Program-made: the position numbers and the translations under genes
The notes under the pieces: generated by a model
What the model was told of the DNA's origin: nothing
The model's input: the letters and a program-made list of their open reading frames with translations, nothing else
Database searches by the model: none
Shown here: positions 1 to 64,000 of the stretch, piece by piece
Layout of the letters: the number at the start of each line of letters is the position of its first letter
How positions within the stretch are numbered: position 1 is the stretch's first letter
Assembly: GCA_028285145.1 (NCBI GenBank)
Contig: JANQQC010000016.1
Coordinates: 1-64,000 of the forward strand
Origin: Hyphomonadaceae bacterium
Lineage (GTDB): Bacteria; Pseudomonadota; Alphaproteobacteria; Caulobacterales; Hyphomonadaceae
DNA: 64,000 bases
Reading direction: 5' to 3'

Positions 1-231
1 GGGCACCCGGACGGCGCTGCTAGACGGAGACCGGCACACCGCCGGTGCCGGGCCGCCAGACCGCGACCTCACCCCCCAAAGCCAGACGGCCGACCCGGCC
101 CTTCCGAGGAGCGATCAGAGGATCATAGCTGTGGCACACAGGAGGGGGATAAGTTTTGCGAGATTTCTTAGCCCGCGCCTCCCGGCGTCGGCCGGGATGT
201 GCAGCAACCACTATTGAACACGCGGTACCAG

Positions 232-252
232 ATCCCGGATCACGTCCGGGAT
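232..252. repeat. short inverted repeat
   Basis: Perfect 8-base arms ATCCCGGA and TCCGGGAT flank the spacer TCACG. There is no T tract on either side, so it is not a standard terminator. Confidence 0.5.
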
Positions 253-292
253 GAGCGGAGCAAAAGCGGGGATAAGCCCGGTCTTCCGGCCA

Positions 293-330
293 GCGTCACC
301 CTCAGACCGCCACACGGTCGAGGGTGACGC
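293..330. repeat. inverted repeat, 11-base arms
   Basis: GCGTCACCCTC (293-303) is perfectly complementary to GAGGGTGACGC (320-330), with a 16-base loop. No T tract follows on either strand. It could be an RNA hairpin, the end of an upstream transcript, or a dispersed intergenic palindrome. Confidence 0.5.
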
Positions 331-513
331 GGGTCGTGGGTTTGGCTTTGCTGCCACAATTTTTGGTTCAGGCTCGGGACGAGCGGACTCTGAGGCGACG
401 ATGCGTGCGATCTTAATCTCATGACAGACAAGCGCAGCGCTCAGCTTTATGTGTAACCAGTATTAGACGCTCCGGAGTGTTCGTGATCAACATGTGTGCG
501 GGGAGGACAACGC

Positions 514-1542
514 ATGGCGGACGCGTCTGACGGGCATCAGTCCAATGAAACCAAGGCTGAAGACTCCGATACCAGGCGACGCGTGACGGCAGCGCTTGAG
601 GCGTCCAGAATCGGGGTCTTCGAATTCGAGCCGCAAACGAACAAGGCGTTCTGGGATGACCGTGTTCGCCAGCTATGGGGCATCCCCGAAGGCGAAGACA
701 TCACTTATGAAACCGTGATTGCGCAGGTGCACCCTGATGACCATGCCTTGCATGATGGGGAGACTGCAAAAGCCCTAGACCCGAACGGGCCGGGCACAAT
801 GGACATGGAGTATCGGGTTATCCCCCGCGACGGTGCGCCGATGCGCTGGGTTCACGCACGCGCCAGGTGCACCTTTGACGGACAGATACCTGTCAGGCTG
901 CTGGGGACTGTGGAAGATGTGACGGAACGGCATGTGTTCGAGCAGCGCAATCAACTCCTGCTGCATGAGTTGCAGCACCGGGTGAAGAACACGCTCGCAA
1001 CTGTGATCTCAATTGCCAAACTTTCGGCCGACGGCACCAAGACCCTGGATGAGTATATCGATGCGCTGGAGGACCGGCTGCTGTCGATGTCTCGCGCGCA
1101 CAGCGTGCTGAGCCGGAGCGATTGGAGCGCCGTCGATATTCGGGACCTTCTCAAGAAGGAGTTCGATGCCTTTGTCGGGCCGGACTCTGACGCGCTAAGG
1201 TTCAGCGGGCCCGGACTTCTGATCCCGGCGCAGCATGTCCAGACCATGTCGATGGCAGTTCATGAACTGCTGACCAATGCCATGAAGCATGGAGGCCTGA
1301 GCGTTGGCGGGGGCCATGTCGAAGTTGAGACGCGCCATGAGGATGGCACAGCCGCTTTCATCTGGCGGGAGCGCTGCGCCCCGCAATTCACCGCAAACAG
1401 CAAACCCAGCGGTGGCTTTGGCAGCTTTCTCTTGAGTCAGATTTTGAGCGCGTCGCTTGGGGCGACAGTCGCCCATGAGATCACCCCGCAAGGGGCTTTG
1501 TTCGAACTGAAATTCCCACTCGCCTATGAGGCCGATACGTGA
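514..1542 (+). CDS. HWE-family PAS sensor histidine kinase
   Basis: A soluble sensor kinase of 342 residues with no membrane segment, so it probably senses a cytoplasmic signal. A PAS fold with PAC-like end covers about residues 30-144. The H-box follows (LQHRVKN, phospho-accepting His about 155). The N-box HELLTNAMKHGG and the WRE motif in the ATP-binding region (about 284-286) mark the HWE family, which is common in alphaproteobacteria. The start is set at ATG 514 because a GGGGAGGA ribosome site precedes it; a GTG 18 bases upstream is less likely. It overlaps the following receiver gene by four bases. HWE kinases often feed the general stress response or two-component branches, but no output gene is visible here. 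Confidence 0.88.
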   Translation: MADASDGHQSNETKAEDSDTRRRVTAALEASRIGVFEFEPQTNKAFWDDRVRQLWGIPEGEDITYETVIAQVHPDDHALHDGETAKALDPNGPGTMDMEYRVIPRDGAPMRWVHARARCTFDGQIPVRLLGTVEDVTERHVFEQRNQLLLHELQHRVKNTLATVISIAKLSADGTKTLDEYIDALEDRLLSMSRAHSVLSRSDWSAVDIRDLLKKEFDAFVGPDSDALRFSGPGLLIPAQHVQTMSMAVHELLTNAMKHGGLSVGGGHVEVETRHEDGTAAFIWRERCAPQFTANSKPSGGFGSFLLSQILSASLGATVAHEITPQGALFELKFPLAYEADT

Positions 1543-1907
1543 CTGACAAGCCAACCATCATGATCGTTGACGATCAGTTTCTTGTAGCCTTTGAGGCCGC
1601 CCGGCTCCTTGAAAGGAACGGCTTTGAGATCCTCGGGCCGTTCGGCGATGTCAGCGCAGCAATCTCCGGATTGGAGGAGAGCCCGCCGCACGCGGCCATT
1701 CTCGACATCAATCTGGGAGATGGCACGACCAGCGAATTGATCGCGGACAAGCTTATGGAGCGCAATCTTCCCTTCGTGTTCTACACCGGGTATGGCAGCG
1801 CCAACACGCTGCCGGACCGGTTCAACGGCATCACCGTGCTCAGCAAGCCGGTACGACCCGAGCAATTGCTCTCCGCGGCAACGACGCTGACATCCGCTTC
1901 CAGCTAA
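1539..1907 (+). CDS. single-domain response regulator (CheY-like receiver)
   Basis: A 122-residue protein made of one receiver domain. The acidic pair is at residues 11-12 (VDD), the phospho-acceptor Asp at 56 (AILDINLG), Thr 83 in FYTGYG and the conserved Lys at 103 (LSKP). There is no DNA-binding or enzymatic output domain. The GTG start lies inside the end of the kinase gene (GTGA overlap), so the two are translationally coupled and probably cognate. The receiver may act as a phosphate shuttle or sink, or by binding a partner protein. Stand-alone receivers beside HWE kinases are a known alphaproteobacterial arrangement. Confidence 0.88.
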   Translation: MTDKPTIMIVDDQFLVAFEAARLLERNGFEILGPFGDVSAAISGLEESPPHAAILDINLGDGTTSELIADKLMERNLPFVFYTGYGSANTLPDRFNGITVLSKPVRPEQLLSAATTLTSASS

Positions 1908-2078
1908 GCGCGCTCACAACCTCTTCGCGGTTACCTTGAAAGCGTCTCCTGGTGGCTCCCGCTTTGCCGTTTGCGAGCAGGGAGGATACGACACTCTACC
2001 AATCATCTCGTTGATGCCGCTGTTTGAGCCCCCGTGCTTGAGGGTTGGCATTGGCCGACATTCAGGAGAGACGTTCGG

Positions 2079-3296
2079 ATGAAAAAGACAATCCTTTGGG
2101 GGCTTGGCCTCCTTGTCCTTGCGGTTGCTGTTCTCTTTTTCTCATTCCGTGACCGGATTGATCGCGCGAGCACTGTGGCGACGCTGTTCACCGGTGCCGA
2201 GCAGTACGAGAACTTCAATCGCATGGACGAGATGTTTCCATCCTCAACCCTGGTGCCAGCCCCAACGCCGCTTCAGTTTCCGGGCGGTGACCCGATCAGC
2301 CTGCCGGACCAGTTCGAATATGGTGACGAGACGATCAGCACAGAGACGTTTCTCGAGGAGACGGATACAAGCGCATTGCTCGTCTTGAAGGATGGCGCGA
2401 TCGTCTATGAGAATTACTGGCTGACGGGCGGGCGGGATGTGACCTGGCTGTCCATGTCCGTCGCCAAGAGTTTTGTGTCCGCCCTGATAGGGATTGCGGT
2501 CGCCGAGGGTCACATCCAATCGGTCGAAGACTCTGTTACAGATTACGCGCCAGAGCTTGCCGGCTCGGCCTATGACGGCGTGCGGATCAAGGACGTCCTT
2601 CAGATGTCATCGGGCGCGCGCTGGAACGAGGACTATAATGATCCGGAGTCTGACATTAACCGGTTTGGCCGGATCTTCGCGATTGGCGGATCGCTCAACG
2701 AATTTGCCGCCACGCTGACGCAAGAGAATGAGCCGGGGACGTTTAACCGCTACAACTCCACAGACACGCAGGTGCTCGGGTTGGTGCTCGTCAATGCGAC
2801 TGGCCGTTCCATTGCCGACTACATGACGGAGACCCTCTGGCATCCCATGGGGGCCGAGAGCGAGGCGCACTGGCTGCTCGATGGCGACGGGATGGAAATG
2901 GCCTTTGGGGGCTTCAATGCGACCGCGCGTGACTATGCCAAGATTGGCGAGCTTTACCGGCTGAACGGCGCGCTTAACGGCCAGCAGATCGTACCCGCGG
3001 ACTGGGTGGCGGCGTCGGTGCGTCCCGACGGACCGCATCTTGAACCGGGCAAGGATAATCCGGCATCAGACTTCGAGCTTGGCTATGGCTATCAATGGTG
3101 GATTCCCGAAGGCGGGGAGGGGGAGTTTTCGGCAATCGGCGTCTACAATCAGTTTGTGTTCGTGAACCCTGCGCAAGACCTCGTCATCGTGAAGCTGTCC
3201 GCGTTCAGCGATTACGGCGTGTCGCTGGAGGAAAGCAGCTATCGCGAGATCGAGACGATCGAGTTCTTCCGCGCGATTGCGGATGTGGCGCGGTAG
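2079..3296 (+). CDS. membrane-anchored serine hydrolase, beta-lactamase/class C fold
   Basis: A 405-residue protein with one N-terminal membrane helix (about residues 4-25) followed by a periplasmic beta-lactamase-family domain. The active-site S-x-x-K is SVAK (Ser about 127, Lys about 130), and a YNS motif (RYNSTD) fits the second catalytic motif. Family members include esterases, D-aminopeptidases and penicillin-binding-like enzymes, so the substrate cannot be assigned. ATG 2079 follows an AGGAGAGA ribosome site; a GTG 45 bases upstream has no such support. The phosphatase gene follows after 15 bases and may be cotranscribed. Confidence 0.85.
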   Translation: MKKTILWGLGLLVLAVAVLFFSFRDRIDRASTVATLFTGAEQYENFNRMDEMFPSSTLVPAPTPLQFPGGDPISLPDQFEYGDETISTETFLEETDTSALLVLKDGAIVYENYWLTGGRDVTWLSMSVAKSFVSALIGIAVAEGHIQSVEDSVTDYAPELAGSAYDGVRIKDVLQMSSGARWNEDYNDPESDINRFGRIFAIGGSLNEFAATLTQENEPGTFNRYNSTDTQVLGLVLVNATGRSIADYMTETLWHPMGAESEAHWLLDGDGMEMAFGGFNATARDYAKIGELYRLNGALNGQQIVPADWVAASVRPDGPHLEPGKDNPASDFELGYGYQWWIPEGGEGEFSAIGVYNQFVFVNPAQDLVIVKLSAFSDYGVSLEESSYREIETIEFFRAIADVAR

Positions 3297-3311
3297 GGCA
3301 GGCTTTGCCGG

Positions 3312-3797
3312 ATGCTGAACACTCTAACGCCCGCCGATCTTGTTCTCGGACCTCGCCCTGGGAAGAAGTCCATGAACCGGTTGTCCGAGCTCGGACTGAC
3401 CCATTGCTGTACGCTGCTGAGTGAGAAGGAAGACCCCAATGCGATCAAGCGGATTTGTGGCCGTCTGGGATGCGAGTGGATCTGGCTTCCCGTGGATGGG
3501 GGCGGACTGGATACGCTAAAGGCGGTGCCCATTGCAGATTATGTTCACCAGCTGGACGAGGCGCTTGGAGGGATCGAGACTCCCAAAGTCTATCTGCATT
3601 GCTCCGCCGGGATACACCGGACGGGGTACGTGGTTTACATCCTCCTGCGTCTCATGGGCCTGGACGAGGCAGATGCACTCAAAACGCTGAACGAGTTGAG
3701 GCCCGTGACGGCAGAGCAGGTGGGGAGCGAGAGGATCGCGCTCGCCGAGGCTGTCTTTCAAGAGTGTTGGCCGGCCCAGGGGCGAAAGAAAAGATAA
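3312..3797 (+). CDS. dual-specificity/tyrosine phosphatase family protein
   Basis: A 161-residue cytoplasmic protein with the Cys-x5-Arg phosphatase loop HCSAGIHRTG (Cys 97, Arg 103), followed by a helix typical of dual-specificity phosphatases (LLRLMGLDEADAL). It could dephosphorylate protein Tyr/Ser/Thr or a small phosphorylated molecule; the sequence does not say which. The ribosome site is weak, and the gene sits 15 bases after the serine hydrolase, so it may depend on upstream transcription. Confidence 0.82.
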   Translation: MLNTLTPADLVLGPRPGKKSMNRLSELGLTHCCTLLSEKEDPNAIKRICGRLGCEWIWLPVDGGGLDTLKAVPIADYVHQLDEALGGIETPKVYLHCSAGIHRTGYVVYILLRLMGLDEADALKTLNELRPVTAEQVGSERIALAEAVFQECWPAQGRKKR

Positions 3798-3856
3798 GCG
3801 TTCCGTACCAAGGGCAAGGGTGCACAAGTCCCCGCAAGGATGACCTTTTTGAAGAA

Positions 3857-3880
3857 TCACCTAGAATTGCGTTTAGGTGA
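3857..3880. promoter_or_regulatory. palindrome upstream of DnaB-like gene
   Basis: Perfect 7-base arms TCACCTA and TAGGTGA are separated by ten bases in an AT-richer stretch 126 bases upstream of the DnaB-like ATPase. The symmetry suits a dimeric repressor site. No adjacent regulator gene is present, so the assignment is tentative. Confidence 0.35.
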
Positions 3881-4005
3881 GCTCGCGCCTCCCCCCTCCT
3901 TTTGGGAAAGCATGTGACATGCAGAGTTTTGATCTCAACGAACCAAGCGTTCGAGCATTTGCATAAGGAGGGATTGCGAAAAAGCTCGAATGAGGAGGTT
4001 CTTCC

Positions 4006-4719
4006 ATGAGACTATCAGCCCCGATATTTCGACTGAAAAAGCAAGCCCGGACACTGGCGCGAACGCACAACATCCCACTTCACGACGCGCTGAACCGCAT
4101 TGCAAAGCGTGAAGGCTTTGAGAGTTGGAGCCTGTTGTCGGCTCGCTTCAGTCTCGACCCGGCGACCGTTCAAATCCTGGATCAATTCAGTCCTGGCGAT
4201 CTTATCCTGCTTGCTGCACGACCCTTTCAAGGCAAGACAACACTGGGACTATCGCTGATTGTCGAAGCGCACAGGAAGAACATCAAAGGTGCGTTCTTTA
4301 CGCTAGACCTCACGAGTGCCGATGTCCGCGACCGTCTCGCTTCCCTTGGTGTCGAGCAGCCGATAGCGGGTGAGCAAATCGTTTGCGACACATCCGATGA
4401 TATCAGCGCGCCATATATCATCCGACAGTTGCAGAACGCGTCGTCAGGCATGCTGGTCGTCATTGACTATCTGCAGATTCTTGACCAGCGACGCGACAAG
4501 CCATTGCTACAAGATCAGGTGCATATGCTGAAAGCGTTCGCGCAGAAAACGGGTGCGATTGTTATTCTGATCTCTCAGCTGAACCGGCATTACAATCCGA
4601 CACAGAAGAACATCCCCGACCTCTCTGACGTTCATCTTCCTAATCCCATAGATCTGGGCATGTTCTCGAAGACCTGCTTCCTGAGTAATGGCGAGATCCA
4701 ATTGGATGCGGCTGCCTAG
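4006..4719 (+). CDS. DnaB-like RecA-fold ATPase with small helical head
   Basis: A 237-residue protein. Residues about 8-48 form a short helical domain with the pattern LKKQARTLAR...ALNRIAKREGFESWSLL, which resembles the Glyoxalase_8/PF20066-type domain found at the N-terminus of varied alphaproteobacterial accessory proteins. The rest is a compact RecA core of the replicative-helicase C-terminal type: Walker A RPFQGKTTL (Lys 77), a TLDL segment where DnaB has SLEM, Walker B VVIDYLQIL (Asp 154) and the ISQLNR motif. There is no DnaB N-terminal domain, so it cannot be the replicative helicase. GAGGAGG precedes ATG 4006. Base composition is lower in GC than the neighbours, suggesting acquisition. 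The biological role is unknown. Confidence 0.72.
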   Translation: MRLSAPIFRLKKQARTLARTHNIPLHDALNRIAKREGFESWSLLSARFSLDPATVQILDQFSPGDLILLAARPFQGKTTLGLSLIVEAHRKNIKGAFFTLDLTSADVRDRLASLGVEQPIAGEQIVCDTSDDISAPYIIRQLQNASSGMLVVIDYLQILDQRRDKPLLQDQVHMLKAFAQKTGAIVILISQLNRHYNPTQKNIPDLSDVHLPNPIDLGMFSKTCFLSNGEIQLDAAA

Positions 4720-4941
4720 GACATTATGCGCCCGGTGCCGCCGCGCCATACGGCGACGCCGGATGGCACAAATTGGTATCAAGCGTTGATGGGAAGCCGG
4801 ATATCTACTTGATGACCTAAAGCGGCTGCAAGCCGGTCCCTGCGTTCCAACGCTTACGCTCACAATTTCAACGCTTCTTCCAACCGCCGCTTCCACGGAG
4901 GCGTGGTGTTGGGGGTCCACTCAAGAAAAGGACCTCGACAC

Positions 4942-5709
4942 ATGTTCAATATCTTCAACTATATTCTGTTCGCCGCGATTGGCGTTTTCGTACTGCTGGA
5001 CATTGCGGTGCCGGCGCGATCGTTTCCCTCGATCCGCTTCTGGCGGGTGCGCGGGGCGATCTCTGCGCTGCTCTATTTCGCGATTGCGAGCTATGCGCCG
5101 TTTCTCTGGGCCGACTGGCTGGGAGCATACGCGCTGTTCGACGCCTCCGCGTTGCCTCTGTGGGCGGCGATCATTGGCGGGCTGCTCGTCTCACAGCTGA
5201 TCCAGTATTGGTGGCATCGGGCCATGCACGCCTCCGATACGCTGTGGCGCGTGTTTCACCAGACCCATCACTCGGCAGAACGGATGGATATCTGGGGCGC
5301 GCTCTGGTTCCACCCGCTGGATGCGCTGGGCTTCACCTTCTTTGCCAGTTTCTCGTTGACGGTGGTGTTCGGCGTTGAGCCGCTAGCGGCGGGGGTCGTC
5401 GCGGTGATCGCCGGCATTTGCGATGTCTTCACGCACGCCAATCTGCGCACACCGCGCTGGCTGGGCTGGGTGGTGCATCGCCCTGAGAGCCATGGGCTGC
5501 ACCATCAGCGGGGCCGCCATACCGGAAACTTCGGTGTGCTGACGATCTGGGATCAGGTCTTCGGGACGTATGAAAACCCTAAAGGCTGGGAAGGGCAGGT
5601 CGGCTTCTGGGACGGCGCGTCGAACGAGATCTGGCGGCTGCTGAGCTTTCAGGAGGTCGCTGGCCGGAAACCGCGAGACGATAGGGAGCGGCCGGTTGCT
5701 GCCGAATAG
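4942..5709 (+). CDS. sterol desaturase/fatty acid hydroxylase family protein
   Basis: A 255-residue integral membrane di-iron oxygenase. Histidine clusters are WWHRAMHA, HQTHHS and HGLHHQRG, the usual eight-His pattern of the family, set between hydrophobic helices (about 5-22, 38-60, 70-90, 135-160). Members hydroxylate or desaturate lipids, sterols or carotenoids; the substrate cannot be read from the sequence. ATG 4942 is preceded by AAAAGGA. A second family member lies at 21681-22490, but that one carries its own regulator gene. Confidence 0.85.
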   Translation: MFNIFNYILFAAIGVFVLLDIAVPARSFPSIRFWRVRGAISALLYFAIASYAPFLWADWLGAYALFDASALPLWAAIIGGLLVSQLIQYWWHRAMHASDTLWRVFHQTHHSAERMDIWGALWFHPLDALGFTFFASFSLTVVFGVEPLAAGVVAVIAGICDVFTHANLRTPRWLGWVVHRPESHGLHHQRGRHTGNFGVLTIWDQVFGTYENPKGWEGQVGFWDGASNEIWRLLSFQEVAGRKPRDDRERPVAAE

Positions 5710-5722
5710 GGCGATGAATCGA

Positions 5723-5750
5723 CAGGCGTCTCGTCTTGTGCAGACGCCTG
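5723..5750. terminator. hairpin between convergent genes
   Basis: Perfect 9-base arms CAGGCGTCT and AGACGCCTG enclose a 10-base loop in the 47-base gap between the hydroxylase and the leftward hydrolase. No T tract follows on either side, so it may be a weak bidirectional terminator or a transcript-protecting hairpin. Confidence 0.4.
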
Positions 5751-5756
5751 CTCGCC

Positions 5757-6665
5757 TCAGGCGGCCTTACCGGTGAGGCGGTACTCGCTTTTGACGCCGG
5801 GCGTGGCGTCCGGTGTCTGCACCACGCCGCGCTCGACCAGATGGATCATATGTCCGAGCACGGAATGGCAGGCCGCCGGGTGCAGCTTCTTGTCGACGGC
5901 CGCGTAGATCGTCTTCACCATTTCGGGAATGTCGGTGTCGCCTTCGGCCATCCGGCCAAGAATGGCGGCCTCGCGCGCGTTGCGGTGATCGATATAGGCC
6001 TGGATGAACCCGTTTACGTCTTCAGTGACAGGTGAACCATGGGTCGGGTAGATGGTTTCGAAGCCGCGATCGCGGACCTTGGCGAGGCTGTGCATATAGT
6101 CGCCCATATCTCCATCTGGTGGCGAGATGACCGTGGTCGACCAGCCCATGATGTGATCGCCTGAGAAGATCGCGTTCTCTTCCTTCAGGGCGTAGCAGAC
6201 ATGATTGGAGGTGTGGCCGGGGGTCTCGATCGCTTCCAGCGTCCAGCCGGGGCCTGAACAGGTCCAGCCATCCTCGACGGTGACATCCGGGCGGAAGGAG
6301 AGATCGTCACCGGCTTCCATGCGCACTTCGGACTCGGTCGGGATGGCCGGGCCTTTTGCGTAGACCTTGCAGCCGGCCCATTCGGCGAGCGGGTGGGCGA
6401 GGGGGGAGTGGTCCATATGGGAGTGGGTGACCACCACATGGGTCACGGTCTCGCCTTCAAGGGCTTTCTTCAGCGCCTCGAAATGCTCGTCCAGCATTGG
6501 GCCGGGATCGATGACGGCCACCTCGCCGCGCCCGACAATATAGACGCCTGTGCCGGTGTAGGTGAATGCGCCGGGGTTCTCCGCGATCACGCGGCGGATG
6601 AGCGGGCTCATCTCGTCGACGCGTCCGTATTCGAACTCAATCTCTCGTACAAACGGGATTGCCAT
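5757..6665 (-). CDS. metallo-beta-lactamase-fold hydrolase (LACTB2/glyoxalase II-like)
   Basis: A 302-residue cytoplasmic protein. The metal-binding motif is HSHMDH (His 81, His 83, Asp 85, His 86), followed by ETPGHTSNH and a late FSGDH segment, as in glyoxalase II and LACTB2-like hydrolases. A C-terminal helical region (HPAACHSVLGHMIHL) resembles the winged-helix tail of LACTB2 proteins. Substrates could be a thioester or an RNA end. It is the last gene of a leftward group, 42 bases after the ATP-grasp-like gene, and is probably cotranscribed with it. Confidence 0.83.
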   Translation of the reverse strand: MAIPFVREIEFEYGRVDEMSPLIRRVIAENPGAFTYTGTGVYIVGRGEVAVIDPGPMLDEHFEALKKALEGETVTHVVVTHSHMDHSPLAHPLAEWAGCKVYAKGPAIPTESEVRMEAGDDLSFRPDVTVEDGWTCSGPGWTLEAIETPGHTSNHVCYALKEENAIFSGDHIMGWSTTVISPPDGDMGDYMHSLAKVRDRGFETIYPTHGSPVTEDVNGFIQAYIDHRNAREAAILGRMAEGDTDIPEMVKTIYAAVDKKLHPAACHSVLGHMIHLVERGVVQTPDATPGVKSEYRLTGKAA

Positions 6666-6707
6666 GGGGTCGTGTCTGTCCGTTATCGTCGCCGTCTCAG
6701 CGGCGGT

Positions 6708-7643
6708 CTATCTTCGCTTCGGCGCGAATTTGGCCGCAAAGGCCCGCGCCATGATCCGGGTTGCCCGCAGCTTGAACCCGAGGTTCAGAGCGATGGGCGG
6801 ACCCATGTCGGTTTTGTTTGCGTCGACGATGAAAATCTTCCCCGACGCGCGGTCACGTAATACGTCGATTCCGCCCCAGTCCAGACCGATTTCCCGTGCA
6901 AAGGCCGTTATCACGTTGATTTCATCCGGCGTGTAGCAATTGCGAGGTGTGTCGAGCAGGACTTCGGCATTCTCGTTCAGGAAACGCCGCTCCAGCGGAC
7001 GGCGTTTGCGGAAGGAGACCGCCGGCTCGCCGCCAACGATGCAGCAGCGCAGATCCTCGACGAGGCCGCCTTCAATCTCATTATCGATCAGGCGCTGATA
7101 GGTCTTGCCCGGAACCGGATCGCGCGGGCCTTCGATGACGCGGCCATCATGGGCGGCATTCATTTCCGACTTTTCCACCATCGGGCCTTCATAGGTGCGT
7201 GGATCAACGCCGAGTTCATAGCCCGCCACCCTGGCGAAGGCTGCCTCCACGTGGGACTTGGAGACGTCGTCGCATTCGAAATTGACCAGCATCGCACCGG
7301 GCTTGGTGATTGGCGGGATGTTCGCGGTCTGGGTGGTGTCATCGAACTGGAAGACGATGTCCGCTTCTGACGGATCATCTATCAGCTTGGCCCCCGATAC
7401 ATGTGTAACCGGCCAGATGAAGTACCAGGGGCGGGGCTTGTCCGGATAGAAAGCAATGGTGGGACGCTTGTGACCGGTGACACGCCGCCATGTGCGCCAG
7501 ACCTGTGCGAAGAAGTAGAAGCTAAACCAGGTGAAGAAGTCGTTCAGGAGTGCCAGATTGGCCGGGACACGGTGCCCGGTCTTCTTCACCAGTATCGCGC
7601 CGTCATCATATTCGAAGTCAGACCACCAAATCCGGTTTGTCAT
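6708..7643 (-). CDS. ATP-grasp-like protein of unknown substrate
   Basis: A 311-residue protein whose C-terminal half has ATP-grasp features: a basic patch around FRKRRPLERRF, then GLDWGGIDVLRD and FIVDANKTDMGPP, the expected nucleotide and Mg-binding region. The N-terminal half carries a hydrophobic aromatic stretch (NDFFTWFSFYFFAQVW), possibly membrane associated. ATP-grasp enzymes ligate carboxylates to amines or thiols; the substrate here is unknown. ATG 7643 follows GGAG at good spacing; a TTG four codons upstream is less likely. It probably shares a transcript with the metallo-hydrolase that follows. Confidence 0.62.
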   Translation of the reverse strand: MTNRIWWSDFEYDDGAILVKKTGHRVPANLALLNDFFTWFSFYFFAQVWRTWRRVTGHKRPTIAFYPDKPRPWYFIWPVTHVSGAKLIDDPSEADIVFQFDDTTQTANIPPITKPGAMLVNFECDDVSKSHVEAAFARVAGYELGVDPRTYEGPMVEKSEMNAAHDGRVIEGPRDPVPGKTYQRLIDNEIEGGLVEDLRCCIVGGEPAVSFRKRRPLERRFLNENAEVLLDTPRNCYTPDEINVITAFAREIGLDWGGIDVLRDRASGKIFIVDANKTDMGPPIALNLGFKLRATRIMARAFAAKFAPKRR

Positions 7644-7748
7644 ATCGGTCTCCAAACCGGTCGGCCCGGGCGTTCGGGAAGCTCGTTACGCCGCATCGCT
7701 AGAGCGAAGCGTTCAACATGGTCTTTGTGGCGCAAATGCAGCACGGTG

Positions 7749-8159
7749 TCACAGCAGTTCTGCAATACTGGACAGGTCGTAACCTGCATTAGCGGCGGCT
7801 TCGACGATTTCCTGGGATTGGCCCTGTCCGGCATGGACGAGCGCCCAGGCGGTGATTGAGCGCGTGCCGGTTCGGCAATAGGCGAGAACGGGGCTCGGCG
7901 CTTCGCTGATGATCGATCCCATCCGTTCGACCACATCTGGCGTGGGCGCGCCCGAAAAGGGCAAGGCCGCAAATGACAGGCCGAGACTTTCCGCCTTTGC
8001 CCGAATGCCGCCCATGCGCGGCTGGTCGACGCCACCCTCGCCGTCCGGCCGATTGGCGACGAGGGTCTTGAAGCCTGCCGCGGCGATGGCTTCGACATCG
8101 TCTTCGGAGATTTGGGGCGCGACGGCGAAGGTGTCGGTAACCCGTCTGATATCAGCCAT
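7749..8159 (-). CDS. TIGR01244/DUF442 phosphatase- or sulfurtransferase-like protein
   Basis: A 136-residue protein of the DUF442 family, known as the phosphatase-fold part of Blh-type beta-lactamase-like hydrolases. It has the Cys-x5-Arg loop CRTGTRS near residue 105 and the family pattern VANRPDGE near residue 35. Homologues are linked to sulfide oxidation or to dephosphorylation. A metallo-beta-lactamase-fold gene lies two genes downstream on the same strand, consistent with a split version of the fusion seen elsewhere. Confidence 0.82.
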   Translation of the reverse strand: MADIRRVTDTFAVAPQISEDDVEAIAAAGFKTLVANRPDGEGGVDQPRMGGIRAKAESLGLSFAALPFSGAPTPDVVERMGSIISEAPSPVLAYCRTGTRSITAWALVHAGQGQSQEIVEAAANAGYDLSSIAELL

Positions 8160-8260
8160 GTGGGACTCTTATTTATGTCTGCGTTCAGGCCGAACGTAGA
8201 CAGCGCCGCCTGCGCTGCCAAGACACGAGGGGATGAGACTAATGTGATTGGCAGGCAGTC

Positions 8261-8797
8261 CTACTCGACACGCTTGACCTTAAAGGCGCGGCCACCATCC
8301 AGCTTCATCTTGAAGCTGCCAAAGGCGGCGCGCCGGATTTCCACCGATTCGACACCCTTGCGGGCTGAATACGATACCCGGTCGCTATCGAGCTGACGCC
8401 AGACCTGGCCGTTGTCCAACGTGATGAAAAGCTTGCCATGGCGGCTACGCTCGATCTCGGCGACGCCGAAGGTTACGCTGTCCAGCACGTCAGCATCGCG
8501 GGCACCGCGCTCATTGTCATCGGACCTGCGGGTAAACGAGGGTAGGGATGGCAGCGAGAAACCGAATGCCTCGCGCTGAACCTGCTCGACCTCGGTGCGA
8601 GAGACCGTTGTGATCTCTCCCGATTCTTCAGCCGTCTTCAGACGGCCGACCGCGTCATCATAGCAGGCCAGACGATCGGCATCGGTCTCAATCTCTATGC
8701 ATGCATAGACGGCGTCGGCCTCGTTGAGAGTTTCTGCAGCTGCGGTCAGCGGCCATGCCAAGGCCGCTAAGGTGAGGACGATAAAGGGTCTGACCAT
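8261..8797 (-). CDS. exported protein with RLACYD motif, unknown function
   Basis: A 178-residue protein with an N-terminal signal peptide (cleavage likely after TAAA, about residue 20). The mature part starts with a short region ending in RLACYDDAV, a motif shared by many small envelope proteins including VasI-like proteins. The C-terminal half has the pattern NGQVWRQ...EIRRAAFGSFKMK...FKVKRV, seen in an uncharacterised proteobacterial family. ATG 8797 is chosen because GGAG lies just upstream and the signal peptide begins there. It is divergent from the TonB-dependent receptor. Confidence 0.6.
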   Translation of the reverse strand: MVRPFIVLTLAALAWPLTAAAETLNEADAVYACIEIETDADRLACYDDAVGRLKTAEESGEITTVSRTEVEQVQREAFGFSLPSLPSFTRRSDDNERGARDADVLDSVTFGVAEIERSRHGKLFITLDNGQVWRQLDSDRVSYSARKGVESVEIRRAAFGSFKMKLDGGRAFKVKRVE

Positions 8798-9112
8798 CTC
8801 ATGTTTCTCCGCAATTTCTTGTCGCTCAGCGGTCTTAGCCGCCCAAATCGTCACCTAAAAGGCCCCAAACACGGCGACCATCCCGGAAATTCGGGGGATT
8901 TGAGGGTGGAATGTCCCGAATCACGCCGGTTTTGGGGTCAAGCCTTCCAGCTCACTGCGACGTTTATGACACACATGTGCGCATTTGATGTCAGTATTGT
9001 CACAACGCGTTGACGTATCTGTGAACAGGCCAGTAACAGTTGGAGAAGTCCCGGAAGTAAGGGGTCCGGGCAAGCCACTCTGGCATTGTAGACATTATTC
9101 GGAGGTTCCACT
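8798..9112. other. divergent intergenic region before TonB receptor
   Basis: 315 bases without a gene. It should carry promoters for the exported protein (leftward) and the TonB-dependent receptor (rightward). A TTGACG hexamer at 9010-9015 could be a -35 element, but the matching -10 is poor. GGAGG about ten bases before 9113 is a strong ribosome site for the receptor. Confidence 0.35.
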
Positions 9113-12076
9113 GTGAACGGGTATAAACTCAAATCCCGCCTGCTCGCCTCGTCCGTTATCGCGGGCGCAGCGTTCGGGCTCGCAGGTGCACCAGCACTTG
9201 CACAAGACGCGGATGAAGACGAAGCACGGCAGTCCGTTGTTCTCGTTACCGGCACGCGCATTCAACAGCCAGGCATTGAATCTTCCAGCCCGATCACGAC
9301 GGTTGGCCAGGAAGAGTTCGAACTGAACCAGACGGTCGAAGTCGAGCGTCTGTTCCGCGACCTGCCAATCACGGTCCCCGGCGACAACCAGAACGTTAAC
9401 AACGGCACGGCTGGTGCGACATCTGTCGACCTTCGCGCCCTTGGTGACCAGCGCACGCTTGTTCTCGTCGACGGGAAGCGCATGGTGCCTTTCGATATCG
9501 AGGGCGAAGTCGACATCTCCGCGATCCCAGTTCTCATGGTTGACCGTGTCGACATCGTGACCGGTGGTGCGTCCGCTGTGTACGGTTCCGACGCTATGGC
9601 TGGCGCCGTGAACTTCATCCTCCGTGATGATTTCCAGGGTGCTGAGTTTGATGCCAAGTACACGGTGACTGGCGAAGGTGACGGCGACGTCTACCAGCTG
9701 GCCAGCCTCCTCGGCGCAGGCTTTGACGATGACCGCGGTAACGTGACCCTCGGTCTGACCTACACGGAGCGGAAGGGCGTTCTCCTCGGCGATCGCGACT
9801 ATTCTCGCTTTGGTGTATCCACTGCAAACGGCCCGAACGAGGGCGGCGCGCCGGCTTCTCCTGACGCGAACTGCGACGCCCCTGAAGCAACGCTCGCTTC
9901 CACCGGCGTTGGTTCGACCACGGCTATGCCAACCGCGCTTGATCTGCCAGGCGGCACGCTCCAGTTCCGGAATGACGGCACGCTCGGTGATCGCTGTTCG
10001 CGCTTTAACTTCAGCCCGTTCAACTATCTGCAAACGCCTCAAGAGCGTTTCGTGATGATGAGCACGGCGCGTTATGAGCTCAACGAGCATGTTGAAGCTT
10101 ATGCTCGTGCAAACTTCTCCGCGATCAACGTGCGTCAGCAAGTTGCTCCGTCGGGTGTGTTCGGCAACGTGTTCGAGATTCCTCTTGCGAACCCGTTCCT
10201 GTCTGACTCTGCTCGTCAGGCGATCATCGACAATGTCAACGGTGAACTTGCTGCTGACTTCACGCTGGCTGATGCTGGTGTGAACGATCTGAACTCGAAC
10301 GGTGTCTTTGACGTTGGCGACTCTATTGATGTTCCAGTTCGTCGTCGTACGCTCGAGCTTGGTACGCGTTCGACGAATTATGACTCGAACAACTTCCAGA
10401 TGGTTCTCGGTTTCCGCGGTGATATCGCAGGCGACTGGCAGTACGACGTGTCTTACTCTCACGCTGAAGCTGAGCGTTCGAACGTCAACGCCGGTTACAC
10501 GAATGTCAGCGCCTTTGCTGATGCTCTGAACACGGTTGACGCGACCACCTGTACGACACCAGGCGGCGACACGACTGATGGCTGTGTGCCGATCGATCTG
10601 TTCTCAACTGGCTTCGGTTCGATCACGCCAGCCATGGCTGCTGCAAACAGCGCAACGGCCATCGACAAGCGTGAGTACATTCAGGACATCTTCCAGGCGA
10701 CTGCGTTCGGTTCCATCGATGCGCTTCAAATGCCTTGGGCTGAAAACCCTGTCGCGACTTCGATTGGTTTCGAATACCGTCAAGAAGAAGGCTCCACGAC
10801 TCCGGATGAGTGCTTGAAAGAGCCCCCAACCAGCTGTCTTGGTGGTGCTGGTGGTAACCAGCTGCCAGTTGCGTCTTCGTTCGACGTGTACGAATTCTTC
10901 GGTGAAGCGTTCGTTCCGATCGCGCAGGGACAACCTTGGGCGGAAGATCTTCAGCTCGAGCTTGGTTTCCGGACAGCCGACTACTCTTCGGTTGGCCAGA
11001 ACGAAACCTGGAAAGCCGGTATCAACTGGGAAATCGTTCCTGGGTTCCGTGCGCGTGTGATGCAGCAGCAAGCTGTTCGTGCACCAAACATTGCTGAGCT
11101 CGGTAGCCCAGTTGTGACCGGTCTTGAAGATGCAGACTTCGACCCATGTTCGAACGGCAACCCGGACCCAATCGGACCGGAACTGGCTGCTCTCTGTGTT
11201 CAGACAGGTGTGCTTCCAAGCCGTGTTGGTCTTGTGAACGACATCGTGTCGGGACAGATCAACACGTTTGAAGGTTCTGACCCGAACGCTTTGCCAGATG
11301 CTGAAACCGCAGACACGTTCACGGCTGGCTTTGTTTGGCAGACGCCAACCTTCGCCAACATGTCTTCTGGTACGATCACGCTCGACTACTTCGACATTGA
11401 AATCGAAGACGTCATCGGCGAGTTCACTCCGCAGGAAGTCCTGAACAACTGCTACGTTCTCGGCAACCTGAATGAGTGTGCGAAGATCAATCGTATCGGC
11501 GGCACGCTGTCGACGGCTGGATCGGGTGTTGAGCTGTTCACCACGAACCTAGACTTCATCCGGACAGAGGGTATCGACCTTGGCGTCGACACCAACTGGG
11601 ATCTTGGCGACAATGGTGAACTGAGCGTCGGTATCCTCGCATCTTACCTGATGACGCAGGAAAGCCAGTCGTCCGGTTCGACGCCTGTCACCGATTGCCT
11701 CGGCTTCTTCGGTAATGACTGTCAGCCTACGCCTGAGCTTCGCTTCAGCCAGCGCACCACTTGGCGCGGTGGCCCATTCACCGCCTCGCTCCTCTGGCGC
11801 TACTTCGGCGAAGTCGACATCCAGGAAACGCAGCGTGACGCAACGTTCGACGGATTTGAGAGCATCGACGCTTTCAACTACTTCGACCTGACTGGCTCCT
11901 ACGACGTGAACGACACGGTTTCCCTGTCGCTGAACGTTCGGAACCTGCTGGACGAAGAGCCGCCGATCGTTGGTAACCAGGCTGGTTCCACGGCGCGTAA
12001 CTTCGGTAACACCTTCCCAAGCGCGTACAACACGCTGGGTCGGATCTACACCTTCGGTCTCAAGGCGACTTTCTAG
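9113..12076 (+). CDS. TonB-dependent receptor
   Basis: A 987-residue outer-membrane transporter. A signal peptide ends near residue 30 (APALAQ), a plug domain follows (LVTGTRI, VDLRALGDQRTLVLVDGKR, GGASAVYGSDAMAGAVNF, about 45-170), then a long beta-barrel ending in a terminal Phe (FGLKATF). The ligand is unknown; Caulobacterales use many such receptors for carbohydrates, peptides or metal complexes. The GTG start has a strong GGAGG site. No dedicated regulator or periplasmic partner is adjacent. Codons such as CGT, GGT, GCT and GTT are frequent compared with neighbouring genes, which suggests high expression. A long reading frame on the opposite strand is a composition artefact. Confidence 0.93.
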   Translation: MNGYKLKSRLLASSVIAGAAFGLAGAPALAQDADEDEARQSVVLVTGTRIQQPGIESSSPITTVGQEEFELNQTVEVERLFRDLPITVPGDNQNVNNGTAGATSVDLRALGDQRTLVLVDGKRMVPFDIEGEVDISAIPVLMVDRVDIVTGGASAVYGSDAMAGAVNFILRDDFQGAEFDAKYTVTGEGDGDVYQLASLLGAGFDDDRGNVTLGLTYTERKGVLLGDRDYSRFGVSTANGPNEGGAPASPDANCDAPEATLASTGVGSTTAMPTALDLPGGTLQFRNDGTLGDRCSRFNFSPFNYLQTPQERFVMMSTARYELNEHVEAYARANFSAINVRQQVAPSGVFGNVFEIPLANPFLSDSARQAIIDNVNGELAADFTLADAGVNDLNSNGVFDVGDSIDVPVRRRTLELGTRSTNYDSNNFQMVLGFRGDIAGDWQYDVSYSHAEAERSNVNAGYTNVSAFADALNTVDATTCTTPGGDTTDGCVPIDLFSTGFGSITPAMAAANSATAIDKREYIQDIFQATAFGSIDALQMPWAENPVATSIGFEYRQEEGSTTPDECLKEPPTSCLGGAGGNQLPVASSFDVYEFFGEAFVPIAQGQPWAEDLQLELGFRTADYSSVGQNETWKAGINWEIVPGFRARVMQQQAVRAPNIAELGSPVVTGLEDADFDPCSNGNPDPIGPELAALCVQTGVLPSRVGLVNDIVSGQINTFEGSDPNALPDAETADTFTAGFVWQTPTFANMSSGTITLDYFDIEIEDVIGEFTPQEVLNNCYVLGNLNECAKINRIGGTLSTAGSGVELFTTNLDFIRTEGIDLGVDTNWDLGDNGELSVGILASYLMTQESQSSGSTPVTDCLGFFGNDCQPTPELRFSQRTTWRGGPFTASLLWRYFGEVDIQETQRDATFDGFESIDAFNYFDLTGSYDVNDTVSLSLNVRNLLDEEPPIVGNQAGSTARNFGNTFPSAYNTLGRIYTFGLKATF

Positions 12077-12100
12077 TCCCTACCGAAACCTAAGTCAGGG

Positions 12101-12135
12101 AACGGCGGTCCTTCGGGGCCGCCGTTTTCTTTTTA
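12101..12135 (+). terminator. intrinsic terminator of TonB receptor
   Basis: An 11-base stem (AACGGCGGTCC with GGGCCGCCGTT, one G-T pair) closes a TTCG tetraloop and is followed by TTTTCTTTTT. This is a textbook rho-independent terminator 25 bases after the receptor stop. Confidence 0.92.
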
Positions 12136-12224
12136 GTTATGATCCCGTATTGCCGGTTCGTCCCAAGGGCGGCCGACTCACATAGATCGGGCCTAGGGCC
12201 GCCATGCTGCGTTCGAGAGTGGTT

Positions 12225-13115
12225 CTACTGGTTAGCTGACCAGCGCGCATAGAGCGCGGTTGGAAGTAGGCGGTCGGAGCCTTGTTGGGGCAGGGCCATC
12301 TCGCCGCTTTCCATGGTGCCGCCGAGATCGCCCACATGATCGGCAAGGGATTGTGCCACCGCGAGATAGGACAGGCGCACCGCATAGGCCGTCGTGATGA
12401 CAAATAGCGGCTGTGGCGCGAGCAGTTTGCGAACGGCGGCGAGCAGGGCCGGGAAGTCTTCTTCGAACCGCCAGGTCTCGTTCTTGGGACCGCGGCCGAA
12501 TTTCGGCGGGTCGAGGACGATGCCGTCATAGGTGTTGCCGCGCCTTATCTCGCGCGCGACGAATTTCATGGCATCATCTGCGATCCAGCGAATGGGCCGG
12601 TTTTCGAGGCCGGACAGGGCCTGGTTTTCCTTGCCATAGCCATTGGACTTTGGGCTTGCATCGAGATGGACCACCTCGGCACCGGCGGCTGCGCAGGCGA
12701 GCGACATCATCCCTGTATAGCCAAACAGGTTGAGGACGCGTACGGGGCGCTTGGCGGCGCGGATTTTCTCCTGCGCGAAGCGCCAATGGACAGAGTGTTC
12801 CTGAAACACGCCGAGATGACGAAACGGCGTGCGGCGGACATTGAAGGTCAGCCCCTTCCATCCCATTCGCCAGACATCGGGCGTTCCGGCTTTCACCCGG
12901 TCCCATCGGCCCCTGTCGTCATCGCCGGCCTTGGCATCGAAGACCGCATCGGCTGTCCAGCGATCCGTGGGCTTCGCCGGATGCCAGAAGGCCTGGGGAT
13001 CGGGGCGGATCACCGTTTGAGTTCCGAAGCGTTCTTGTTTGAGGCCATTGCCGCTGTCGAGCAGGGCGTAATCGTCCCAGTCGTCGGCGATGAGGAGGCG
13101 GGTGGTGGTTTTCAT
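12225..13115 (-). CDS. class I SAM-dependent RNA methyltransferase (RlmI/RlmK-like)
   Basis: A 296-residue methyltransferase. Motif I is LNLFGYTGMMSLACAAAGAEV, followed by VHLDASPKS, and the catalytic-loop motif VLDPPKFGRG, as in the RlmI/RlmK rRNA methyltransferase group. The PUA domain of full-length RlmI is missing, so the target is uncertain (23S rRNA is most likely). The start at 13115 is set by an ATGA overlap with the preceding SpoU gene, so the two RNA methyltransferases are translationally coupled. Confidence 0.82.
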   Translation of the reverse strand: MKTTTRLLIADDWDDYALLDSGNGLKQERFGTQTVIRPDPQAFWHPAKPTDRWTADAVFDAKAGDDDRGRWDRVKAGTPDVWRMGWKGLTFNVRRTPFRHLGVFQEHSVHWRFAQEKIRAAKRPVRVLNLFGYTGMMSLACAAAGAEVVHLDASPKSNGYGKENQALSGLENRPIRWIADDAMKFVAREIRRGNTYDGIVLDPPKFGRGPKNETWRFEEDFPALLAAVRKLLAPQPLFVITTAYAVRLSYLAVAQSLADHVGDLGGTMESGEMALPQQGSDRLLPTALYARWSANQ

Positions 13116-13918
13116 GCAAACCCCCGCTGACGCCACGCTTCATAGGTCATGATTGCCGCAGCCTGAGCGAGATTGAGGCTGTCGGCCCCGCCGCGCATCG
13201 GGATGAGGGCGAGGTCGTCGCAAGCCGCTTCAACAGTGTCTGGCAAGCCGGCCTGCTCATTTCCCATGAGGATCACGGTGGGGCCGGTCATGTCGATGCG
13301 ATCATGCCGGACAGTGCCGTTGACGCTGGCGGCAACCATCCGCGCGCCTTGATGGCTGCGCCATGCACCGAATGCGTCGAAGGTCGCATTCGCAAAGGGT
13401 GTATCGAAGATCGACCCCATGGAGGCGCGCACGGTTTCGACCGAGTACGGGTCGCAGCAGGTCTCCAGCAGGATCACGCCGGAGGCCCCGGCGCAATCGG
13501 CGGTGCGCAATATGGTGCCGAGATTGCCGGGATCGCGCACTTCGTGCAGCGCAATCCAGAGCCCGGTCTTTGTCGCGGTGAGATCATTGAGCGCGCGATG
13601 CTTCTGACGGAAGGCGGCAATGACGGTCTGCGGATTGTCTTTCTGGGTGATCTTCGAGATCAGCCGCTCCGGTGCTTCGACAATTCTTGATCCCGCGGCG
13701 GCCGCCTTTTCCATAATGGCCGAGACATAGTCACGTCCCTGCGCCGTCTGCGAAACCAGCACAGTTTCCGCCTGCCAGCCCCGCGTCAGGCCCTGTTCAA
13801 CCAGACGCGCGCCTTCGGCCAGGAAAAGCCCGGTCTCAGACCGTGCTTTCTTCCGGTCGAGCGCCCGCAGTGATTTGACGAGCGGATTGGTCGGGCTGGT
13901 GATGATTTCGGGCGTCAT
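13112..13918 (-). CDS. TrmH/SpoU-family RNA 2'-O-methyltransferase
   Basis: A 268-residue protein with an N-terminal RNA-substrate-binding part (SPTNPLVKSLRAL, GLFLAEG) and the SpoU knot domain. The three SpoU motifs are visible: RDPGNLGTILRTADCAGA, GNEQAGLPD and SLNLAQAAAI. The family methylates ribose 2'-OH in rRNA or tRNA. ATG 13918 begins at the conserved N-terminus; a longer in-frame extension has no homology-like content. It is first in a two-gene leftward operon. Confidence 0.88.
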   Translation of the reverse strand: MTPEIITSPTNPLVKSLRALDRKKARSETGLFLAEGARLVEQGLTRGWQAETVLVSQTAQGRDYVSAIMEKAAAAGSRIVEAPERLISKITQKDNPQTVIAAFRQKHRALNDLTATKTGLWIALHEVRDPGNLGTILRTADCAGASGVILLETCCDPYSVETVRASMGSIFDTPFANATFDAFGAWRSHQGARMVAASVNGTVRHDRIDMTGPTVILMGNEQAGLPDTVEAACDDLALIPMRGGADSLNLAQAAAIMTYEAWRQRGFA

Positions 13919-13993
13919 GCGGCGGCCTGTTCGGTGTGTCCCCGCGCCTTGCAAGGGGGTGGCTATTCGGGCATTCGTTAAGCTGGTCTCTCA

Positions 13994-14473
13994 ATGAGAG
14001 AAGAGGATGAAGCCTTGAGATTACTGGATTCTTTTCTCGTCTTGGTGTCCCTGACCGGTCTTGTCTTCACGGCCTGGTGGGGGATGTATCAGTCTCCGGC
14101 GACGCCTGCGAGTCTTGAAGCGCGCCTGCTCGATAAAGCGCAGAGCGCTCTGGTGCAGACAGGACAAGACTGGGCCACCGTCAGAATGGACGGGCAGAAG
14201 GCGGTGCTTTCCGGCAATCCGCCTGATGATAAGGCTGGCGACGCGGCAGTCGCCGCCGTTGCGATTGCAGACGGTGCGGGTGGCCAGATCTTCGGCGGTA
14301 TCACTGAGGTCGAAACTGAATTCGGTCTCTCTCAAACCAGCGGTGTGCGGCCAGATCGCATGCGGCTGACGATGCACTCTGAAAATGGCCGTATTCTGGT
14401 TGGACAGGTGACGGTCAGGATGCAGCGGGCGGGGCTTGCCCCGGCCTACATCAGAGTGACGGACGGGAGTTAG
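13994..14473 (+). CDS. single-pass membrane protein with BON-like segment
   Basis: A 159-residue protein with one membrane helix (about residues 12-29) and a periplasmic domain. The pattern WATVRMDGQKAVLSGNPPD and the following Ala-rich helix resemble the BON repeats that precede OmpA domains in alphaproteobacteria; no OmpA domain is present. The second half has no recognisable motif. A TTG at 14015 is an alternative start with better ribosome-site spacing. The next gene begins three bases after the stop, so the two form an operon and probably work together. Confidence 0.55.
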   Translation: MREEDEALRLLDSFLVLVSLTGLVFTAWWGMYQSPATPASLEARLLDKAQSALVQTGQDWATVRMDGQKAVLSGNPPDDKAGDAAVAAVAIADGAGGQIFGGITEVETEFGLSQTSGVRPDRMRLTMHSENGRILVGQVTVRMQRAGLAPAYIRVTDGS

Positions 14474-14476
14474 AGT

Positions 14477-15790
14477 ATGGTCTGGCTGGTCTCACACATG
14501 TGGATCGCACTGGGCGGCGCGGCCTTCTTCGGATTGCTACTGGGATGGTCAATTCGTGGATTGCTTCTGCGCCGCAAGGCCCAGACAGCGATTGTCGAGC
14601 GCGATATTGCACGAACGGAGCTGGAGCAGGCGCAGGTGGAGATTGACGGGCTTTATGCCGGTCAGCGCAAGCGCGCCGGTGAAGGTACTGCCGGTGCCGA
14701 TGAGGCGATCGCCGCGCTTCGCGCGCGCGAGGCTGAATTGAGCGAGACGGCGGCCGCCCTGTCAGCGGCACATGCCGAGATTGAGCGACTGACATCCGGG
14801 CAGACGATGCCAGCCGAACCTGCCGAGGCGGTGGTGGTCGATGCTGGTGCTGTTGAACGGCTGGACGCTGGGATCAATCAGAGCGATGCGACGCTCGTCT
14901 GGCGCAATCGCTTCCTGGAAAGCCGGGTTCGCGGGCTTGAAACGAGCCTGACAGATCTTGCGGCGCGGACGCCTGCGAAGCCGGTCGCTCCGGTTCCTGA
15001 ACCTGTTCCTGCACCTGTTGAAGCCGAACCGATCGAGGTTGCTGCTCCAGCAGAACAATCTGACGCAAAAGACGCGAAACTGCGCTGGCAAACAGAGTAT
15101 CTGAAACAGCGGCTCGCTGTGCTTGAGGCATCGGCGATTTCCGCACATGCTGCCGCGCCTGTTGTCGCCGCGCCACCGCCTGCGCCGGAGCCTGCTGCTG
15201 TCGAGAGCTCTGAACCAGTTGCTGAAGCGGCAGAAGACGTCGATGAAGAACTCGCGCGGTTGCGCTGGCGCAACCGGTATCTTGAAGGCCGGGTCGCCTA
15301 CTTCGAGGGCGATGCAAAGACCGCGGAGCCCGAAACGGTCGCGGATGCACCCCCCGAAGTGGTCGAGGAGGTTGTTCCTCCCGTCGAAGCGCCGCCGGTT
15401 GAAGTTGCTGAAATCCCAGCACAGCCACACCCTGAACCCGAACCACCCGTTCATCTGGAGGTGGCCGAGCCTCAGCCGCTTCCCGAGGCAGAGGACATTG
15501 GTGTGCCCGAACCGGCAGAAGATAACACCGTTCGAACACCGCCAATCCGGCTGGACCAGCCCCATTTTGGGGCCGGGGACGATCTCACGAGCATTGAGGG
15601 CATTGGGCCGAAAATCGAGCAGGTTCTCAAGGATGATCTGGGTGTGTTCCACTTCGAGCAGATTGCGGCGTGGACAGCGGAAAACGTTGCCTGGATCGAA
15701 GAGGCGCTCGGCTTTGACGGGCGTATCCTGCGGGAAGCCTGGGTCGATCAGGCGCGGGCGCTGACGGAGACCGAAGGCGCTGATGCCTGA
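14477..15790 (+). CDS. membrane coiled-coil repeat protein with H3TH tail
   Basis: A 437-residue protein. Residues 8-30 are a membrane helix, about 35-105 a coiled coil. Three copies of an approximately 19-residue unit (pattern L-x-WRNRYLE-x-RV-x-x-LE) lie at about 137-156, 199-217 and 258-276, joined by Pro/Glu/Ala/Val-rich linkers. The tail (about 369-430) contains LTSIEGIGPKIEQVL, a helix-hairpin-helix motif of the COG3743 type, annotated elsewhere as a flap-endonuclease-like DNA-binding tail. Function is unknown; a membrane-attached DNA-binding or scaffold role is an inference. The start follows the upstream gene closely. Confidence 0.6.
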   Translation: MVWLVSHMWIALGGAAFFGLLLGWSIRGLLLRRKAQTAIVERDIARTELEQAQVEIDGLYAGQRKRAGEGTAGADEAIAALRAREAELSETAAALSAAHAEIERLTSGQTMPAEPAEAVVVDAGAVERLDAGINQSDATLVWRNRFLESRVRGLETSLTDLAARTPAKPVAPVPEPVPAPVEAEPIEVAAPAEQSDAKDAKLRWQTEYLKQRLAVLEASAISAHAAAPVVAAPPPAPEPAAVESSEPVAEAAEDVDEELARLRWRNRYLEGRVAYFEGDAKTAEPETVADAPPEVVEEVVPPVEAPPVEVAEIPAQPHPEPEPPVHLEVAEPQPLPEAEDIGVPEPAEDNTVRTPPIRLDQPHFGAGDDLTSIEGIGPKIEQVLKDDLGVFHFEQIAAWTAENVAWIEEALGFDGRILREAWVDQARALTETEGADA

Positions 15791-15899
15791 GGAAGGTATT
15801 CATCCCGAGTTCAACGCTGGGGTGGAACAGATTTGATGTTAAAGTGTTGAAAACTGACAAGAGGCGTCGCTAAGGCGGGGTTGGTGCAGGGAGAGGCAA

Positions 15900-16736
15900 A
15901 TGACTGAACATATTGATATTGATGGTGAAATCCTGAAGGACGCACCGCGTGTTTCCATGTCTCGCCGCCGGATCATTCAAGGCCTTGCCGCCGGATCGGT
16001 CGTGCCGATTCTCTCCAGCTGCGCTACCAATCCGGCAACGGGTCGCAACCAGTTGCTGCTATTCGGTGAAAGTCAGATTGCGCAGATGGCTTCGACTGCC
16101 TGGACAGATATGAAAGCGCAGACCCCGCAGACTGCGGACTCTCGCTTGACCGGTCGCGTCAATCGCATCTGGGGCCGTATTGCGGACGCCTCCGGTCGCG
16201 GTAACGAGCAGTGGGATGTGGCGGTCTTCGACACCGATGATGTCAACGCCTTTGTGATGCCGGGCAACAAGGTTGGTGTATATCGCGGCATTGCCGAGTT
16301 CACCGATAATGACGACCAGCTGTCCAGCGTACTGGGGCATGAGGTCGGCCACGTGGTTGGTCGACATGCGGCAGAGCGGATGTCGGTCTCAACGCTGGCT
16401 CAGGTTGGCCTGGTCGCGGGTCAGATCGCTATCGCGCAGTCCGATGAGCTTCGCCAATATGGCGGTCAAATCGCGGCACTTGGCGGTGCGGCGCTGCAGT
16501 TCGGCGTGATCTTGCCCTATAGCCGCAACCATGAACTGGAAGCCGACAGGCTTGGCGTCGATTATATGCATACTGCCGGTTACGACGTGAAAGAGTCGGT
16601 TCGGCTCTGGGAAAAGATGGACGCGAACTCTAAAGGCCAGCGTCCGCCGGAGTTCATGTCGACCCACCCCGATCCGACACGGCGCGCTAATGATCTGCGC
16701 AACTACATCAATGCGCGTGGTTATGCCCTGATCTAG
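15900..16736 (+). CDS. M48-family metalloprotease lipoprotein
   Basis: A 278-residue protein. The zinc motif is HEVGH in LGHEVGHVVGRHA, with the third ligand in NHELEADRLG, as in peptidase M48 (LoiP/BepA-like). The N-terminus combines a twin-arginine-like SRRRIIQG (21-28) with a lipobox ILSSC (Cys 41), so it looks like a Tat-exported lipoprotein. The role is probably outer-membrane protein quality control. ATG 15900 follows GGGAGAGG. The gene converges with, and overlaps by four bases, the oxidoreductase on the other strand. Confidence 0.87.
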   Translation: MTEHIDIDGEILKDAPRVSMSRRRIIQGLAAGSVVPILSSCATNPATGRNQLLLFGESQIAQMASTAWTDMKAQTPQTADSRLTGRVNRIWGRIADASGRGNEQWDVAVFDTDDVNAFVMPGNKVGVYRGIAEFTDNDDQLSSVLGHEVGHVVGRHAAERMSVSTLAQVGLVAGQIAIAQSDELRQYGGQIAALGGAALQFGVILPYSRNHELEADRLGVDYMHTAGYDVKESVRLWEKMDANSKGQRPPEFMSTHPDPTRRANDLRNYINARGYALI

Positions 16737-17713
16737 GTACCACGCGGAGCCATTCCCGCAGCCATGTAAATCGCGTCAATCGCGGTCATGTTTGCGACGG
16801 CGTCTTCGCCACCCGTGATCTGCTGCGCGCGACCCGCGAGCACATCAGTCACATGATCAAGTTGGTGGTGGTAGGTGGTTGCTCCCTCGACCTTGAGCGT
16901 CTCGGTTTCGCCGTTTCGCGTAATGGAAATTTTGTGCCCATGATGGGGTGCAAGCGGGTTCAGTATAGACAGCGTTCCGTCCGTGCCCGTGAGGGTGAGG
17001 TGTGCTGAGAAGTCGGCATCCTCTGCCATGGAGCAGCTGATGTTTGCCGGGACGCCGCCCGGAAATTCAAGCTTTGCTGACATAACTGTATCGATGCCCG
17101 GCCGGTCCTGCCGAGCAGTCGCGGTTCGAATGATTGGTTCGCCTCCTGCGACAGTGCGAACCCAGTGAATCGGGTAGCAGCCAAGATCCATCAGTGCGCC
17201 ACCGCCGAGAGGAGCGGTGTGGCGTAGCTCACCCTCACGATAGGGGATGGCGACGTTGAAGGCTGCGTCCATTGAGCTGATTGTGCCGATCACACCGCTC
17301 TCCACGAGCTCCACCACGTGGCCAAAAGCTGGATGGAAGCGGTAATGGAAGGCTTCAATAAGGGGCAGGCCCGTCCGGGTGGCCGCATCTGTCATGGATC
17401 TCGCTTCGCCTGCATTCATGGCAAACGGCTTCTCACAGAGCACAGGCTTGCTGGCTTCAAGCGCGGCAATGGTCAAATCGGCATGCCTGACCGGCGGTAG
17501 CGCGTTGTAGATGAGGTCGACATCGTCACGACGGGCAAGTGCTTCATAGTCTGTCTCTACCGACGCGATGCCATGCTCATCGGCGAAGGCCCGTCCGCGC
17601 GCCGCGTCTCGGCAGGCGAGAGCGGTGATCTCGACCTCAGCACGGTCGTCTGCCGGGCCGATAATGGCGGGAGGTGCAATCTTCGCAGCTCCGAGCAATC
17701 CGATACGCAGCAT
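16733..17713 (-). CDS. Gfo/Idh/MocA-family oxidoreductase
   Basis: A 326-residue NAD(P)-dependent dehydrogenase. The Rossmann start is RIGLLGAAKIAP; the catalytic region has the family signature CEKPFAMNAGEA, and the C-terminal alpha/beta domain includes GGGALMDLGCYPIHW. Typical substrates are sugars, inositols or related polyols; none can be assigned. The gene stands alone, convergent with the M48 protease. Confidence 0.86.
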   Translation of the reverse strand: MLRIGLLGAAKIAPPAIIGPADDRAEVEITALACRDAARGRAFADEHGIASVETDYEALARRDDVDLIYNALPPVRHADLTIAALEASKPVLCEKPFAMNAGEARSMTDAATRTGLPLIEAFHYRFHPAFGHVVELVESGVIGTISSMDAAFNVAIPYREGELRHTAPLGGGALMDLGCYPIHWVRTVAGGEPIIRTATARQDRPGIDTVMSAKLEFPGGVPANISCSMAEDADFSAHLTLTGTDGTLSILNPLAPHHGHKISITRNGETETLKVEGATTYHHQLDHVTDVLAGRAQQITGGEDAVANMTAIDAIYMAAGMAPRGT

Positions 17714-17882
17714 GCGGTGTCCTTTCGCGAAACGTTAACAAAGCAAGGCGTTCTGTTTACCTCGCCCTAACAGAGATTCATCTTTTTGCCGGTGAAACAC
17801 CATGCCTTCGCCGCAAGGTTAAGGCCTCCTCAATGCCTCCAAGGTTTAATGAGGGCCTCGATTTTCTTAACCGGAGCGCGCC

Positions 17883-18308
17883 ATGTTCAACGACCTTATC
17901 CGTCACGTCGCAGGTGAAGCGGGCCTCTCGCAGGACAAGACCAAAGCCGCGCTCGGTATCATTCTCAACGCTGCAGACCGGCAGGGCTCGCCCTTTGCCG
18001 CTGCGCTGTTTGGCCAGCTGCCAGGCGCGCGGACCTATGCCGCGGAAACCGGGGCCCGCATTGGCGCGCCAACGGGCGCGGTGGCCCGCATGATCGAACG
18101 GACGCCGGGCGGCAAGCGCTTTGTGGCGTCTTCGATGATCCGGGAGCTGCATGCGATTGGTCTCGATCACAAGGAAGTCGGCTCGATCCTCCCGGCGGTT
18201 TCCACATATGCTGAGACGACGTTCCAGATCACTGGATTTGGCCACCTCGGAGACCTGTTGGGCTCCGACATGGATGCAGAGCAGGCCTTTTCCGCTGTTG
18301 CTGCCTAG
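17883..18308 (+). CDS. small helical protein, unknown function
   Basis: A 141-residue soluble, mostly helical protein. The opening (AGLSQDKTKAALGIILN) loosely resembles the helical DUF2267/DUF2780 type, but the match is too weak to name the family. Several TTAA sequences lie upstream, but none is spaced as a full CtrA site. An intrinsic terminator follows, so it is a monocistronic unit. Confidence 0.5.
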   Translation: MFNDLIRHVAGEAGLSQDKTKAALGIILNAADRQGSPFAAALFGQLPGARTYAAETGARIGAPTGAVARMIERTPGGKRFVASSMIRELHAIGLDHKEVGSILPAVSTYAETTFQITGFGHLGDLLGSDMDAEQAFSAVAA

Positions 18309-18333
18309 CGCACTCCGGACATAAAGACAGATC

Positions 18334-18360
18334 GGCCGCCCCACGGGCGGCCTTTTTCTT
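18334..18360 (+). terminator. intrinsic terminator
   Basis: The stem GGCCGCCC/GGGCGGCC with a CAC loop is followed by TTTTTCTT, 25 bases after the helical-protein stop. Confidence 0.9.
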
Positions 18361-18473
18361 GTGTCACGACAGACGCGCAATCCCGTGATCGAGTGTGATT
18401 GGCGCAATCGCTGCGGGTGTTCCATCTGGGGCGGGTCGAAACAATTCGTCGGAACATTTCCAAGGACAGACCC

Positions 18474-18902
18474 ATGACCAAATCATTCTTCGTCGCTGCG
18501 GCCCTCGCCATGACAACCCTCACCCCTGTCGCCACGATTGCGGCACCATCAGCTTACGCCATGGAGGCCGGCGCGCTTCCAAGTGGTGACTTCGTGCGCA
18601 AGCAAAAGCGCCTGAAAGGAGCCTACACTGTCGAGCAGCGCGGCGATCAAACCGTGATCGTGTTCTCCGAGGACTTTCGCGCGGCCCGCGGCCCGGATCT
18701 GAAGGTCTTCCTGTCACCCAAGACTATCGCCGATGTGGACGGCAACACAGCGGTTGACGGCTCAGTGCTGCTGGGTGAGCTCAGCTCCACGAAGGGTGCT
18801 CAGGAGTATATTTTGCCCGCTGGAGTGATCCTCTCGGACTTCAACAGCGTACTGGTTCATTGCGAGGCCTACTCCGTCCTTTGGGGCGGGAGCGACCTCT
18901 AA
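18474..18902 (+). CDS. exported DM13-domain protein
   Basis: A 142-residue protein with a signal peptide (about 1-27) and one DM13 domain. Visible DM13 features are LKVFLSPKT near the middle, VLLGELSSTKGAQEYILP, and the late VLVHCEAYSVLWG with its single conserved Cys. DM13 domains are proposed to act in redox or extracellular electron transfer; no partner gene is adjacent. ATG 18474 follows CAAGGACAGACCC, a leader that is repeated before the next gene. Confidence 0.8.
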   Translation: MTKSFFVAAALAMTTLTPVATIAAPSAYAMEAGALPSGDFVRKQKRLKGAYTVEQRGDQTVIVFSEDFRAARGPDLKVFLSPKTIADVDGNTAVDGSVLLGELSSTKGAQEYILPAGVILSDFNSVLVHCEAYSVLWGGSDL

Positions 18903-19032
18903 GTTTCAAGCTGAAGCTTCCTCCTAGAACTTCGCCGCGTCTCCTCCCCGGGACGCGGCACTTTTCTTTTGGGCATCTGGTGTTTGCGTAGGCGGCGGCC
19001 TAAGTTCCGCGCCGACAGACAAGGACAGACCC

Positions 19033-19362
19033 ATCGACAAGACAATTCCTTATTCCGCGCTCGACTGGACCGATACTGGTGCCAGCATAAAGGCGACGGG
19101 CGATCCGGACCCGGACCTGCTGGGGGCGCTGCTGACCCGTGTGGTGCGGGAAGAGGCGGCCAAGGCTGCCGGCGCGCAGGTTGAGCCGATCTCGGTGACG
19201 ATTGACGTGACCGGCCGCACACAGGCCGATGAGCCGGTCTCGTTCGCAGCGAACATTGACCGCAAGACCCGCACGATTGTGTTTGCAGGCGGGGAAGCCC
19301 GCACCGATGCAGCAACCGTGATGACGGCGACGGCGGTATATCGGATACTCACCGACACATAG
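19033..19362 (+). CDS. hot-dog thioesterase-like protein with apparent ATC start
   Basis: A 109-residue product if translation begins at ATC 19033. The sequence (TIPYSALDW near the start, then SVTIDVTGRT, VSFAANIDRKTRTIVFAGGEA, ATAVYRI) resembles one strand-helix-strand hot-dog unit of PaaI-like thioesterases. The 15 bases CAAGGACAGACCCAT (19020-19034) are identical to those before the DM13 gene, but the following base is C instead of G, giving ATC where ATG is expected. The next in-frame standard start (GTG 19138) would remove a third of the protein. Either a rare start codon, a mutated gene or a sequencing error explains this. The SDR gene follows after ten bases. Confidence 0.5.
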   Translation: MDKTIPYSALDWTDTGASIKATGDPDPDLLGALLTRVVREEAAKAAGAQVEPISVTIDVTGRTQADEPVSFAANIDRKTRTIVFAGGEARTDAATVMTATAVYRILTDT

Positions 19363-19372
19363 GAGCGCGCCA

Positions 19373-20044
19373 ATGGCGACCGTACTGATTACAGGCGCAA
19401 ATCGGGGCATCGGGCTCGCCTTGGCAAAAGCTTATGCGCGTGACGGGGATACGGTGATTGCGACCTGTCGATCGCCCGGCGAGGCTGACGAACTGCGCGC
19501 AACAGGTGCTGAAATCCATGAGTTGGAGGTGACCAGCCAAGCCTCTGTGAACGCACTTGTTGAAACGCTGGACGGGCGCGGGATTGATCTTCTGATTCAC
19601 AATGCAGGTGTCGGGGATCGGAGAGCGTTTGGCGATCTCGACTATGCGGACTTTGCGCGCGTTCTTGAGATCAACACGATCGCGCCCCTGCGGGTGATTG
19701 AGGCATTGTGGCCAAACGTAAAGGCTGGGAAGGGCCGCATGATCGCAGCGATGTCGAGCAAGATGGGCTCAATTGAGAGTACAAACAGCCATGGCGCTGT
19801 CGCTTACCGAACGTCCAAGGCCGGCCTCAACATTGCGCTTCGTAGCGCGGCGGTGCGGCTTGCCGAGGAGGGCATTACCCTGCTGGCGCTTCACCCGGGC
19901 TGGGTGAAAACCGATATGGGCGGGGCGCAGGCCCCCGTCTCGCCGGACGAGAGCGCGAGGGGTTTGAAGACAGTTATGGCGGAGGCTGGCGCTGCGGCTG
20001 AATTGCGCTTCTTCGATTATCTGGGCGAGACGCTGCCCTGGTAG
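19373..20044 (+). CDS. short-chain dehydrogenase/reductase (SDR)
   Basis: A 223-residue classical SDR: TGANRGIG nucleotide motif at 7-14, HNAGVG in the middle, and YRTSKAG as the catalytic Tyr-x3-Lys. It resembles C-factor/CsgA-like SDRs in length and in the IEALWPNVK region. The substrate is unknown. It lies ten bases behind the thioesterase-like gene, suggesting a two-gene operon. Confidence 0.87.
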   Translation: MATVLITGANRGIGLALAKAYARDGDTVIATCRSPGEADELRATGAEIHELEVTSQASVNALVETLDGRGIDLLIHNAGVGDRRAFGDLDYADFARVLEINTIAPLRVIEALWPNVKAGKGRMIAAMSSKMGSIESTNSHGAVAYRTSKAGLNIALRSAAVRLAEEGITLLALHPGWVKTDMGGAQAPVSPDESARGLKTVMAEAGAAAELRFFDYLGETLPW

Positions 20045-20050
20045 ATGTCT

Positions 20051-20089
20051 GAATAGAAAAGCCCTCCGCAAGCGGGGCTTGCGAAGGGC
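20051..20089 (-). terminator. minus-strand intrinsic terminator
   Basis: Thirteen-base arms GCCCTCCGCAAGC and GCTTGCGAAGGGC (one mismatch) with a GGG loop. Read leftward, the hairpin is followed by TTTTCTATTC; the rightward 3' side has no T run. It therefore ends a leftward transcript that would start in this gap. Confidence 0.7.
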
Positions 20090-20111
20090 CGCATCCGGCA
20101 TGGATCCACAG

Positions 20112-20183
20112 TTAGTGGCTCCTCCGGAATCCTCCTTTATCGGAGGCCGGCCCTAACCGGTTTGCGCCCTGAATCGAGATCAT
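20112..20183 (-). CDS. possible 23-residue small protein
   Basis: A very short frame beginning MISIQGANRLG, with GGAGG eight bases before the ATG (20192-20196) and an intrinsic terminator 22 bases downstream. No family is recognised. It could be a small protein, a leader peptide, or part of a small RNA whose terminator is what is actually seen. Coding status is unproven. Confidence 0.3.
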   Translation of the reverse strand: MISIQGANRLGPASDKGGFRRSH

Positions 20184-20244
20184 GATCGCCGCCTCCGATC
20201 GCGCCCGACAGCAGCCTGCCTGACGCCCCTCACGAGAATCCTGT

Positions 20245-20273
20245 CGCCTCTTGCGCGAAAAAGACAAGAGGCG
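20245..20273. repeat. perfect hairpin in intergenic region
   Basis: CGCCTCTTG and CAAGAGGCG are perfect 9-base arms around an 11-base A-rich loop. It may be part of a small RNA or of the leader of the minus-strand transcript. Confidence 0.4.
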
Positions 20274-20516
20274 TGCCGGGCGGGGCAAGGTGTGCCCGCG
20301 ATGATCGCTGAAGGAGGATGGTGCCGGACTTTCCAAGTTTTTCAGGTGCTTGCTGGCTCTAGCGTGGTGGTGCCGGGAGGCTAGTCCTGCACGCTAAATG
20401 ACGAAATGATAATGCGGTAGACGCCGGGCCCGCGTGTCGGAGACGTCATTTCGAATCAGGGATCCGCTGACGCAGACGCTTGACGAAGACGCCGGAGATA
20501 CGCCGAGTGTCGCTCG

Positions 20517-21581
20517 ATGTTGTTCCTGGATGCCCTTCTTCGATTCTCGGCGATTGCGCTTATGGCGCTCTTTGTTGTGTTCGCTGTCCGCGATGCCTGG
20601 TCAGTGCGCGCCGCGCGATGGGGCGTGTTCATGTGCATTTCGCTGGCGGCGATGCTGGCCACAACGACACCACCCGAGTTTGCGCTGCCGAACTGGGCTT
20701 ATGTGCCGCTACGCCTGATCGACATGATCAACATCGTGCTGGTCTGGATTTTCGGGCGGGCGCTGTTTGACGATGATTTCCGGGCCGGCTGGCTGGAGTG
20801 GGGCGCGCTCGCACTATACGCAATCTCGACGTTGCCTATGCGGCTGAAGGATTTCGGCCTGCATGACGAGCGACTGTTCTGGCTGGACGTATTCCAGGAC
20901 ACCGTCTCGTTCGCGATGTTTGCTAATCTCGTTTACATCGCGCTCCGCGGGCGGGCGGACGATCTCGTAGAGCCTCGCCGGCGCGCCCGGCTGATCTTCG
21001 CGCTGTTGATGGCGCTCGGGGCTGTCGTGTCGATTGTCGCTGAGAACCTGTTCTCGGCAAACCATGAGCCGCTGGTGTCTATGGCCCGGAGCGTGATCAT
21101 TCTTGCCATCGCCTGCTGGGGCCTCATCTGGCTGATGCGACTGCATCCCGAAATCCTGCGATTTGAGCCAGTCCCGGTCACGGCCCCAGCGCCGGCGGCC
21201 GGGATCGATCCTCGGGACGGGCCGGTCCATGGGCGGCTGGTGGAGATCATGGAAAGCGGGGCTTATGCCGAGCCCGGGCTGACGATTGGTGAACTGGCGA
21301 ACCGGCTGGCCGTGCCCGAGCATCAGCTGCGAGCGCTGATCAATGGCGGGCTTGGGTTTCGCAACTTCAGTGCATTCCTCAACAGTTACCGGATTGAGGC
21401 GGCAAAGACGGCGCTCGCCGACCCTGAACGGGCCCGCACGCCGGTGCTTACCATTGCGATGGATACCGGTTTTGGCTCACTTGCGCCGTTCAATCGCGCC
21501 TTCAAGGCGAGCGAGGGGATGACCCCATCCCAATTCAGGAAAACGGCGATCGAAAACCCGATCGATCCCGAAAAAGACTGA
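20517..21581 (+). CDS. membrane-bound AraC-family regulator
   Basis: A 354-residue protein. About seven hydrophobic helices fill residues 1-205, followed by a Pro/Ala linker and a C-terminal AraC double helix-turn-helix (LTIGELANRLAVPEHQLRALI and LTIAMDTGFGSLAPFNRAFK). The arrangement suggests a membrane sensor that binds DNA directly. The fatty-acid-hydroxylase-family gene lies 99 bases downstream on the same strand, and the most economical idea is that it controls that gene in response to a lipid or membrane signal. The ribosome site before ATG 20517 is weak. Confidence 0.82.
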   Translation: MLFLDALLRFSAIALMALFVVFAVRDAWSVRAARWGVFMCISLAAMLATTTPPEFALPNWAYVPLRLIDMINIVLVWIFGRALFDDDFRAGWLEWGALALYAISTLPMRLKDFGLHDERLFWLDVFQDTVSFAMFANLVYIALRGRADDLVEPRRRARLIFALLMALGAVVSIVAENLFSANHEPLVSMARSVIILAIACWGLIWLMRLHPEILRFEPVPVTAPAPAAGIDPRDGPVHGRLVEIMESGAYAEPGLTIGELANRLAVPEHQLRALINGGLGFRNFSAFLNSYRIEAAKTALADPERARTPVLTIAMDTGFGSLAPFNRAFKASEGMTPSQFRKTAIENPIDPEKD

Positions 21582-21602
21582 TCATTTCCGAAAAAGACTG
21601 AT
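21568..21602 (+). repeat. two 15-base direct repeats
   Basis: CCGAAAAAGACTGAT occurs at 21568-21582 and again at 21588-21602. The first copy includes the AraC stop codon; the second lies between that gene and the hydroxylase start. The 20-base period is two helical turns, which suits an AraC-type binding site, or it may be a recent tandem duplication. Confidence 0.55.
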
Positions 21603-21680
21603 GTGTTTCGAGATCGCGGAGCCTTTATGCCGCGGCTGTTCTTGTCTGGTGGCGTTCAAGACAAGCGAACGGAGCATAAA

Positions 21681-22490
21681 ATGGACGCGATACTGAACTG
21701 GCTGATCAATGACGTGCCTGCCAATGCATTGGCCGGACTTCAATTCGAGGCTACGCGCTATGCGACCGGCACGCTGGGCGTGTTTTTCGGCATCTGGATC
21801 TTTCTGGAGCCGTTGCTCAAATCCCGGAAAATCCGCAAGCCGACGCCGCGCCGGCGGCAGATCCAGATGGAGCTGTTCAACTCCTTCAAGACGATCTGCG
21901 TGTTCGTCGCCCTGGATATTGCGATTTTCGACGTCGCGCAGGCGGGCGTCTTCAAGAAGTATGATGATATCGCCGAGTATGGTCAGCTCTGGTACTGGCT
22001 ATCCATTCCCGTCGCCATCCTTCTGCACGACACCTATTTCTACTGGGCGCACCGGGCGATGCATCATCCCAAGCTGTTCAAGACCTTTCATCTTACCCAT
22101 CACCGCTCGCACAATCCGACGCCCTTCACGGCTTACTCCTTTGCCGTGGGCGAAGCGGTCGTGATGTATGCCTTCGTGCCGCTCATGATGCTGATTATGC
22201 CGATCCATGGCTCAGCGCTGGTCATCGTCCTCCTGATCATGATCTTCAAGAATGCGCTCGGGCATTGCGGGTATGAGCTGTTCCCACGGGGCACGACACA
22301 TCATCCGATCCTGAAGCATATGACCACAATCACCCATCACGACATGCATCATGAGCGGGCGAATGGGAATTACGGCTTTTACTTCACCTGGTGGGACAAG
22401 CTCATGGGCACCGAACACCCCGACTATGAAGCGCGCTTTGATGCGGTCACGGCGCGGCGCAGCCGGAAAATCGCCCCGCAAACAGCCTGA
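21681..22490 (+). CDS. sterol desaturase/fatty acid hydroxylase family protein
   Basis: A 269-residue integral membrane di-iron enzyme with His clusters HDTYFYWAHRAMHH, HLTHHRSHNP and HHDMHHE, and membrane helices around 25-45, 68-88, 150-190. The substrate is unknown. ATG 21681 is preceded by GGAGC at good spacing; an earlier GTG/ATG-like start lacks support. It follows the membrane AraC regulator and is likely its target. It is distinct in sequence from the family member at 4942-5709. Confidence 0.85.
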   Translation: MDAILNWLINDVPANALAGLQFEATRYATGTLGVFFGIWIFLEPLLKSRKIRKPTPRRRQIQMELFNSFKTICVFVALDIAIFDVAQAGVFKKYDDIAEYGQLWYWLSIPVAILLHDTYFYWAHRAMHHPKLFKTFHLTHHRSHNPTPFTAYSFAVGEAVVMYAFVPLMMLIMPIHGSALVIVLLIMIFKNALGHCGYELFPRGTTHHPILKHMTTITHHDMHHERANGNYGFYFTWWDKLMGTEHPDYEARFDAVTARRSRKIAPQTA

Positions 22491-22556
22491 ATAGGAGAGC
22501 ATCTTCTCACTCTCACTGGCCTCCGCGTTGCGGGGGCATTTCTTTTGAGGAATGGC

Positions 22557-23219
22557 CTAGCCGCGCTTTTTCATCACCATCTGGAAAATGTCGTCCATGG
22601 GGGATCCATCGCCATCGGCGTCGAGAAGCCGCCCCAGCATGCCCATTGTGCCGGTCTTGGCAGGTTCCGGTTCTGCGCGTGCCCCCATGGCAGCCCCAAG
22701 AAGGTCATTGAGGCCAAAGCCGCCTTTGACGGGCTCTGATGGTTGAGGGCGGGTCCCGCCGAGCATGCCCATGAGTTGGCCGGCGACGTCGGGGTCCTTG
22801 GTTTGCTTGGAGAGCGATCCCATGACCATGCTGGCGATCATTGGCAGCGCCATTTTGAGGATGTCGTCGCCAATACCGGTTTTCTGCGAGGCGGCGGAGG
22901 CGACCGAGCGGCTCATATCCTTGGAGCCGAGGAGGTGACCGAGAATGGCGTTGCCGTCTTCGATCGTTTCCCGCTGGCCGAGACGATCAGGCTCTTCGAG
23001 GTAGCGATCATGATGGCCATTGGCGAGAGCGCCCAGCAGAGCCTCGACCCCGCCGGGCTTTTGTGTGTTTGCCTGAAGACCTGCGGCAAGCGCTGGCAGG
23101 AGCGCCTTCAGGGCCGCGCCTGTCTGGTCTTCATTGAGGCCGAGTGTCTGGCCGAGTTGTTGTTTTGCCTGTCCGCCAGAAGCTGCGGCGATCATGTCCA
23201 TCAGATTCAGTCCGGCCAT
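22557..23219 (-). CDS. DUF937-family protein
   Basis: A 220-residue soluble protein rich in Ala, Gly, Met and Gln. The N-terminal part (AAASGGQAKQQLGQTLGL, LLPALAAGL, ALLGALANG) is the DUF937 pattern; the C-terminal Gly/Met-rich region repeats GxMGMLGRLLD-like units. DUF937 relatives are YidB-like; the role is unclear. Start 23219 is preferred over ATG 23225 because GGGAGA then has proper spacing. Confidence 0.75.
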   Translation of the reverse strand: MAGLNLMDMIAAASGGQAKQQLGQTLGLNEDQTGAALKALLPALAAGLQANTQKPGGVEALLGALANGHHDRYLEEPDRLGQRETIEDGNAILGHLLGSKDMSRSVASAASQKTGIGDDILKMALPMIASMVMGSLSKQTKDPDVAGQLMGMLGGTRPQPSEPVKGGFGLNDLLGAAMGARAEPEPAKTGTMGMLGRLLDADGDGSPMDDIFQMVMKKRG

Positions 23220-23331
23220 ATGCATGTCTCCCTTTTCTGGCCTGGAGCGTAAGGGGGGAAGGGCAAAAACAAAAGCGTTCGAGTTCAGTCTCTGATTGCA
23301 GCGAAGGCCGTGCGATGCCACATCGCTCTGC

Positions 23332-25179
23332 ATGTTCGGCTTTTTTGAACGCCGGCTTGAGCCATTCCCGGAAACGCGTATGGACGCGCCACCCGGACGA
23401 CTGGTCCCGTTTGTCCAGCATTATGTGAAAGATGCCTGGCCATGGCTGGCGGCGATGACGGTTCTGTCCGCGCTGCTTGGCGTCGGCGAAGTGTTGCTGT
23501 TCGGCTTTCTGGGCCAGCTGATAGACTGGATGTCGGCGACAAGCCCGGACGCCTTCTTTGTCGAGCACGGACTGCATCTCGTTTTAATGGCGATTGTGGT
23601 GATCCTTGCGCTGCCGCTCGGGCATTTGCTTTGGGGGCTCGTCGTTCATCAAGTGATGTATGGCAACCTGCCCATGAGTGCGCGCTGGCGGATGCACCGG
23701 CACCTGCTTGGCCAGTCGGTTGGCTTCTATGCCGATGAGTTCGCCGGGCGGGTTGGCGCGAAGCTTATGCAGACAGCGCTCGCCGTGCGCGAGGTCGTGA
23801 TCAAACTGCTGGATGTTTTCGTCTACACAGCCGTCTTTTTCATAACGATGATCGTGCTGGTCGCGAGCGCGGATTTGCGGCTCGCCGCGCCGCTGGCGCT
23901 CTGGCTGGTCGTCTATGCCGGACTGACCATCTACTACGTGCCGCGGCTGACGAAGATTTCGGAGACGCAGGCCGATGCTCGCTCCGCGATGACGGGCCGG
24001 ATCGTCGATAGCTATACGAACATCTCGACGGTGAAGCTGTTCTCTCATGCCGGACGCGAGGAGGCTTATGCGCGATCCAGCATGTGGGACTTCCTCGGCA
24101 CGGTGTATCACCAGTTCCGTCTGGTGACAGGTTTCTACGCGCTTGTGCATCTCAACAATGCGGTGTGCGTGCTCTCTGTTGCCGGAATCGGGATCTATTT
24201 CTGGATGAATGGTGCGGTAACGGCCGGGGCGATCGCGGTCGCGCTGGGCCTCGCGCTGCGGATCGTTGGCATGTCTCAATGGGTGATGTGGGAGGTGGCG
24301 GCGCTGTTTGAGAATATCGGCGTTGTCTATGACGGCATGTCGATGCTCTCCAAGCGCCGGGCCGTGATTGATGCGCCCGATGCCAAAGTGCTGAATGTGT
24401 CACGCGGATCGATCGCGTTCGAGGACGTGTCCTTCCATTATGGCAAGGGCGAAGGCGTGATCGACCAACTCGATATGAAGATCGGCGCAGGCGAGAAAGT
24501 CGGTCTTGTCGGCCGGTCGGGCGCAGGCAAGTCCACACTCGTGAACCTGCTGTTGCGATTCTACGATGTGGAAGAGGGGCGTATTCTCATTGACGGTCAT
24601 CCGATCCGAGAGGCGACGCAGGACTCCCTTCGTGCGCAGATCGGCATGGTGACACAGGACACTTCGCTGCTTCACCGGACCATTCGCGAGAACATCGCCT
24701 ATGGCCGGCCCGATGCCACCGAGGAAGAGATCCGCATCGCGGCGATCAAGGCGAATGCGCTGGAGTTCATCGAGTCGCTTGAAGATCAGGACGGACGCAG
24801 CGGCTTTGATGCGCATGTTGGTGAGCGCGGGGCGAAGCTGTCTGGCGGCCAGCGCCAGCGCATCGCCATTGCGCGCATCTTCCTGAAGGACGCGCCGATC
24901 CTCGTTCTGGACGAGGCGACCTCGGCGCTCGACTCCGAAGTGGAGGCGGCCATTCAGGAGAGCTTGTTTGATCTCATGCAGGGCAAGACTGTGATCTCCA
25001 TCGCGCACCGCCTGTCGACCATCGCTGCCATGGACCGCCTGATCGTTATGGATGAGGGACGAATCGTGGAGGAGGGCACTCATGATGCGCTCGTCGCGCA
25101 GGACGGCCTCTATGCCAGCCTGTGGGCCAGACAGTCCGGCGGCTTCATTGGAACAGCGGCAACTGCTGCGGCTGAGTAA
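23332..25179 (+). CDS. ABC exporter, fused permease-ATPase
   Basis: A 615-residue half-transporter with six membrane helices (about residues 35-320) followed by an ATPase domain. Walker A is GRSGAGKST, the signature LSGGQRQR, Walker B ILVLDEATSALD and the switch His is in AHRLST. As a homodimer it would export a lipid or drug; the lipid A/multidrug exporter group is the closest type. It is divergent from the DUF937 gene with a short shared upstream region. Confidence 0.92.
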   Translation: MFGFFERRLEPFPETRMDAPPGRLVPFVQHYVKDAWPWLAAMTVLSALLGVGEVLLFGFLGQLIDWMSATSPDAFFVEHGLHLVLMAIVVILALPLGHLLWGLVVHQVMYGNLPMSARWRMHRHLLGQSVGFYADEFAGRVGAKLMQTALAVREVVIKLLDVFVYTAVFFITMIVLVASADLRLAAPLALWLVVYAGLTIYYVPRLTKISETQADARSAMTGRIVDSYTNISTVKLFSHAGREEAYARSSMWDFLGTVYHQFRLVTGFYALVHLNNAVCVLSVAGIGIYFWMNGAVTAGAIAVALGLALRIVGMSQWVMWEVAALFENIGVVYDGMSMLSKRRAVIDAPDAKVLNVSRGSIAFEDVSFHYGKGEGVIDQLDMKIGAGEKVGLVGRSGAGKSTLVNLLLRFYDVEEGRILIDGHPIREATQDSLRAQIGMVTQDTSLLHRTIRENIAYGRPDATEEEIRIAAIKANALEFIESLEDQDGRSGFDAHVGERGAKLSGGQRQRIAIARIFLKDAPILVLDEATSALDSEVEAAIQESLFDLMQGKTVISIAHRLSTIAAMDRLIVMDEGRIVEEGTHDALVAQDGLYASLWARQSGGFIGTAATAAAE

Positions 25180-25326
25180 GTCGCTGTAATCGCTCAATTC
25201 TGGCGCCATCCCGCCATGAATCATCTGTCATATAGGCTCAGGCTGTAACATCAGCTGCAGTGTCGGTGTCCCTGTTCTCTGTCCGGCAACTGGCCTACAC
25301 AAAGATGGTGATGGAGGGGTGAGGGT

Positions 25327-26595
25327 ATGGGTCCTGAAACCGAAGACGCGCGTCCTGCGACCGGCGAGGTCGATCTTGTGACGGTGATGGCTGAGCGGCC
25401 AACGTCCGAATTTGATGATGTGAAAGTGCAGGCCGACTATACGGCGCGCGCCATGCTGAGCTTCTATCGCTTCCGCCAACTTGGCGGCGGTCAGATGCCC
25501 AAGCATCGCCGGCGCAACAAGGATGATGCGAATGCTCAAGACGAAGTCCCGCCGCGCAATCGCAAGCTGAGGCTCGGCGAAGTCATAGGACGAGGCGTGC
25601 ATTACGTTTCTGACCACCCGGATGTACGCATTCTTCAGCTTTCCGTGATCGCCTTGCTGGTCCTGTTCGAGAGTGCGGCCAATGCTTACTTCTTCGCTCA
25701 GCAAAGCGAGTTCGGCATATCCGGCGGCCTGTTTCAGGCTGCGGCCGTGTCCATCGCCAACGTTGCGGTCAGCTTCTTCATTGTCGGCTATTGGGGGCTG
25801 CGCCACGCCAGTACGCCCGTCGATTGGACCTGGAAGCCATGGGACTGGGAAGCTCGGGATTATTACAAGCTATTCGGATTTTTTGCGATAATTGCCGGGG
25901 TCACCGTCGTGCTGCTCGTGAACCTCTCCGCGGCGCACTATCGCAACCTGATCGACCTCGCCGCGTCGCACGACTTGAATGAAGCCATCCAGGCTGTTCA
26001 ATCCAACGAGGCGCACCCACTGACTTATGTGGTGGATCGGGATTTCAAATGGCCGTGGGTGGACGATGCGACTTGCGAAGCCGTCCTAAACTCAGAGATC
26101 GGATTGTCGATTGGTGGAGCGGCGACCAACGCCATGTGCCGGCCGTTTGCGATCCACTCTCTCGACGCCATGGTGCTGTTCGCGCTGGGCCTCGCCATCT
26201 CTGCGTTGGCTGCTTTTGAAGGGCGTGGCGCGGATGCGAGCTTCCCGGGTTTGAGCGATGCGGCGAGAGAATTCGAGAAAGCCCGGGTGGATCTTCAGGA
26301 TGCGCTGGATGAGTACTACGAAGCCATTGAGGACTGGGTGCTTGAGACCAAGCGCCTAGCCGTCGGCGATCCGTTGGACGAGGATGAGAAGGGCGATGAG
26401 TCGCTCAAGGGCGAGGGGTATCAAAAGCTCTCGCGTGATGAAGAGTTGCGCTTGCGCACCCTCCTACGCCAGAAGGTGGAGCCGTATCGCGCGCTGCTCA
26501 CCTCCGACTCCGATATTCTGAGTGACGAGTTTGGTGTAGATCAAGATATCGTCGACCGTTTCGTCAGTCGTCTCCTTTCTTCCGGAGATAGGTAA
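25327..26595 (+). CDS. four-helix membrane protein, unknown family
   Basis: A 422-residue protein with a basic, charged N-terminal cytoplasmic part (about 1-95), membrane helices near 102-124, 135-157, 182-203 and 278-297, a loop between helices 3 and 4 with two Cys, and an acidic, helical C-terminal cytoplasmic tail (about 300-422) likely to form a coiled coil. No domain is recognised. The stop codon overlaps the next start by one base (TAATG), so it is translationally coupled to the vWA-like protein. A strong GGAGGGG site precedes ATG 25327. It could be the membrane base of a sensing or defence module, but that is speculation. Confidence 0.6.
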   Translation: MGPETEDARPATGEVDLVTVMAERPTSEFDDVKVQADYTARAMLSFYRFRQLGGGQMPKHRRRNKDDANAQDEVPPRNRKLRLGEVIGRGVHYVSDHPDVRILQLSVIALLVLFESAANAYFFAQQSEFGISGGLFQAAAVSIANVAVSFFIVGYWGLRHASTPVDWTWKPWDWEARDYYKLFGFFAIIAGVTVVLLVNLSAAHYRNLIDLAASHDLNEAIQAVQSNEAHPLTYVVDRDFKWPWVDDATCEAVLNSEIGLSIGGAATNAMCRPFAIHSLDAMVLFALGLAISALAAFEGRGADASFPGLSDAAREFEKARVDLQDALDEYYEAIEDWVLETKRLAVGDPLDEDEKGDESLKGEGYQKLSRDEELRLRTLLRQKVEPYRALLTSDSDILSDEFGVDQDIVDRFVSRLLSSGDR

Positions 26596-27410
26596 TGGGA
26601 CGGCGCAAGCGCAACCGGCGCAAGGCGAAGCAGCAGCGTCAGGCGGTGATCAACATCGTGTTGGTGGTCGCCGCGCTGGGGATCAGCGGGTGGCTCTTCT
26701 GGAGCCTGCAACCTGAACCTTATAATGAAGACACGCTGTGCGTTGTCTCCGAAACGCTGCCGCCGCACACCGCCGTCATCATCGACAAGACCGACGAGTA
26801 CAGCTCTGCCGAGGCCGGACTGATCGCGGCGGCCATCCGGCGCTCGCGGGACGAGCTGACCGTTGGCGAGCGCTTCACGCTTTTTGAGCTGGACGAGCGC
26901 GGCCAGTTCAATCCGCGTGGCGAGATGTCGATGTGCAATCCGGGGCGGGGGAATCAGGTGAACCCGCTCTTCCAGAATCCAAAGATGATCGAGGAGCGCT
27001 ACGCGCAGCTGTTCGAAGCGCCGATGGAGGCGATCCTCGATGATCTGGTGACGCCGAAGGAAGCGCCCGCCAGTCCGATCCTCGAAGCGCTGGCGCGTCT
27101 GGCGCAGACAGAGAATTTCTCAAACCGCGCGCCGGAGCGATCCATCCTGCTGGTCTCCGACATGTTGCAGAACTCGGACGTGTTCACGGCTTATGGCGGG
27201 GCCGGCGAAATGCCGGAGGGACTGCCGGAGCCACGCGATGCGGCGAAGATCATCATCGGACGGTTCGGCGATGGGCTGCGCGGCGCGCAGCTGGAAATCC
27301 GCCTGATCCCGCGCGAACGCTATGTCGATCTCCAGCGCGGCCCGCTGACGGCCTACTGGAATGAGATCTTTGCTGAGCTTGGCGTCGATGTCCGCTGGCG
27401 GGATCTCTAG
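26595..27410 (+). CDS. membrane-anchored vWA-like protein
   Basis: A 271-residue protein with a very basic N-terminus, one membrane helix (about 19-37) and a soluble domain with von Willebrand A-fold features. IIDKTDEYS (62-70) sits where the first metal-binding loop lies, SPILEALARLA (160-170) matches the middle Thr/Ser element, and ILLVSDML (184-191) the third Asp loop. The canonical DxSxS is changed to DKTDEYS. Similar DKTD proteins occur in accessory regions, but I know no assigned function. It is coupled to the four-helix membrane protein and overlaps the convergent methyltransferase gene by four bases. Confidence 0.58.
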   Translation: MGRRKRNRRKAKQQRQAVINIVLVVAALGISGWLFWSLQPEPYNEDTLCVVSETLPPHTAVIIDKTDEYSSAEAGLIAAAIRRSRDELTVGERFTLFELDERGQFNPRGEMSMCNPGRGNQVNPLFQNPKMIEERYAQLFEAPMEAILDDLVTPKEAPASPILEALARLAQTENFSNRAPERSILLVSDMLQNSDVFTAYGGAGEMPEGLPEPRDAAKIIIGRFGDGLRGAQLEIRLIPRERYVDLQRGPLTAYWNEIFAELGVDVRWRDL

Positions 27411-28144
27411 GCGGCGGGCTTGCGATACAGCGAGACATGCATCTCGCTTTTGCCGGTGAAGGGCTTGCCGTCCCAGCTGCCCCAGCGGGCTTCGCGTTCC
27501 AGCCCGGCGAGGCGCGCCATCAGGTCTATTTCCGCCGGCCAGGCGTAGCGCATCGGTAGCGGTGTCATTTGGTTGCCGTCCGGCGTCATCAGGACGCGCT
27601 GATAGTTGAACATCTGCTCGACCGGGTCATGCGTGATGGCTTCCAGGAAAACCTTGTCCATGCCGACATGGCCAGTGCGCAGGCGCTGATTGTCTGTGAA
27701 GGTCGTCACATAAGGTACGAAGGCTTCGACCAGGAAGGCTCCGCCCGGCTCCAGATGATTGGCGACCGTCTGGAAGCACCGTAGCTGTGCTTCCTGCGAT
27801 GTCAGATTGAACAGTGTGTTGAAGATCAGGAAGGCGAAATTGAACCTGGTGTCGAGCTGGAACTCGGACATGTCCGAGATCAGCACGGGGATATCCGCGC
27901 CACCGTCTTTCGCCCGCAGCTGGTCGACCATGAGCTGTGAGGCTTCGACGCCGTGAACCTCAAGCCCGCGCGCGGCGAGGGGCAGGGCTACGCGACCCGT
28001 CCCAATGGCGAGTTCAAGAACCTTCCCGCCATTGGCAAGCGTCTCGATCAGGTCGACTGAGGCGGCTGTTGTGCCGGGATCGTGCAGGGCGTCATAGTCT
28101 TCAGCGTTTAACTCGCCGAAGGTTTCAGGTGTGAAGTCCTTCAA
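27407..28144 (-). CDS. class I SAM-dependent methyltransferase
   Basis: A 245-residue protein with the nucleotide motif VLELAIGTGRVALPLAARG (about residues 41-60), an acidic end to strand 2 (VHGVEAS) and a substrate region rich in hydrophobics. The protein resembles small-molecule methyltransferases. The substrate is unknown. Confidence 0.83.
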   Translation of the reverse strand: MKDFTPETFGELNAEDYDALHDPGTTAASVDLIETLANGGKVLELAIGTGRVALPLAARGLEVHGVEASQLMVDQLRAKDGGADIPVLISDMSEFQLDTRFNFAFLIFNTLFNLTSQEAQLRCFQTVANHLEPGGAFLVEAFVPYVTTFTDNQRLRTGHVGMDKVFLEAITHDPVEQMFNYQRVLMTPDGNQMTPLPMRYAWPAEIDLMARLAGLEREARWGSWDGKPFTGKSEMHVSLYRKPAA

Positions 28145-28166
28145 TGCCGCCCCTCACAATCTGCCA

Positions 28167-29009
28167 TTACATGGGTGTGTCGCGCAGCGGCAGGAGGTCC
28201 GGATACTCTGCCTCGCGTTTCTCCATGCGCGCCTTGAATGCTTCCTGCATGTGCGAGGGAGGGATCATGCCGGCATTCCAGACGCCGATATAATCGAGCA
28301 CGTCGGCCGTGGAGTGGTCACGTCCGTAATTGATCAGCGTCTTGCAGCCGGTCACCGCGAGCGGGTCTTTCGAGGCGATCTCGCGGGCCTTGCCCATCAC
28401 AAAGTCCATCATCTCCTCATGCGTCTCGAAGACGTCATTCACGAGGCCGATTTCCTTCGCTTTTTCGGCGCTGATTTTCTCACCGGTATAGGCCATCTGC
28501 TTGGCCCAGCCTTCGGGGATGTAGCGCTGCAGGCGTGGGAAGGTGCCAACGTCGGCGGTCATGGCGATATTGGTCTCCATGATCGAGAACCAGGCGTCCG
28601 CCGTGCACCAGCGAATGTCGCCGGCGGTGATCATGTCGATGGCCCCGCCGATCACGCCGCCATGGCAGGCGAACAGGACGGGCATGCGGGCGTCTTCCAG
28701 TGCATTGAAGGAAGACTGGATCTGACGAATGTCGCTCCGGAATTTCTCCGCGCGGACATAAGGGTCGGATTTCTCGCCGCTGCCGCCGGAGAAGTTAGCG
28801 AGGTCCATGCCGGCGGAGAAGTGCTTGCCGGTGGAGGAGATGACAATGACGCGAGCCAGCGCGTCGCGGTCAATCGCGCGGACGATTTCCGGTAACTCGT
28901 TCCAGAAGGCCCGGGTCATCGTGTTCAGCGCATCGGCCCGGTTCATCTTGATGTACGCGATCTTGTCTTCGATCTCAACGGCGAAGCATTCATACGTCTT
29001 TTTAAGCAT
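28167..29009 (-). CDS. dienoyl-CoA isomerase of crotonase family (ECH1-like)
   Basis: A 280-residue crotonase-fold protein. Asp 125, Glu 145 and Asp 153 occupy the same spacing as the catalytic Asp, Glu and Asp of delta(3,5)-delta(2,4)-dienoyl-CoA isomerase (20 and 28 residues apart), in GGAIDMITAGDI and METNIAMTADVG. The oxyanion-hole glycines lie in HGGVIGGA. The enzyme would handle intermediates from odd-numbered double bonds in beta-oxidation. It starts a leftward pair with the methyltransferase, 22 bases downstream. Confidence 0.86.
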   Translation of the reverse strand: MLKKTYECFAVEIEDKIAYIKMNRADALNTMTRAFWNELPEIVRAIDRDALARVIVISSTGKHFSAGMDLANFSGGSGEKSDPYVRAEKFRSDIRQIQSSFNALEDARMPVLFACHGGVIGGAIDMITAGDIRWCTADAWFSIMETNIAMTADVGTFPRLQRYIPEGWAKQMAYTGEKISAEKAKEIGLVNDVFETHEEMMDFVMGKAREIASKDPLAVTGCKTLINYGRDHSTADVLDYIGVWNAGMIPPSHMQEAFKARMEKREAEYPDLLPLRDTPM

Positions 29010-29158
29010 GGCGATCTCCCTTTGAGGTTACTGTAACACGCCGATTGCGGTCGGACATCCATTCACGCTGCGGCAAGCCGGTCTGTGCGGTTTTAAGGCT
29101 TTGATCTGGTGTTCGAATAGGGCTTTATCGTTTCGGGGGCGAATGGAGGAGAGAGGTC

Positions 29159-29914
29159 ATGAGGCCATCAATCGCGGCTGCGCTCTGCTTGCTTCTGCTT
29201 CCGGCAGGATGCGAGAGCACTGACGACTCAAGCATCGGTGATATTTTCAGCGAAGTCGAGAAGCGGTTTCCGGGCGCGACGACCTCGGGTGGTGGCGACA
29301 CCACTTTGTCCACACTTGAGATCGATCAGGGCCTGCGAGAGGCACTTCGGGTCGGCGTGAACCTGACCGCACAGACGCTTGGCCGGACCGATGGCTATTT
29401 CGGTGACCCGCAGGTGCGCATCCCATTACCCGGCCGCCTTGGTGAGCTTCAGGACAATCTACAGAGCGTCGGCCTCTCCCAGCCGCTCGATGACCTAGAG
29501 CTGCGTATGAACCGTGCGGCGGAAGACGCCGTGCCAGAAGCAAGGCGTTTGGTGCTGGGGGCCGTCCAGTCCATCACGCTGGAAGATGCGCTCGGGATTC
29601 TGCGCGGCGGGGATACGGCGGCAACCGACTATCTGCGCCAGCGGACCGAAGACAGTCTGCGCAATGCCTTCCGGCCGCATGTAGAGTCGACACTGTCGGC
29701 ATCTGGTGCCTTTACCGCGCTCAGTTCGGTGACGTCGCAGTACGGGCTGTCATCTGTGTCCGACAGCTTGAAGCGCGACCTGACCACTCATGCGGTCAAT
29801 CTCGGCCTTGATGGCCTGTTCCTTTATGTGGCGGTCGAGGAGAAGAAGATCCGGGAAGAACCGGTGGCGCGCACCAGTGAGATTCTGCGGCGCGTGTTCG
29901 GGTCCGCCAGATAA
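29159..29914 (+). CDS. DUF4197 lipoprotein
   Basis: A 251-residue protein with a lipobox LPAGC (Cys 18) and a helical DUF4197 domain: LREALRVGVNLTAQTLGRTDGYF, IPLPGRL, NRAAEDAVPEA, TDYLRQRT and VSDSLKRDLTTHAVNLGLDGLF. The family has no known activity and is usually periplasmic or lipid anchored. GGAGGAGAGAGG precedes the start. The hydrolase gene overlaps its stop by one base. Confidence 0.85.
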   Translation: MRPSIAAALCLLLLPAGCESTDDSSIGDIFSEVEKRFPGATTSGGGDTTLSTLEIDQGLREALRVGVNLTAQTLGRTDGYFGDPQVRIPLPGRLGELQDNLQSVGLSQPLDDLELRMNRAAEDAVPEARRLVLGAVQSITLEDALGILRGGDTAATDYLRQRTEDSLRNAFRPHVESTLSASGAFTALSSVTSQYGLSSVSDSLKRDLTTHAVNLGLDGLFLYVAVEEKKIREEPVARTSEILRRVFGSAR

Positions 29915-30888
29915 TGAGACGGTTTCGCCACGAAACATCCGAAGGCGAGATCGCCGGTATCGAATTTGGCGACCCGGCCAAGCCGTATTCGGCGCTTTGG
30001 CTGCATGCGACCGGATTCAATGCGATGACCTACCAGTCCATGCTGGCTCCGCTCGGCCTGCGCACACGCATTGCTGCGCTTGACCTGCGCGGACATGGGC
30101 GCACGACCCTGCCGGCAAAGCCCGGAGGGCTGGTTTCATGGACCCGTTACCGCAATGACGTGATCGCGTGGATCGAAAAGCATGCGCCAAACGGCGTCGT
30201 CCTCGCGGGGCACTCCATGGGCGGATGCGTGGCGCTGATGGTCGCGGGCAAGCGGCCCGACCTTGTGAAAGGCCTCGTACTGGCCGACCCGGTGATCCTG
30301 AATGCAAGGCACTATTTCTGGACGCATCTTTTTTCGCCGCTAATGCGCTTCATGATGCAGCGTGGACCCATGGCAAGCGGCGCGCGGAAGCGCCGCGCGC
30401 GTTACGCTTCGCTCGAAGAGGTGATGGAGCGCTACCAGAAGAAGCCTATCTTCAGTACGTGGCGGGAGCCGTTCCTGGCGGATTATGTGCTGGATGGGTT
30501 CGACAGGGTGGACGACAACCCTCATGACAGCGACGAGCAGATCTGGGAGTTGCTCTGCAAACCCAAATGGGAGGCGGCGACCTTCAGTGCACAGAGAAAC
30601 CGACCCTGGGGCGCGCTCTCCAAGGTTCGTAAGAAGAAGATCCCGATCACGATTCTTCGCGCGGCACGCGGCTCGGTGATGTCAGACAAGGCGGCTGAGC
30701 GTATGGCGCGGAAAAATCCGGCGTTGATCCTGAAGGAGAAGCGCGGGACCACCCATTTCCTGCCAATGGAAGCGCCTTATGAGGTGCGCGATTATATTGC
30801 CTCTTATCTGGCCAGATTGGTGGAGGGCGTCACCGCAGCCGACGAGGCTCCTATCCGTCGCAGGCTCGCTTCGACCGGCCGGCGCTAG
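29914..30888 (+). CDS. alpha/beta hydrolase
   Basis: A 324-residue cytoplasmic hydrolase with the nucleophile elbow GHSMGG (Ser about 98), the upstream oxyanion region LHATGFNAM, and a late HFLP for the catalytic His. An insertion rich in basic residues (about 150-220) forms a lid. It starts inside the stop of the DUF4197 gene (TAATG), so it is coupled to it. The substrate is unknown. Confidence 0.83.
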   Translation: MRRFRHETSEGEIAGIEFGDPAKPYSALWLHATGFNAMTYQSMLAPLGLRTRIAALDLRGHGRTTLPAKPGGLVSWTRYRNDVIAWIEKHAPNGVVLAGHSMGGCVALMVAGKRPDLVKGLVLADPVILNARHYFWTHLFSPLMRFMMQRGPMASGARKRRARYASLEEVMERYQKKPIFSTWREPFLADYVLDGFDRVDDNPHDSDEQIWELLCKPKWEAATFSAQRNRPWGALSKVRKKKIPITILRAARGSVMSDKAAERMARKNPALILKEKRGTTHFLPMEAPYEVRDYIASYLARLVEGVTAADEAPIRRRLASTGRR

Positions 30889-31214
30889 TGCTCGTCACCC
30901 GCACGGCTTGCCGGTGCCCCTTCGATCATGACGCTGGTAGCCCCTTCCGGGGCAGGGCCATCTTCGCCGCTTGAGACGAGGCGCACGACCGGCTCGCCAT
31001 TCACGAAGACGCTCGGGATGATTTCATAAGTGCGCGGATCGCAGGCCGAGACATCCGACAGGCGCAGCATGGGCCGGCCTTCTGCGAACACGTTGGAGCT
31101 GCCGGTAGCAATGCAGGGTGGGGGAGTTGCTGCACCTTCGGATGGGTCAGGCTCGGCCTGTGCGCCAAGGCTCGGGACCGTACAAAGGGCGAGGGCCGTC
31201 AGAAGAGTTTTCAT
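30885..31214 (-). CDS. exported PAAR-like protein
   Basis: A 109-residue protein with a signal peptide (cleavage near residue 20). The mature part has three similar segments: SSNVFAEGRPMLRLSDVS, PSVFVNGEPVVRL and TSVMIEGAPASRAGDEH. This repeated NV-x-x-G-x-P-x-R-x-x-D pattern is that of PAAR spike domains, although those are normally cytoplasmic and part of type VI secretion. No type VI genes are visible. A surface or periplasmic spike-like role is inferred only. It converges with, and overlaps by four bases, the alpha/beta hydrolase. Confidence 0.55.
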   Translation of the reverse strand: MKTLLTALALCTVPSLGAQAEPDPSEGAATPPPCIATGSSNVFAEGRPMLRLSDVSACDPRTYEIIPSVFVNGEPVVRLVSSGEDGPAPEGATSVMIEGAPASRAGDEH

Positions 31215-31255
31215 GACCTCGTCCTGCGGTCAGAATACGACATGGGTATGGCAGG

Positions 31256-32182
31256 CTAGATTGACAGGCCTGGCGGGGCGAGTTCGGCGAGTTCCGCCAT
31301 CTGCGGCTTCGGGGTCGGGATGACCTTGCGCTTGTCGAGATCGAAGGTCACAGCGACGGCTTCGCTTGTAACCCATGGCAGGCCTGTTTCCGGGTCCATT
31401 ACCCAGTGAACCAGCGAGTGCACCTTCTCGCCGGTCTCACCCAGGCTGGTGCGAACCTCGAACCGGTCACCCGCCCGGGGCCAGCGGCGATAGATGAGGC
31501 GATATTCCAGTACAGCCGCGCCCATGCGAATGCCGTCGCCCGCCGCTTCAGCGATGCTCTGACGCCATCCGTGAAGGAGGTTGGGGACGGAATCCGAGAT
31601 CCGCCCGATGAAGTACTCCGGGCGCATTCGGCCATTGAGGTCGCAATGCACGGGCTGCACAGCGCCCATGCCGATTGTGGGCACTCCGATCCTGTCGGCT
31701 TCTTCCACAGTTGCGTCGGTCAGCGGACGGTATGGGCCGTTCGGATCGACACTGCGCGGTGCCGTGGTGTCCGGAGGTGTCTCTATGAGATGTTCAAGCG
31801 CGACCCGGCTGCGGGAGGACCATGGAAACGGTTTACCGCTGCCAGCCTCTGCGTGAATGACCCGCGTGCGGAAAGCGGCGGCGGTGCTGCCGTCGCCATG
31901 CTTCATTTCCTGATAGATGACGGCATCGCTTTCGCCGACTTCCAGAACGAGCGCGGTCATTGTCAGGGGCCGGCCGGGGAGGGCCTCGCGCATGAAGCGG
32001 ATATGCTGATCGGCGGGAATAAGTGTGGAAGGTGTGTTCGCGCGGAAGGCGTGTGGCATGTCGATTTCGGCGGCTAAGACGGCCAGTCCTTCCATCGCCT
32101 TCTCGACATAGATGCGCACATTCATGTGCCCCATCTCGTCACAGTCCCATTGGTTCGCGATGCCCCGCCACACAGTGATCAT
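31256..32182 (-). CDS. double hot-dog thioesterase family protein
   Basis: A 308-residue protein. The first hot-dog unit begins ANQWDCDEMGHMNVRIY, a thioesterase-type active-site region; the second unit is in RMRPEYFIGRISDSVPNLL and RLIYRRWPRAGD. The size fits acyl-ACP or acyl-CoA thioesterases built from two tandem hot dogs. The start is coupled to the stop of the small exported protein by an ATGA overlap, making it the third gene of the Zur-like operon. Confidence 0.75.
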   Translation of the reverse strand: MITVWRGIANQWDCDEMGHMNVRIYVEKAMEGLAVLAAEIDMPHAFRANTPSTLIPADQHIRFMREALPGRPLTMTALVLEVGESDAVIYQEMKHGDGSTAAAFRTRVIHAEAGSGKPFPWSSRSRVALEHLIETPPDTTAPRSVDPNGPYRPLTDATVEEADRIGVPTIGMGAVQPVHCDLNGRMRPEYFIGRISDSVPNLLHGWRQSIAEAAGDGIRMGAAVLEYRLIYRRWPRAGDRFEVRTSLGETGEKVHSLVHWVMDPETGLPWVTSEAVAVTFDLDKRKVIPTPKPQMAELAELAPPGLSI

Positions 32183-32604
32183 TGGTCAGTCATCTCCGTG
32201 CAGGCGGGTTGGTCAAAGCGCGGCGTCAGGCGGGCTTCAGCCGCTTCCTCACCGTCATTGAAGAATTGCAGGCGCAGTTCGCCATTCTCGACCGCATAAA
32301 CAACCTGATCGCCAGAGCTTTCGCAGGCAGCCCCGCCGTCTGGCCCGGTGGTCAGCCGTTCATTGGCATCCACCCAACTCTCAAGCGAGGCTGGCATATG
32401 CCAGCCCGAGCAATTGCTTTCCGGGTACTCGACAATAAAGCCCGGCTCGCTCGGCCAGATGGCGATCTGCCGGGTGGTGCCGTCTTCCAGAACAGCGCAG
32501 CCCGCCCAGCGTGTTTCCTTTTCTGTGGTCATCAGGTCGATGGGGGCCGCAGAAACGGAACCAGCGCAGACGAGCGCTGCAAAGATCAGGAAGGTTTGCT
32601 TCAC
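32179..32604 (-). CDS. small exported protein, unknown function
   Basis: A 141-residue protein with a signal peptide (KQTFLIFAALVCAGSVSA). It contains five Cys in the mature part, probably forming disulfides, and an acidic C-terminus. The GTG start overlaps the Zur-like stop (GTGA), and its own stop overlaps the thioesterase start. No family is recognised. Location in the Zur-like operon hints at a link to metal or envelope stress, which is inference. Confidence 0.6.
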   Translation of the reverse strand: MKQTFLIFAALVCAGSVSAAPIDLMTTEKETRWAGCAVLEDGTTRQIAIWPSEPGFIVEYPESNCSGWHMPASLESWVDANERLTTGPDGGAACESSGDQVVYAVENGELRLQFFNDGEEAAEARLTPRFDQPACTEMTDQ

Positions 32605-33080
32605 GCGCTGCAGGCCCGGCAAAGGCCTCGCGCCTCGATGACCGCACGGCTGACCTTGAACCCCGCCGCGCGCGTTTCCTTGTCGAGTGCGTTGGTCGTG
32701 GAGAGCGCATGCAGTTCTTCTGCCCCGCCACACCGTTCGCAGATCAGAAAGACGGCGGAATGATTGTGGCTGGCATGGCCGCACGCAACATAAGCGTTGA
32801 GGCTCTCAATCTTATGGGCAAGGCCGACCTCCTGAAGGAAGTCGAGCGCGCGGTAGATGGTGGGCGGCTTGGCAGAGCCTTCACCGTCCAGATTATCCAA
32901 CAGGTCATAGGCCTTGGACGGCTCGGGGTTCTCCAGCAGTAGACGCAAGACCTTGCGGCGGATCCTGGTCATGCGCTGACCCCGCGCCTCTGCAAGGGCT
33001 TCGGCCTCCTGAAGAAAGAGGTCGACGTCTTGCGGACTGCACGGCGTGTTCGCGTGGGTATGAGCCGTATGACTAGTCAT
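32601..33080 (-). CDS. zur: Fur-family regulator, Zur-like
   Basis: A 159-residue repressor with a winged helix (RKVLRLLLENPEPSKAYDLLDNL, PTIYRALDFL) and two structural zinc pairs, Cys 114/117 (ICERCGG) and Cys 154/157 (GLCRAC). The His-rich VACGHASHNHSAVF segment is typical of Zur rather than Fur. It would repress zinc-uptake genes in zinc sufficiency, though none is adjacent. It leads a three-gene leftward operon and is divergent from the OmpW gene. Confidence 0.78.
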   Translation of the reverse strand: MTSHTAHTHANTPCSPQDVDLFLQEAEALAEARGQRMTRIRRKVLRLLLENPEPSKAYDLLDNLDGEGSAKPPTIYRALDFLQEVGLAHKIESLNAYVACGHASHNHSAVFLICERCGGAEELHALSTTNALDKETRAAGFKVSRAVIEARGLCRACSA

Positions 33081-33306
33081 GGCTCTAATGTCGTGTGTTT
33101 CGGCCCGAATTGGAAGGGTTTGCCGACCGGGAGGATGCCAATCCTACCTGTCCAGCACCGCCGCAGGCCCCCGCCCATACGTAATCTCACGGGGTTGGGC
33201 GCATGCGTCGCGCGGCTCCGGGACGCGCGACCAAGACGCCAATATCGACGCTGAAAACAAACGTCTAGTGAGTGAGTAATGGAGCTTCAACTGAAGGGGA
33301 AAACCC

Positions 33307-33987
33307 ATGAAACATCATCTGCTTGCCGCCCTCGCTGCAATGAGTCCGCTGGTCGTGCCGGCTGGTATCGCTGCGGCTGAGGACAATCCTTGGATGATCC
33401 GTGGCCGTGTCATTGCGGTGTTGCCGGATGAGTCTGCCGACCTGTCCGTGGCAGGGGCCGCGCTGCCCGGCAGTGTCGACATTAGCGACCAATACGTGCC
33501 GGAACTCGACATCACCTACTTCTTCAATGAAAACATCGCTGCCGAGCTGATCCTCGCTGTAACGCCGCACGATGTGGAAGCAATCAACGTGACCGTGCCT
33601 GGGGCGCTGGACAATGCCACGGTTGATCTTGGGGACGTCTGGCTGCTGCCACCGACGCTGACCCTGCAATACCACTTCCGACCGAACGACCAGTTCAAGC
33701 CGTATATTGGGGCCGGTGTGAACGCCACGTTCTTCTTCAATGAAGACGAAGGTTCGGTTGCAGATGGGATCGATTATGACCCCAGCGTTGGCTTCGCGCT
33801 TCAGGCCGGCATCGACTATGATCTGGACGGTGTTCCCGGCGGTTGGGCGCTCAACGCCGACGTCAAGAAAATCTGGATCAATCCGGATGTGACGGTCGAT
33901 TTCAGCACCGCGCTTGGAGCGACCGTTGACGCAGAGGTCGACATTAACCCGCTCGTGGTCGGCCTTGGCCTTGCCTACAAGTACTAG
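33307..33987 (+). CDS. ompW: OmpW-family outer membrane protein
   Basis: A 226-residue eight-stranded beta-barrel protein. A signal peptide ends near residue 24, then WMIRGRVIAVLPDES, VPELDITYFFNENIAAELI, LPPTLTLQYHF and KPYIGAGVNATFFF follow, all typical OmpW strands, with a C-terminal aromatic (GLAYKY). It would form a narrow hydrophobic channel. GGGGAAAACCC precedes the ATG; the Zur-like gene is divergent. Confidence 0.9.
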   Translation: MKHHLLAALAAMSPLVVPAGIAAAEDNPWMIRGRVIAVLPDESADLSVAGAALPGSVDISDQYVPELDITYFFNENIAAELILAVTPHDVEAINVTVPGALDNATVDLGDVWLLPPTLTLQYHFRPNDQFKPYIGAGVNATFFFNEDEGSVADGIDYDPSVGFALQAGIDYDLDGVPGGWALNADVKKIWINPDVTVDFSTALGATVDAEVDINPLVVGLGLAYKY

Positions 33988-34029
33988 CCTGATCGACTAA
34001 TCCTCTCCCAGAACAGGCTGGCTTTATCT

Positions 34030-34064
34030 GGGCGGATCGCGATTGGCGGTCCGCCCTTCTTTTT
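34030..34064 (+). terminator. intrinsic terminator of OmpW gene
   Basis: The stem GGGCGGA/TCCGCCC extends inward by CGC/GCG around a short loop and is followed by TTCTTTTT. Confidence 0.88.
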
Positions 34065-34099
34065 GTCTGCCAGTCAGCGTTCCGGGCGCGTTCTAATGG

Positions 34100-34114
34100 T
34101 TAACTCCCTGTTAA
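34100..34114 (+). promoter_or_regulatory. CtrA-type box TTAA-N7-TTAA
   Basis: TTAACTCCCTGTTAA is an exact TTAA-N7-TTAA match and is also a perfect 7-base palindrome (GGTTAAC and GTTAACC) when one or two flanking bases are included. It lies 65 bases before the small gene at 34180. CtrA sites near promoters are expected in Caulobacterales-type genomes; binding here is not shown. Confidence 0.6.
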
Positions 34115-34179
34115 CCAAAAACTTCTTGCCGATGAGAACAAAAACAGAATATACAGGAGAACAAGAACGGAGCAGGAAC

Positions 34180-34515
34180 ATGATGAAGTCGGTCAATTTT
34201 CGCGGTGCGTCAGGTACGGCCTATTCTTTCAAGCGCGTAAACCCGGAATCGCCATGGGCGCGGGAGTCTGGTGTCGCCCTGTTTGCGGCTCCGGACGCGT
34301 TTGGCTGGCGGATCATACGCATGGTCGAGGTGTCCGGACGGGAGCATGATGTTCGCCCGCTCTGGGCCCATGCGGACGCTGAACGCTATGGCGCGACTGC
34401 CGTGTTCGTTCTGCCAGCCGAGGGCCGGACCCTGCGCCGAGGTATACTTTCGGATCTGTCCGAAGGTCTCACGCCGGTCTGCGCCACGGATATCAGTCTT
34501 GCTGTTGCCGCTTAG
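34180..34515 (+). CDS. small soluble protein behind CtrA box
   Basis: A 111-residue soluble protein without a signal peptide or recognised domain. It has an N-terminal basic section and a central aromatic segment (DAFGWRIIRMVEVSG). Two adjacent ATG codons (34180 and 34183) follow GGAGCAGGA; the first is used here. It overlaps the convergent DUF885 gene by four bases. Control by CtrA would make it a cell-cycle or envelope-related gene, but this rests only on the box. Confidence 0.6.
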   Translation: MMKSVNFRGASGTAYSFKRVNPESPWARESGVALFAAPDAFGWRIIRMVEVSGREHDVRPLWAHADAERYGATAVFVLPAEGRTLRRGILSDLSEGLTPVCATDISLAVAA

Positions 34516-36401
34516 CGGCCCCGATCAAGGCGCGCATCATACCAACGCTCGACATCGGCTTCGACCATGTCGAGCGGACGCGGGCCGGGCGCGAGCAGGA
34601 CGGTGTGAAACTCGGCAAGATCGAACCGGTCCTGCAAGACGGTTTCTGACCGCGTCCGCAAATCCCGAAAGGCCTCCATGCCAACAAAGGCAGCCACGGC
34701 CTCGCCGGGACGCGCGCTGATCTGATCGGTCAGGCGAGTCGCCGTGTCGGCATCAATGCCGGCCGTATCGGCGAGGTAATCGATAGCCGCACGGCGTGGC
34801 GTCCGGTTCAGATGGATATCGATGTCCACAATCGCAGCGGCGGCATTGATGAGCCGCGCCTGTAGCAATCCAATCCTCTCAAGCGCGTTTCCCCGGCGCA
34901 TATTCTGCTCAGTCGCAAGTTCCAGCGCATAGGCCGCCCAGCCGGCTTCGAAGCCTGTATGAGCGCTCGCCAGCCGAATGGCAGGTTGGTTCGGCTCGGC
35001 GATGGCAGCGTTCATCAGGTGACGACCGGGCCAGGTCTGCGCGCGAAGCTGTGCGGAGTAGAGCGGATCACCGGGCAGGGCAGCCTCTGCATTCAGGAAG
35101 ACCCGGCCCGGCGCAGACCGGTCGAGCGCGGCGCGCTGATAGGACAGTGCCGGAAGATAAGGCGTCAGCGCCGGGTCCAATGCGACAAGGGAGACGCCGG
35201 CGGCGGCACCGACATTTTCAACCAGGCGCTCGCTTGTTGAGCGCCAAATCGCGATGTCGTTCCGCAGGGCGGGCAGCGGAGTCGTTGAAAGTTCGGGCTC
35301 CGTTGCGGCGGGCAGCGCAACCTCTGGTATTTCCGGTTCAGGCGGCAGGACGGCAAGCGCGATCCGGTCCCGAAAGACGCCATCGTCGATCTCAGCCGCG
35401 TCGAGTTCGGCCAGAATCGCATTCTTCAGCGCCGTGGCGGACACCTGTGCGATCGATCGAAGCGCTGTTGGCTCCGTGTCTCGGGTCGCGTGGAAGGCGA
35501 GGGCGGTGCGATAGTACTGTCGCCCGTTCTCCAACGCCCAGACTCCGGGTTCTTCCGGCGCGGAAATCGTCAGTGCATTTGCGGTGGCCCGCAGGCGCGC
35601 ATAGGCGGGCAGAACACTGGTCTGGAGAATGCCGCGGGCGCTGCGTGCCAGGCTTTCAGCGTCCTCATCGGAGAAATCCGGCCCGGCGAGCCATCCCTGC
35701 AGCGTGGTCAGCAGGGGATGAACGTCGAGCTCGGTCTCGCCCATGGTGGCCGCTGATCGCTCAATCGCCCGCAATAAGGGTTCGGGCGGTGAAATCCCGG
35801 CCTCAGCATCTGCGACTAGCCGGCGGCGCTCGTCCTCGATTTCATCGGCGAGTTGCAGAAGCCGGGCGAGATAAGCGTCCGCTTCGGATGTGGAGCGCAC
35901 CGTCTGCACGTGAAGCAGCAGGAAAGGGGTTTCCAGATAGGCTCCGGACATCTGATCGATCGCATAGGGCTGCGCTTCGCTCAGCGTCGCCCGGCCAAAC
36001 CCGAAGGCCGCTACCCGCTCAGTTCGCAAATGCGCGGCCCGGACGACGTCGAAATGCTGACGAAGACTGGTCGTATCTGGCGGTAGCGCGGCGCGGTCGA
36101 GGCGGTGAATTCGCTCCAACCTGTCCAGCCGGCTGCGTTCGAAAGCTGCCTGAGAGCGGTCTTCCAGCCGCCGATTGGCCGCCGCCCGTACCTCGGGATC
36201 CGGCAGGCCGATCCGAGCGGCGAGCTCTGGCCGATCCGCGATCTCCTCGGCTCCCAGCTGGGTCAGAAACGCGTTCATATCCCGCAGGGTCTTGCGCGAG
36301 CCGACATCCTCGCTGCCTTCTGGCGTGCAGCTTGCAAGAATAAGCGCTGTCAAAATGGCGGGCAGCCTGGCCAGGCGGTCTGTCGAGCGGGGGTAAGACA
36401 T
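34512..36401 (-). CDS. DUF885-family lipoprotein, probably inactive
   Basis: A 629-residue periplasmic protein with a lipobox LILASC (Cys 25). The C-terminal half follows DUF885: WPGRHL, TGFEAGWAAYALELA, IVDIDIHLNRTPRRAAIDYL, RPGEAVAAFVG and a final LLAPGPRPL segment. In active DUF885 peptidases the region before GW reads like HExxPGHH; here it is AQTWPGRH, so the expected His-Glu and one His are replaced. It may bind peptides or act as a scaffold instead of cleaving. It is the only gene of its leftward unit. Confidence 0.75.
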   Translation of the reverse strand: MSYPRSTDRLARLPAILTALILASCTPEGSEDVGSRKTLRDMNAFLTQLGAEEIADRPELAARIGLPDPEVRAAANRRLEDRSQAAFERSRLDRLERIHRLDRAALPPDTTSLRQHFDVVRAAHLRTERVAAFGFGRATLSEAQPYAIDQMSGAYLETPFLLLHVQTVRSTSEADAYLARLLQLADEIEDERRRLVADAEAGISPPEPLLRAIERSAATMGETELDVHPLLTTLQGWLAGPDFSDEDAESLARSARGILQTSVLPAYARLRATANALTISAPEEPGVWALENGRQYYRTALAFHATRDTEPTALRSIAQVSATALKNAILAELDAAEIDDGVFRDRIALAVLPPEPEIPEVALPAATEPELSTTPLPALRNDIAIWRSTSERLVENVGAAAGVSLVALDPALTPYLPALSYQRAALDRSAPGRVFLNAEAALPGDPLYSAQLRAQTWPGRHLMNAAIAEPNQPAIRLASAHTGFEAGWAAYALELATEQNMRRGNALERIGLLQARLINAAAAIVDIDIHLNRTPRRAAIDYLADTAGIDADTATRLTDQISARPGEAVAAFVGMEAFRDLRTRSETVLQDRFDLAEFHTVLLAPGPRPLDMVEADVERWYDARLDRGR

Positions 36402-36515
36402 GCCTTACTGTGCCGGGAATTTGCAGGCTCCGGCAAGCTGCAATCACCAGGTGCAAACGGTTGTCCGCCCCGGCTATTTCCGTTAACGACACGCGACCAA
36501 GAAATGGAGCTTCCT

Positions 36516-37316
36516 GTGGACCAATCTCCCGCCGGCCAATCGGGCCCGGAACTGACCGGAAACGTCTTGTTTTACCAGCAGCCCGAACCGCTGTCGCCCG
36601 AGCAGCATGGCGCGCTCGGCGTCAGCCAGATCCAGCAGCCGTTTGAGTTCCTTCGCCGGGCACATGCTGTGCCTGTTACGGTAACGGAATTCGGCATGGC
36701 GGCCGGTGCATATCCGATTATCTTTGTGGGCGATGATCGCACGCCGGTTGTCGCCATGGGCGTTGCTCAGGGTCAGAACCTGTTTGTCACCGACCAGGGC
36801 ATGACTGACCCGGACTTCTACGTGCCTGCCTTCGTCCGCCGCTATCCGTTTGTGTTTGCCTCCGATCAGAACAATGACCGTCTTCTGCTCTGCGTCGACC
36901 GCAAGGCCCCGATGGTGTCCGAGCAGCCGGAGATCGCCTTCTTCGAAAACGGCCAGCCGACGCAATTCACGCAGGATGCGATCGAGTTTTGCTCGGAGTT
37001 TGAGCGCCAGCGACGGGCAACGACTGAGTTCACTGACATTCTCAAGAAATTCGACCTGTTCGAAGAGAAGTCTGTCTCCTTCCAGCCGCGCGATGCGCAG
37101 GGCAATGAAACGGGTGACCAGCAGAAGATTGCCGACTACTGGGCGGTCTCCGAAGAGAAGCTCAATGCGCTCAGCCCCGAGGATTATCTGGAGCTGAAGA
37201 ACAATGGGGCGGTGGGCGCAATCTATGCGCACCTGGTTTCCCTGATGAGCTGGCAGCGCATCATCCAGCGCGCCATTCGCCTGAACGCGGCCCGCCAGCA
37301 GGCTGGCAACGCCTGA
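36516..37316 (+). CDS. SapC-family protein
   Basis: A 266-residue protein of the SapC type common in Hyphomonadaceae and relatives: LTGNVLFYQQPEPLSPEQHG, VTEFGMAAGAYPIIFVGD, DPDFYVPAFVRRYPFVFA and LCVDRKAPM. The family is related to proteins linked to S-layer or peptide resistance, but its biochemistry is unknown. GTG 36516 has GGAG at proper spacing; ATG 36504, four codons earlier, is an alternative. An intrinsic terminator follows. Confidence 0.78.
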   Translation: MDQSPAGQSGPELTGNVLFYQQPEPLSPEQHGALGVSQIQQPFEFLRRAHAVPVTVTEFGMAAGAYPIIFVGDDRTPVVAMGVAQGQNLFVTDQGMTDPDFYVPAFVRRYPFVFASDQNNDRLLLCVDRKAPMVSEQPEIAFFENGQPTQFTQDAIEFCSEFERQRRATTEFTDILKKFDLFEEKSVSFQPRDAQGNETGDQQKIADYWAVSEEKLNALSPEDYLELKNNGAVGAIYAHLVSLMSWQRIIQRAIRLNAARQQAGNA

Positions 37317-37343
37317 TCGGGTGATGCCTGAACAAGTTGGGAG

Positions 37344-37372
37344 GGCGGTCCCTGCGGGCCGCCTTTTCTTTT
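37344..37372 (+). terminator. intrinsic terminator of SapC gene
   Basis: GGCGG and CCC pair with GGGCCGCC (one bulged T) around a TGC loop, followed by TTTTCTTTTG. Confidence 0.87.
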
Positions 37373-37492
37373 GTTTTTGGGAGATTTTCATCGGTTCGCG
37401 CGATGACTTGTCGCTCACATTCTCGCGATCAGGCTGCCATATTGCGATAAGCCCCGATATGTGGGGCGCAACTGGTTTATCGGGAGCGCTTC

Positions 37493-39574
37493 ATGCGGTT
37501 CATTCTTGGTCTTGTCGTCGCGCTGATCGCATTTACCGCGCCGGCTTTTGCGCAGGGCGCTGAGCTTCGCGCCGAGGCGCGTCTCATAACCGAGCGCGCG
37601 CAGGCCATGCCAGGTGAAACGGTCTACCTTGGGCTTGAACTCGTTATGGATCCTGGCTGGCATGTCTATTGGCTGAATGCCGGGGATGCGGGCCTGCCGC
37701 CTGAGATTATCTTCGAGGAACAGCCCGCAGCCGAGATCGGCGAGTTTCTCTGGCCGATCCCGCACCTCCTGCCCGTCGTTGAGGGCGAGATCATGGATTA
37801 TGGCTATGATGACCGCATCGTGCTCCCATTTCCGGTGATCGTGCCCGAGGATGCCGCGAGCGAAATCCACTTTGATGGCATCGCGGACTATTTGATCTGC
37901 AAGGATATCTGCATCCCGGAAAGCCAGCCCATATCACTGACCCTGCTGGTCGGTGATGAGCAGATCCCGGACCTTCTCGGTGGTGAGGCGATCACGGAAG
38001 CGATTGGCCAGACGCCATCGCCCTTTGCCGGTGAGATTGTCATTGACCGCTCTGCTGAGCCATGGCGCATGAGCCTAGCGCCTGAGGCTGGCGATTTCGA
38101 AGGCGATGTCCGCTTCTTCCCGCACCAGCATGAAATCGTTCACTCCGCCGATCAGCCACTCAGTACCGGCGAGCGCGGTCTGACCCTCGCGCTGACGCCT
38201 TCTGGTGACGGCGAGCCGGACGCGTCGCTCGAAGGTGTCATTGTCGTGGAGGCAAGCGACGGTACGCGCGCGGGGTATGAAGTTTCAGCCGAGCCGGGCA
38301 TGGTCCTGCCGGGCACGTTCGGCTCTGCGCCATCCAGCGCTGGTATCAACATCCTCGCCATTATGGGGCTCGCTTTGCTTGGCGGTCTGATCCTCAATCT
38401 GATGCCCTGCGTTCTCCCAGTGCTATCCATCAAGGCGATTGGCATGGTCAATGCGGCGACAAAGGGCGATGACTCGCACCTGCGCGCCCATGGCCTCTGG
38501 TACACAGCTGGCGTTGTCCTCTCCTTTGCCGCGACAGCCGCCGTCTTCGTCGCGCTGCGTGGGGCAGGTGAGTTCGTCAGCCTTGGCTTCCAGCTACAAT
38601 ATGCGCCCGTCGTGGCGGCTCTTGCGCTGATCATGTTCGTGATCGGCCTCTGGCTGCTCGGCGTGTTCGAGCTTGGCACCTCCGTTCAGGGCGTCGGCTC
38701 GGGCCTCGCCTCGAAGCAGGGTTCTACAGGGGCCTTCTTCACCGGCGTTCTGGCTGCCGTGGTCGGCGCGCCGTGCGTCGGTCCGTTCCTTGGCGTCGCG
38801 CTCGGCTCGGTGCTGACCCAGCCAGCCCCGGCGGTGTTCATCGTCTTCATGTTGATGGGCCTCGGCCTCGCTCTGCCATTCCTCGCGCTCAGCTTCGCCC
38901 CCGGCCTGCATCGCTTCCTGCCCAGGCCCGGCGCGTGGATGGAGCGGCTGAAGCAGTTCTTCGCCTTTCCGATGTTCCTCACGGCTGTCTGGCTGCTCAC
39001 GGTCCTTGGCGACCAGGCCGGGCAGGGCGCGGTCACAGCGACCATTCTCGGCGCGACGCTGGTCGGCTTCGGTGTCTGGGCGCTCAGCACGGCTGGCGGG
39101 CGCTTGCGGGTGGCCGGTATGGCACTCGGTGCATTGGCGCTGGTCGCTGGGCTCTACTATCCTATCCAGGCCGCGCTCGGCGGATCGCCCGGCACAGGCG
39201 GGGCCGCTTATGCGGACTCCGTGGAGTTCCCGACCGAGCCTTGGAGCCCGGAACGCGTCGACGCGCTTCTCGCCGATGGCAAGGGCATCTTCGTCGACTT
39301 CACCGCCACCTGGTGTGTCACCTGTCAGGCGAACAAGCGCACGACGCTCGAGCGCACGGAAGTTCGCCAAGCCATGGCCGACAATAACATCGTTTTTCTG
39401 GTGGCAGACTTCACCAATAAAGATGATGTGATCGCCGCCGAGCTGAAAAAGCATAGCCGTCCCGGCGTGCCGATGTATCTTCTTTACGGACCCGGTGAGA
39501 CGGAGCCCAAGCTGCTGCCGCAAATCCTCTCGCCGAGCTTGATGATCAACGAGATTGAGGCCCTGACGAGCTGA
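37493..39574 (+). CDS. DsbD/ScsB-type thiol:disulfide reductase
   Basis: A 693-residue membrane protein. A signal peptide (about 1-20) is followed by a periplasmic domain, a multi-helix membrane domain carrying Cys 306 (LMPCVLP) and Cys 428 (GAPCVGP), and a C-terminal thioredoxin domain with CVTC (Cys 608, Cys 611). This is the three-domain layout that moves electrons from cytoplasmic thioredoxin to the periplasm. The redoxin gene that follows is a plausible acceptor. Confidence 0.9.
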   Translation: MRFILGLVVALIAFTAPAFAQGAELRAEARLITERAQAMPGETVYLGLELVMDPGWHVYWLNAGDAGLPPEIIFEEQPAAEIGEFLWPIPHLLPVVEGEIMDYGYDDRIVLPFPVIVPEDAASEIHFDGIADYLICKDICIPESQPISLTLLVGDEQIPDLLGGEAITEAIGQTPSPFAGEIVIDRSAEPWRMSLAPEAGDFEGDVRFFPHQHEIVHSADQPLSTGERGLTLALTPSGDGEPDASLEGVIVVEASDGTRAGYEVSAEPGMVLPGTFGSAPSSAGINILAIMGLALLGGLILNLMPCVLPVLSIKAIGMVNAATKGDDSHLRAHGLWYTAGVVLSFAATAAVFVALRGAGEFVSLGFQLQYAPVVAALALIMFVIGLWLLGVFELGTSVQGVGSGLASKQGSTGAFFTGVLAAVVGAPCVGPFLGVALGSVLTQPAPAVFIVFMLMGLGLALPFLALSFAPGLHRFLPRPGAWMERLKQFFAFPMFLTAVWLLTVLGDQAGQGAVTATILGATLVGFGVWALSTAGGRLRVAGMALGALALVAGLYYPIQAALGGSPGTGGAAYADSVEFPTEPWSPERVDALLADGKGIFVDFTATWCVTCQANKRTTLERTEVRQAMADNNIVFLVADFTNKDDVIAAELKKHSRPGVPMYLLYGPGETEPKLLPQILSPSLMINEIEALTS

Positions 39575-39601
39575 CATCTCCCCTTTGACGGAGTGACACT
39601 C

Positions 39602-40246
39602 ATGATCAACCGCAGACAATTCGGGATTGCTGCCGGCATGGCTGCCGCCGTGGCGCTGACCGCCGGCGCGCTCATCGCTTCAACCGCATCGGCCACGCCC
39701 GCATCTGACATTGGCACCGCCGCTCCGGCCTTTACCGGCACGACAGCCTCCGGCGAGACGGTGTCATTGTCCGATTATGCCGGCCAGACCGTGGTGCTGG
39801 AATGGACCAATCATGACTGTCCCTTCGTGAAAAAGCACTACGCCGAGCCGCATCTGAACATGCAGACGCTGCAGGGCGATGCAGCCGAAAATGACACGGT
39901 CTGGTTTCAGGTGATTTCATCGGCCCCCGGCAAGCAGGGCCATGTCTCTGCGGAAGAAGCGATTGCCCTGAACGAGCAGCGCGGTGCCGCTCCGGCGGGC
40001 GTCATCCTTGATCCGACCGGAGAGATCGGCCGCGCCTATGACGCCAAGACAACGCCGCATATGTACGTCATCGATGGCGAGGGTCTGCTGCAATATGCGG
40101 GCGCGATCGACTCGGTGCGTTCCTCAAAGCCTGCCGACATTCCGGACGCTGAAAACTATGTCATGGCAGCGCTCGACAGCGTTGCCGCAGGTGAGCCCGT
40201 GGCGACCGCGACGAGCAAGGCTTATGGCTGTTCGGTTAAGTATTAG
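39602..40246 (+). CDS. exported redoxin-family protein
   Basis: A 214-residue protein with a twin-arginine-like start (MINRRQFGIAAG) and an AhpC/TSA-type redoxin domain: NHDCPFVKKHY carries the single reactive Cys, followed by VSAEEAIALNEQRG and a C-terminal Cys (YGCSVKY). The CxxC of ordinary thioredoxins is missing. ATG 39602 follows GGAG at eight bases; a GTG three codons earlier is less likely. It probably receives electrons from the DsbD-type reductase. Confidence 0.82.
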   Translation: MINRRQFGIAAGMAAAVALTAGALIASTASATPASDIGTAAPAFTGTTASGETVSLSDYAGQTVVLEWTNHDCPFVKKHYAEPHLNMQTLQGDAAENDTVWFQVISSAPGKQGHVSAEEAIALNEQRGAAPAGVILDPTGEIGRAYDAKTTPHMYVIDGEGLLQYAGAIDSVRSSKPADIPDAENYVMAALDSVAAGEPVATATSKAYGCSVKY

Positions 40247-40282
40247 CGGCCGTTTTCGCAGCTAAACCTCAATACGAGACCT

Positions 40283-40312
40283 AAGCGGCCGCCTTCACAT
40301 GGGCGGCCGCTT
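40283..40312. repeat. perfect GC-rich hairpin before hisS
   Basis: AAGCGGCCGCC and GGCGGCCGCTT are perfect 11-base arms around an 8-base loop, 37 bases after the redoxin stop and 40 before hisS. No T tract follows on either side. It may end the redoxin transcript poorly or shape the hisS leader. Confidence 0.5.
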
Positions 40313-40351
40313 CCGCTAACGCTCGCGCAAATTCGAGATCGAGCCATTTGA

Positions 40352-41824
40352 ATGACTGATAAGACAGCCCCTCAGCGCCAGCTGGCGCGTGCCCCGCGCG
40401 GATTTCCCGACAAGCGGGAAGGGCTCGTCCACGCCCAGCGCCAAATGGTGGAGACCGTGACCGAGGTCTATCGGCGCTGGGGCTTTGAGGCGCTGGAGAC
40501 GAGCGCGTTCGAATATGCCGATGCGCTCGGCAAGTTCCTGCCCGATGATGACCGCCCGAATGCTGGCGTGTTCTCTCTACAGGATGATGACGAGCAGTGG
40601 ATGGCACTACGCTATGACCTGACCGCGCCACTCGCCCGTTTTGCTGCCGAGAATTGGCAGGGCATCCCCAAACCTTTCCGGCGCTATGCCGCCGGGCCGG
40701 TCTGGCGCAATGAGAAGCCGGGGCTCGGTCGGTTCCGGGAATTCATCCAGTGCGATGCCGATACAGTTGGCGCGCCCGGCCTGCACGCTGATGCTGAAAT
40801 GGTCGCCATGGGCGCTGAAGCCATGCGTGCGCTCGGGATGCAAAGCGGTGAGTTCGTGATCCGCATCAATACGCGCCGGCTGCTCAATGGCGTGCTTGAG
40901 GGTATCGGCGCGAACACCGAGGCTGTGCGCCTCACAATTCTCCGAGCGCTCGATAAGCTCGACCGGTTGGGTTCGGACGGTGTCGCCGATCTCCTAGGTG
41001 AAGGGCGGATGGATGAATCCGGTGACTTCACCAAGGGGGCCGGCCTCGACAAGGACCGCGTTTCGAAAGTGCTCGCTTTCGCGACCGCTGGCCGTGAGAC
41101 CCGCAGTGAGACGCTGGAGGCGCTGGGTAGCACGGCTGGGGATACCGAAGAAGGCCGAACAGGGCTCTCAGAGCTGGAGGCGATTGCCAGTGCGCTCGAA
41201 GCGCTTGGTGCACCCGAGGGGGACGTCCAACTCGATCCATCCGTGGTCAGAGGATTGGAGTACTATACAGGACCGGTTTATGAGGCGGAGCTCCTGAAGA
41301 CTGTTGAAGACGAGAAGGGCCGTCCGGTCCAGATCGGCTCAGTTGGCGGTGGCGGGCGGTATGATGATCTGATCGCGCGATTTACGGGCGAGCGCGTACC
41401 AGCCACCGGCTTCTCGATCGGCATTAGCCGGCTGACCACCGCGCTGGCGCTTGCAGGTGAGCAGGAGGCGCTGAACGGTCCCGTTGTTGTGCTGAACCTT
41501 GATCGTGGAAACCCAGCCGAAGCGCTGAAGCTCGCTTCGGAACTGCGCGCAGCAGGCATCCGCGCAGAGCCTTATATGGGCGGCTCCGGCATGCGTCCGC
41601 AGATGAAGTATGCAGATCGGCGCGGTGCGCCGGCTGTGGTCATCATCGGCGAGGATGAGATCGCCAAGGGCGTTGTCACCATCAAGGATCTGAAAGTCGG
41701 CGCTGCGAAGGCCAAGGCGATTGAGTCTAATGAGGAGTGGCGTGAGGAGCGTCCCGGCCAGTTTGAGGCTGATCGCGCAGACATGATCGCCCGCGTGCGG
41801 GACATCGTGGAGGCGGCCCAATGA
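40352..41824 (+). CDS. hisS: histidine-tRNA ligase
   Basis: A 490-residue class II synthetase. The active-site pieces RYDLTAPLARF, VWRNEKPGLGRFREFIQCDADTVG (motif 2), RGLEYYTGPVYEAEL and GSVGGGGRYDDL (motif 3 region) are visible. The motif 2 loop has the alphaproteobacterial form instead of the usual RAERPQ-type loop, which fits the lineage whose tRNA-His lacks G-1. It is first in the hisS-hisZ-hisG operon, coupled by ATGA to hisZ. Confidence 0.95.
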   Translation: MTDKTAPQRQLARAPRGFPDKREGLVHAQRQMVETVTEVYRRWGFEALETSAFEYADALGKFLPDDDRPNAGVFSLQDDDEQWMALRYDLTAPLARFAAENWQGIPKPFRRYAAGPVWRNEKPGLGRFREFIQCDADTVGAPGLHADAEMVAMGAEAMRALGMQSGEFVIRINTRRLLNGVLEGIGANTEAVRLTILRALDKLDRLGSDGVADLLGEGRMDESGDFTKGAGLDKDRVSKVLAFATAGRETRSETLEALGSTAGDTEEGRTGLSELEAIASALEALGAPEGDVQLDPSVVRGLEYYTGPVYEAELLKTVEDEKGRPVQIGSVGGGGRYDDLIARFTGERVPATGFSIGISRLTTALALAGEQEALNGPVVVLNLDRGNPAEALKLASELRAAGIRAEPYMGGSGMRPQMKYADRRGAPAVVIIGEDEIAKGVVTIKDLKVGAAKAKAIESNEEWREERPGQFEADRADMIARVRDIVEAAQ

Positions 41825-42939
41825 CCCTGACGCGTGCTGAACTTGCCGCTGAGCAGGTGTTCGCTGGCATTGGGGGCGAGGTTTCAGACCCGCCTGTTGT
41901 GATGCCAGCGGCCTTGCCACTGGAACTCTCCGGTGAAGCCGTTCGTGCGCGGCTTTGTGTGTTCTCAGATCATGAAGGTGCAGAGCAGGCGCTTCGCCCG
42001 GATCTGACGCTTCCTGTCGCTGCTGAAGAAGCAGCACGCCGCGCGAGAGGAGAGGGCGGGGAGCAGATCGTTCGCTACGCCGCGCGGGCTTATCGCCTGC
42101 CGGCGGATCGCGGATCGCCCGTCGAGTTCACGCAGGTTGGTTTTGAACGCTTTGGAGCGGACTCCTCGCCTGAAGCCGATGCGGATGTTTTCCGCCTTGT
42201 CTCCGAAGCAGCAGCGGCTGCCGGGGCGAGCGAAGGTCACGCCTGGTTTGGCGACTTGGCCATTTTCCCGGCCTTTGTGGACGCGCTCGGTCTGCCTGAG
42301 AGCATGGCGGGTGCCGTGAAACGTGCCTTCCGGCAAGCGGGCGGCGTACGCGCTTTGCTGGACAAAGAAGGCACCGGCGCACCGACCGGGCTCGCTGCGC
42401 GCCTAAAGGGCGCAAGCTGGGACGAAGCGGAAGCCATTGTGCAGGATGTGCTGGCCGTGTCTGGCGCGCCTTTGATTGGAGCACGGACATTGCCCGAAAT
42501 TGTCGAGCGTTTGCTCGCCAAGGCGGCCGATGCCGAAGCGGGCGGTGTGCCGGATGAAGCCCACGCGACGCTGGATGCCGTGCTCGACGTTGAGGCGGCT
42601 CCCGCAGAGGCGGTGAAACTCCTGACCGAGATTGCCGGCAATTCCGGCGCGCGCGCGGCGCTGCCCGCCATTGAGCGGCTTGCGACACGCATGGCCGCTA
42701 TAGAGAAGACCGCGCCGCAATTCCTCAGCAAAGCCCGATTCGGCACACCGTTTGGGCGGCGCTTCAACTATTATGATGGCTTCGTCTTCGAACTCTTCGC
42801 GCCAAACGCGCCGGAGACCCGGCCCTTCGGTGCCGGTGGCCGCTATGACACCCTCCTCTCGCGCCTGTCAGAGGGCTCCGTCGAAGGCACCGCCATAGGC
42901 GGCGTCCTCCGCGCAGACCGGATCGGAGGTGGAGCATGA
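41821..42939 (+). CDS. hisZ: ATP phosphoribosyltransferase regulatory subunit
   Basis: A 372-residue HisRS-like protein without charging function. It keeps the HisRS catalytic-core fold (LRPDLTLPVA, RYAARAYRLP, FNYYDGFVFELFA, AGGRYDTLL) but lacks the amino-acid-specific residues and the anticodon-binding domain. It partners short-form HisG. The start overlaps the hisS stop and its stop overlaps the hisG start, so the operon is tightly coupled. Confidence 0.9.
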   Translation: MTLTRAELAAEQVFAGIGGEVSDPPVVMPAALPLELSGEAVRARLCVFSDHEGAEQALRPDLTLPVAAEEAARRARGEGGEQIVRYAARAYRLPADRGSPVEFTQVGFERFGADSSPEADADVFRLVSEAAAAAGASEGHAWFGDLAIFPAFVDALGLPESMAGAVKRAFRQAGGVRALLDKEGTGAPTGLAARLKGASWDEAEAIVQDVLAVSGAPLIGARTLPEIVERLLAKAADAEAGGVPDEAHATLDAVLDVEAAPAEAVKLLTEIAGNSGARAALPAIERLATRMAAIEKTAPQFLSKARFGTPFGRRFNYYDGFVFELFAPNAPETRPFGAGGRYDTLLSRLSEGSVEGTAIGGVLRADRIGGGA

Positions 42940-43877
42940 TACGGCTGACCATTGCCATACCGTCAAAGGGGCGGCTCAAGGACAATGCAGAGGCGTGGCT
43001 GAAGCGATGTGGCTTCACGCTCAAGCAGAAGGGTGGCGCGCGGGGCTATCAGGGTGAGATTTCCGGGCTCGATGCGGATGTGATGCTGCTGTCTGCGCGG
43101 GAGATTGCGTTGGGCCTGATCGCCGGGGACATCCATATCGGTATTACCGGGCAGGATCTTCTGCATGATCTGTCCTCTTCGGTCGACGCCGATGTCGCCG
43201 CGATCCGCCGGCTCGGCTTTGGGGGCGCGAACGTGGTAGTTGCCACGCCCAAGGCCTGGCTTGATGTCTCGACCATGGCAGACCTTGAGGCAGCGGCGGC
43301 GTTGTTCCGCCAGCGGCACGGTCGGCGCCTTCGGGTTGCGACCAAGTATCTGCGGCTGACGCGGGACTTCTTCGCCAGCCGTTCGGTTGGCGAGTACCGG
43401 ATTGTTGAGAGCGCCGGGGCGACCGAGGCCGCGCCGGCGTCAGGAGCGGCCGATGTGATCGTCGATATTACGTCCACGGGTGCAACGCTTGAGGCCAATG
43501 GGCTGAAAGTGCTGGACGATGGGTTGATCCTTGCAAGCGAAGCTGTGCTGGCCGGGGCCCTCAAGGCGGATTGGAGCGAGGCAGCGACTGCTGCCCTTAC
43601 CAAACTGCTCAATGCCGCCGAGGCGCGGGCAGCGGCCGACTCGCGCCGGGTTCTGTCTGCAAACGGATCGATTCCCGATTCGCTCATCGGTGAATTTGCT
43701 TTGGAACGCCTGTCCGAAACGCGGGTGATTTGCGAACGAGGCAACGCAGGCGCGGCTGCGGACGCGATGGCGCAGGCCGGGCTTGGCCCAATCACTGTGG
43801 GCGAACCGGACTTCATTTTTGGCAATGAAAACGCGGTTCTTGAAAATTTTCTGCAAAAGACCAAGACAGTTTGTTGA
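42936..43877 (+). CDS. hisG: ATP phosphoribosyltransferase, short form
   Basis: A 313-residue enzyme catalysing the first step of histidine synthesis from ATP and PRPP. Visible parts include AIPSKGRL at the start, GEISGLDADVMLL, DIHIGITGQDLL and the PRPP loop ADVIVDITSTGATLEANGL. It lacks the C-terminal regulatory ACT-like domain of the long form, in keeping with the adjacent hisZ. An intrinsic terminator follows. Confidence 0.95.
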   Translation: MIRLTIAIPSKGRLKDNAEAWLKRCGFTLKQKGGARGYQGEISGLDADVMLLSAREIALGLIAGDIHIGITGQDLLHDLSSSVDADVAAIRRLGFGGANVVVATPKAWLDVSTMADLEAAAALFRQRHGRRLRVATKYLRLTRDFFASRSVGEYRIVESAGATEAAPASGAADVIVDITSTGATLEANGLKVLDDGLILASEAVLAGALKADWSEAATAALTKLLNAAEARAAADSRRVLSANGSIPDSLIGEFALERLSETRVICERGNAGAAADAMAQAGLGPITVGEPDFIFGNENAVLENFLQKTKTVC

Positions 43878-43940
43878 CAAATGTCTGACTTTGCGGCCAA
43901 TTGACACGGCAAGTTTCTGGGAGGAAACGCTGCATACGGG

Positions 43941-43974
43941 GAAAAAGCGTGGCGACAAGCCACGCTTTTTCTTT
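43941..43974 (+). terminator. intrinsic terminator of hisS-hisZ-hisG operon
   Basis: A perfect 12-base stem GAAAAAGCGTGG/CCACGCTTTTTC with a 7-base loop, ending in TTTTTCTTT. Confidence 0.92.
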
Positions 43975-44092
43975 GTGAGCGCAAGATTATTCCAAAATGG
44001 CAAAACGTCAGGCGGTCCGCAACGACGGCTCAGAGGTGAGGTTGGGGGCGTTGAGGTGACGCCGCCACGTCCCGACCTGACTTAATGATTAT

Positions 44093-44108
44093 CAATAAGA
44101 CTTTATTG
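44093..44108. promoter_or_regulatory. AT-rich palindrome upstream of argD
   Basis: CAATAA and TTATTG are perfect arms around GACT, about 160 bases before argD in an AT-rich island. It could be an operator for an arginine or other regulator; no specific match is recognised. Confidence 0.3.
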
Positions 44109-44267
44109 TTTTTCGTCAATCGATAAATCGCAGGTGCTCGTGAAAGTTTGGTAATGTTGCGGAAAGATCATCGATCTGGTGTGCTGCACGCCTGCATGTG
44201 TTGACTTCGCCGATAGCGCTGGCAAAGCGTGTCTGCTTGTTCCCGCCCAGCCAGAGAGGCCTGCGAA

Positions 44268-45458
44268 ATGAGCGATCCGCGCCAGCACATTATGCCTGTT
44301 TACCGTCCGCCGGAGGAAGCGTTCGAACGCGGCGAGGGCGTTCGCCTGATCACGGAAGAGGGAAAATCCTACCTCGACTTCATCGGCGGCATCGCCGTGT
44401 CTTCTCTCGGTCACTCCCATCCAGCGCTGGTCAGTGCGCTGAAGGATCAGGCCGAGAAGCTCTGGCACACCTCCAATATGTTTCGTGTCCCCGCTGGTGA
44501 GCAACTTGCCGAGAAGATGTGCGCGCGGACATTTGCCGACCGCGTTTTCTTCACCAACTCCGGCACGGAGGCCGTCGAAGCAGCCATCAAAACGGCGCGC
44601 AAATATCACTGGTCGAAGGGCGATGAAGACCGGTTTGAGATCGTCACCTTTACGGGCGCGTTTCATGGCCGGTCTCTGGGCGCGATCAATGCTGGCGGCA
44701 ATCCGAAATACCTTGAGGGCTTTGGTCCGGCGCTTCCCGGCTTCACGCAGATCGAGTGGGGTGACCATGATGCGCTGGATGCTGCCGTCACAAACAAGAC
44801 GGCCGCCGTTTTTGTCGAACCTGTTCAGGGTGAGGGCGGTGTGCGCGCCATGCCTGAGCAGTGCCTCACTGGCCTGCGCAAGCTTTGCGATGAGCGTGGC
44901 GCGCTGCTGATCTATGACGAGGTTCAGTGCGGCATGGGACGGACAGGACAACTCTTTGCCCACGAATGGGCAGAGAACGCCGCGCCGGACATCATGTGCG
45001 TGGCCAAGGGCGTCGGCGGGGGCTTTCCTTTCGGAGCGTGCCTGACGACGGAAGAGACAGGGGTGGTGATGCAACCCGGCTCTCATGGATCAACCTATGG
45101 CGGCAATCCGCTGGCCATGGCTGTCGGCAATGCCGTCTGGGACATCATTGCGGATGATGACTTCCTGGCGCAGGTGCGCCGCGTATCCGGCACGGTTGCA
45201 CAAGGCCTGAAATCGATTGCGGACAGTCATCCGGACAAGGTGGATGGCGTCACCGGCAAAGGCCTCTTGACGGGCATACAGCTGAAAGCGTTGCCAAAGC
45301 CGGTTCAGAATGCGTGTCGGGAGCATGGCCTGCTGGTCGGTGTCGCTGGCAACAACGTGCTGCGTCTCGCACCGCCGCTGACCATCAGCGATGAAGATGT
45401 GCGCGAAGCTGTCGGCGTGATCGACAGCGCGCTCAGCGAATGGACGATAGAGGAATGA
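44268..45458 (+). CDS. argD: acetylornithine aminotransferase
   Basis: A 396-residue PLP-dependent class III aminotransferase. The PLP Lys is 247 (CVAKGVGGG), the cofactor Asp 217 (LIYDEVQCG), and the phosphate-binding GT is in [10 protein letters not shown]. It converts N-acetylglutamate semialdehyde to acetylornithine. ATG 44268 starts at the usual ArgD N-terminus; an upstream in-frame start lacks family content. It is coupled to argF by an ATGA overlap. Confidence 0.93.
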
Positions 45459-46381
45459 CCCTTCGCCACTTTCTCGACTTCTGGTCGATTGAGGCGTCGG
45501 AGCTGAGAACGATCCTCGACGAGGCGAAGCGGATGAAGGCGGCACGCGCCGGCTGGCCGAAAGGTCGTGTCGATGAGAGCGCGCCGCTTGCCGGTCATGC
45601 GCTCGCGATGATTTTCGAAAAATCGTCGACGCGAACACGCTTCTCCTTCGACATGGGGATGCGCCAGTTGGGTGGTGAGACGATTGTGGCTTCAAGCGGC
45701 GACATGCAACTCGGGCGAGGGGAGACGGTGGAGGACACTGCGCGCGTGCTCTCTCGTTTTGTCGATATCGTCATGATCCGCGCGAACAGTCATGGCGATG
45801 TGGAAGCATTCGCTGAGGCTGCCACGATCCCTGTCATCAATGGTCTGACTGACCAGTCCCATCCCTGTCAGATCATGGCAGACCTTCAGACGCTTGAAGA
45901 GCATGGCCTTGATCTGAAGGGTGCGCGCTTGGCCTGGGTGGGCGATGGCAACAATGTTTGCACAAGCTTCATTCAGGCAGCCCCAAAATTCGGCTTCTCG
46001 CTCGCGATTGGCACACCGGGTCGGTATGCGCCAGATGAAGACGCTGTGGAGATGGCGCGCGATCTTCAGGGGCGAATTGATCTCTATGACAGCGCGGAAG
46101 AAGCGGTAGCCGGAGCGGATGTCGTGATCGCCGACACGTTTGTGTCCATGGGCGATGCAGACGCCGAGGACCGGCTGAAAACACTCGACCCGTTTGCCGT
46201 CACCGAAGACCTAATGAGCCTTGCGGCGAAGGAAGCGGTCTTTCTGCACTGTCTGCCGGCTCATCGGGGCGAAGAGGTCGACGCGGAAGTGATCGACGGC
46301 CCGCAATCGCTTGTCTTTGATGAGGCCGAAAACCGGCTGCACGCACAGAAGGCCATCCTGCGTTGGTGTCTCAATGCTTGA
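45455..46381 (+). CDS. argF: ornithine carbamoyltransferase
   Basis: A 308-residue enzyme with the carbamoyl-phosphate site STRTR (58-62), HPCQIMADL in the middle and the ornithine-binding region [11 protein letters not shown] near the end. It makes citrulline from ornithine. Translation is coupled to argD. In many alphaproteobacteria hslO follows argF directly; here hslO is about 6.7 kb away. Confidence 0.95.
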
Positions 46382-46424
46382 AGCTTGCTGATGCGGCAGC
46401 GCGAATCCGAGCTATAAACGTGTC

Positions 46425-46856
46425 ATGTTTGAAAACATTCAGTCCTGGTCTGCCTCGATTGCCGCGCTTCTGATCGGCGTCGGCATTGGCGCGGCTTGGA
46501 TCACTGCCGTGGCCTCCCCCAATTGTTCCTATGACCGGCTCGATTCCTCGCGCGCAGATGGGCATGTCCGCGAACTGCTGAAACGCAATGCCGCGTCCAC
46601 CTCCGCCATTCTGCTGGCCGGTGCCGCGTTTGCCATGCTGGGCGGAGCGGTGGGGGCCGCAGTTCTGAGCGCACTCGCTTCAATCGGTTTCTTCTCAAAC
46701 CGCTGGACGCTGTCGCCGGCCAAGTCACGCGAAGTGGCTCCCGGCATCAAGAAGCGCGCGAGCAAGAAAGGCCAACGCGTCGTTGCCGTCAGCCTGACCT
46801 TGATGTTCACCGCCGCTGCTGCGGTTGCCGGCGTGCTTGCCGTGTTCAGGGTATGA
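46425..46856 (+). CDS. small membrane protein, unknown function
   Basis: A 143-residue protein with about three hydrophobic helices (about 10-30, 58-88, 118-140) and a basic cytoplasmic loop (KKRASKKGQR). No family is recognised. It sits between argF and the DJ-1/PfpI-like gene, which starts four bases after its stop, so those two are probably cotranscribed. Confidence 0.6.
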   Translation: MFENIQSWSASIAALLIGVGIGAAWITAVASPNCSYDRLDSSRADGHVRELLKRNAASTSAILLAGAAFAMLGGAVGAAVLSALASIGFFSNRWTLSPAKSREVAPGIKKRASKKGQRVVAVSLTLMFTAAAAVAGVLAVFRV

Positions 46857-46860
46857 TCGA

Positions 46861-47520
46861 ATGAAGATCGGCTTCGTCCTCTTCCCACAGGTGACGCAGC
46901 TTGATTTCACCGGTCCGTTGCAAGTGCTCCATCGCCTTCCCGGCGCAGAGACCTCCATCATTGCCGAAACACCCGCGCCTTTGCCCAGTGATTGCGGGCT
47001 TGATCTTGTCCCAACGCATACATTCGAGACCGCGCCTGCGCTCGACATGATCTGCGTGCCGGGTGGCGGCGGGGTCGCGCCTGCGCTGAGCAACCCGGCT
47101 CTGATCGACTTCATCCGGGAACAGGGGAGCAGCGCCGATTATGTCTCGTCGGTCTGCACCGGGGCCTTCCTTCTCGGACGGGCTGGGCTTCTTGAGGGGA
47201 AGAAAGCCACAACGCATTGGGCGTATACACGCCTGCTCGACAAGGTTGGCGCGATCTACACGCCTGGCCGTGTCGTGAGAGATGGAAACCGGTTTACCGG
47301 GGGTGGTGTCACCGCCGGGATTGATTTCGCGCTCACTATTGCGGCGGAGATCTCCGGTGATCTCGTCGCCCGCTCAATTCAGCTGGCCATCGAGTACGAT
47401 CCCGACCCGCCTTTCAGATCCGGGCATCCGGATGTGGCCGGGCCAGATCATGTCGCACGGATGAAGTCAGCCGTTTACGACCGCAATGCACAGATGATGT
47501 CGGAGGCGTTGGACGCCTAG
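46861..47520 (+). CDS. DJ-1/PfpI family protein, isonitrile hydratase-like
   Basis: A 219-residue glutamine-amidotransferase-fold protein. The nucleophile elbow is VSSVCTGAFLLGRAGLL (reactive Cys near 100), followed by KKATTHW, as in isonitrile hydratase InhA and the ThiJ-like AraC-domain proteins without the DNA-binding part. Activity is not certain. ATG 46861 begins the family N-terminus. It converges with the small membrane protein on the other strand. Confidence 0.83.
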   Translation: MKIGFVLFPQVTQLDFTGPLQVLHRLPGAETSIIAETPAPLPSDCGLDLVPTHTFETAPALDMICVPGGGGVAPALSNPALIDFIREQGSSADYVSSVCTGAFLLGRAGLLEGKKATTHWAYTRLLDKVGAIYTPGRVVRDGNRFTGGGVTAGIDFALTIAAEISGDLVARSIQLAIEYDPDPPFRSGHPDVAGPDHVARMKSAVYDRNAQMMSEALDA

Positions 47521-47903
47521 CGGGCGGGAACCAGCCAGAGCAGCCCCATCTCGTGCAGTTGGCGGAAGGAGTCCGAAGACCGGCGCGCGGCCCGGCGGGC
47601 GATCTCGCCAGCCGACTTCCGATTGACGCTCAGCATCAGCGCACAGGCAGCGACGCCCGGCATGAACAGCCAGAAGACGGCGAAGAAGGACGCAAGGACG
47701 CTCGCCACGAGAACGAAGTAGGCTGCGTAGTCCAGCATACGGACTTTCAGGGCCGCGCCCTCGGCGAATTCATCCAGCAGATTCGGCTCAATGTGGAGGC
47801 GTTCCGCGTCGATCGCGTAAACCTGTCCGGGCGCAGCTTCATACATCACGGTTCGCGTGAGGCGGCCCTCGGCATGAGGATTGGCGACGACTTTCAAGAA
47901 CAT
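47517..47903 (-). CDS. small membrane protein, unknown function
   Basis: A 128-residue protein. An N-terminal soluble part (about 1-55) precedes a hydrophobic region (about 56-92, one or two helices) and a basic tail. No family is recognised. It overlaps the end of the PfpI-like gene by four bases. A good ribosome site (AGGGAGG) precedes the start. Confidence 0.55.
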   Translation of the reverse strand: MFLKVVANPHAEGRLTRTVMYEAAPGQVYAIDAERLHIEPNLLDEFAEGAALKVRMLDYAAYFVLVASVLASFFAVFWLFMPGVAACALMLSVNRKSAGEIARRAARRSSDSFRQLHEMGLLWLVPAR

Positions 47904-47997
47904 GGCAGTTCCTCCCTGTGCGGAGAGAAATTACGCCATGCCTGTAAAGTCTGAGTGAAACCGCGCCTGAAATTCCTGCGGCGCGGTTAGGATCGCG

Positions 47998-48678
47998 TTA
48001 GCTTTCGAAGTTGCGGAAGACATCTGCCGCAGAGACGTCTCCGGCACCCTTCTCGTCCTCCTCCGCCGCTGGTGGCGTCTCGGCCAGCGTGTCTTCGAGT
48101 GGCGCAAGACCGGGGCCTTCGCCGGATGCGGCGCGTTCTTCTTCCATCTTGCGGCGCTTGGAAGCGGCCTTGGCGATCACTTCATCAAGCTCGATCTGAG
48201 AGCACAGGCCCAGCGTCACCGGGTCAACCGGTTTGATGTTCTGGGAGTTCCAGTGCTCCTTGTTGCGGACATTGTTGATCGTCGTCTTGGTCGTGCCGAT
48301 CAGTTTGGAGATTTGCGGGTCAGCAACTTCAGGGTGATTTCGGATGAACCAGGCAATGGCGTCCGGCTTGTCGGCACGGCGAACGACCGGGGTGTAACGC
48401 GCGCCCTTGCGGGGCGGCTGCGGGATGTGCGCGATCTTCGATTCCTGAACATGCAGCCGGTAATCGGGGTCTTCCTCACCCTTGCGGATCTCTTCGCGTG
48501 TCAGCACGCCGCCCGCAATCGGATCGACGCCGCGCATGTTTTCCGCGACATCACCATCAGCGATCCCCTTGACCTGCAAATGGTGCAGGCCGCAGAAACT
48601 GGCAATCTGGTCAAAGGAGAGCGTGGTGTTATCGATGAGCCAGACGGCGGTCGCCTGCGGCATTAGAATCTCGGCCAT
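47998..48678 (-). CDS. trcR: cell-cycle regulator TrcR (DUF1013)
   Basis: A 226-residue protein of the DUF1013 family, conserved across alphaproteobacteria. The N-terminal part (MPQATAVWLIDNTTLSFDQIASFCGLH) and a central helix-turn-helix-like segment (ADPQISKLIGTTKTTINNV) are diagnostic; the C-terminal third is acidic and low complexity. The family is described as a cell-cycle transcription factor associated with RNA polymerase. AAGGAGA precedes the start, and a GC-rich hairpin (48703-48728) lies just upstream in its leader. Confidence 0.87.
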   Translation of the reverse strand: MAEILMPQATAVWLIDNTTLSFDQIASFCGLHHLQVKGIADGDVAENMRGVDPIAGGVLTREEIRKGEEDPDYRLHVQESKIAHIPQPPRKGARYTPVVRRADKPDAIAWFIRNHPEVADPQISKLIGTTKTTINNVRNKEHWNSQNIKPVDPVTLGLCSQIELDEVIAKAASKRRKMEEERAASGEGPGLAPLEDTLAETPPAAEEDEKGAGDVSAADVFRNFES

Positions 48679-48702
48679 TGGAAAGGTCTCCTTGAAACGC
48701 TT

Positions 48703-48728
48703 CCGCCCGGCTCTTTCGAACCGGGCGG
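48703..48728 (-). promoter_or_regulatory. hairpin in trcR leader
   Basis: CCGCCCGG and CCGGGCGG are perfect 8-base arms around a 10-base loop, about 25 bases upstream of the trcR start codon. It is likely transcribed and could affect translation; it is not followed by a T tract. Confidence 0.45.
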
Positions 48729-48735
48729 TCAGGCG

Positions 48736-48747
48736 TTCACATGTGAA
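48736..48747. promoter_or_regulatory. 12-base palindrome between divergent genes
   Basis: TTCACATGTGAA is a perfect palindrome midway between the trcR leader and the DUF4345 gene. The symmetry fits an operator, but the matching regulator is unknown. Confidence 0.4.
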
Positions 48748-48774
48748 TGCTTGATCTGTAGGCTATATAGACCC

Positions 48775-49290
48775 ATGCGCCCTTTGAGAAAACCCCGCCT
48801 TTTCCTGCCGATCTGGCCGCTGCATTTCCAGCGAATCCGCAAGGCGCGCAAGCGTGTCGAGGCGGCCCGGCCAGCCATGCGGATGCTGCAGGCTTTGCTG
48901 ATCGGATTTGGTGGTGCGATGAGCCTTGCGGCGATTGGAAATTTCTTCCTTGGCCCGGCAGATATGGCCCGGGCCATGGAGCGCGCCTACATCTGGGCGA
49001 GCGGCGATCCACATTGCCTGACGGCTTTCTATCCGGCCGGCGCGGATGGGACGATCAGGTCCCTCGCGCCACTCTGGATGATTTTCGGAGTTTTCATGGC
49101 CTCGATCGCCTTCGATCTGCGCCGCCGCATCGATTTCGTGCCGATTCTGGCGAGCATTGTCTTTGTCGGCGGGGTGGGGCGGGCCCTGTCCTATGTCGAT
49201 GTCGGCCAGCCGCATCCGGTCTTTCTCGCGCTGCTCGCCGTTGAGCTCGGTGTCCCAGCGCTGATGATGGCGCTCTGGTCCCGGGCGTGA
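48775..49290 (+). CDS. DUF4345-family membrane protein
   Basis: A 171-residue protein with four hydrophobic helices (about 35-55, 88-108, 113-131, 143-165). The latter part matches the DUF4345 pattern, with LAPLWMIFGVFM and RALSYVDVGQPHP. No ribosome site precedes ATG 48775; a TATATA element at 48764-48769 would start the mRNA at or next to the ATG, so the transcript may be leaderless. ATG 48877 or 48883 is an alternative start nearer the core domain. Confidence 0.65.
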   Translation: MRPLRKPRLFLPIWPLHFQRIRKARKRVEAARPAMRMLQALLIGFGGAMSLAAIGNFFLGPADMARAMERAYIWASGDPHCLTAFYPAGADGTIRSLAPLWMIFGVFMASIAFDLRRRIDFVPILASIVFVGGVGRALSYVDVGQPHPVFLALLAVELGVPALMMALWSRA

Positions 49291-49358
49291 CGCCGCGTTA
49301 GGCTTCTCAGTCGGACGCTGAGCGTTACACCTTAGTTTTCGCGGCGACCAGGTAAGGG

Positions 49359-50411
49359 ATGGGGATGTTGAAACGTGGGCTTTTGATTGGGCTGCTTCTG
49401 ATCGTGATTGTTGGTGTCGTAACCTCGCTCGTGGTCACACGCGACGGAAAAGCTGTGACCGTAGAAGGCGACGGCTCGACCGTCCTCGATGCCGGAACCT
49501 TCGAAGCCTTTCCGTTACCCGATTACGCCAGCCGGTTTTTGACCGACGACTATAAGAGCTATCTCGTTGAGCTAGAGCCTGGGATCAAAATCCATGTGCT
49601 GGAAGTCGGGTCCGGCTATCCGGTCTACATGCAGCACGGCAATCCGACTTCGGGGTTCCTCTACCGGAAAGTCGCCGAAGAATTGCCGACCGATCAACTT
49701 CGTCTGATCATGCCGACCATGGTTGGCCTCGGTTTCTCGAGCAAGGTTCCCGCGAGCCAGCACACACTGGACAACCACATACGCTGGATGAACACCGTCC
49801 TCGTGCAACTGGACCTTACCGAGCTGGTTTATGTCGGTCAGGACTGGGGCGGACCGGTCGGCATGGGCGCACTCGCGCAGTCTCCCGATCTGCTTCGGGG
49901 GGCAGTCGTGCTGAATACGGGGTTCAACGCTCCGACAGAGCAGAGGGACCTCTCGGCGGTCCATGCCAGGGCCAAGACACCTGTCGTTGGTGAACTCATG
50001 CTGGAGGTCTTCGTTTCAATTTTCGATCGCTTACATCAGGCGCAGGGTGATCCGGCTTCGATCCCAGAAGATGTCGCCGATCTCTACGGCAAACCCGTCC
50101 AGGAGAGTGGCAATGCGAAAGCACCGCTTGCGCTGATGCGCATGGTGGCCGATGGCCCCGATCATCCAAGCGCGCCGCAAATGGTGGAAATCGAAAACTA
50201 TGTTCAGTCGCTCGACATCCCGGCTGAAATCGTCTGGGGCATGAACGATCCCATCCTCGGCCCTGCATTGCCGATCATGAAGCAGAACTTCCCTGAGGCA
50301 GATGTCGTCGAGACCGAAGCCGGTCACTTCCTGCAAGAAGAGGTTCCGGCTGAAATTGCCGCCGCAGTGCTACGCGTGATCGACCAGGTTCAGGCCTCAA
50401 CACAAGATTAG
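49359..50411 (+). CDS. membrane-anchored haloalkane dehalogenase-like hydrolase
   Basis: A 350-residue protein. An N-terminal membrane helix (about 5-26) anchors a periplasmic alpha/beta-hydrolase domain. The nucleophile elbow is VGQDWGGP with Asp 162 in place of Ser, and Trp 163; Asn 95 lies in HGNP; Asp 297 (GMNDPILG) and His 323 (AGHFLQE) complete the catalytic set. These are the residues expected of haloalkane dehalogenases of the type with the acid after strand 7. Halide release has not been shown. Related epoxide hydrolases remain possible. AGG before ATG 49359 gives weak start support; ATG 49365 is the alternative. Confidence 0.78.
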   Translation: MGMLKRGLLIGLLLIVIVGVVTSLVVTRDGKAVTVEGDGSTVLDAGTFEAFPLPDYASRFLTDDYKSYLVELEPGIKIHVLEVGSGYPVYMQHGNPTSGFLYRKVAEELPTDQLRLIMPTMVGLGFSSKVPASQHTLDNHIRWMNTVLVQLDLTELVYVGQDWGGPVGMGALAQSPDLLRGAVVLNTGFNAPTEQRDLSAVHARAKTPVVGELMLEVFVSIFDRLHQAQGDPASIPEDVADLYGKPVQESGNAKAPLALMRMVADGPDHPSAPQMVEIENYVQSLDIPAEIVWGMNDPILGPALPIMKQNFPEADVVETEAGHFLQEEVPAEIAAAVLRVIDQVQASTQD

Positions 50412-50471
50412 AATCGTCGCCGTCACAGTCGGCGGACACACCGAAAATACTGATATTTGGGAGTTACAGTT

Positions 50472-51149
50472 TTGGAATATGAAGACGTCGTTCGTAGTCG
50501 CCGAAGTATACGCGGCTTTATCGACAAGCCCGTACCGAAGGAGCTGATCCGGGAGATCCTCGAAATTGCGATGCGTGCGCCAACCTCGCTGAACAGCCAG
50601 CCCTGGAACTTCTATGTCGTGACCGGCGATGTGCTGGACGCTATCCGCAAGGGCAATGTGGAGCGCAATGTTGCCGGGGTGCCGGATAGCCGCGAGTTCC
50701 GGATGGGCCCGGCCTATGATGGTGTCCATCGCGAGCGCCAGATCGGGATCGCCGTGCAGCTGTTCGAGGCGATGGGCATTGAGCGCCACGACAAGGAAAA
50801 GCGCATGGACTGGGTGCTCCGTGGGTTCCGCCAATTCGACGCCCCGGTCTCCATTGTCATCACCTATGACAAGGCGCTCGCGGGCGGAGACATTCCGCCT
50901 TTCGACTGCGGCGGGGTCGTCAACTGTCTGGTCAACACGGCATGGTCCCGGGGGCTGGGCTGCGTGATCAACAGTCAGGGCATCATGCAGAGCCCGGTCG
51001 TGCGCGAGCACGCGCAGATTCCCGATGATCAGGTCATCCAGACCTGCGTCGCTATGGGCTGGCCTGATGACAGTTTCCCGGCCAATGCCGTGGTGTCCAC
51101 GCGAAAATCCGTGGACGAAGCGGCGACTTTTATCGGCTTTGAGGACTAG
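50472..51149 (+). CDS. nitroreductase-family flavoprotein
   Basis: A 225-residue FMN enzyme with the family start VVRSRRSIRGF and APTSLNSQPWNFYVV, both FMN-binding. It would reduce nitro compounds, quinones or activated alkenes using NAD(P)H. The start is TTG 50472, preceded by GGGAG at eight bases. The haloalkane-dehalogenase-like gene is 60 bases upstream and the quinone oxidoreductase is convergent, forming a possible detoxification neighbourhood. Confidence 0.84.
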   Translation: MEYEDVVRSRRSIRGFIDKPVPKELIREILEIAMRAPTSLNSQPWNFYVVTGDVLDAIRKGNVERNVAGVPDSREFRMGPAYDGVHRERQIGIAVQLFEAMGIERHDKEKRMDWVLRGFRQFDAPVSIVITYDKALAGGDIPPFDCGGVVNCLVNTAWSRGLGCVINSQGIMQSPVVREHAQIPDDQVIQTCVAMGWPDDSFPANAVVSTRKSVDEAATFIGFED

Positions 51150-51159
51150 GCGCGGGCGG

Positions 51160-52134
51160 TCACCGCAGCAGAACAATCTTCCCGATATGACCGCCCGCGG
51201 CCATCTTGGCCTGCGCGGCCTCGGCTTCGGCTATCGGGAAGGTTGAATCGAGGATCGGTTTGATCGTGCCGTTGACGACGGCTGGCCAGAAGTCCCGCTC
51301 CACCGCATCGCGGATGACGCGTTTCTCTTCCTCGAGCCGGGCGCGCAGCGTTGTGCCGGTCAGGATGGCGCGCTTCAGCATCAGCTTCATCAGGTTCAGT
51401 TCGACGACTGGACCATTCTGATAGGCGATGTTGCAGACCCGCCCATTCACTTTGAGGATATCGATGTTCTTCTGAACATAGTCGCCGCCGACCATGTCGA
51501 GGACCACATCCACGCCGCCACGCGTGCTGATCTCCTCCGCAAAGTCCGTCTCCCGATAATTGAAGGCAGCATCCGCGCCAAGATCGGTCGCGACCTTGCA
51601 TTTCTCCGCCGAGCCCGCGGTCGTGTAGATCGCGCCCGCGCCTGCATGTCTGGCCATCTGGATTGCCATCACGCCAATGCCAGACGTGCCGCCATGGCAG
51701 AGAAAGACCTCACTCTCCTGTAGCTGGCAGCGCTGGAAGACATTGGCCCAGACGGTCATCATCGCCTCTGTCAGGCAGGCCGCATCGGCAAAGTCCATCG
51801 TATTGGGTATCGGCAGGACAGAGCCCTCATCGACCGCTGCGAACTCCGCATAGCCGCCGCCAGCCAGCAGCGCGCAGACACGGTCGCCAACTTTCCACCG
51901 GCTGACGCCTGCGCCGACCTCGGTGATGATACCGGCGCATTCAAGCCCCATAATTTCGGAGGCACCGGGCGGGGGAGGGTACATACCTTTGCGCTGGATC
52001 AGGTCGGCCCTGTTGAGGCCAGCGGCTTTCACCTCGATCATCACATCGTTCGCGCGCAGCTCGGGTTTTGGAACCTCGCCCAGCACCAGTGGCGCATCGC
52101 CATCCACCACCACAGCCTGCATGGTCTCGCCCAT
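51160..52134 (-). CDS. NAD(P)H quinone oxidoreductase, PIG3/zeta-crystallin type
   Basis: A 324-residue medium-chain dehydrogenase. The zinc-free PIG3 group is indicated by AGLNRADLIQRKGMYPPPPGASEIMGLECAG. The nucleotide-binding part has HGGTSGIGVMAIQMA and AGSAEKC. It would reduce quinones with NADPH. ATG 52134 follows GAGGGG; ATG 52122 is an in-frame alternative. Confidence 0.88.
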   Translation of the reverse strand: MGETMQAVVVDGDAPLVLGEVPKPELRANDVMIEVKAAGLNRADLIQRKGMYPPPPGASEIMGLECAGIITEVGAGVSRWKVGDRVCALLAGGGYAEFAAVDEGSVLPIPNTMDFADAACLTEAMMTVWANVFQRCQLQESEVFLCHGGTSGIGVMAIQMARHAGAGAIYTTAGSAEKCKVATDLGADAAFNYRETDFAEEISTRGGVDVVLDMVGGDYVQKNIDILKVNGRVCNIAYQNGPVVELNLMKLMLKRAILTGTTLRARLEEEKRVIRDAVERDFWPAVVNGTIKPILDSTFPIAEAEAAQAKMAAGGHIGKIVLLR

Positions 52135-52214
52135 ATCGTAACCCCTCATCTGCTCAGTCTTGATTCCCCGCGCAACATGGCGTTGGCTCGGCGTTCACAC
52201 AATGGAGGCCCCGC

Positions 52215-52391
52215 ATGTTCGAAGAAGCGCCCCGTCCGAAAGCGGACCGCCCGCTGGAAGACATGTCGGTGGAAGAGATCCAGCAGCGGATTGAAGACTT
52301 GAAGGCCGATATCGAAGCCTGCGAAGCTGAATTGCAGAAAAAACAGTCACATATGTCTGCGGCAGACCAGCTTTTTGGATCCGGGGATTAA
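52215..52391 (+). CDS. DUF1192-family small protein
   Basis: A 58-residue soluble protein, MFEEAPRPKADRP, then LEDMSVEEIQQRI with a coiled-coil helix to the end. The sequence fits DUF1192, a short alphaproteobacterial family of unknown role often found next to the rcdA gene. GGAGG lies just upstream of ATG 52215. rcdA starts 60 bases downstream. Confidence 0.78.
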   Translation: MFEEAPRPKADRPLEDMSVEEIQQRIEDLKADIEACEAELQKKQSHMSAADQLFGSGD

Positions 52392-52450
52392 AGTCCCGGA
52401 AAGGCCCCGGGGATAAGGTCCGGCCTGAACAAGAGGAATGTGAGCCCAAT

Positions 52451-52999
52451 ATGGCTGTAGAGAGCGCGTCCCAACTTGATGATGAGCCGATCACGTCCTT
52501 TACCGGCGGGAAGGTGTTCGACCGTGTCTTCTCTGAAGGCATGGCGCTGGTTGAGGAGAGCGCCAGCTATCTCGACGGTCCGGGCCGGGAACAATCGGGT
52601 TCACTCCCGCGCGATGCGGGGCTGACTTATGCCGCTTGGAGCATGGAGCTCACGACGCGTTTGATGCAGGCGGCCAGTTGGCTGGTAATGCAAAAGGCTG
52701 TGCGCGACGGCGATATGCGCCGCGCGGAAGCGCTCAATCCGAAGTATCGGCTGACGCGGGACAACAGCCCGCCTCTTAACGCCGAAGCCCAACGCGGTAG
52801 CGGCATGCCTGCCCGCTTCCTAGATCTGGTGGAACGCTCCGAAGCTTTGTTCGGGCGGATCTGCCGGCTCGATCATGCCCTCTATGTGGACTTTCCCGAC
52901 AAGGTCCAAAGCCCCGTTACTGCGCAGCTTGAAAAGCTGCAATCGGCGGCTGAGACGGGCGCATTCGATCCCCTCAAGGTCTGGAGTCAGAGCAAGTAA
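52451..52999 (+). CDS. rcdA: RcdA family regulator of CtrA degradation (DUF1465)
   Basis: A 182-residue three-helix-bundle protein. The central region, LTYAAWSMELTTRLMQAASWLVMQKAV, and LNPKYRL with FLDLVERSEALFGRICRLD, match DUF1465. In Caulobacter RcdA is an adaptor that links CpdR-primed ClpXP to CtrA turnover. ATG 52451 follows AGGAATGTGAG. Placement behind DUF1192 and before hslO supports the assignment. Confidence 0.85.
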   Translation: MAVESASQLDDEPITSFTGGKVFDRVFSEGMALVEESASYLDGPGREQSGSLPRDAGLTYAAWSMELTTRLMQAASWLVMQKAVRDGDMRRAEALNPKYRLTRDNSPPLNAEAQRGSGMPARFLDLVERSEALFGRICRLDHALYVDFPDKVQSPVTAQLEKLQSAAETGAFDPLKVWSQSK

Positions 53000-53060
53000 G
53001 CGCAGCGCTGGGTCGGCTGTTGTCTTGCCCTGACCCCTTCGCGCCTCCAAATGGGGCGCG

Positions 53061-53990
53061 ATGACAGATATTCCCATTCCCGAAAGCGACTATGTCGCTA
53101 ACTTCCAGATTGAGGATCGGCCTGTGCGCGGGCGGATGGCCCGGCTCGGCACGGCCAGCCTCGATCCGATTCTCAAGCGGCACGACTATCCGGCCAATCT
53201 GGCACGCGTGCTCGGCGAAGCCGTGACGCTTGCGGCGCTGATCGGCTCGTCCCTCAAATTCGATGGCCGCCTTCTGGTGCAGGCCGAGGGCGATGGCCCA
53301 GTCTCAATGATGGTGGGTGAGTATCGCACCGATGGCGGACTGCGCGGCTATGCCCGATTCGAACCGGATCGCTGGGCGCACCTCGATAAGGTCAACAAGG
53401 GCGCGCGCCCGCACATGCCACAGCTGTTCGGCGCGACAGGCCGGCTCGGCCTGATCATGATCCGTGACGGGGCCGAGCAGCCCTATCAGGGCATCGTGCC
53501 GCTTGTGAAAGGTACGTTGGCTGAGTGCGCCGAGGTCTATTTCAGGGATTCGGAGCAGGTGCCGACCAAGGTCGCTCTGTCGCTTGCAGAGCTAAATGTA
53601 CCTGGAGATCCCCCGGTCTGGAGAGCAGGGGGCATGCTGCTTCAGCAGATAGCTGGCGACGACGCTCGCGGCGACACCGAAGAAGGGTGGGATGAGGCGC
53701 GTGCCCTTTTCTCCACGCTATCAGATGGTGAACTTGCTGATCCGGACCTGCCGGGCGATCAACTGCTCTATCGCCTTTTCCATGAGTCCGGTGTGAGGAT
53801 GGAAACGCCCCGAAGTGTGGTGGACTCCTGCACCTGCAATGAGGAGCGGTTGATCAACACGCTAAAACCCATGCCAGATGCCGAGTTGCGTGAGCTCGTG
53901 GAAGAGGATGGCGCGCTCGCGCTCGATTGTCAGTTCTGTAATCGCAAATATCGCATTCCTATCGAGCGTGTGACCGAACCTGCAAACTAA
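53061..53990 (+). CDS. hslO: redox-regulated chaperone Hsp33
   Basis: A 309-residue cytoplasmic holdase. The C-terminal zinc switch is CTC (Cys 257 and 259) and CQFC (Cys 290 and 293). The N-terminal domain has the family pattern ARVLGEAVTLAALIGSSLKF. Oxidative stress releases zinc and activates the chaperone. It overlaps the convergent bicupin gene by four bases. Confidence 0.94.
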   Translation: MTDIPIPESDYVANFQIEDRPVRGRMARLGTASLDPILKRHDYPANLARVLGEAVTLAALIGSSLKFDGRLLVQAEGDGPVSMMVGEYRTDGGLRGYARFEPDRWAHLDKVNKGARPHMPQLFGATGRLGLIMIRDGAEQPYQGIVPLVKGTLAECAEVYFRDSEQVPTKVALSLAELNVPGDPPVWRAGGMLLQQIAGDDARGDTEEGWDEARALFSTLSDGELADPDLPGDQLLYRLFHESGVRMETPRSVVDSCTCNEERLINTLKPMPDAELRELVEEDGALALDCQFCNRKYRIPIERVTEPAN

Positions 53991-54664
53991 GCCGTTGCAG
54001 GGGCGGATGCGTCCATGAGATGCCCCGTCTTCACATAGATAAGGCAACCTTCTTCGGAGAAGGGTGTGTGCTCTGACATGTGCGGACTGCGCAGCCAGCT
54101 GCCGGCTGGGTAGTCTGCATGCTCGTCCTGAAAGGTTCCTTCGAGCACGAGAATCTCTTCGCCACCCCAATGACGATGCGTGTTGAACCGCGTGCCGGGC
54201 TCCCACCGCACGAGCGCGACATTCTCGGACGGGTGGCTGTGCAGGGAGAGCACGCTGAGACCGGGAACGAGACCTGGCTGGAACTCTGCTGATCTGGTGT
54301 CGACAACCATCTGCTCGGTATCGGTGGGGTCGAACTGATGCAGTTTCACGAAAATCGTACAGCCATCATCGCTGCGGGGCGTATGCCGGGATCCGATGGG
54401 GTTGCGGACATAAGTGCCAGCCGGATAGTCGCCATGTTCATCGGAAAAGACGCCGTCCAGAACGATGAATTCCTCTCCGCCGCCATGCTCATGTTCGCTG
54501 AAATAGCTCTTCGGCGCGTAGCGGACGATGGAGGTCGCGCGCGCAACTTCATCGCCTATCCGGTCCAGCATTTTGCGATCCACACCGGCCATCGGCGACG
54601 GTACCCAGTCGACATCGCCCGGTCGCACGACGGCGCGTTGTGAGAAGTCGGAATTGATTTCCAT
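53987..54664 (-). CDS. bicupin protein, ChrR-like
   Basis: A 225-residue protein with two tandem cupin domains. The first has HEHGGGEEFIVLDGVF and the second HRHWGGEEILVLEGTF, both with the H-x-H...E metal pattern and a late His. ChrR-type cupins act as zinc-dependent anti-sigma domains, but no N-terminal anti-sigma part or sigma gene is seen. It lies 20 bases downstream of the TetR gene on the same strand and is probably in its operon. Confidence 0.78.
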   Translation of the reverse strand: MEINSDFSQRAVVRPGDVDWVPSPMAGVDRKMLDRIGDEVARATSIVRYAPKSYFSEHEHGGGEEFIVLDGVFSDEHGDYPAGTYVRNPIGSRHTPRSDDGCTIFVKLHQFDPTDTEQMVVDTRSAEFQPGLVPGLSVLSLHSHPSENVALVRWEPGTRFNTHRHWGGEEILVLEGTFQDEHADYPAGSWLRSPHMSEHTPFSEEGCLIYVKTGHLMDASAPATA

Positions 54665-54684
54665 GATGGGCTCCTGAGCAGGGC

Positions 54685-55257
54685 TTACTGTACCGTAGGG
54701 GCGAGCCGTGCGCCGAATGCTGCAGTCGCCTGATCGAACGGGGCCGCGCTTCCGGATGCTCGCGCGACAAGCTGTGCGCCTTCCATCAGGGCGAGGCATG
54801 CGGCCGCTTCATCTCTGGGGGATCCCGAAAGACTCACGGACTTGTCCCGCGCTGCGCACTCGAACTGCCGGGTGAGCCATGCAATGCTGTCTGCGTGAAA
54901 GGCGGTGAGCTGGTTTTGAGCGGCTGTTGGCAGGCTGTCTCGTCCCGCGCCGAAGGCGACGCACAGACAAAGCATGCGTCCATCATCCAGCGCCTCGCGG
55001 TAGAGGGTGAGGTAGGCTTTGAAGGCGTCCGCCGCCGTGCTGCTGGCTTTCGCGATGTCAGCGAGGCGTGTGAGCACGGCATCGCTGTATCTGGCGAGAA
55101 CCGCCTCGGCGAGATCCGCCTTCTTCGGAAAATGGTGATGAATGCTGGCTTTGCGAATGCCGACATCTCTGGAGAGGTCAGCATAGCTGAACCCGTCATA
55201 ACCGCGCGTCCGGCTGGCCAGTTCAGCAGAGTCCAGAAGGGCAGTGCGCGTATCCAT
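54685..55257 (-). CDS. TetR/AcrR-family regulator
   Basis: A 190-residue repressor. The helix-turn-helix is YADLSRDVGIRKASIHHHFPKKADLAEAVL (about residues 25-54); the ligand domain is variable. It is transcribed with the bicupin gene and diverges from a DoxX-like gene, with an operator-like palindrome at 55265-55278 next to its start. It likely represses itself and one or both neighbours. Confidence 0.88.
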   Translation of the reverse strand: MDTRTALLDSAELASRTRGYDGFSYADLSRDVGIRKASIHHHFPKKADLAEAVLARYSDAVLTRLADIAKASSTAADAFKAYLTLYREALDDGRMLCLCVAFGAGRDSLPTAAQNQLTAFHADSIAWLTRQFECAARDKSVSLSGSPRDEAAACLALMEGAQLVARASGSAAPFDQATAAFGARLAPTVQ

Positions 55258-55264
55258 TCAGTCT

Positions 55265-55278
55265 ACCTAGTAGTAGGT
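55265..55278. promoter_or_regulatory. operator-like palindrome, probably for adjacent TetR
   Basis: ACCTA and TAGGT are perfect arms around GTAG, within CTACCTAGTAGTAGGTTG. It lies eight bases from the TetR start and upstream of the divergent DoxX-like gene. TetR repressors of this type often bind sites of this form. Confidence 0.62.
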
Positions 55279-55415
55279 TGATGAAATTCAACATCGATCG
55301 TGTGAGGATTTTGAAGAGGCTCAATCGGTCGCGCGCTGCGCACATAAACGTCATACGCGTGTGTTCGGGCGGTCGCCTATATCGGGGCCACGAAACATCA
55401 CGGAGGGCCGGGCCC

Positions 55416-55844
55416 ATGCAACTCGCTGTACGCATCATTTCATACATTCTCGCCGCATTCATGATCTTCATGGGGGTTCAGAAGTTTACAGGCAATGTGC
55501 CGATCTTTGACATCATCGAGGCCAATACCGGCCTCGGCTTTGTCTCGCCCGCCTTCACCTACATCACAGGTATCATGGAGCTTGCAGCCGCCGGTCTGCT
55601 GATTGCGGGACAGCGCTTTCTTGGCGGTGCTCTGTCGACCGCTATCACGGCCGGTGCCGCCTTCGCGCACGTAACTGTGCTCGGTATCTCCACTCCGGAG
55701 GCCGCGTTCCCTGAGGGTGTGACGGCGGAGACCTTTCAGTGCGGTGTGGACGGGGTGTCTTGCAGCCCGTTCCTCTTCATTCTCGCATTGGTCTTTCTTG
55801 GGGTCTCGGCCTTTGTCACGGTCATGAGCCGACCGAAAGCCTGA
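55416..55844 (+). CDS. DoxX-like membrane protein
   Basis: A 142-residue protein with four membrane helices (about 7-25, 45-67, 70-90, 115-138). The opening helix with FMIFMGVQKFTG fits DoxX-like/DUF4267-type proteins. GGAGGG and a GC-rich spacer precede ATG 55416. The divergent TetR gene and the palindrome between them suggest common control. Confidence 0.7.
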   Translation: MQLAVRIISYILAAFMIFMGVQKFTGNVPIFDIIEANTGLGFVSPAFTYITGIMELAAAGLLIAGQRFLGGALSTAITAGAAFAHVTVLGISTPEAAFPEGVTAETFQCGVDGVSCSPFLFILALVFLGVSAFVTVMSRPKA

Positions 55845-55852
55845 TGCGCCGA

Positions 55853-56539
55853 TCAGCTGGCGTTCGTCTCAAAGCGGACGCTGGCAATGTCGCTAAGGAA
55901 CGTTGCCACCGGCTTGTCACCTGCGACCGAGAGATCCGTTCTGAACCCCTGAACAATGCCATCCGGAGAGACGAGCAGATATGTCGGCGTCCAGCTGATC
56001 TCCAGGGTCTCCCGGATGGATGCATCCTCGTCGATCAGCGTGGGGAAAGTGTAACCGACCTGTTCGAAGTAGGCTTCGAGCGATCCGAAGCGTTGAAACG
56101 CTTCATCGGCGCGGGCTGCGCTGGCTGGGGTATGGATCGAGATGAAATCGAGATTTGGATCGTCGGCAATCGCGGCGGCGACCTCGGAGACGTATGGCCC
56201 GTCCCGTCGGCAGTCTCCGCACCAGGTGCCCCAGACATAAATCACCGTCCACCGGTCGATTGCTGCACTTGAGAATTCTGCGCCGTTCTGAAGTGCGCCC
56301 TCAAAAAGCGGAAGCGGCGCGCCAAGGCCAGCATAGTGATAGGGGCGCTCATCGAGATCCCGCAATACGCCGTCCCCGCGAATGTCTGCGGCGGAATCGG
56401 GCGTTGGCAGGTTCGCGGTGTAGAAACCGATGGCGGCTGCCGGGTCAGTGGATATGCCGTGAGTGTCGTCTGTTTTGGTCGATGATCCGCAGGCCGCAAG
56501 GGCGGTTGCTAGGATTGCGGAAAGAAGGGCGTGGCGCAT
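55853..56539 (-). CDS. TlpA-like thioredoxin-fold lipoprotein
   Basis: A 228-residue protein with lipobox ALAAC (Cys 17) and a TlpA-type thioredoxin domain containing WGTWCGDCRRDGP (CxxC). It would reduce or oxidise periplasmic thiols, for example in cytochrome c maturation. It is the only gene in its short unit, 8 bases from the DoxX-like stop. Confidence 0.82.
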   Translation of the reverse strand: MRHALLSAILATALAACGSSTKTDDTHGISTDPAAAIGFYTANLPTPDSAADIRGDGVLRDLDERPYHYAGLGAPLPLFEGALQNGAEFSSAAIDRWTVIYVWGTWCGDCRRDGPYVSEVAAAIADDPNLDFISIHTPASAARADEAFQRFGSLEAYFEQVGYTFPTLIDEDASIRETLEISWTPTYLLVSPDGIVQGFRTDLSVAGDKPVATFLSDIASVRFETNAS

Positions 56540-56570
56540 GACAGCTCCTGTAAGGGACTGTCTTTACATA

Positions 56571-56602
56571 GAAAAAAGCCCCGGCGTTTGCCGGGGCTTT
56601 TC
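56571..56602 (-). terminator. intrinsic terminator of thiolase gene
   Basis: AAAAGCCCCGGC and GCCGGGGCTTTT pair around a four-base loop. Read leftward it is followed by TTTTTT, so it ends the thiolase transcript; the rightward side has TTTTCC, so weak bidirectional use is possible. Confidence 0.88.
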
Positions 56603-56620
56603 CTGAAGTGCGGCGTAAGC

Positions 56621-57829
56621 CTAGCTATAGATTTCAAACAGGCCAGCTGCGCCCATGCCACCACCGATACACATGGTGACAACGCCCCATTTTGCGCCGC
56701 GACGCTTGCCTTCGAGCAGCAGGGAGCCGGTGCAACGCGCGCCAGTCATGCCGAATGGGTGGCCGATCGAGATCGAGCCGCCATTCACATTGTACTTCTC
56801 AGGGTCGATGCCGAGACGGTCGCGGCTGTAGAGGCACTGCGATGCGAAAGCTTCGTTGAGCTCCCAAAGGTCAATGTCGTCAACCGTCAGGCCGTGACGC
56901 TCAAGCAGGCGAGGAACGGCAAAGACCGGGCCGATGCCCATCTCGTCCGGATCGCAACCGGCGACATTGAAGCCAGCGAACCGGCCAAGTGGCTCAATGT
57001 TGCGCTTGGCAGCTTCAGCAGCTTCCATGACGACCACAGCAGCGGCACCATCGGACAGCTGTGAGGCGTTGCCGGCCGTGATGTACTTGCCTTCCTTGAC
57101 CTGCTGGCCGCCGGAGAAGACCGGCTTCAGGCCAGCGAGCGACTCAACGGTCGTGCCGGGACGGTTGCACTCGTCGCTGTCACACGTGACCTCTTCAAAT
57201 GTCTCCTCGCCGGTTTCCTTGTTGACGAGACGCATCGTCGTCTTCAGCGGCACGATTTCTTCGGCCATGTGGCCTCGTTCCTGGAACGCAGCGGTGCGAC
57301 GCTGGCTCTCGGCGGAATACTCGTCCTGATACTCACGGGAAACGTTGTAACGCTCGGCGACGATTTCGGCGGTTTCGATCATCGCCATCCAGATCGCAGG
57401 GTGTTCCGCCATCAGCTTTTCTTCGGTGATGCGGTGAGTGTTCATCTTGCCGGAATGCGACACCAGCGAGAGGCTTTCCACCCCGCCACCGACGGTAACA
57501 GGGGCACCTTCATTGATCACGGTGTGCGCCGCGTTGGCGATGGCCTGCAGGCCTGAGGAGCAGAACCGGTTGATGGTCGCGCCGGACGTTGTGGTTGGGC
57601 AGCCGGCCCAAAGCGCTGCGTTGCGCGCAACGTTCATCCCGGTCGCACCTTCAGGCTGAGCTGCGCCGAGGTAGACGTCTTCAACAGCGGCGGCTTCTAC
57701 GCCAGCACGCTCCAGCGCGCCCTTGATGGCGTGGCCAGCCATGGTGATACCATGAGTGTTGTTGAGAGAACCGCGGCCAGCTTTGGCCAGCCCTGTTCGG
57801 GCAGTTGAGACGATGACGGCTTCGCGCAT
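56621..57829 (-). CDS. acetyl-CoA C-acyltransferase (thiolase)
   Basis: A 402-residue thiolase. The acyl-accepting Cys is 90 (NRFCSSGLQ); [11 protein letters not shown] and [10 protein letters not shown] near the end supply the His and second Cys. It acts in the last step of beta-oxidation. AGGAGG before the start is a strong ribosome site. The dienoyl-CoA isomerase at 28167 could belong to the same pathway. Confidence 0.93.
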
Positions 57830-57991
57830 TACGTTCCTCCTAAGGATGTTTATGTTACGTTGCAGCGCACTCTATAGGGGTAGCTTCCCCAACGCTAGGG
57901 TTCCCTTTGCGTAAGGGTCAACATTACTGAGAATATCGCTTCAACTTGCCGAGAGCGCCGATAGGCTCTGATCTCAGCAAAGGAGACCGGC

Positions 57992-58429
57992 ATGGGGATT
58001 TTCAAGTTCGTGATGGATAAGGGTAAGGATCTGCTCGACCAGAAAGACGAACCTGCAGAGGCCATCCGCAAGGAAGTTGAAGACCTCGGGCTGGGAGACG
58101 GCCTTGGCGGCGATTTCGGCGTGATGGTGGAGGGAGACCGGGTGAAGCTGGAAGGGGAGACCCCCAGCCAGGAAGTGAAAGAGAAGATCATTTTGGCGGC
58201 AGGCAATGTGTCTGGCATTGCCGAGGTCGAGGAGGATCTGAGAGTGCCAGAGACCGTTTTCTACGAGGTCAAATCTGGTGATACCCTCTCCAAGATCGCG
58301 AAAGCGCATTATGGCGACGCATCGAAGTATCCGGTCATCTTCGAGGCCAACAAACCAATGCTGAAAGATCCGGACCTGATCTATCCGGGGCAGAAGCTGC
58401 GGATACCCGGCGCAGGAGCAGGGGCCTGA
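57992..58429 (+). CDS. BON-LysM protein, Kbp/YgaU-like
   Basis: A 145-residue soluble protein without a signal peptide. A BON domain covers about residues 25-85 (VKLEGETPSQEVKEKIILAAGNVSG), and a LysM domain about 90-140 (YEVKSGDTLSKIAKAHYGD ... YPGQKLRIP). This is the layout of the Escherichia coli potassium-binding protein Kbp. A potassium-sensing role is thus possible. It converges tightly with the next gene (one base between stops). Confidence 0.88.
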   Translation: MGIFKFVMDKGKDLLDQKDEPAEAIRKEVEDLGLGDGLGGDFGVMVEGDRVKLEGETPSQEVKEKIILAAGNVSGIAEVEEDLRVPETVFYEVKSGDTLSKIAKAHYGDASKYPVIFEANKPMLKDPDLIYPGQKLRIPGAGAGA

Positions 58430-58430
58430 T

Positions 58431-59531
58431 TCAGGATCGCCCAGCGCCGCGCCCGTAAAGGATCAGCAGCGCAACAAAGCCAATCGAGGTGCCTTGCGAG
58501 GAGAAGAGTTCCAGCATGGCCGCGAAGAACCAGCCCGGGATCGCTTCACGTGGGGCAGCGGCGGTGAGGATGCTGTCTTGGTCATCGGAAAGCAGGTCCG
58601 CGGTGGCGGTTTCGATCTTGGCCTGCAAATCGTCGCGCCGTTTGGCCAGGCCGAGTTCGTTCTGTGCGTCGCGATAGGGCTTCTGGTGGGTGCGGCCGAC
58701 CCGTTCCACTTCCGCCAGATAGGCTTCCAGCCCTTCGACGGAGCGGGTTTCCGGCGGGATGCCCGCCAGCTGGTTCCGCCAATCCTCGATCTGCGCCTGG
58801 AGAACCGGGCGGGCTTCTTCAGCGCGGGCAATGTCTGCCTCTGCGAGCAGGTTGTTATTGGCGATATACATCTGCGTGCCGACCAGCGAGGTCGCTGCGC
58901 CCGCAAGCGCGAAGAGGAGCGATCGGAAAGCTTCGCTCGGGCGGCGCTGGCTCGCATGCCACCAAAAGAAGGTGAACCCGCCAAAAGAGATCACCGAAGC
59001 GATGACCCCGGCCCATCCCCAGACCTGACCCTGAAGCGGATCGGCGACAGACGCGGAGAAAGCCTGATAATTGGCAAAGCCGGAAAGAGTCGCCGCGACC
59101 AGTCCGGCCCCCAGAAAGACCAGTGCCAGCAGTGTGATGATGAACTTCTCTAATCCACCACCATGTCTTTCCGTTGGTGGGGAAGGCGGCGCGTCAATGA
59201 CCTCAGCCTGGATCAGCGCGCGCTCGGCCGGGTTGTGCACAGCGGGCAACACGCTCGAAAACTCCGCCATCTCTGCGAAGTCTGGCTCTTGCCCGCCGTT
59301 GACCTTCACCAATTGGCGCAGCGCGTCTTCAATCTCGCCTGCTGATCCGCAGGCCGAGCAGCGATGGGACAGGGAGAGAAGGTCGAGCGCGAGGGTCTGA
59401 TCGCCGGACGCCAGACACTCCGGCGACATCACGCATGAGGTGCGGATCGCGCCGTCATCCTGATTGGCATCTGGATCGAGGTTCAGGGCGTGGATATCTT
59501 GCAGGGCCTTCGCCCGGCGCGAGTCAGTCAT
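58431..59531 (-). CDS. multi-helix membrane protein with Cys cluster, unknown function
   Basis: A 366-residue protein. The N-terminal soluble part contains four Cys, including SHRCSACGSAGEI, which may bind zinc. Hydrophobic helices lie near 128-150, 170-190, 200-222 and 338-358, with a predicted coiled coil between about 230 and 315. No family is recognised. It stands alone, 55 bases upstream of the cupin gene in the other direction of reading (which starts further right). Confidence 0.55.
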   Translation of the reverse strand: MTDSRRAKALQDIHALNLDPDANQDDGAIRTSCVMSPECLASGDQTLALDLLSLSHRCSACGSAGEIEDALRQLVKVNGGQEPDFAEMAEFSSVLPAVHNPAERALIQAEVIDAPPSPPTERHGGGLEKFIITLLALVFLGAGLVAATLSGFANYQAFSASVADPLQGQVWGWAGVIASVISFGGFTFFWWHASQRRPSEAFRSLLFALAGAATSLVGTQMYIANNNLLAEADIARAEEARPVLQAQIEDWRNQLAGIPPETRSVEGLEAYLAEVERVGRTHQKPYRDAQNELGLAKRRDDLQAKIETATADLLSDDQDSILTAAAPREAIPGWFFAAMLELFSSQGTSIGFVALLILYGRGAGRS

Positions 59532-59586
59532 ATGCAGCCAGCCCTGTTAGTTCTTGCTCACTAAGACCACAGCAGGGCCTGATGCT

Positions 59587-60141
59587 TCAAGCCGTAGATC
59601 CGGACCTGTCGACCAGAACAGCGACAAACACAGCAGGCTCCCCGCCAAGCGCCTCCCATGCATGGTTGGTGGCACGCTGGACTACGACATCGCCGGGGCC
59701 GATCTCTGTTTCATCGTCATCCAGAATGAGACGGGCACGGCCCTTCACCAGAATGATCGCATCGATTGTATGGGTCAGGTGCATCGCTGGGTGGCGGGTC
59801 GTGTCGATCTGATGGTCGCCCGCGCCCATATCGATAAATGCTTGCTTGGTGGCCGCTTCGATCATTTCCGGCGGCGCGCCTTCCGGGTTCGGGCCGACAA
59901 TAAACCAGCGGATTTTGACGCTGTCGGATGGCGGCGGCAGCACAGGTTTTCCCTCGCCGCGATCGACCGTTTCCTTTGCATCGAGCGGGCCGGAGGTGCC
60001 GTCGGTCCAGATCTCATAGAGTCCGCCCAGCTCACCCGTCTGGAATTTCGCGGCCGGGCCGCCATCAATCAGGACCTGTGATCGGCCCTTTGCGGTTTCG
60101 CCTGTGATCACGCGTCTTAACGTATCTGCCGGGTTCATCAT
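59587..60141 (-). CDS. cupin-domain protein
   Basis: A 184-residue protein with one cupin domain in the C-terminal half (TRHPAMHLTHTIDAIILVKGRARLIL ... GPGDVVVQRATNHAWEA). The N-terminal half contains an uncharacterised beta-rich section. It may be a small-molecule binding or isomerase-like protein. GGGAGG at six bases before ATG 60141 supports that start. Confidence 0.75.
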   Translation of the reverse strand: MMNPADTLRRVITGETAKGRSQVLIDGGPAAKFQTGELGGLYEIWTDGTSGPLDAKETVDRGEGKPVLPPPSDSVKIRWFIVGPNPEGAPPEMIEAATKQAFIDMGAGDHQIDTTRHPAMHLTHTIDAIILVKGRARLILDDDETEIGPGDVVVQRATNHAWEALGGEPAVFVAVLVDRSGSTA

Positions 60142-60285
60142 GTATTGCCTCCCTTGCTGTTTTTCTGGTCGCCTATCACATCTGGCACATTGGAGCGATT
60201 TGCGCTCTTTACCCGCTGTTCAGACTTGTTAATGAAATTCAATCTTACCGGCGCGCTTCATCGCCGGGCCGACGGAGACCCTGCT

Positions 60286-61176
60286 ATGACGCCACGTTCG
60301 ATCGCGATCCCCAAGTCGTGGAAGACGTTCAATTTCGCCAGCGCTTTCTCGGCATTCGGGTATCCGGCGCTTGGCCTTGCCCTGCTGATTACAATGATTG
60401 TGCTGGGACTGGTCCTCTCCGGCCTGACACTGCGGTGGTACTACCTGCCGCTCGGCGCTGGCGTGGTCGCGCTGTCGATCTTCATTTGCAATCTCGGCAT
60501 CGGCCCGCTGCACAGGATCATGCAGCACAAGGCAGGCGAGCTGACCGTGCCGGGGCAGGTGCTGACCATGGTCAATCTGATGATTGCGATGCAGGGCACA
60601 GTGCGTGACTGGGTCAATTACCATTCCCAACATCACCGCTTCGCGGACCAGCCGGGCGATCCGCACAATCCTTTTGAATCAAAGCGCTGGGCATGGGTTG
60701 GCTGGATTCTGTTCCGTGACGAGAAAGACATGGAACGCCCGATGGCGATGTGGCTGAAAAAGCATCCTGTCGTCGTCTGGATGGACCGGGCCTACAATCC
60801 GATTTCGCTGCTCATTCACCTGTTCATACCGCTCGCAATCTACGCGATTGTCTGGGCGACCGGCGGTTCGCTCATTCTCACCGCGATCATTCATGCCTGC
60901 GTGGTGATCGGGCGCGCGATCCAGTTCCATGCGACGGTCTACGGCATCAACGTGCTTGGGCACCTGAAAACGCCAAAATGGGCCGACCATGCGATCGGGC
61001 TCCTGACGGGCGGCGAAGCCTTCCATGATCACCACCATGATCAGCCGCAATCCGCGCTCCACAGGCCGCGCCGCGGGGTCTGGAACCGGATCGTCGACTA
61101 TAATGGCACGGCGCTGCTCGTGATGGAGAAGATTGGCTTGGCGCGAAACCTGAAAATCGCGCCGCAATTTGCCTGA
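60286..61176 (+). CDS. acyl-CoA/fatty acid desaturase
   Basis: A 296-residue membrane di-iron enzyme. The His boxes are HRIMQHK, HSQHHRF and HDHHHD, as in delta-9-type desaturases, with four membrane helices (about 20-40, 45-65, 165-185, 190-210). ATG 60286 follows GGAG at nine bases; an earlier in-frame ATG at 60232 has no such support. It would introduce a double bond to adjust membrane fluidity. Confidence 0.86.
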   Translation: MTPRSIAIPKSWKTFNFASAFSAFGYPALGLALLITMIVLGLVLSGLTLRWYYLPLGAGVVALSIFICNLGIGPLHRIMQHKAGELTVPGQVLTMVNLMIAMQGTVRDWVNYHSQHHRFADQPGDPHNPFESKRWAWVGWILFRDEKDMERPMAMWLKKHPVVVWMDRAYNPISLLIHLFIPLAIYAIVWATGGSLILTAIIHACVVIGRAIQFHATVYGINVLGHLKTPKWADHAIGLLTGGEAFHDHHHDQPQSALHRPRRGVWNRIVDYNGTALLVMEKIGLARNLKIAPQFA

Positions 61177-61193
61177 CTCTGAACCGCGGGCCG

Positions 61194-62072
61194 TTAGCCC
61201 TGCTTGAGGGCCTCGGCCATTTGTTCGGCCTGCTCGGGGGTGATCCCGAGCGCATCCAGAATCGGTCCGGCGGCTTCCTCATTCCATGAATGGGGTGGGC
61301 CGACGGTGATGCCGCCATCCACGACGAACTCGCCGCCTGTGATGAACGCGCCAGCATCGGAAGCGAGGAAGGCCGCCATTTCAGCGATGTCATTGCCCGC
61401 GCCGACCCGGCCTATGGGCTGAATTTTCCCCCCATTCTGCGCCAGCATCTCTGCCATCTGGTCTGCCTGTTCGCGCGGCAGGCCGAGCGAGGCTCCGAAA
61501 ATCGAGGTGGCAATGAAGCCCGGCAGGATCGCATTGACCCGTATCTGGTACTTGGCGAGTTCGGCGGCGGCGAGCTTCGAAAAATGCGCGACGCCTTTCT
61601 TGGCAACCGAGTAGGTCACCGGTGCATAGCCCGCGCAAACGGCTGAGATGGAGGAGGTGTTCACCACCGCGCCGCCGCCGCGCGCTTTCATATGCGGAAT
61701 GGCGAGATGCGTTCCTGCGAAGACCGACTTCAGCAGCAGGTTCATCGTCATGTCCCAGCCATCTGGGTCGAATTCCTCGACCGAGGCAGGAGAGCCACCG
61801 TGCCCGGCATTGTTCCAGAGGATATCCAGTCCACCAAAGGCGTCGACGCAGGTTTGCAGTGCTGCCGCGATCTGGTCGGTCTCCATGACATCGCAATGAA
61901 CATAACGGACTGTGTCCTTGCCAAACCGCGTCTCCAGCGCCTTGCCCTTATCGTCCTGAATATCGGCCGCAACGATACGGGCACCTTTCTCAACGAACTT
62001 CTCCACCGCTGCGAGGCCGATGCCGCTTGCCGCCCCTGTAATCACGGCTGTCTTGTCTGTCAGATCGGTCAT
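61194..62072 (-). CDS. short-chain dehydrogenase/reductase
   Basis: A 292-residue classical SDR with TGAASGIG (12-19), NNAGHGG and YSVAKKG (catalytic Tyr-x3-Lys). The final stretch (LGITPEQAEQMAEAL) is an extra helix beyond the usual fold, which may contact a substrate or partner. The substrate is unknown. The desaturase gene converges with it. Confidence 0.88.
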   Translation of the reverse strand: MTDLTDKTAVITGAASGIGLAAVEKFVEKGARIVAADIQDDKGKALETRFGKDTVRYVHCDVMETDQIAAALQTCVDAFGGLDILWNNAGHGGSPASVEEFDPDGWDMTMNLLLKSVFAGTHLAIPHMKARGGGAVVNTSSISAVCAGYAPVTYSVAKKGVAHFSKLAAAELAKYQIRVNAILPGFIATSIFGASLGLPREQADQMAEMLAQNGGKIQPIGRVGAGNDIAEMAAFLASDAGAFITGGEFVVDGGITVGPPHSWNEEAAGPILDALGITPEQAEQMAEALKQG

Positions 62073-62198
62073 CGCCGGGTGTCTCCTCCAATTGTTCTGC
62101 GCCGATCACGCCGGGGCGACGCAAGGTCAGTCAAGCGCCACCTTGCAAAAGGGCGGGGACCGCCGCACGGTCACCCTCAAATGATGATGGGAGACTTC

Positions 62199-64000
62199 AT
62201 GATCCGCGCTGCAATTCTTTCCCCGCTTGCCTTTGCCGCCGTTCTGTCCGGCTGCGCCGTATCTGATGCTGTAATGCCGGCAGCCGATGACGTGCCGGCC
62301 GAAGCCGTTGAATCAATCGAAACGCCAGAGCGCTTCGTGCCGCCGAGTACAAAGCCCGGCCCGGTGTCGGAGAATGGTGGTCTGATTGTTGAGACGCTGG
62401 CGACGCTGGCGCGTGTTTCAAGCCTGGCCGTGTCTCCTGATGGATCGACGCTCGCCTATGTGATCCGCGAAACGGATCTGGAGGCCGATGGCGGGCGAAC
62501 CGATATCTGGTCGCTCGACCTGACTGATGATAGTGCAGACCCTGTCCAGCTCACCACGCATCCCTCTGGCGGTTCGAGCCCCGTCTGGAATGCTGATGGC
62601 GGCACGCTCTACTTCCTGTCCTCGCGTTCTGGGTCCAGTCAGGCCTGGCGGATAGACCTGGCTGGCGGCGCTCCTGTTCAGGTGACCGACTATCCGGTCG
62701 GCATCGCCAATCTGAAAGTGCTCGCAGGCGGACGGATCGCTTTTACGGCAGATGTCTTTCGGAGCTGCGATACACTGCAATGCACGGCCGACATCCTGGC
62801 AGAGCGGGAAGCATCGCCAACCAGTGCCCTGCAGTACGACAAAGTGTTCGTGCGCCACTGGGATACCTGGGAAGACGGCCGGCGCTCGGCTCTGTTCACG
62901 GCCAGCCTTGGTGAGGACGGGGCGGCGGGTGATCCGACCAATCTCTCAGGGTCGCTGGATGGTGACACACCGAGCGTACCCTTTGGTGGCGGGGGCGAAA
63001 TCGCAGCTTCGCCGGATGGGCAGACGCTCTACTTCGCTCTTCGGGAGGCCGGAAAGACTGAACCATGGTCGACCGATCTCGACATCTATGCGGTACCGGC
63101 CGACGGGTCGGCTGCACCTGCCAATCTTACCGATGGCATGGACGGAACCGACACTCATCCCGAGGTGTCGCCGGATGGACGTAAGCTCGCCTGGTTATCC
63201 ATGGCGCGGGCAGGGTACGAGTCCGATCAGACCGACCTGATGGTGCTGGATCTTGAGACCGGCGACATGACCAACTCGACGGCAGACTGGGACCGTTCCG
63301 TCTCCGATATCGCCTTCGCCGCTGATGGGGCGACCGTCATCATCTCAGCGTCCGACACGGGAACGCATCCGCTGTTCCGTGTTGATCTCGCTGCTGGCGA
63401 GGTGACGCCCGTGACAACCGGGGCTTATGCATCCTCACCCGTCGTGCGGGGCGATCAGGTCATCTATCTTGAACGCGCGCTCAACAGGCCTGTGGACATC
63501 CACGCGCTCGATCTTGCGAGCGGTGAAACGCGTCAGCTAACGGATGCCAACGCCGTCCGGCTCTCTAAAACGGAGATGGGCGAGTATGAGCAGTTCAGCT
63601 TCGCCGGTGCGAATGATGAGACCGTCTATGGCTACGCGATGAAGCCGGCTGGCTTCGAAGAAGGCGAGACCTATCCGATCGCCTTCATCGTCCATGGCGG
63701 GCCGCAGGGCTCATTTTCTGAAGGCTGGTCCTATCGCTGGAACCCGCAAATCTATGCCGGGGCCGGATACGGGGTCGTCTTCATCGATTTCCATGGCAGC
63801 GCCGGATACGGGCAGGCCTTCATGGATTCGATCAATCAGGACTGGGGCGGCAAGCCGCTGGAGGATCTGCAAAAAGGATTGGTCGCTGCCCTTGAGCGCT
63901 ATGACTGGCTTGATGGCGAGCGGACCTGCGCGCTTGGGGCGTCCTATGGCGGTTACATGATCAACTGGATCGCCGGGAACTGGCCGGACCGCTTTGACTG
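62199..64000 (+). CDS. S9-family prolyl oligopeptidase lipoprotein, 5' part
   Basis: The gene continues beyond the window; 600 residues are visible. A signal peptide has a lipobox LSGC (Cys 19). A seven-bladed propeller follows (repeated SPDGSTLAYV, SPVWNADGG, SPDGQTLYFALR, SPDGRKLAWLS). The peptidase domain starts near residue 470; HGGPQGSF, GSAGYGQ and GASYGGYM (with the catalytic Ser) are in view, but the Asp and His lie beyond the edge. ATG 62199 is preceded by GGGAG. It would digest peptides in the periplasm. Confidence 0.9.
   Translation, partial: MIRAAILSPLAFAAVLSGCAVSDAVMPAADDVPAEAVESIETPERFVPPSTKPGPVSENGGLIVETLATLARVSSLAVSPDGSTLAYVIRETDLEADGGRTDIWSLDLTDDSADPVQLTTHPSGGSSPVWNADGGTLYFLSSRSGSSQAWRIDLAGGAPVQVTDYPVGIANLKVLAGGRIAFTADVFRSCDTLQCTADILAEREASPTSALQYDKVFVRHWDTWEDGRRSALFTASLGEDGAAGDPTNLSGSLDGDTPSVPFGGGGEIAASPDGQTLYFALREAGKTEPWSTDLDIYAVPADGSAAPANLTDGMDGTDTHPEVSPDGRKLAWLSMARAGYESDQTDLMVLDLETGDMTNSTADWDRSVSDIAFAADGATVIISASDTGTHPLFRVDLAAGEVTPVTTGAYASSPVVRGDQVIYLERALNRPVDIHALDLASGETRQLTDANAVRLSKTEMGEYEQFSFAGANDETVYGYAMKPAGFEEGETYPIAFIVHGGPQGSFSEGWSYRWNPQIYAGAGYGVVFIDFHGSAGYGQAFMDSINQDWGGKPLEDLQKGLVAALERYDWLDGERTCALGASYGGYMINWIAGNWPDRFD

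Follow-up and report, generated by a model that had tools for sequence, protein, structure and literature searches.

Two overlapping genes of an alphaproteobacterium of the family Hyphomonadaceae encode a membrane protein and a von Willebrand A (vWA)-like protein that a preliminary description could not assign to any named family. The question raised by the locus is whether the two proteins form one unit and, if so, what that unit does with or without further partners. The pair was analyzed in a stretch of 64,000 nucleotides (hereafter, the window), from which the analysis was extended to relatives in other genomes.

Two overlapping genes for a four-helix membrane protein and a vWA protein

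The upstream gene (A) and the downstream gene (B) share a single base, 26595, within the sequence TAATG, in agreement with the one-base overlap originally reported. A Shine-Dalgarno-like GGAG lies 6-7 bases before the ATG of each gene, and codon-hexamer scores were strongly coding for both gene A (151) and gene B (107). The features of the pair are as follows.

25313..25319, + strand: Shine-Dalgarno-like GGAGGGG before gene A, read in the sequence
25327..26595, + strand: gene A, 422-aa polytopic membrane protein (ORF, AlphaFold2 model, conservation, no database match)
~25621-25698, 25717-25809, 25852-25968 and 26161-26226, + strand: predicted transmembrane (TM) helices of protein A (AlphaFold2 model)
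26584..26588, + strand: Shine-Dalgarno-like GGAGA within the end of gene A, 6 bases before gene B, read in the sequence
26595..27410, + strand: gene B, 271-aa protein with a basic N-terminus, one TM helix and a vWA domain at aa 55-271 (ORF, AlphaFold2, Foldseek, VIA-align, profile match)
26784..26792, + strand: first MIDAS-like motif, D64-x-T66 (DKTDEYS); D64 in 93/93 and S/T66 in 93/93 relatives
27072..27074, + strand: S160, at the MIDAS threonine position; S or T in 92/93 relatives
27159..27161, + strand: D189 of SDM, at the second MIDAS aspartate position; 93/93 relatives

The flanking genes (an ABC transporter, a methyltransferase and an enoyl-CoA hydratase) differ in function, and the pair does sit between unrelated genes as described. 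Gene B and the methyltransferase gene are convergent, and their 3' ends have four bases in common (27407-27410). No structured RNA or promoter was found in a search near the pair. Elsewhere in the window, the minus strand at 30885-31214 encodes a small protein whose start resembles a signal peptide and which has a putative PAAR-like repeat pattern.

Protein B begins MGRRKRNRRKAKQQRQ and has one TM helix at approximately aa 17-35; it has a basic N-terminus, is membrane-anchored and carries the DKTDEYS, SPILEAL and LLVSDM motifs ascribed to it. The vWA reading had been drawn from motif order, and it was upheld by structure prediction, fold matches, profile comparison and conservation. The AlphaFold2 model of protein B alone gave a vWA fold with high confidence (mean pLDDT 90.7), and its top structural matches were solved vWA domains (Foldseek probability 1.00; VIA Z 12.5), with 156-178 residues aligned at an rmsd of 2.8-3.3; BatB was also among the fold matches. 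A profile built from 61 B relatives matched a collagen VI chain at 1e-6. Protein B had no PF00092 match in Pfam at E values up to 10 and was absent from the PF00092 matches of the genome. Judged by its predicted fold, protein B belongs to the vWA superfamily. Of the five MIDAS positions, four are kept (D64, S/T66, S/T160 and D189), and the complete MIDAS (DxSxS, T and D) is broken by loss of the fifth residue: the second Ser of DxSxS is E68 in the window and mostly P, E or L across the 93 B relatives. W255 was conserved in all 93.

C49 was found in 88 and C114 in 84 of the same 93 relatives, a conservation that fits a periplasmic disulfide. The vWA domain probably faces the periplasm, a placement based on the basic N-terminus of protein B and on the N-termini of its relatives, judged by eye to be lipobox-like or signal-peptide-like. 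One B relative, from Pararhodobacter (L028:6001-7275), carries an OmpA domain as an insertion in its vWA domain.

Protein A alone gave an AlphaFold2 model of moderate confidence (pLDDT 78.6) with four TM helices at aa 99-124, 131-161, 176-214 and 279-300. Its N-terminus is charged (16 K/R and 16 D/E within 98 aa) and its tail is acidic (32 D/E vs 17 K/R), so that the model and the residue counts bear out the earlier picture of a four-helix protein with a charged N-terminus and an acidic C-terminal tail; both ends are probably cytoplasmic. E115, N119, N145, R206 and G288 were invariant in 52/52 relatives, H204 and N199 were kept in 49/52, and the loop between TM3 and TM4 contained two cysteines in only 16/52. 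Neither protein could be named from Pfam, NCBIfam, PADLOC or PHROGs, as the preliminary description had anticipated: Pfam and PADLOC gave no match to A or B at E values up to 10, and the one-off weak matches in NCBIfam and PHROGs were not meaningful. For protein A, isolated weak matches such as BrxE or arsenate reductase were discarded, PDB sequences gave no match, and the model matched no known fold with confidence (Foldseek best E 0.17; VIA best Z 8.2, inside the range of helical bundles). Gammaproteobacterial A-like proteins (20.5%) were suggestive only and were not accepted as homologues.

Co-inheritance of A and B

B relatives were present in 63 of 105 Hyphomonadaceae genomes and in 123 of 299 Caulobacterales genomes, and in broader samples they were found in 17/385 genomes from Alphaproteobacteria and 20/398 from the phylum. 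An A or A-like gene lay directly upstream of B on the same strand in 89 of 91 distinct loci, separated by gaps of -17 to 269 bases. The neighborhoods retrieved from related genomes keep the pair together far beyond chance. Distances among A proteins also correlated with those among B proteins (Mantel r 0.875 for 83 pairs; best of 1000 permutations 0.137). These data show that A and B are co-inherited. Among 83 loci with enough sequence, three arrangements were seen: A-B alone (61), A-B followed by two further genes, C and D (15), and an A-like gene with B (7). The A-like/B loci adjoin a glycine-zipper OmpA-like gene, which Pfam confirms in one locus. None of the phage records searched carries the pair, and a single weak match came from a viral contig; a phage or viral origin was rejected.

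In the B tree, the window protein groups with other Hyphomonadaceae (SH-aLRT 95) next to Maricaulaceae (99), and all members of these groups are stand-alone pairs located among housekeeping genes. On its tree position, the window pair looks vertically inherited and not mobile. The deep branches of the tree are weak (60-89), and loss of C and D by the pair or their gain by the four-gene form would both fit.

A four-gene form with Zorya-like motor genes

The A-B-C-D arrangement was found in scattered other Alphaproteobacteria and on rhizobial plasmids, where four plasmid records add to the 15 loci. Protein C is MotA/ExbB/ZorA-like (a weak PF01618 match, ZorA2 at 1e-5 and a conserved FGVALxST core). 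Protein D is MotB/ZorB-like, with ZorB2 matches up to 6e-29 where an OmpA domain is present; D proteins with no recognizable OmpA domain were assigned by position and a common N-terminal motif. The nine strongest C matches in the 385 sampled Alphaproteobacteria were all in genomes with B (9/9), and a tenth, weaker match (G117) lies 377 bases from a contig end. We considered whether protein A is itself a divergent MotA/ZorA protein; profile comparison with C gave 15% probability through a coiled coil only, and the candidate was rejected. Neither A-B nor A-B-C-D turned up in a search of the literature, the coverage of which excludes most subscription journals and preprints.

About 12 of the 19 A-B-C-D loci have a thermonuclease domain, either fused to D or encoded nearby; A-B loci had none, save one weak distant match. 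In Rhizobium johnstonii plasmid pRL11 and in Microvirga ossetica, the annotation calls A, B and C hypothetical, and the thermonuclease comes after them. Several four-gene loci adjoin defense genes. In one genus (g142), a type III-A CRISPR operon encloses A-B-C-D, which is placed between the Cas6 and NE0113/Cas10 genes; in a second genome, a short Argonaute (pAgo) pair precedes A-B-C-D. On Sinorhizobium fredii plasmid pSfreNXT3b (L173:5389-12858), A-B-C-D, a thermonuclease and a PD-Lambda-1 (SNIPE) gene stand side by side. A CHAT-domain gene is located upstream of this plasmid cluster, and in the CRISPR operon (L091:6470-18999) a small 82-aa gene follows D. PADLOC gave many strong defense matches among 68 neighbors of A-B-C-D loci, concentrated in the few loci just named, whereas among 114 neighbors of A-B loci none was stronger than 1.8e-30 and most were to generic models, a difference to be read as a contrast and not as a measured enrichment, since the loci were not randomly drawn.

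The window copy differs from this form. No match to the C-type motor gene was found anywhere in its genome, C is present in only 3 of 105 genomes of its family, and no ZorA-like or ZorB-like motor gene lies beside the pair. The PADLOC Zorya models (ZorC-ZorD and ZorE) had no match in A, B or the window neighbors scanned. The four-gene relatives resemble Zorya types I and II (PMC11890865) in having MotA/ExbB/ZorA-like and MotB/ZorB-like proteins and often a nuclease; Zorya, however, has neither A nor B and uses ZorC-D or ZorE as effectors, and motor and nuclease are both absent from the window copy. Inner-membrane vWA families predicted to couple to TolQ-like motors have been described, one of which partners TolQ through a TM aspartate, and an SHLS motif has also been reported (PMC12204202). 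Protein B shares with them a TM-anchored vWA domain on the putative periplasmic side and, in some genomes, a link to a proton-motor family. Those proteins partner TolQ directly, whereas the constant partner of B is A, and the TM helix of B, VINIVLVVAALGISGWLFW, contains neither an acidic residue nor the SHLS motif. SNIPE, a single-gene GIY-YIG nuclease that faces the cytoplasm (PMC13190303), is likewise a membrane-located anti-phage nuclease, and its PD-Lambda-1 (DUF4041) gene adjoins one A-B-C-D-thermonuclease cluster; the proteins are unrelated, and the thermonucleases of the four-gene form, whether joined to D or separate, are probably periplasmic. The MoxR-vWA systems (NorQ/NorD and BatA/BatB) also place a vWA domain in a bacterial membrane-associated protein, but the present pair has no adjacent MoxR AAA+ ATPase and the partner of B is a four-TM protein. 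The pair lacks features that define Zorya and the TolQ-coupled vWA proteins and is unrelated to SNIPE.

The family to which the pair leads is widespread and has no Pfam, NCBIfam or PADLOC entry; in it, a membrane protein of no known fold is locked to a vWA domain that probably lies in the periplasm. Its four-gene form extends the Zorya-type motor idea by a vWA partner and often a nuclease. Should that form protect against phage, it would be a new defense system driven by a motor, and the stand-alone pair would show how the sensor part works with no motor.

Possible roles of the stand-alone pair

Our preferred reading, to which we give an even chance, is that A and B form an inner-membrane complex and that the window copy is a stand-alone envelope sensing or scaffold module with neither motor nor nuclease. 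In this complex, the only TM helix of protein B would anchor it, the basic end remaining cytoplasmic and the vWA domain lying on the periplasmic side, where a C49-C114 disulfide may close the domain. The vWA domain would probably bind an envelope ligand through a metal, and B may dock on A, most likely at the periplasmic TM3-TM4 loop where cysteines occur. Protein A could then use its conserved polar TM residues to relay the state of B to the cytoplasmic helices of A; signaling through A is a guess, because its model is moderate and matches no fold. In the relatives, the A-B core would be the front half of a four-gene system whose MotA/ZorA-like and MotB/ZorB-like proteins may act as a proton motor. 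A broader proposal, tentative and on balance doubtful, makes A-B the sensing core of a family of envelope systems not yet described. The four-gene form would combine a periplasmic vWA sensor with a Zorya-like proton motor and with a thermonuclease directed against envelope DNA, and the core alone would serve in Caulobacterales as a vertically inherited surveillance module.

The preliminary description had suggested a sensing, assembly or defense-like role. The defense part finds an echo in distant relatives, which belong to a Zorya-motor-like four-gene system that adjoins defense genes in several loci, but not in the window copy, for which it is unsupported given the housekeeping neighborhood, the lack of C in the genome and the vertical inheritance. 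The window pair might nevertheless be a working anti-phage module reduced from A-B-C-D, in which B senses phage at the envelope and A depolarizes the cell or blocks DNA entry. The type III-A CRISPR, pAgo and SNIPE genes adjoining the four-gene relatives and the thermonuclease they often carry would fit this, as would the invariant polar TM residues of A and the presence of an A-like/B pair with its OmpA gene near type I restriction-like genes (L105, by eye only). We consider it unlikely, as neighbors of stand-alone pairs include no strong defense match, phage records lack the pair, and inheritance appears vertical in a pair so widespread in Caulobacterales.

Where C and D are present they are MotA- and MotB-like, and A-B could instead be coupled, as force transducer or anchor, to a housekeeping motor (TolQR, ExbBD or MotAB) that replaces the missing C-D. 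The vWA families predicted to couple to TolQ-like motors (PMC12204202) lend this some plausibility, but the TM helix of B offers neither of the features reported for such coupling and no motor gene adjoins the pair, which leaves this explanation decidedly improbable. We regard as very improbable that B resembles NorD or BatA/BatB in being a vWA assembly factor that helps to build or metal-load a membrane complex including A: BatB is among its fold matches and many bacterial vWA proteins work with MoxR ATPases (PMC9976466), but the window has no MoxR ATPase beside the pair and B probably faces the periplasm.

The same genome carries a second, diverged A-B pair on contig 48 at approximately 29980-32376 (L049:7981-10377), with A of 530 aa and B of 239 aa as called. 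Dependence of the window-type pair on this second pair was rejected: both were present in 16/16 Hyphomonadaceae carriers, but most Maricaulaceae carriers have a single match.
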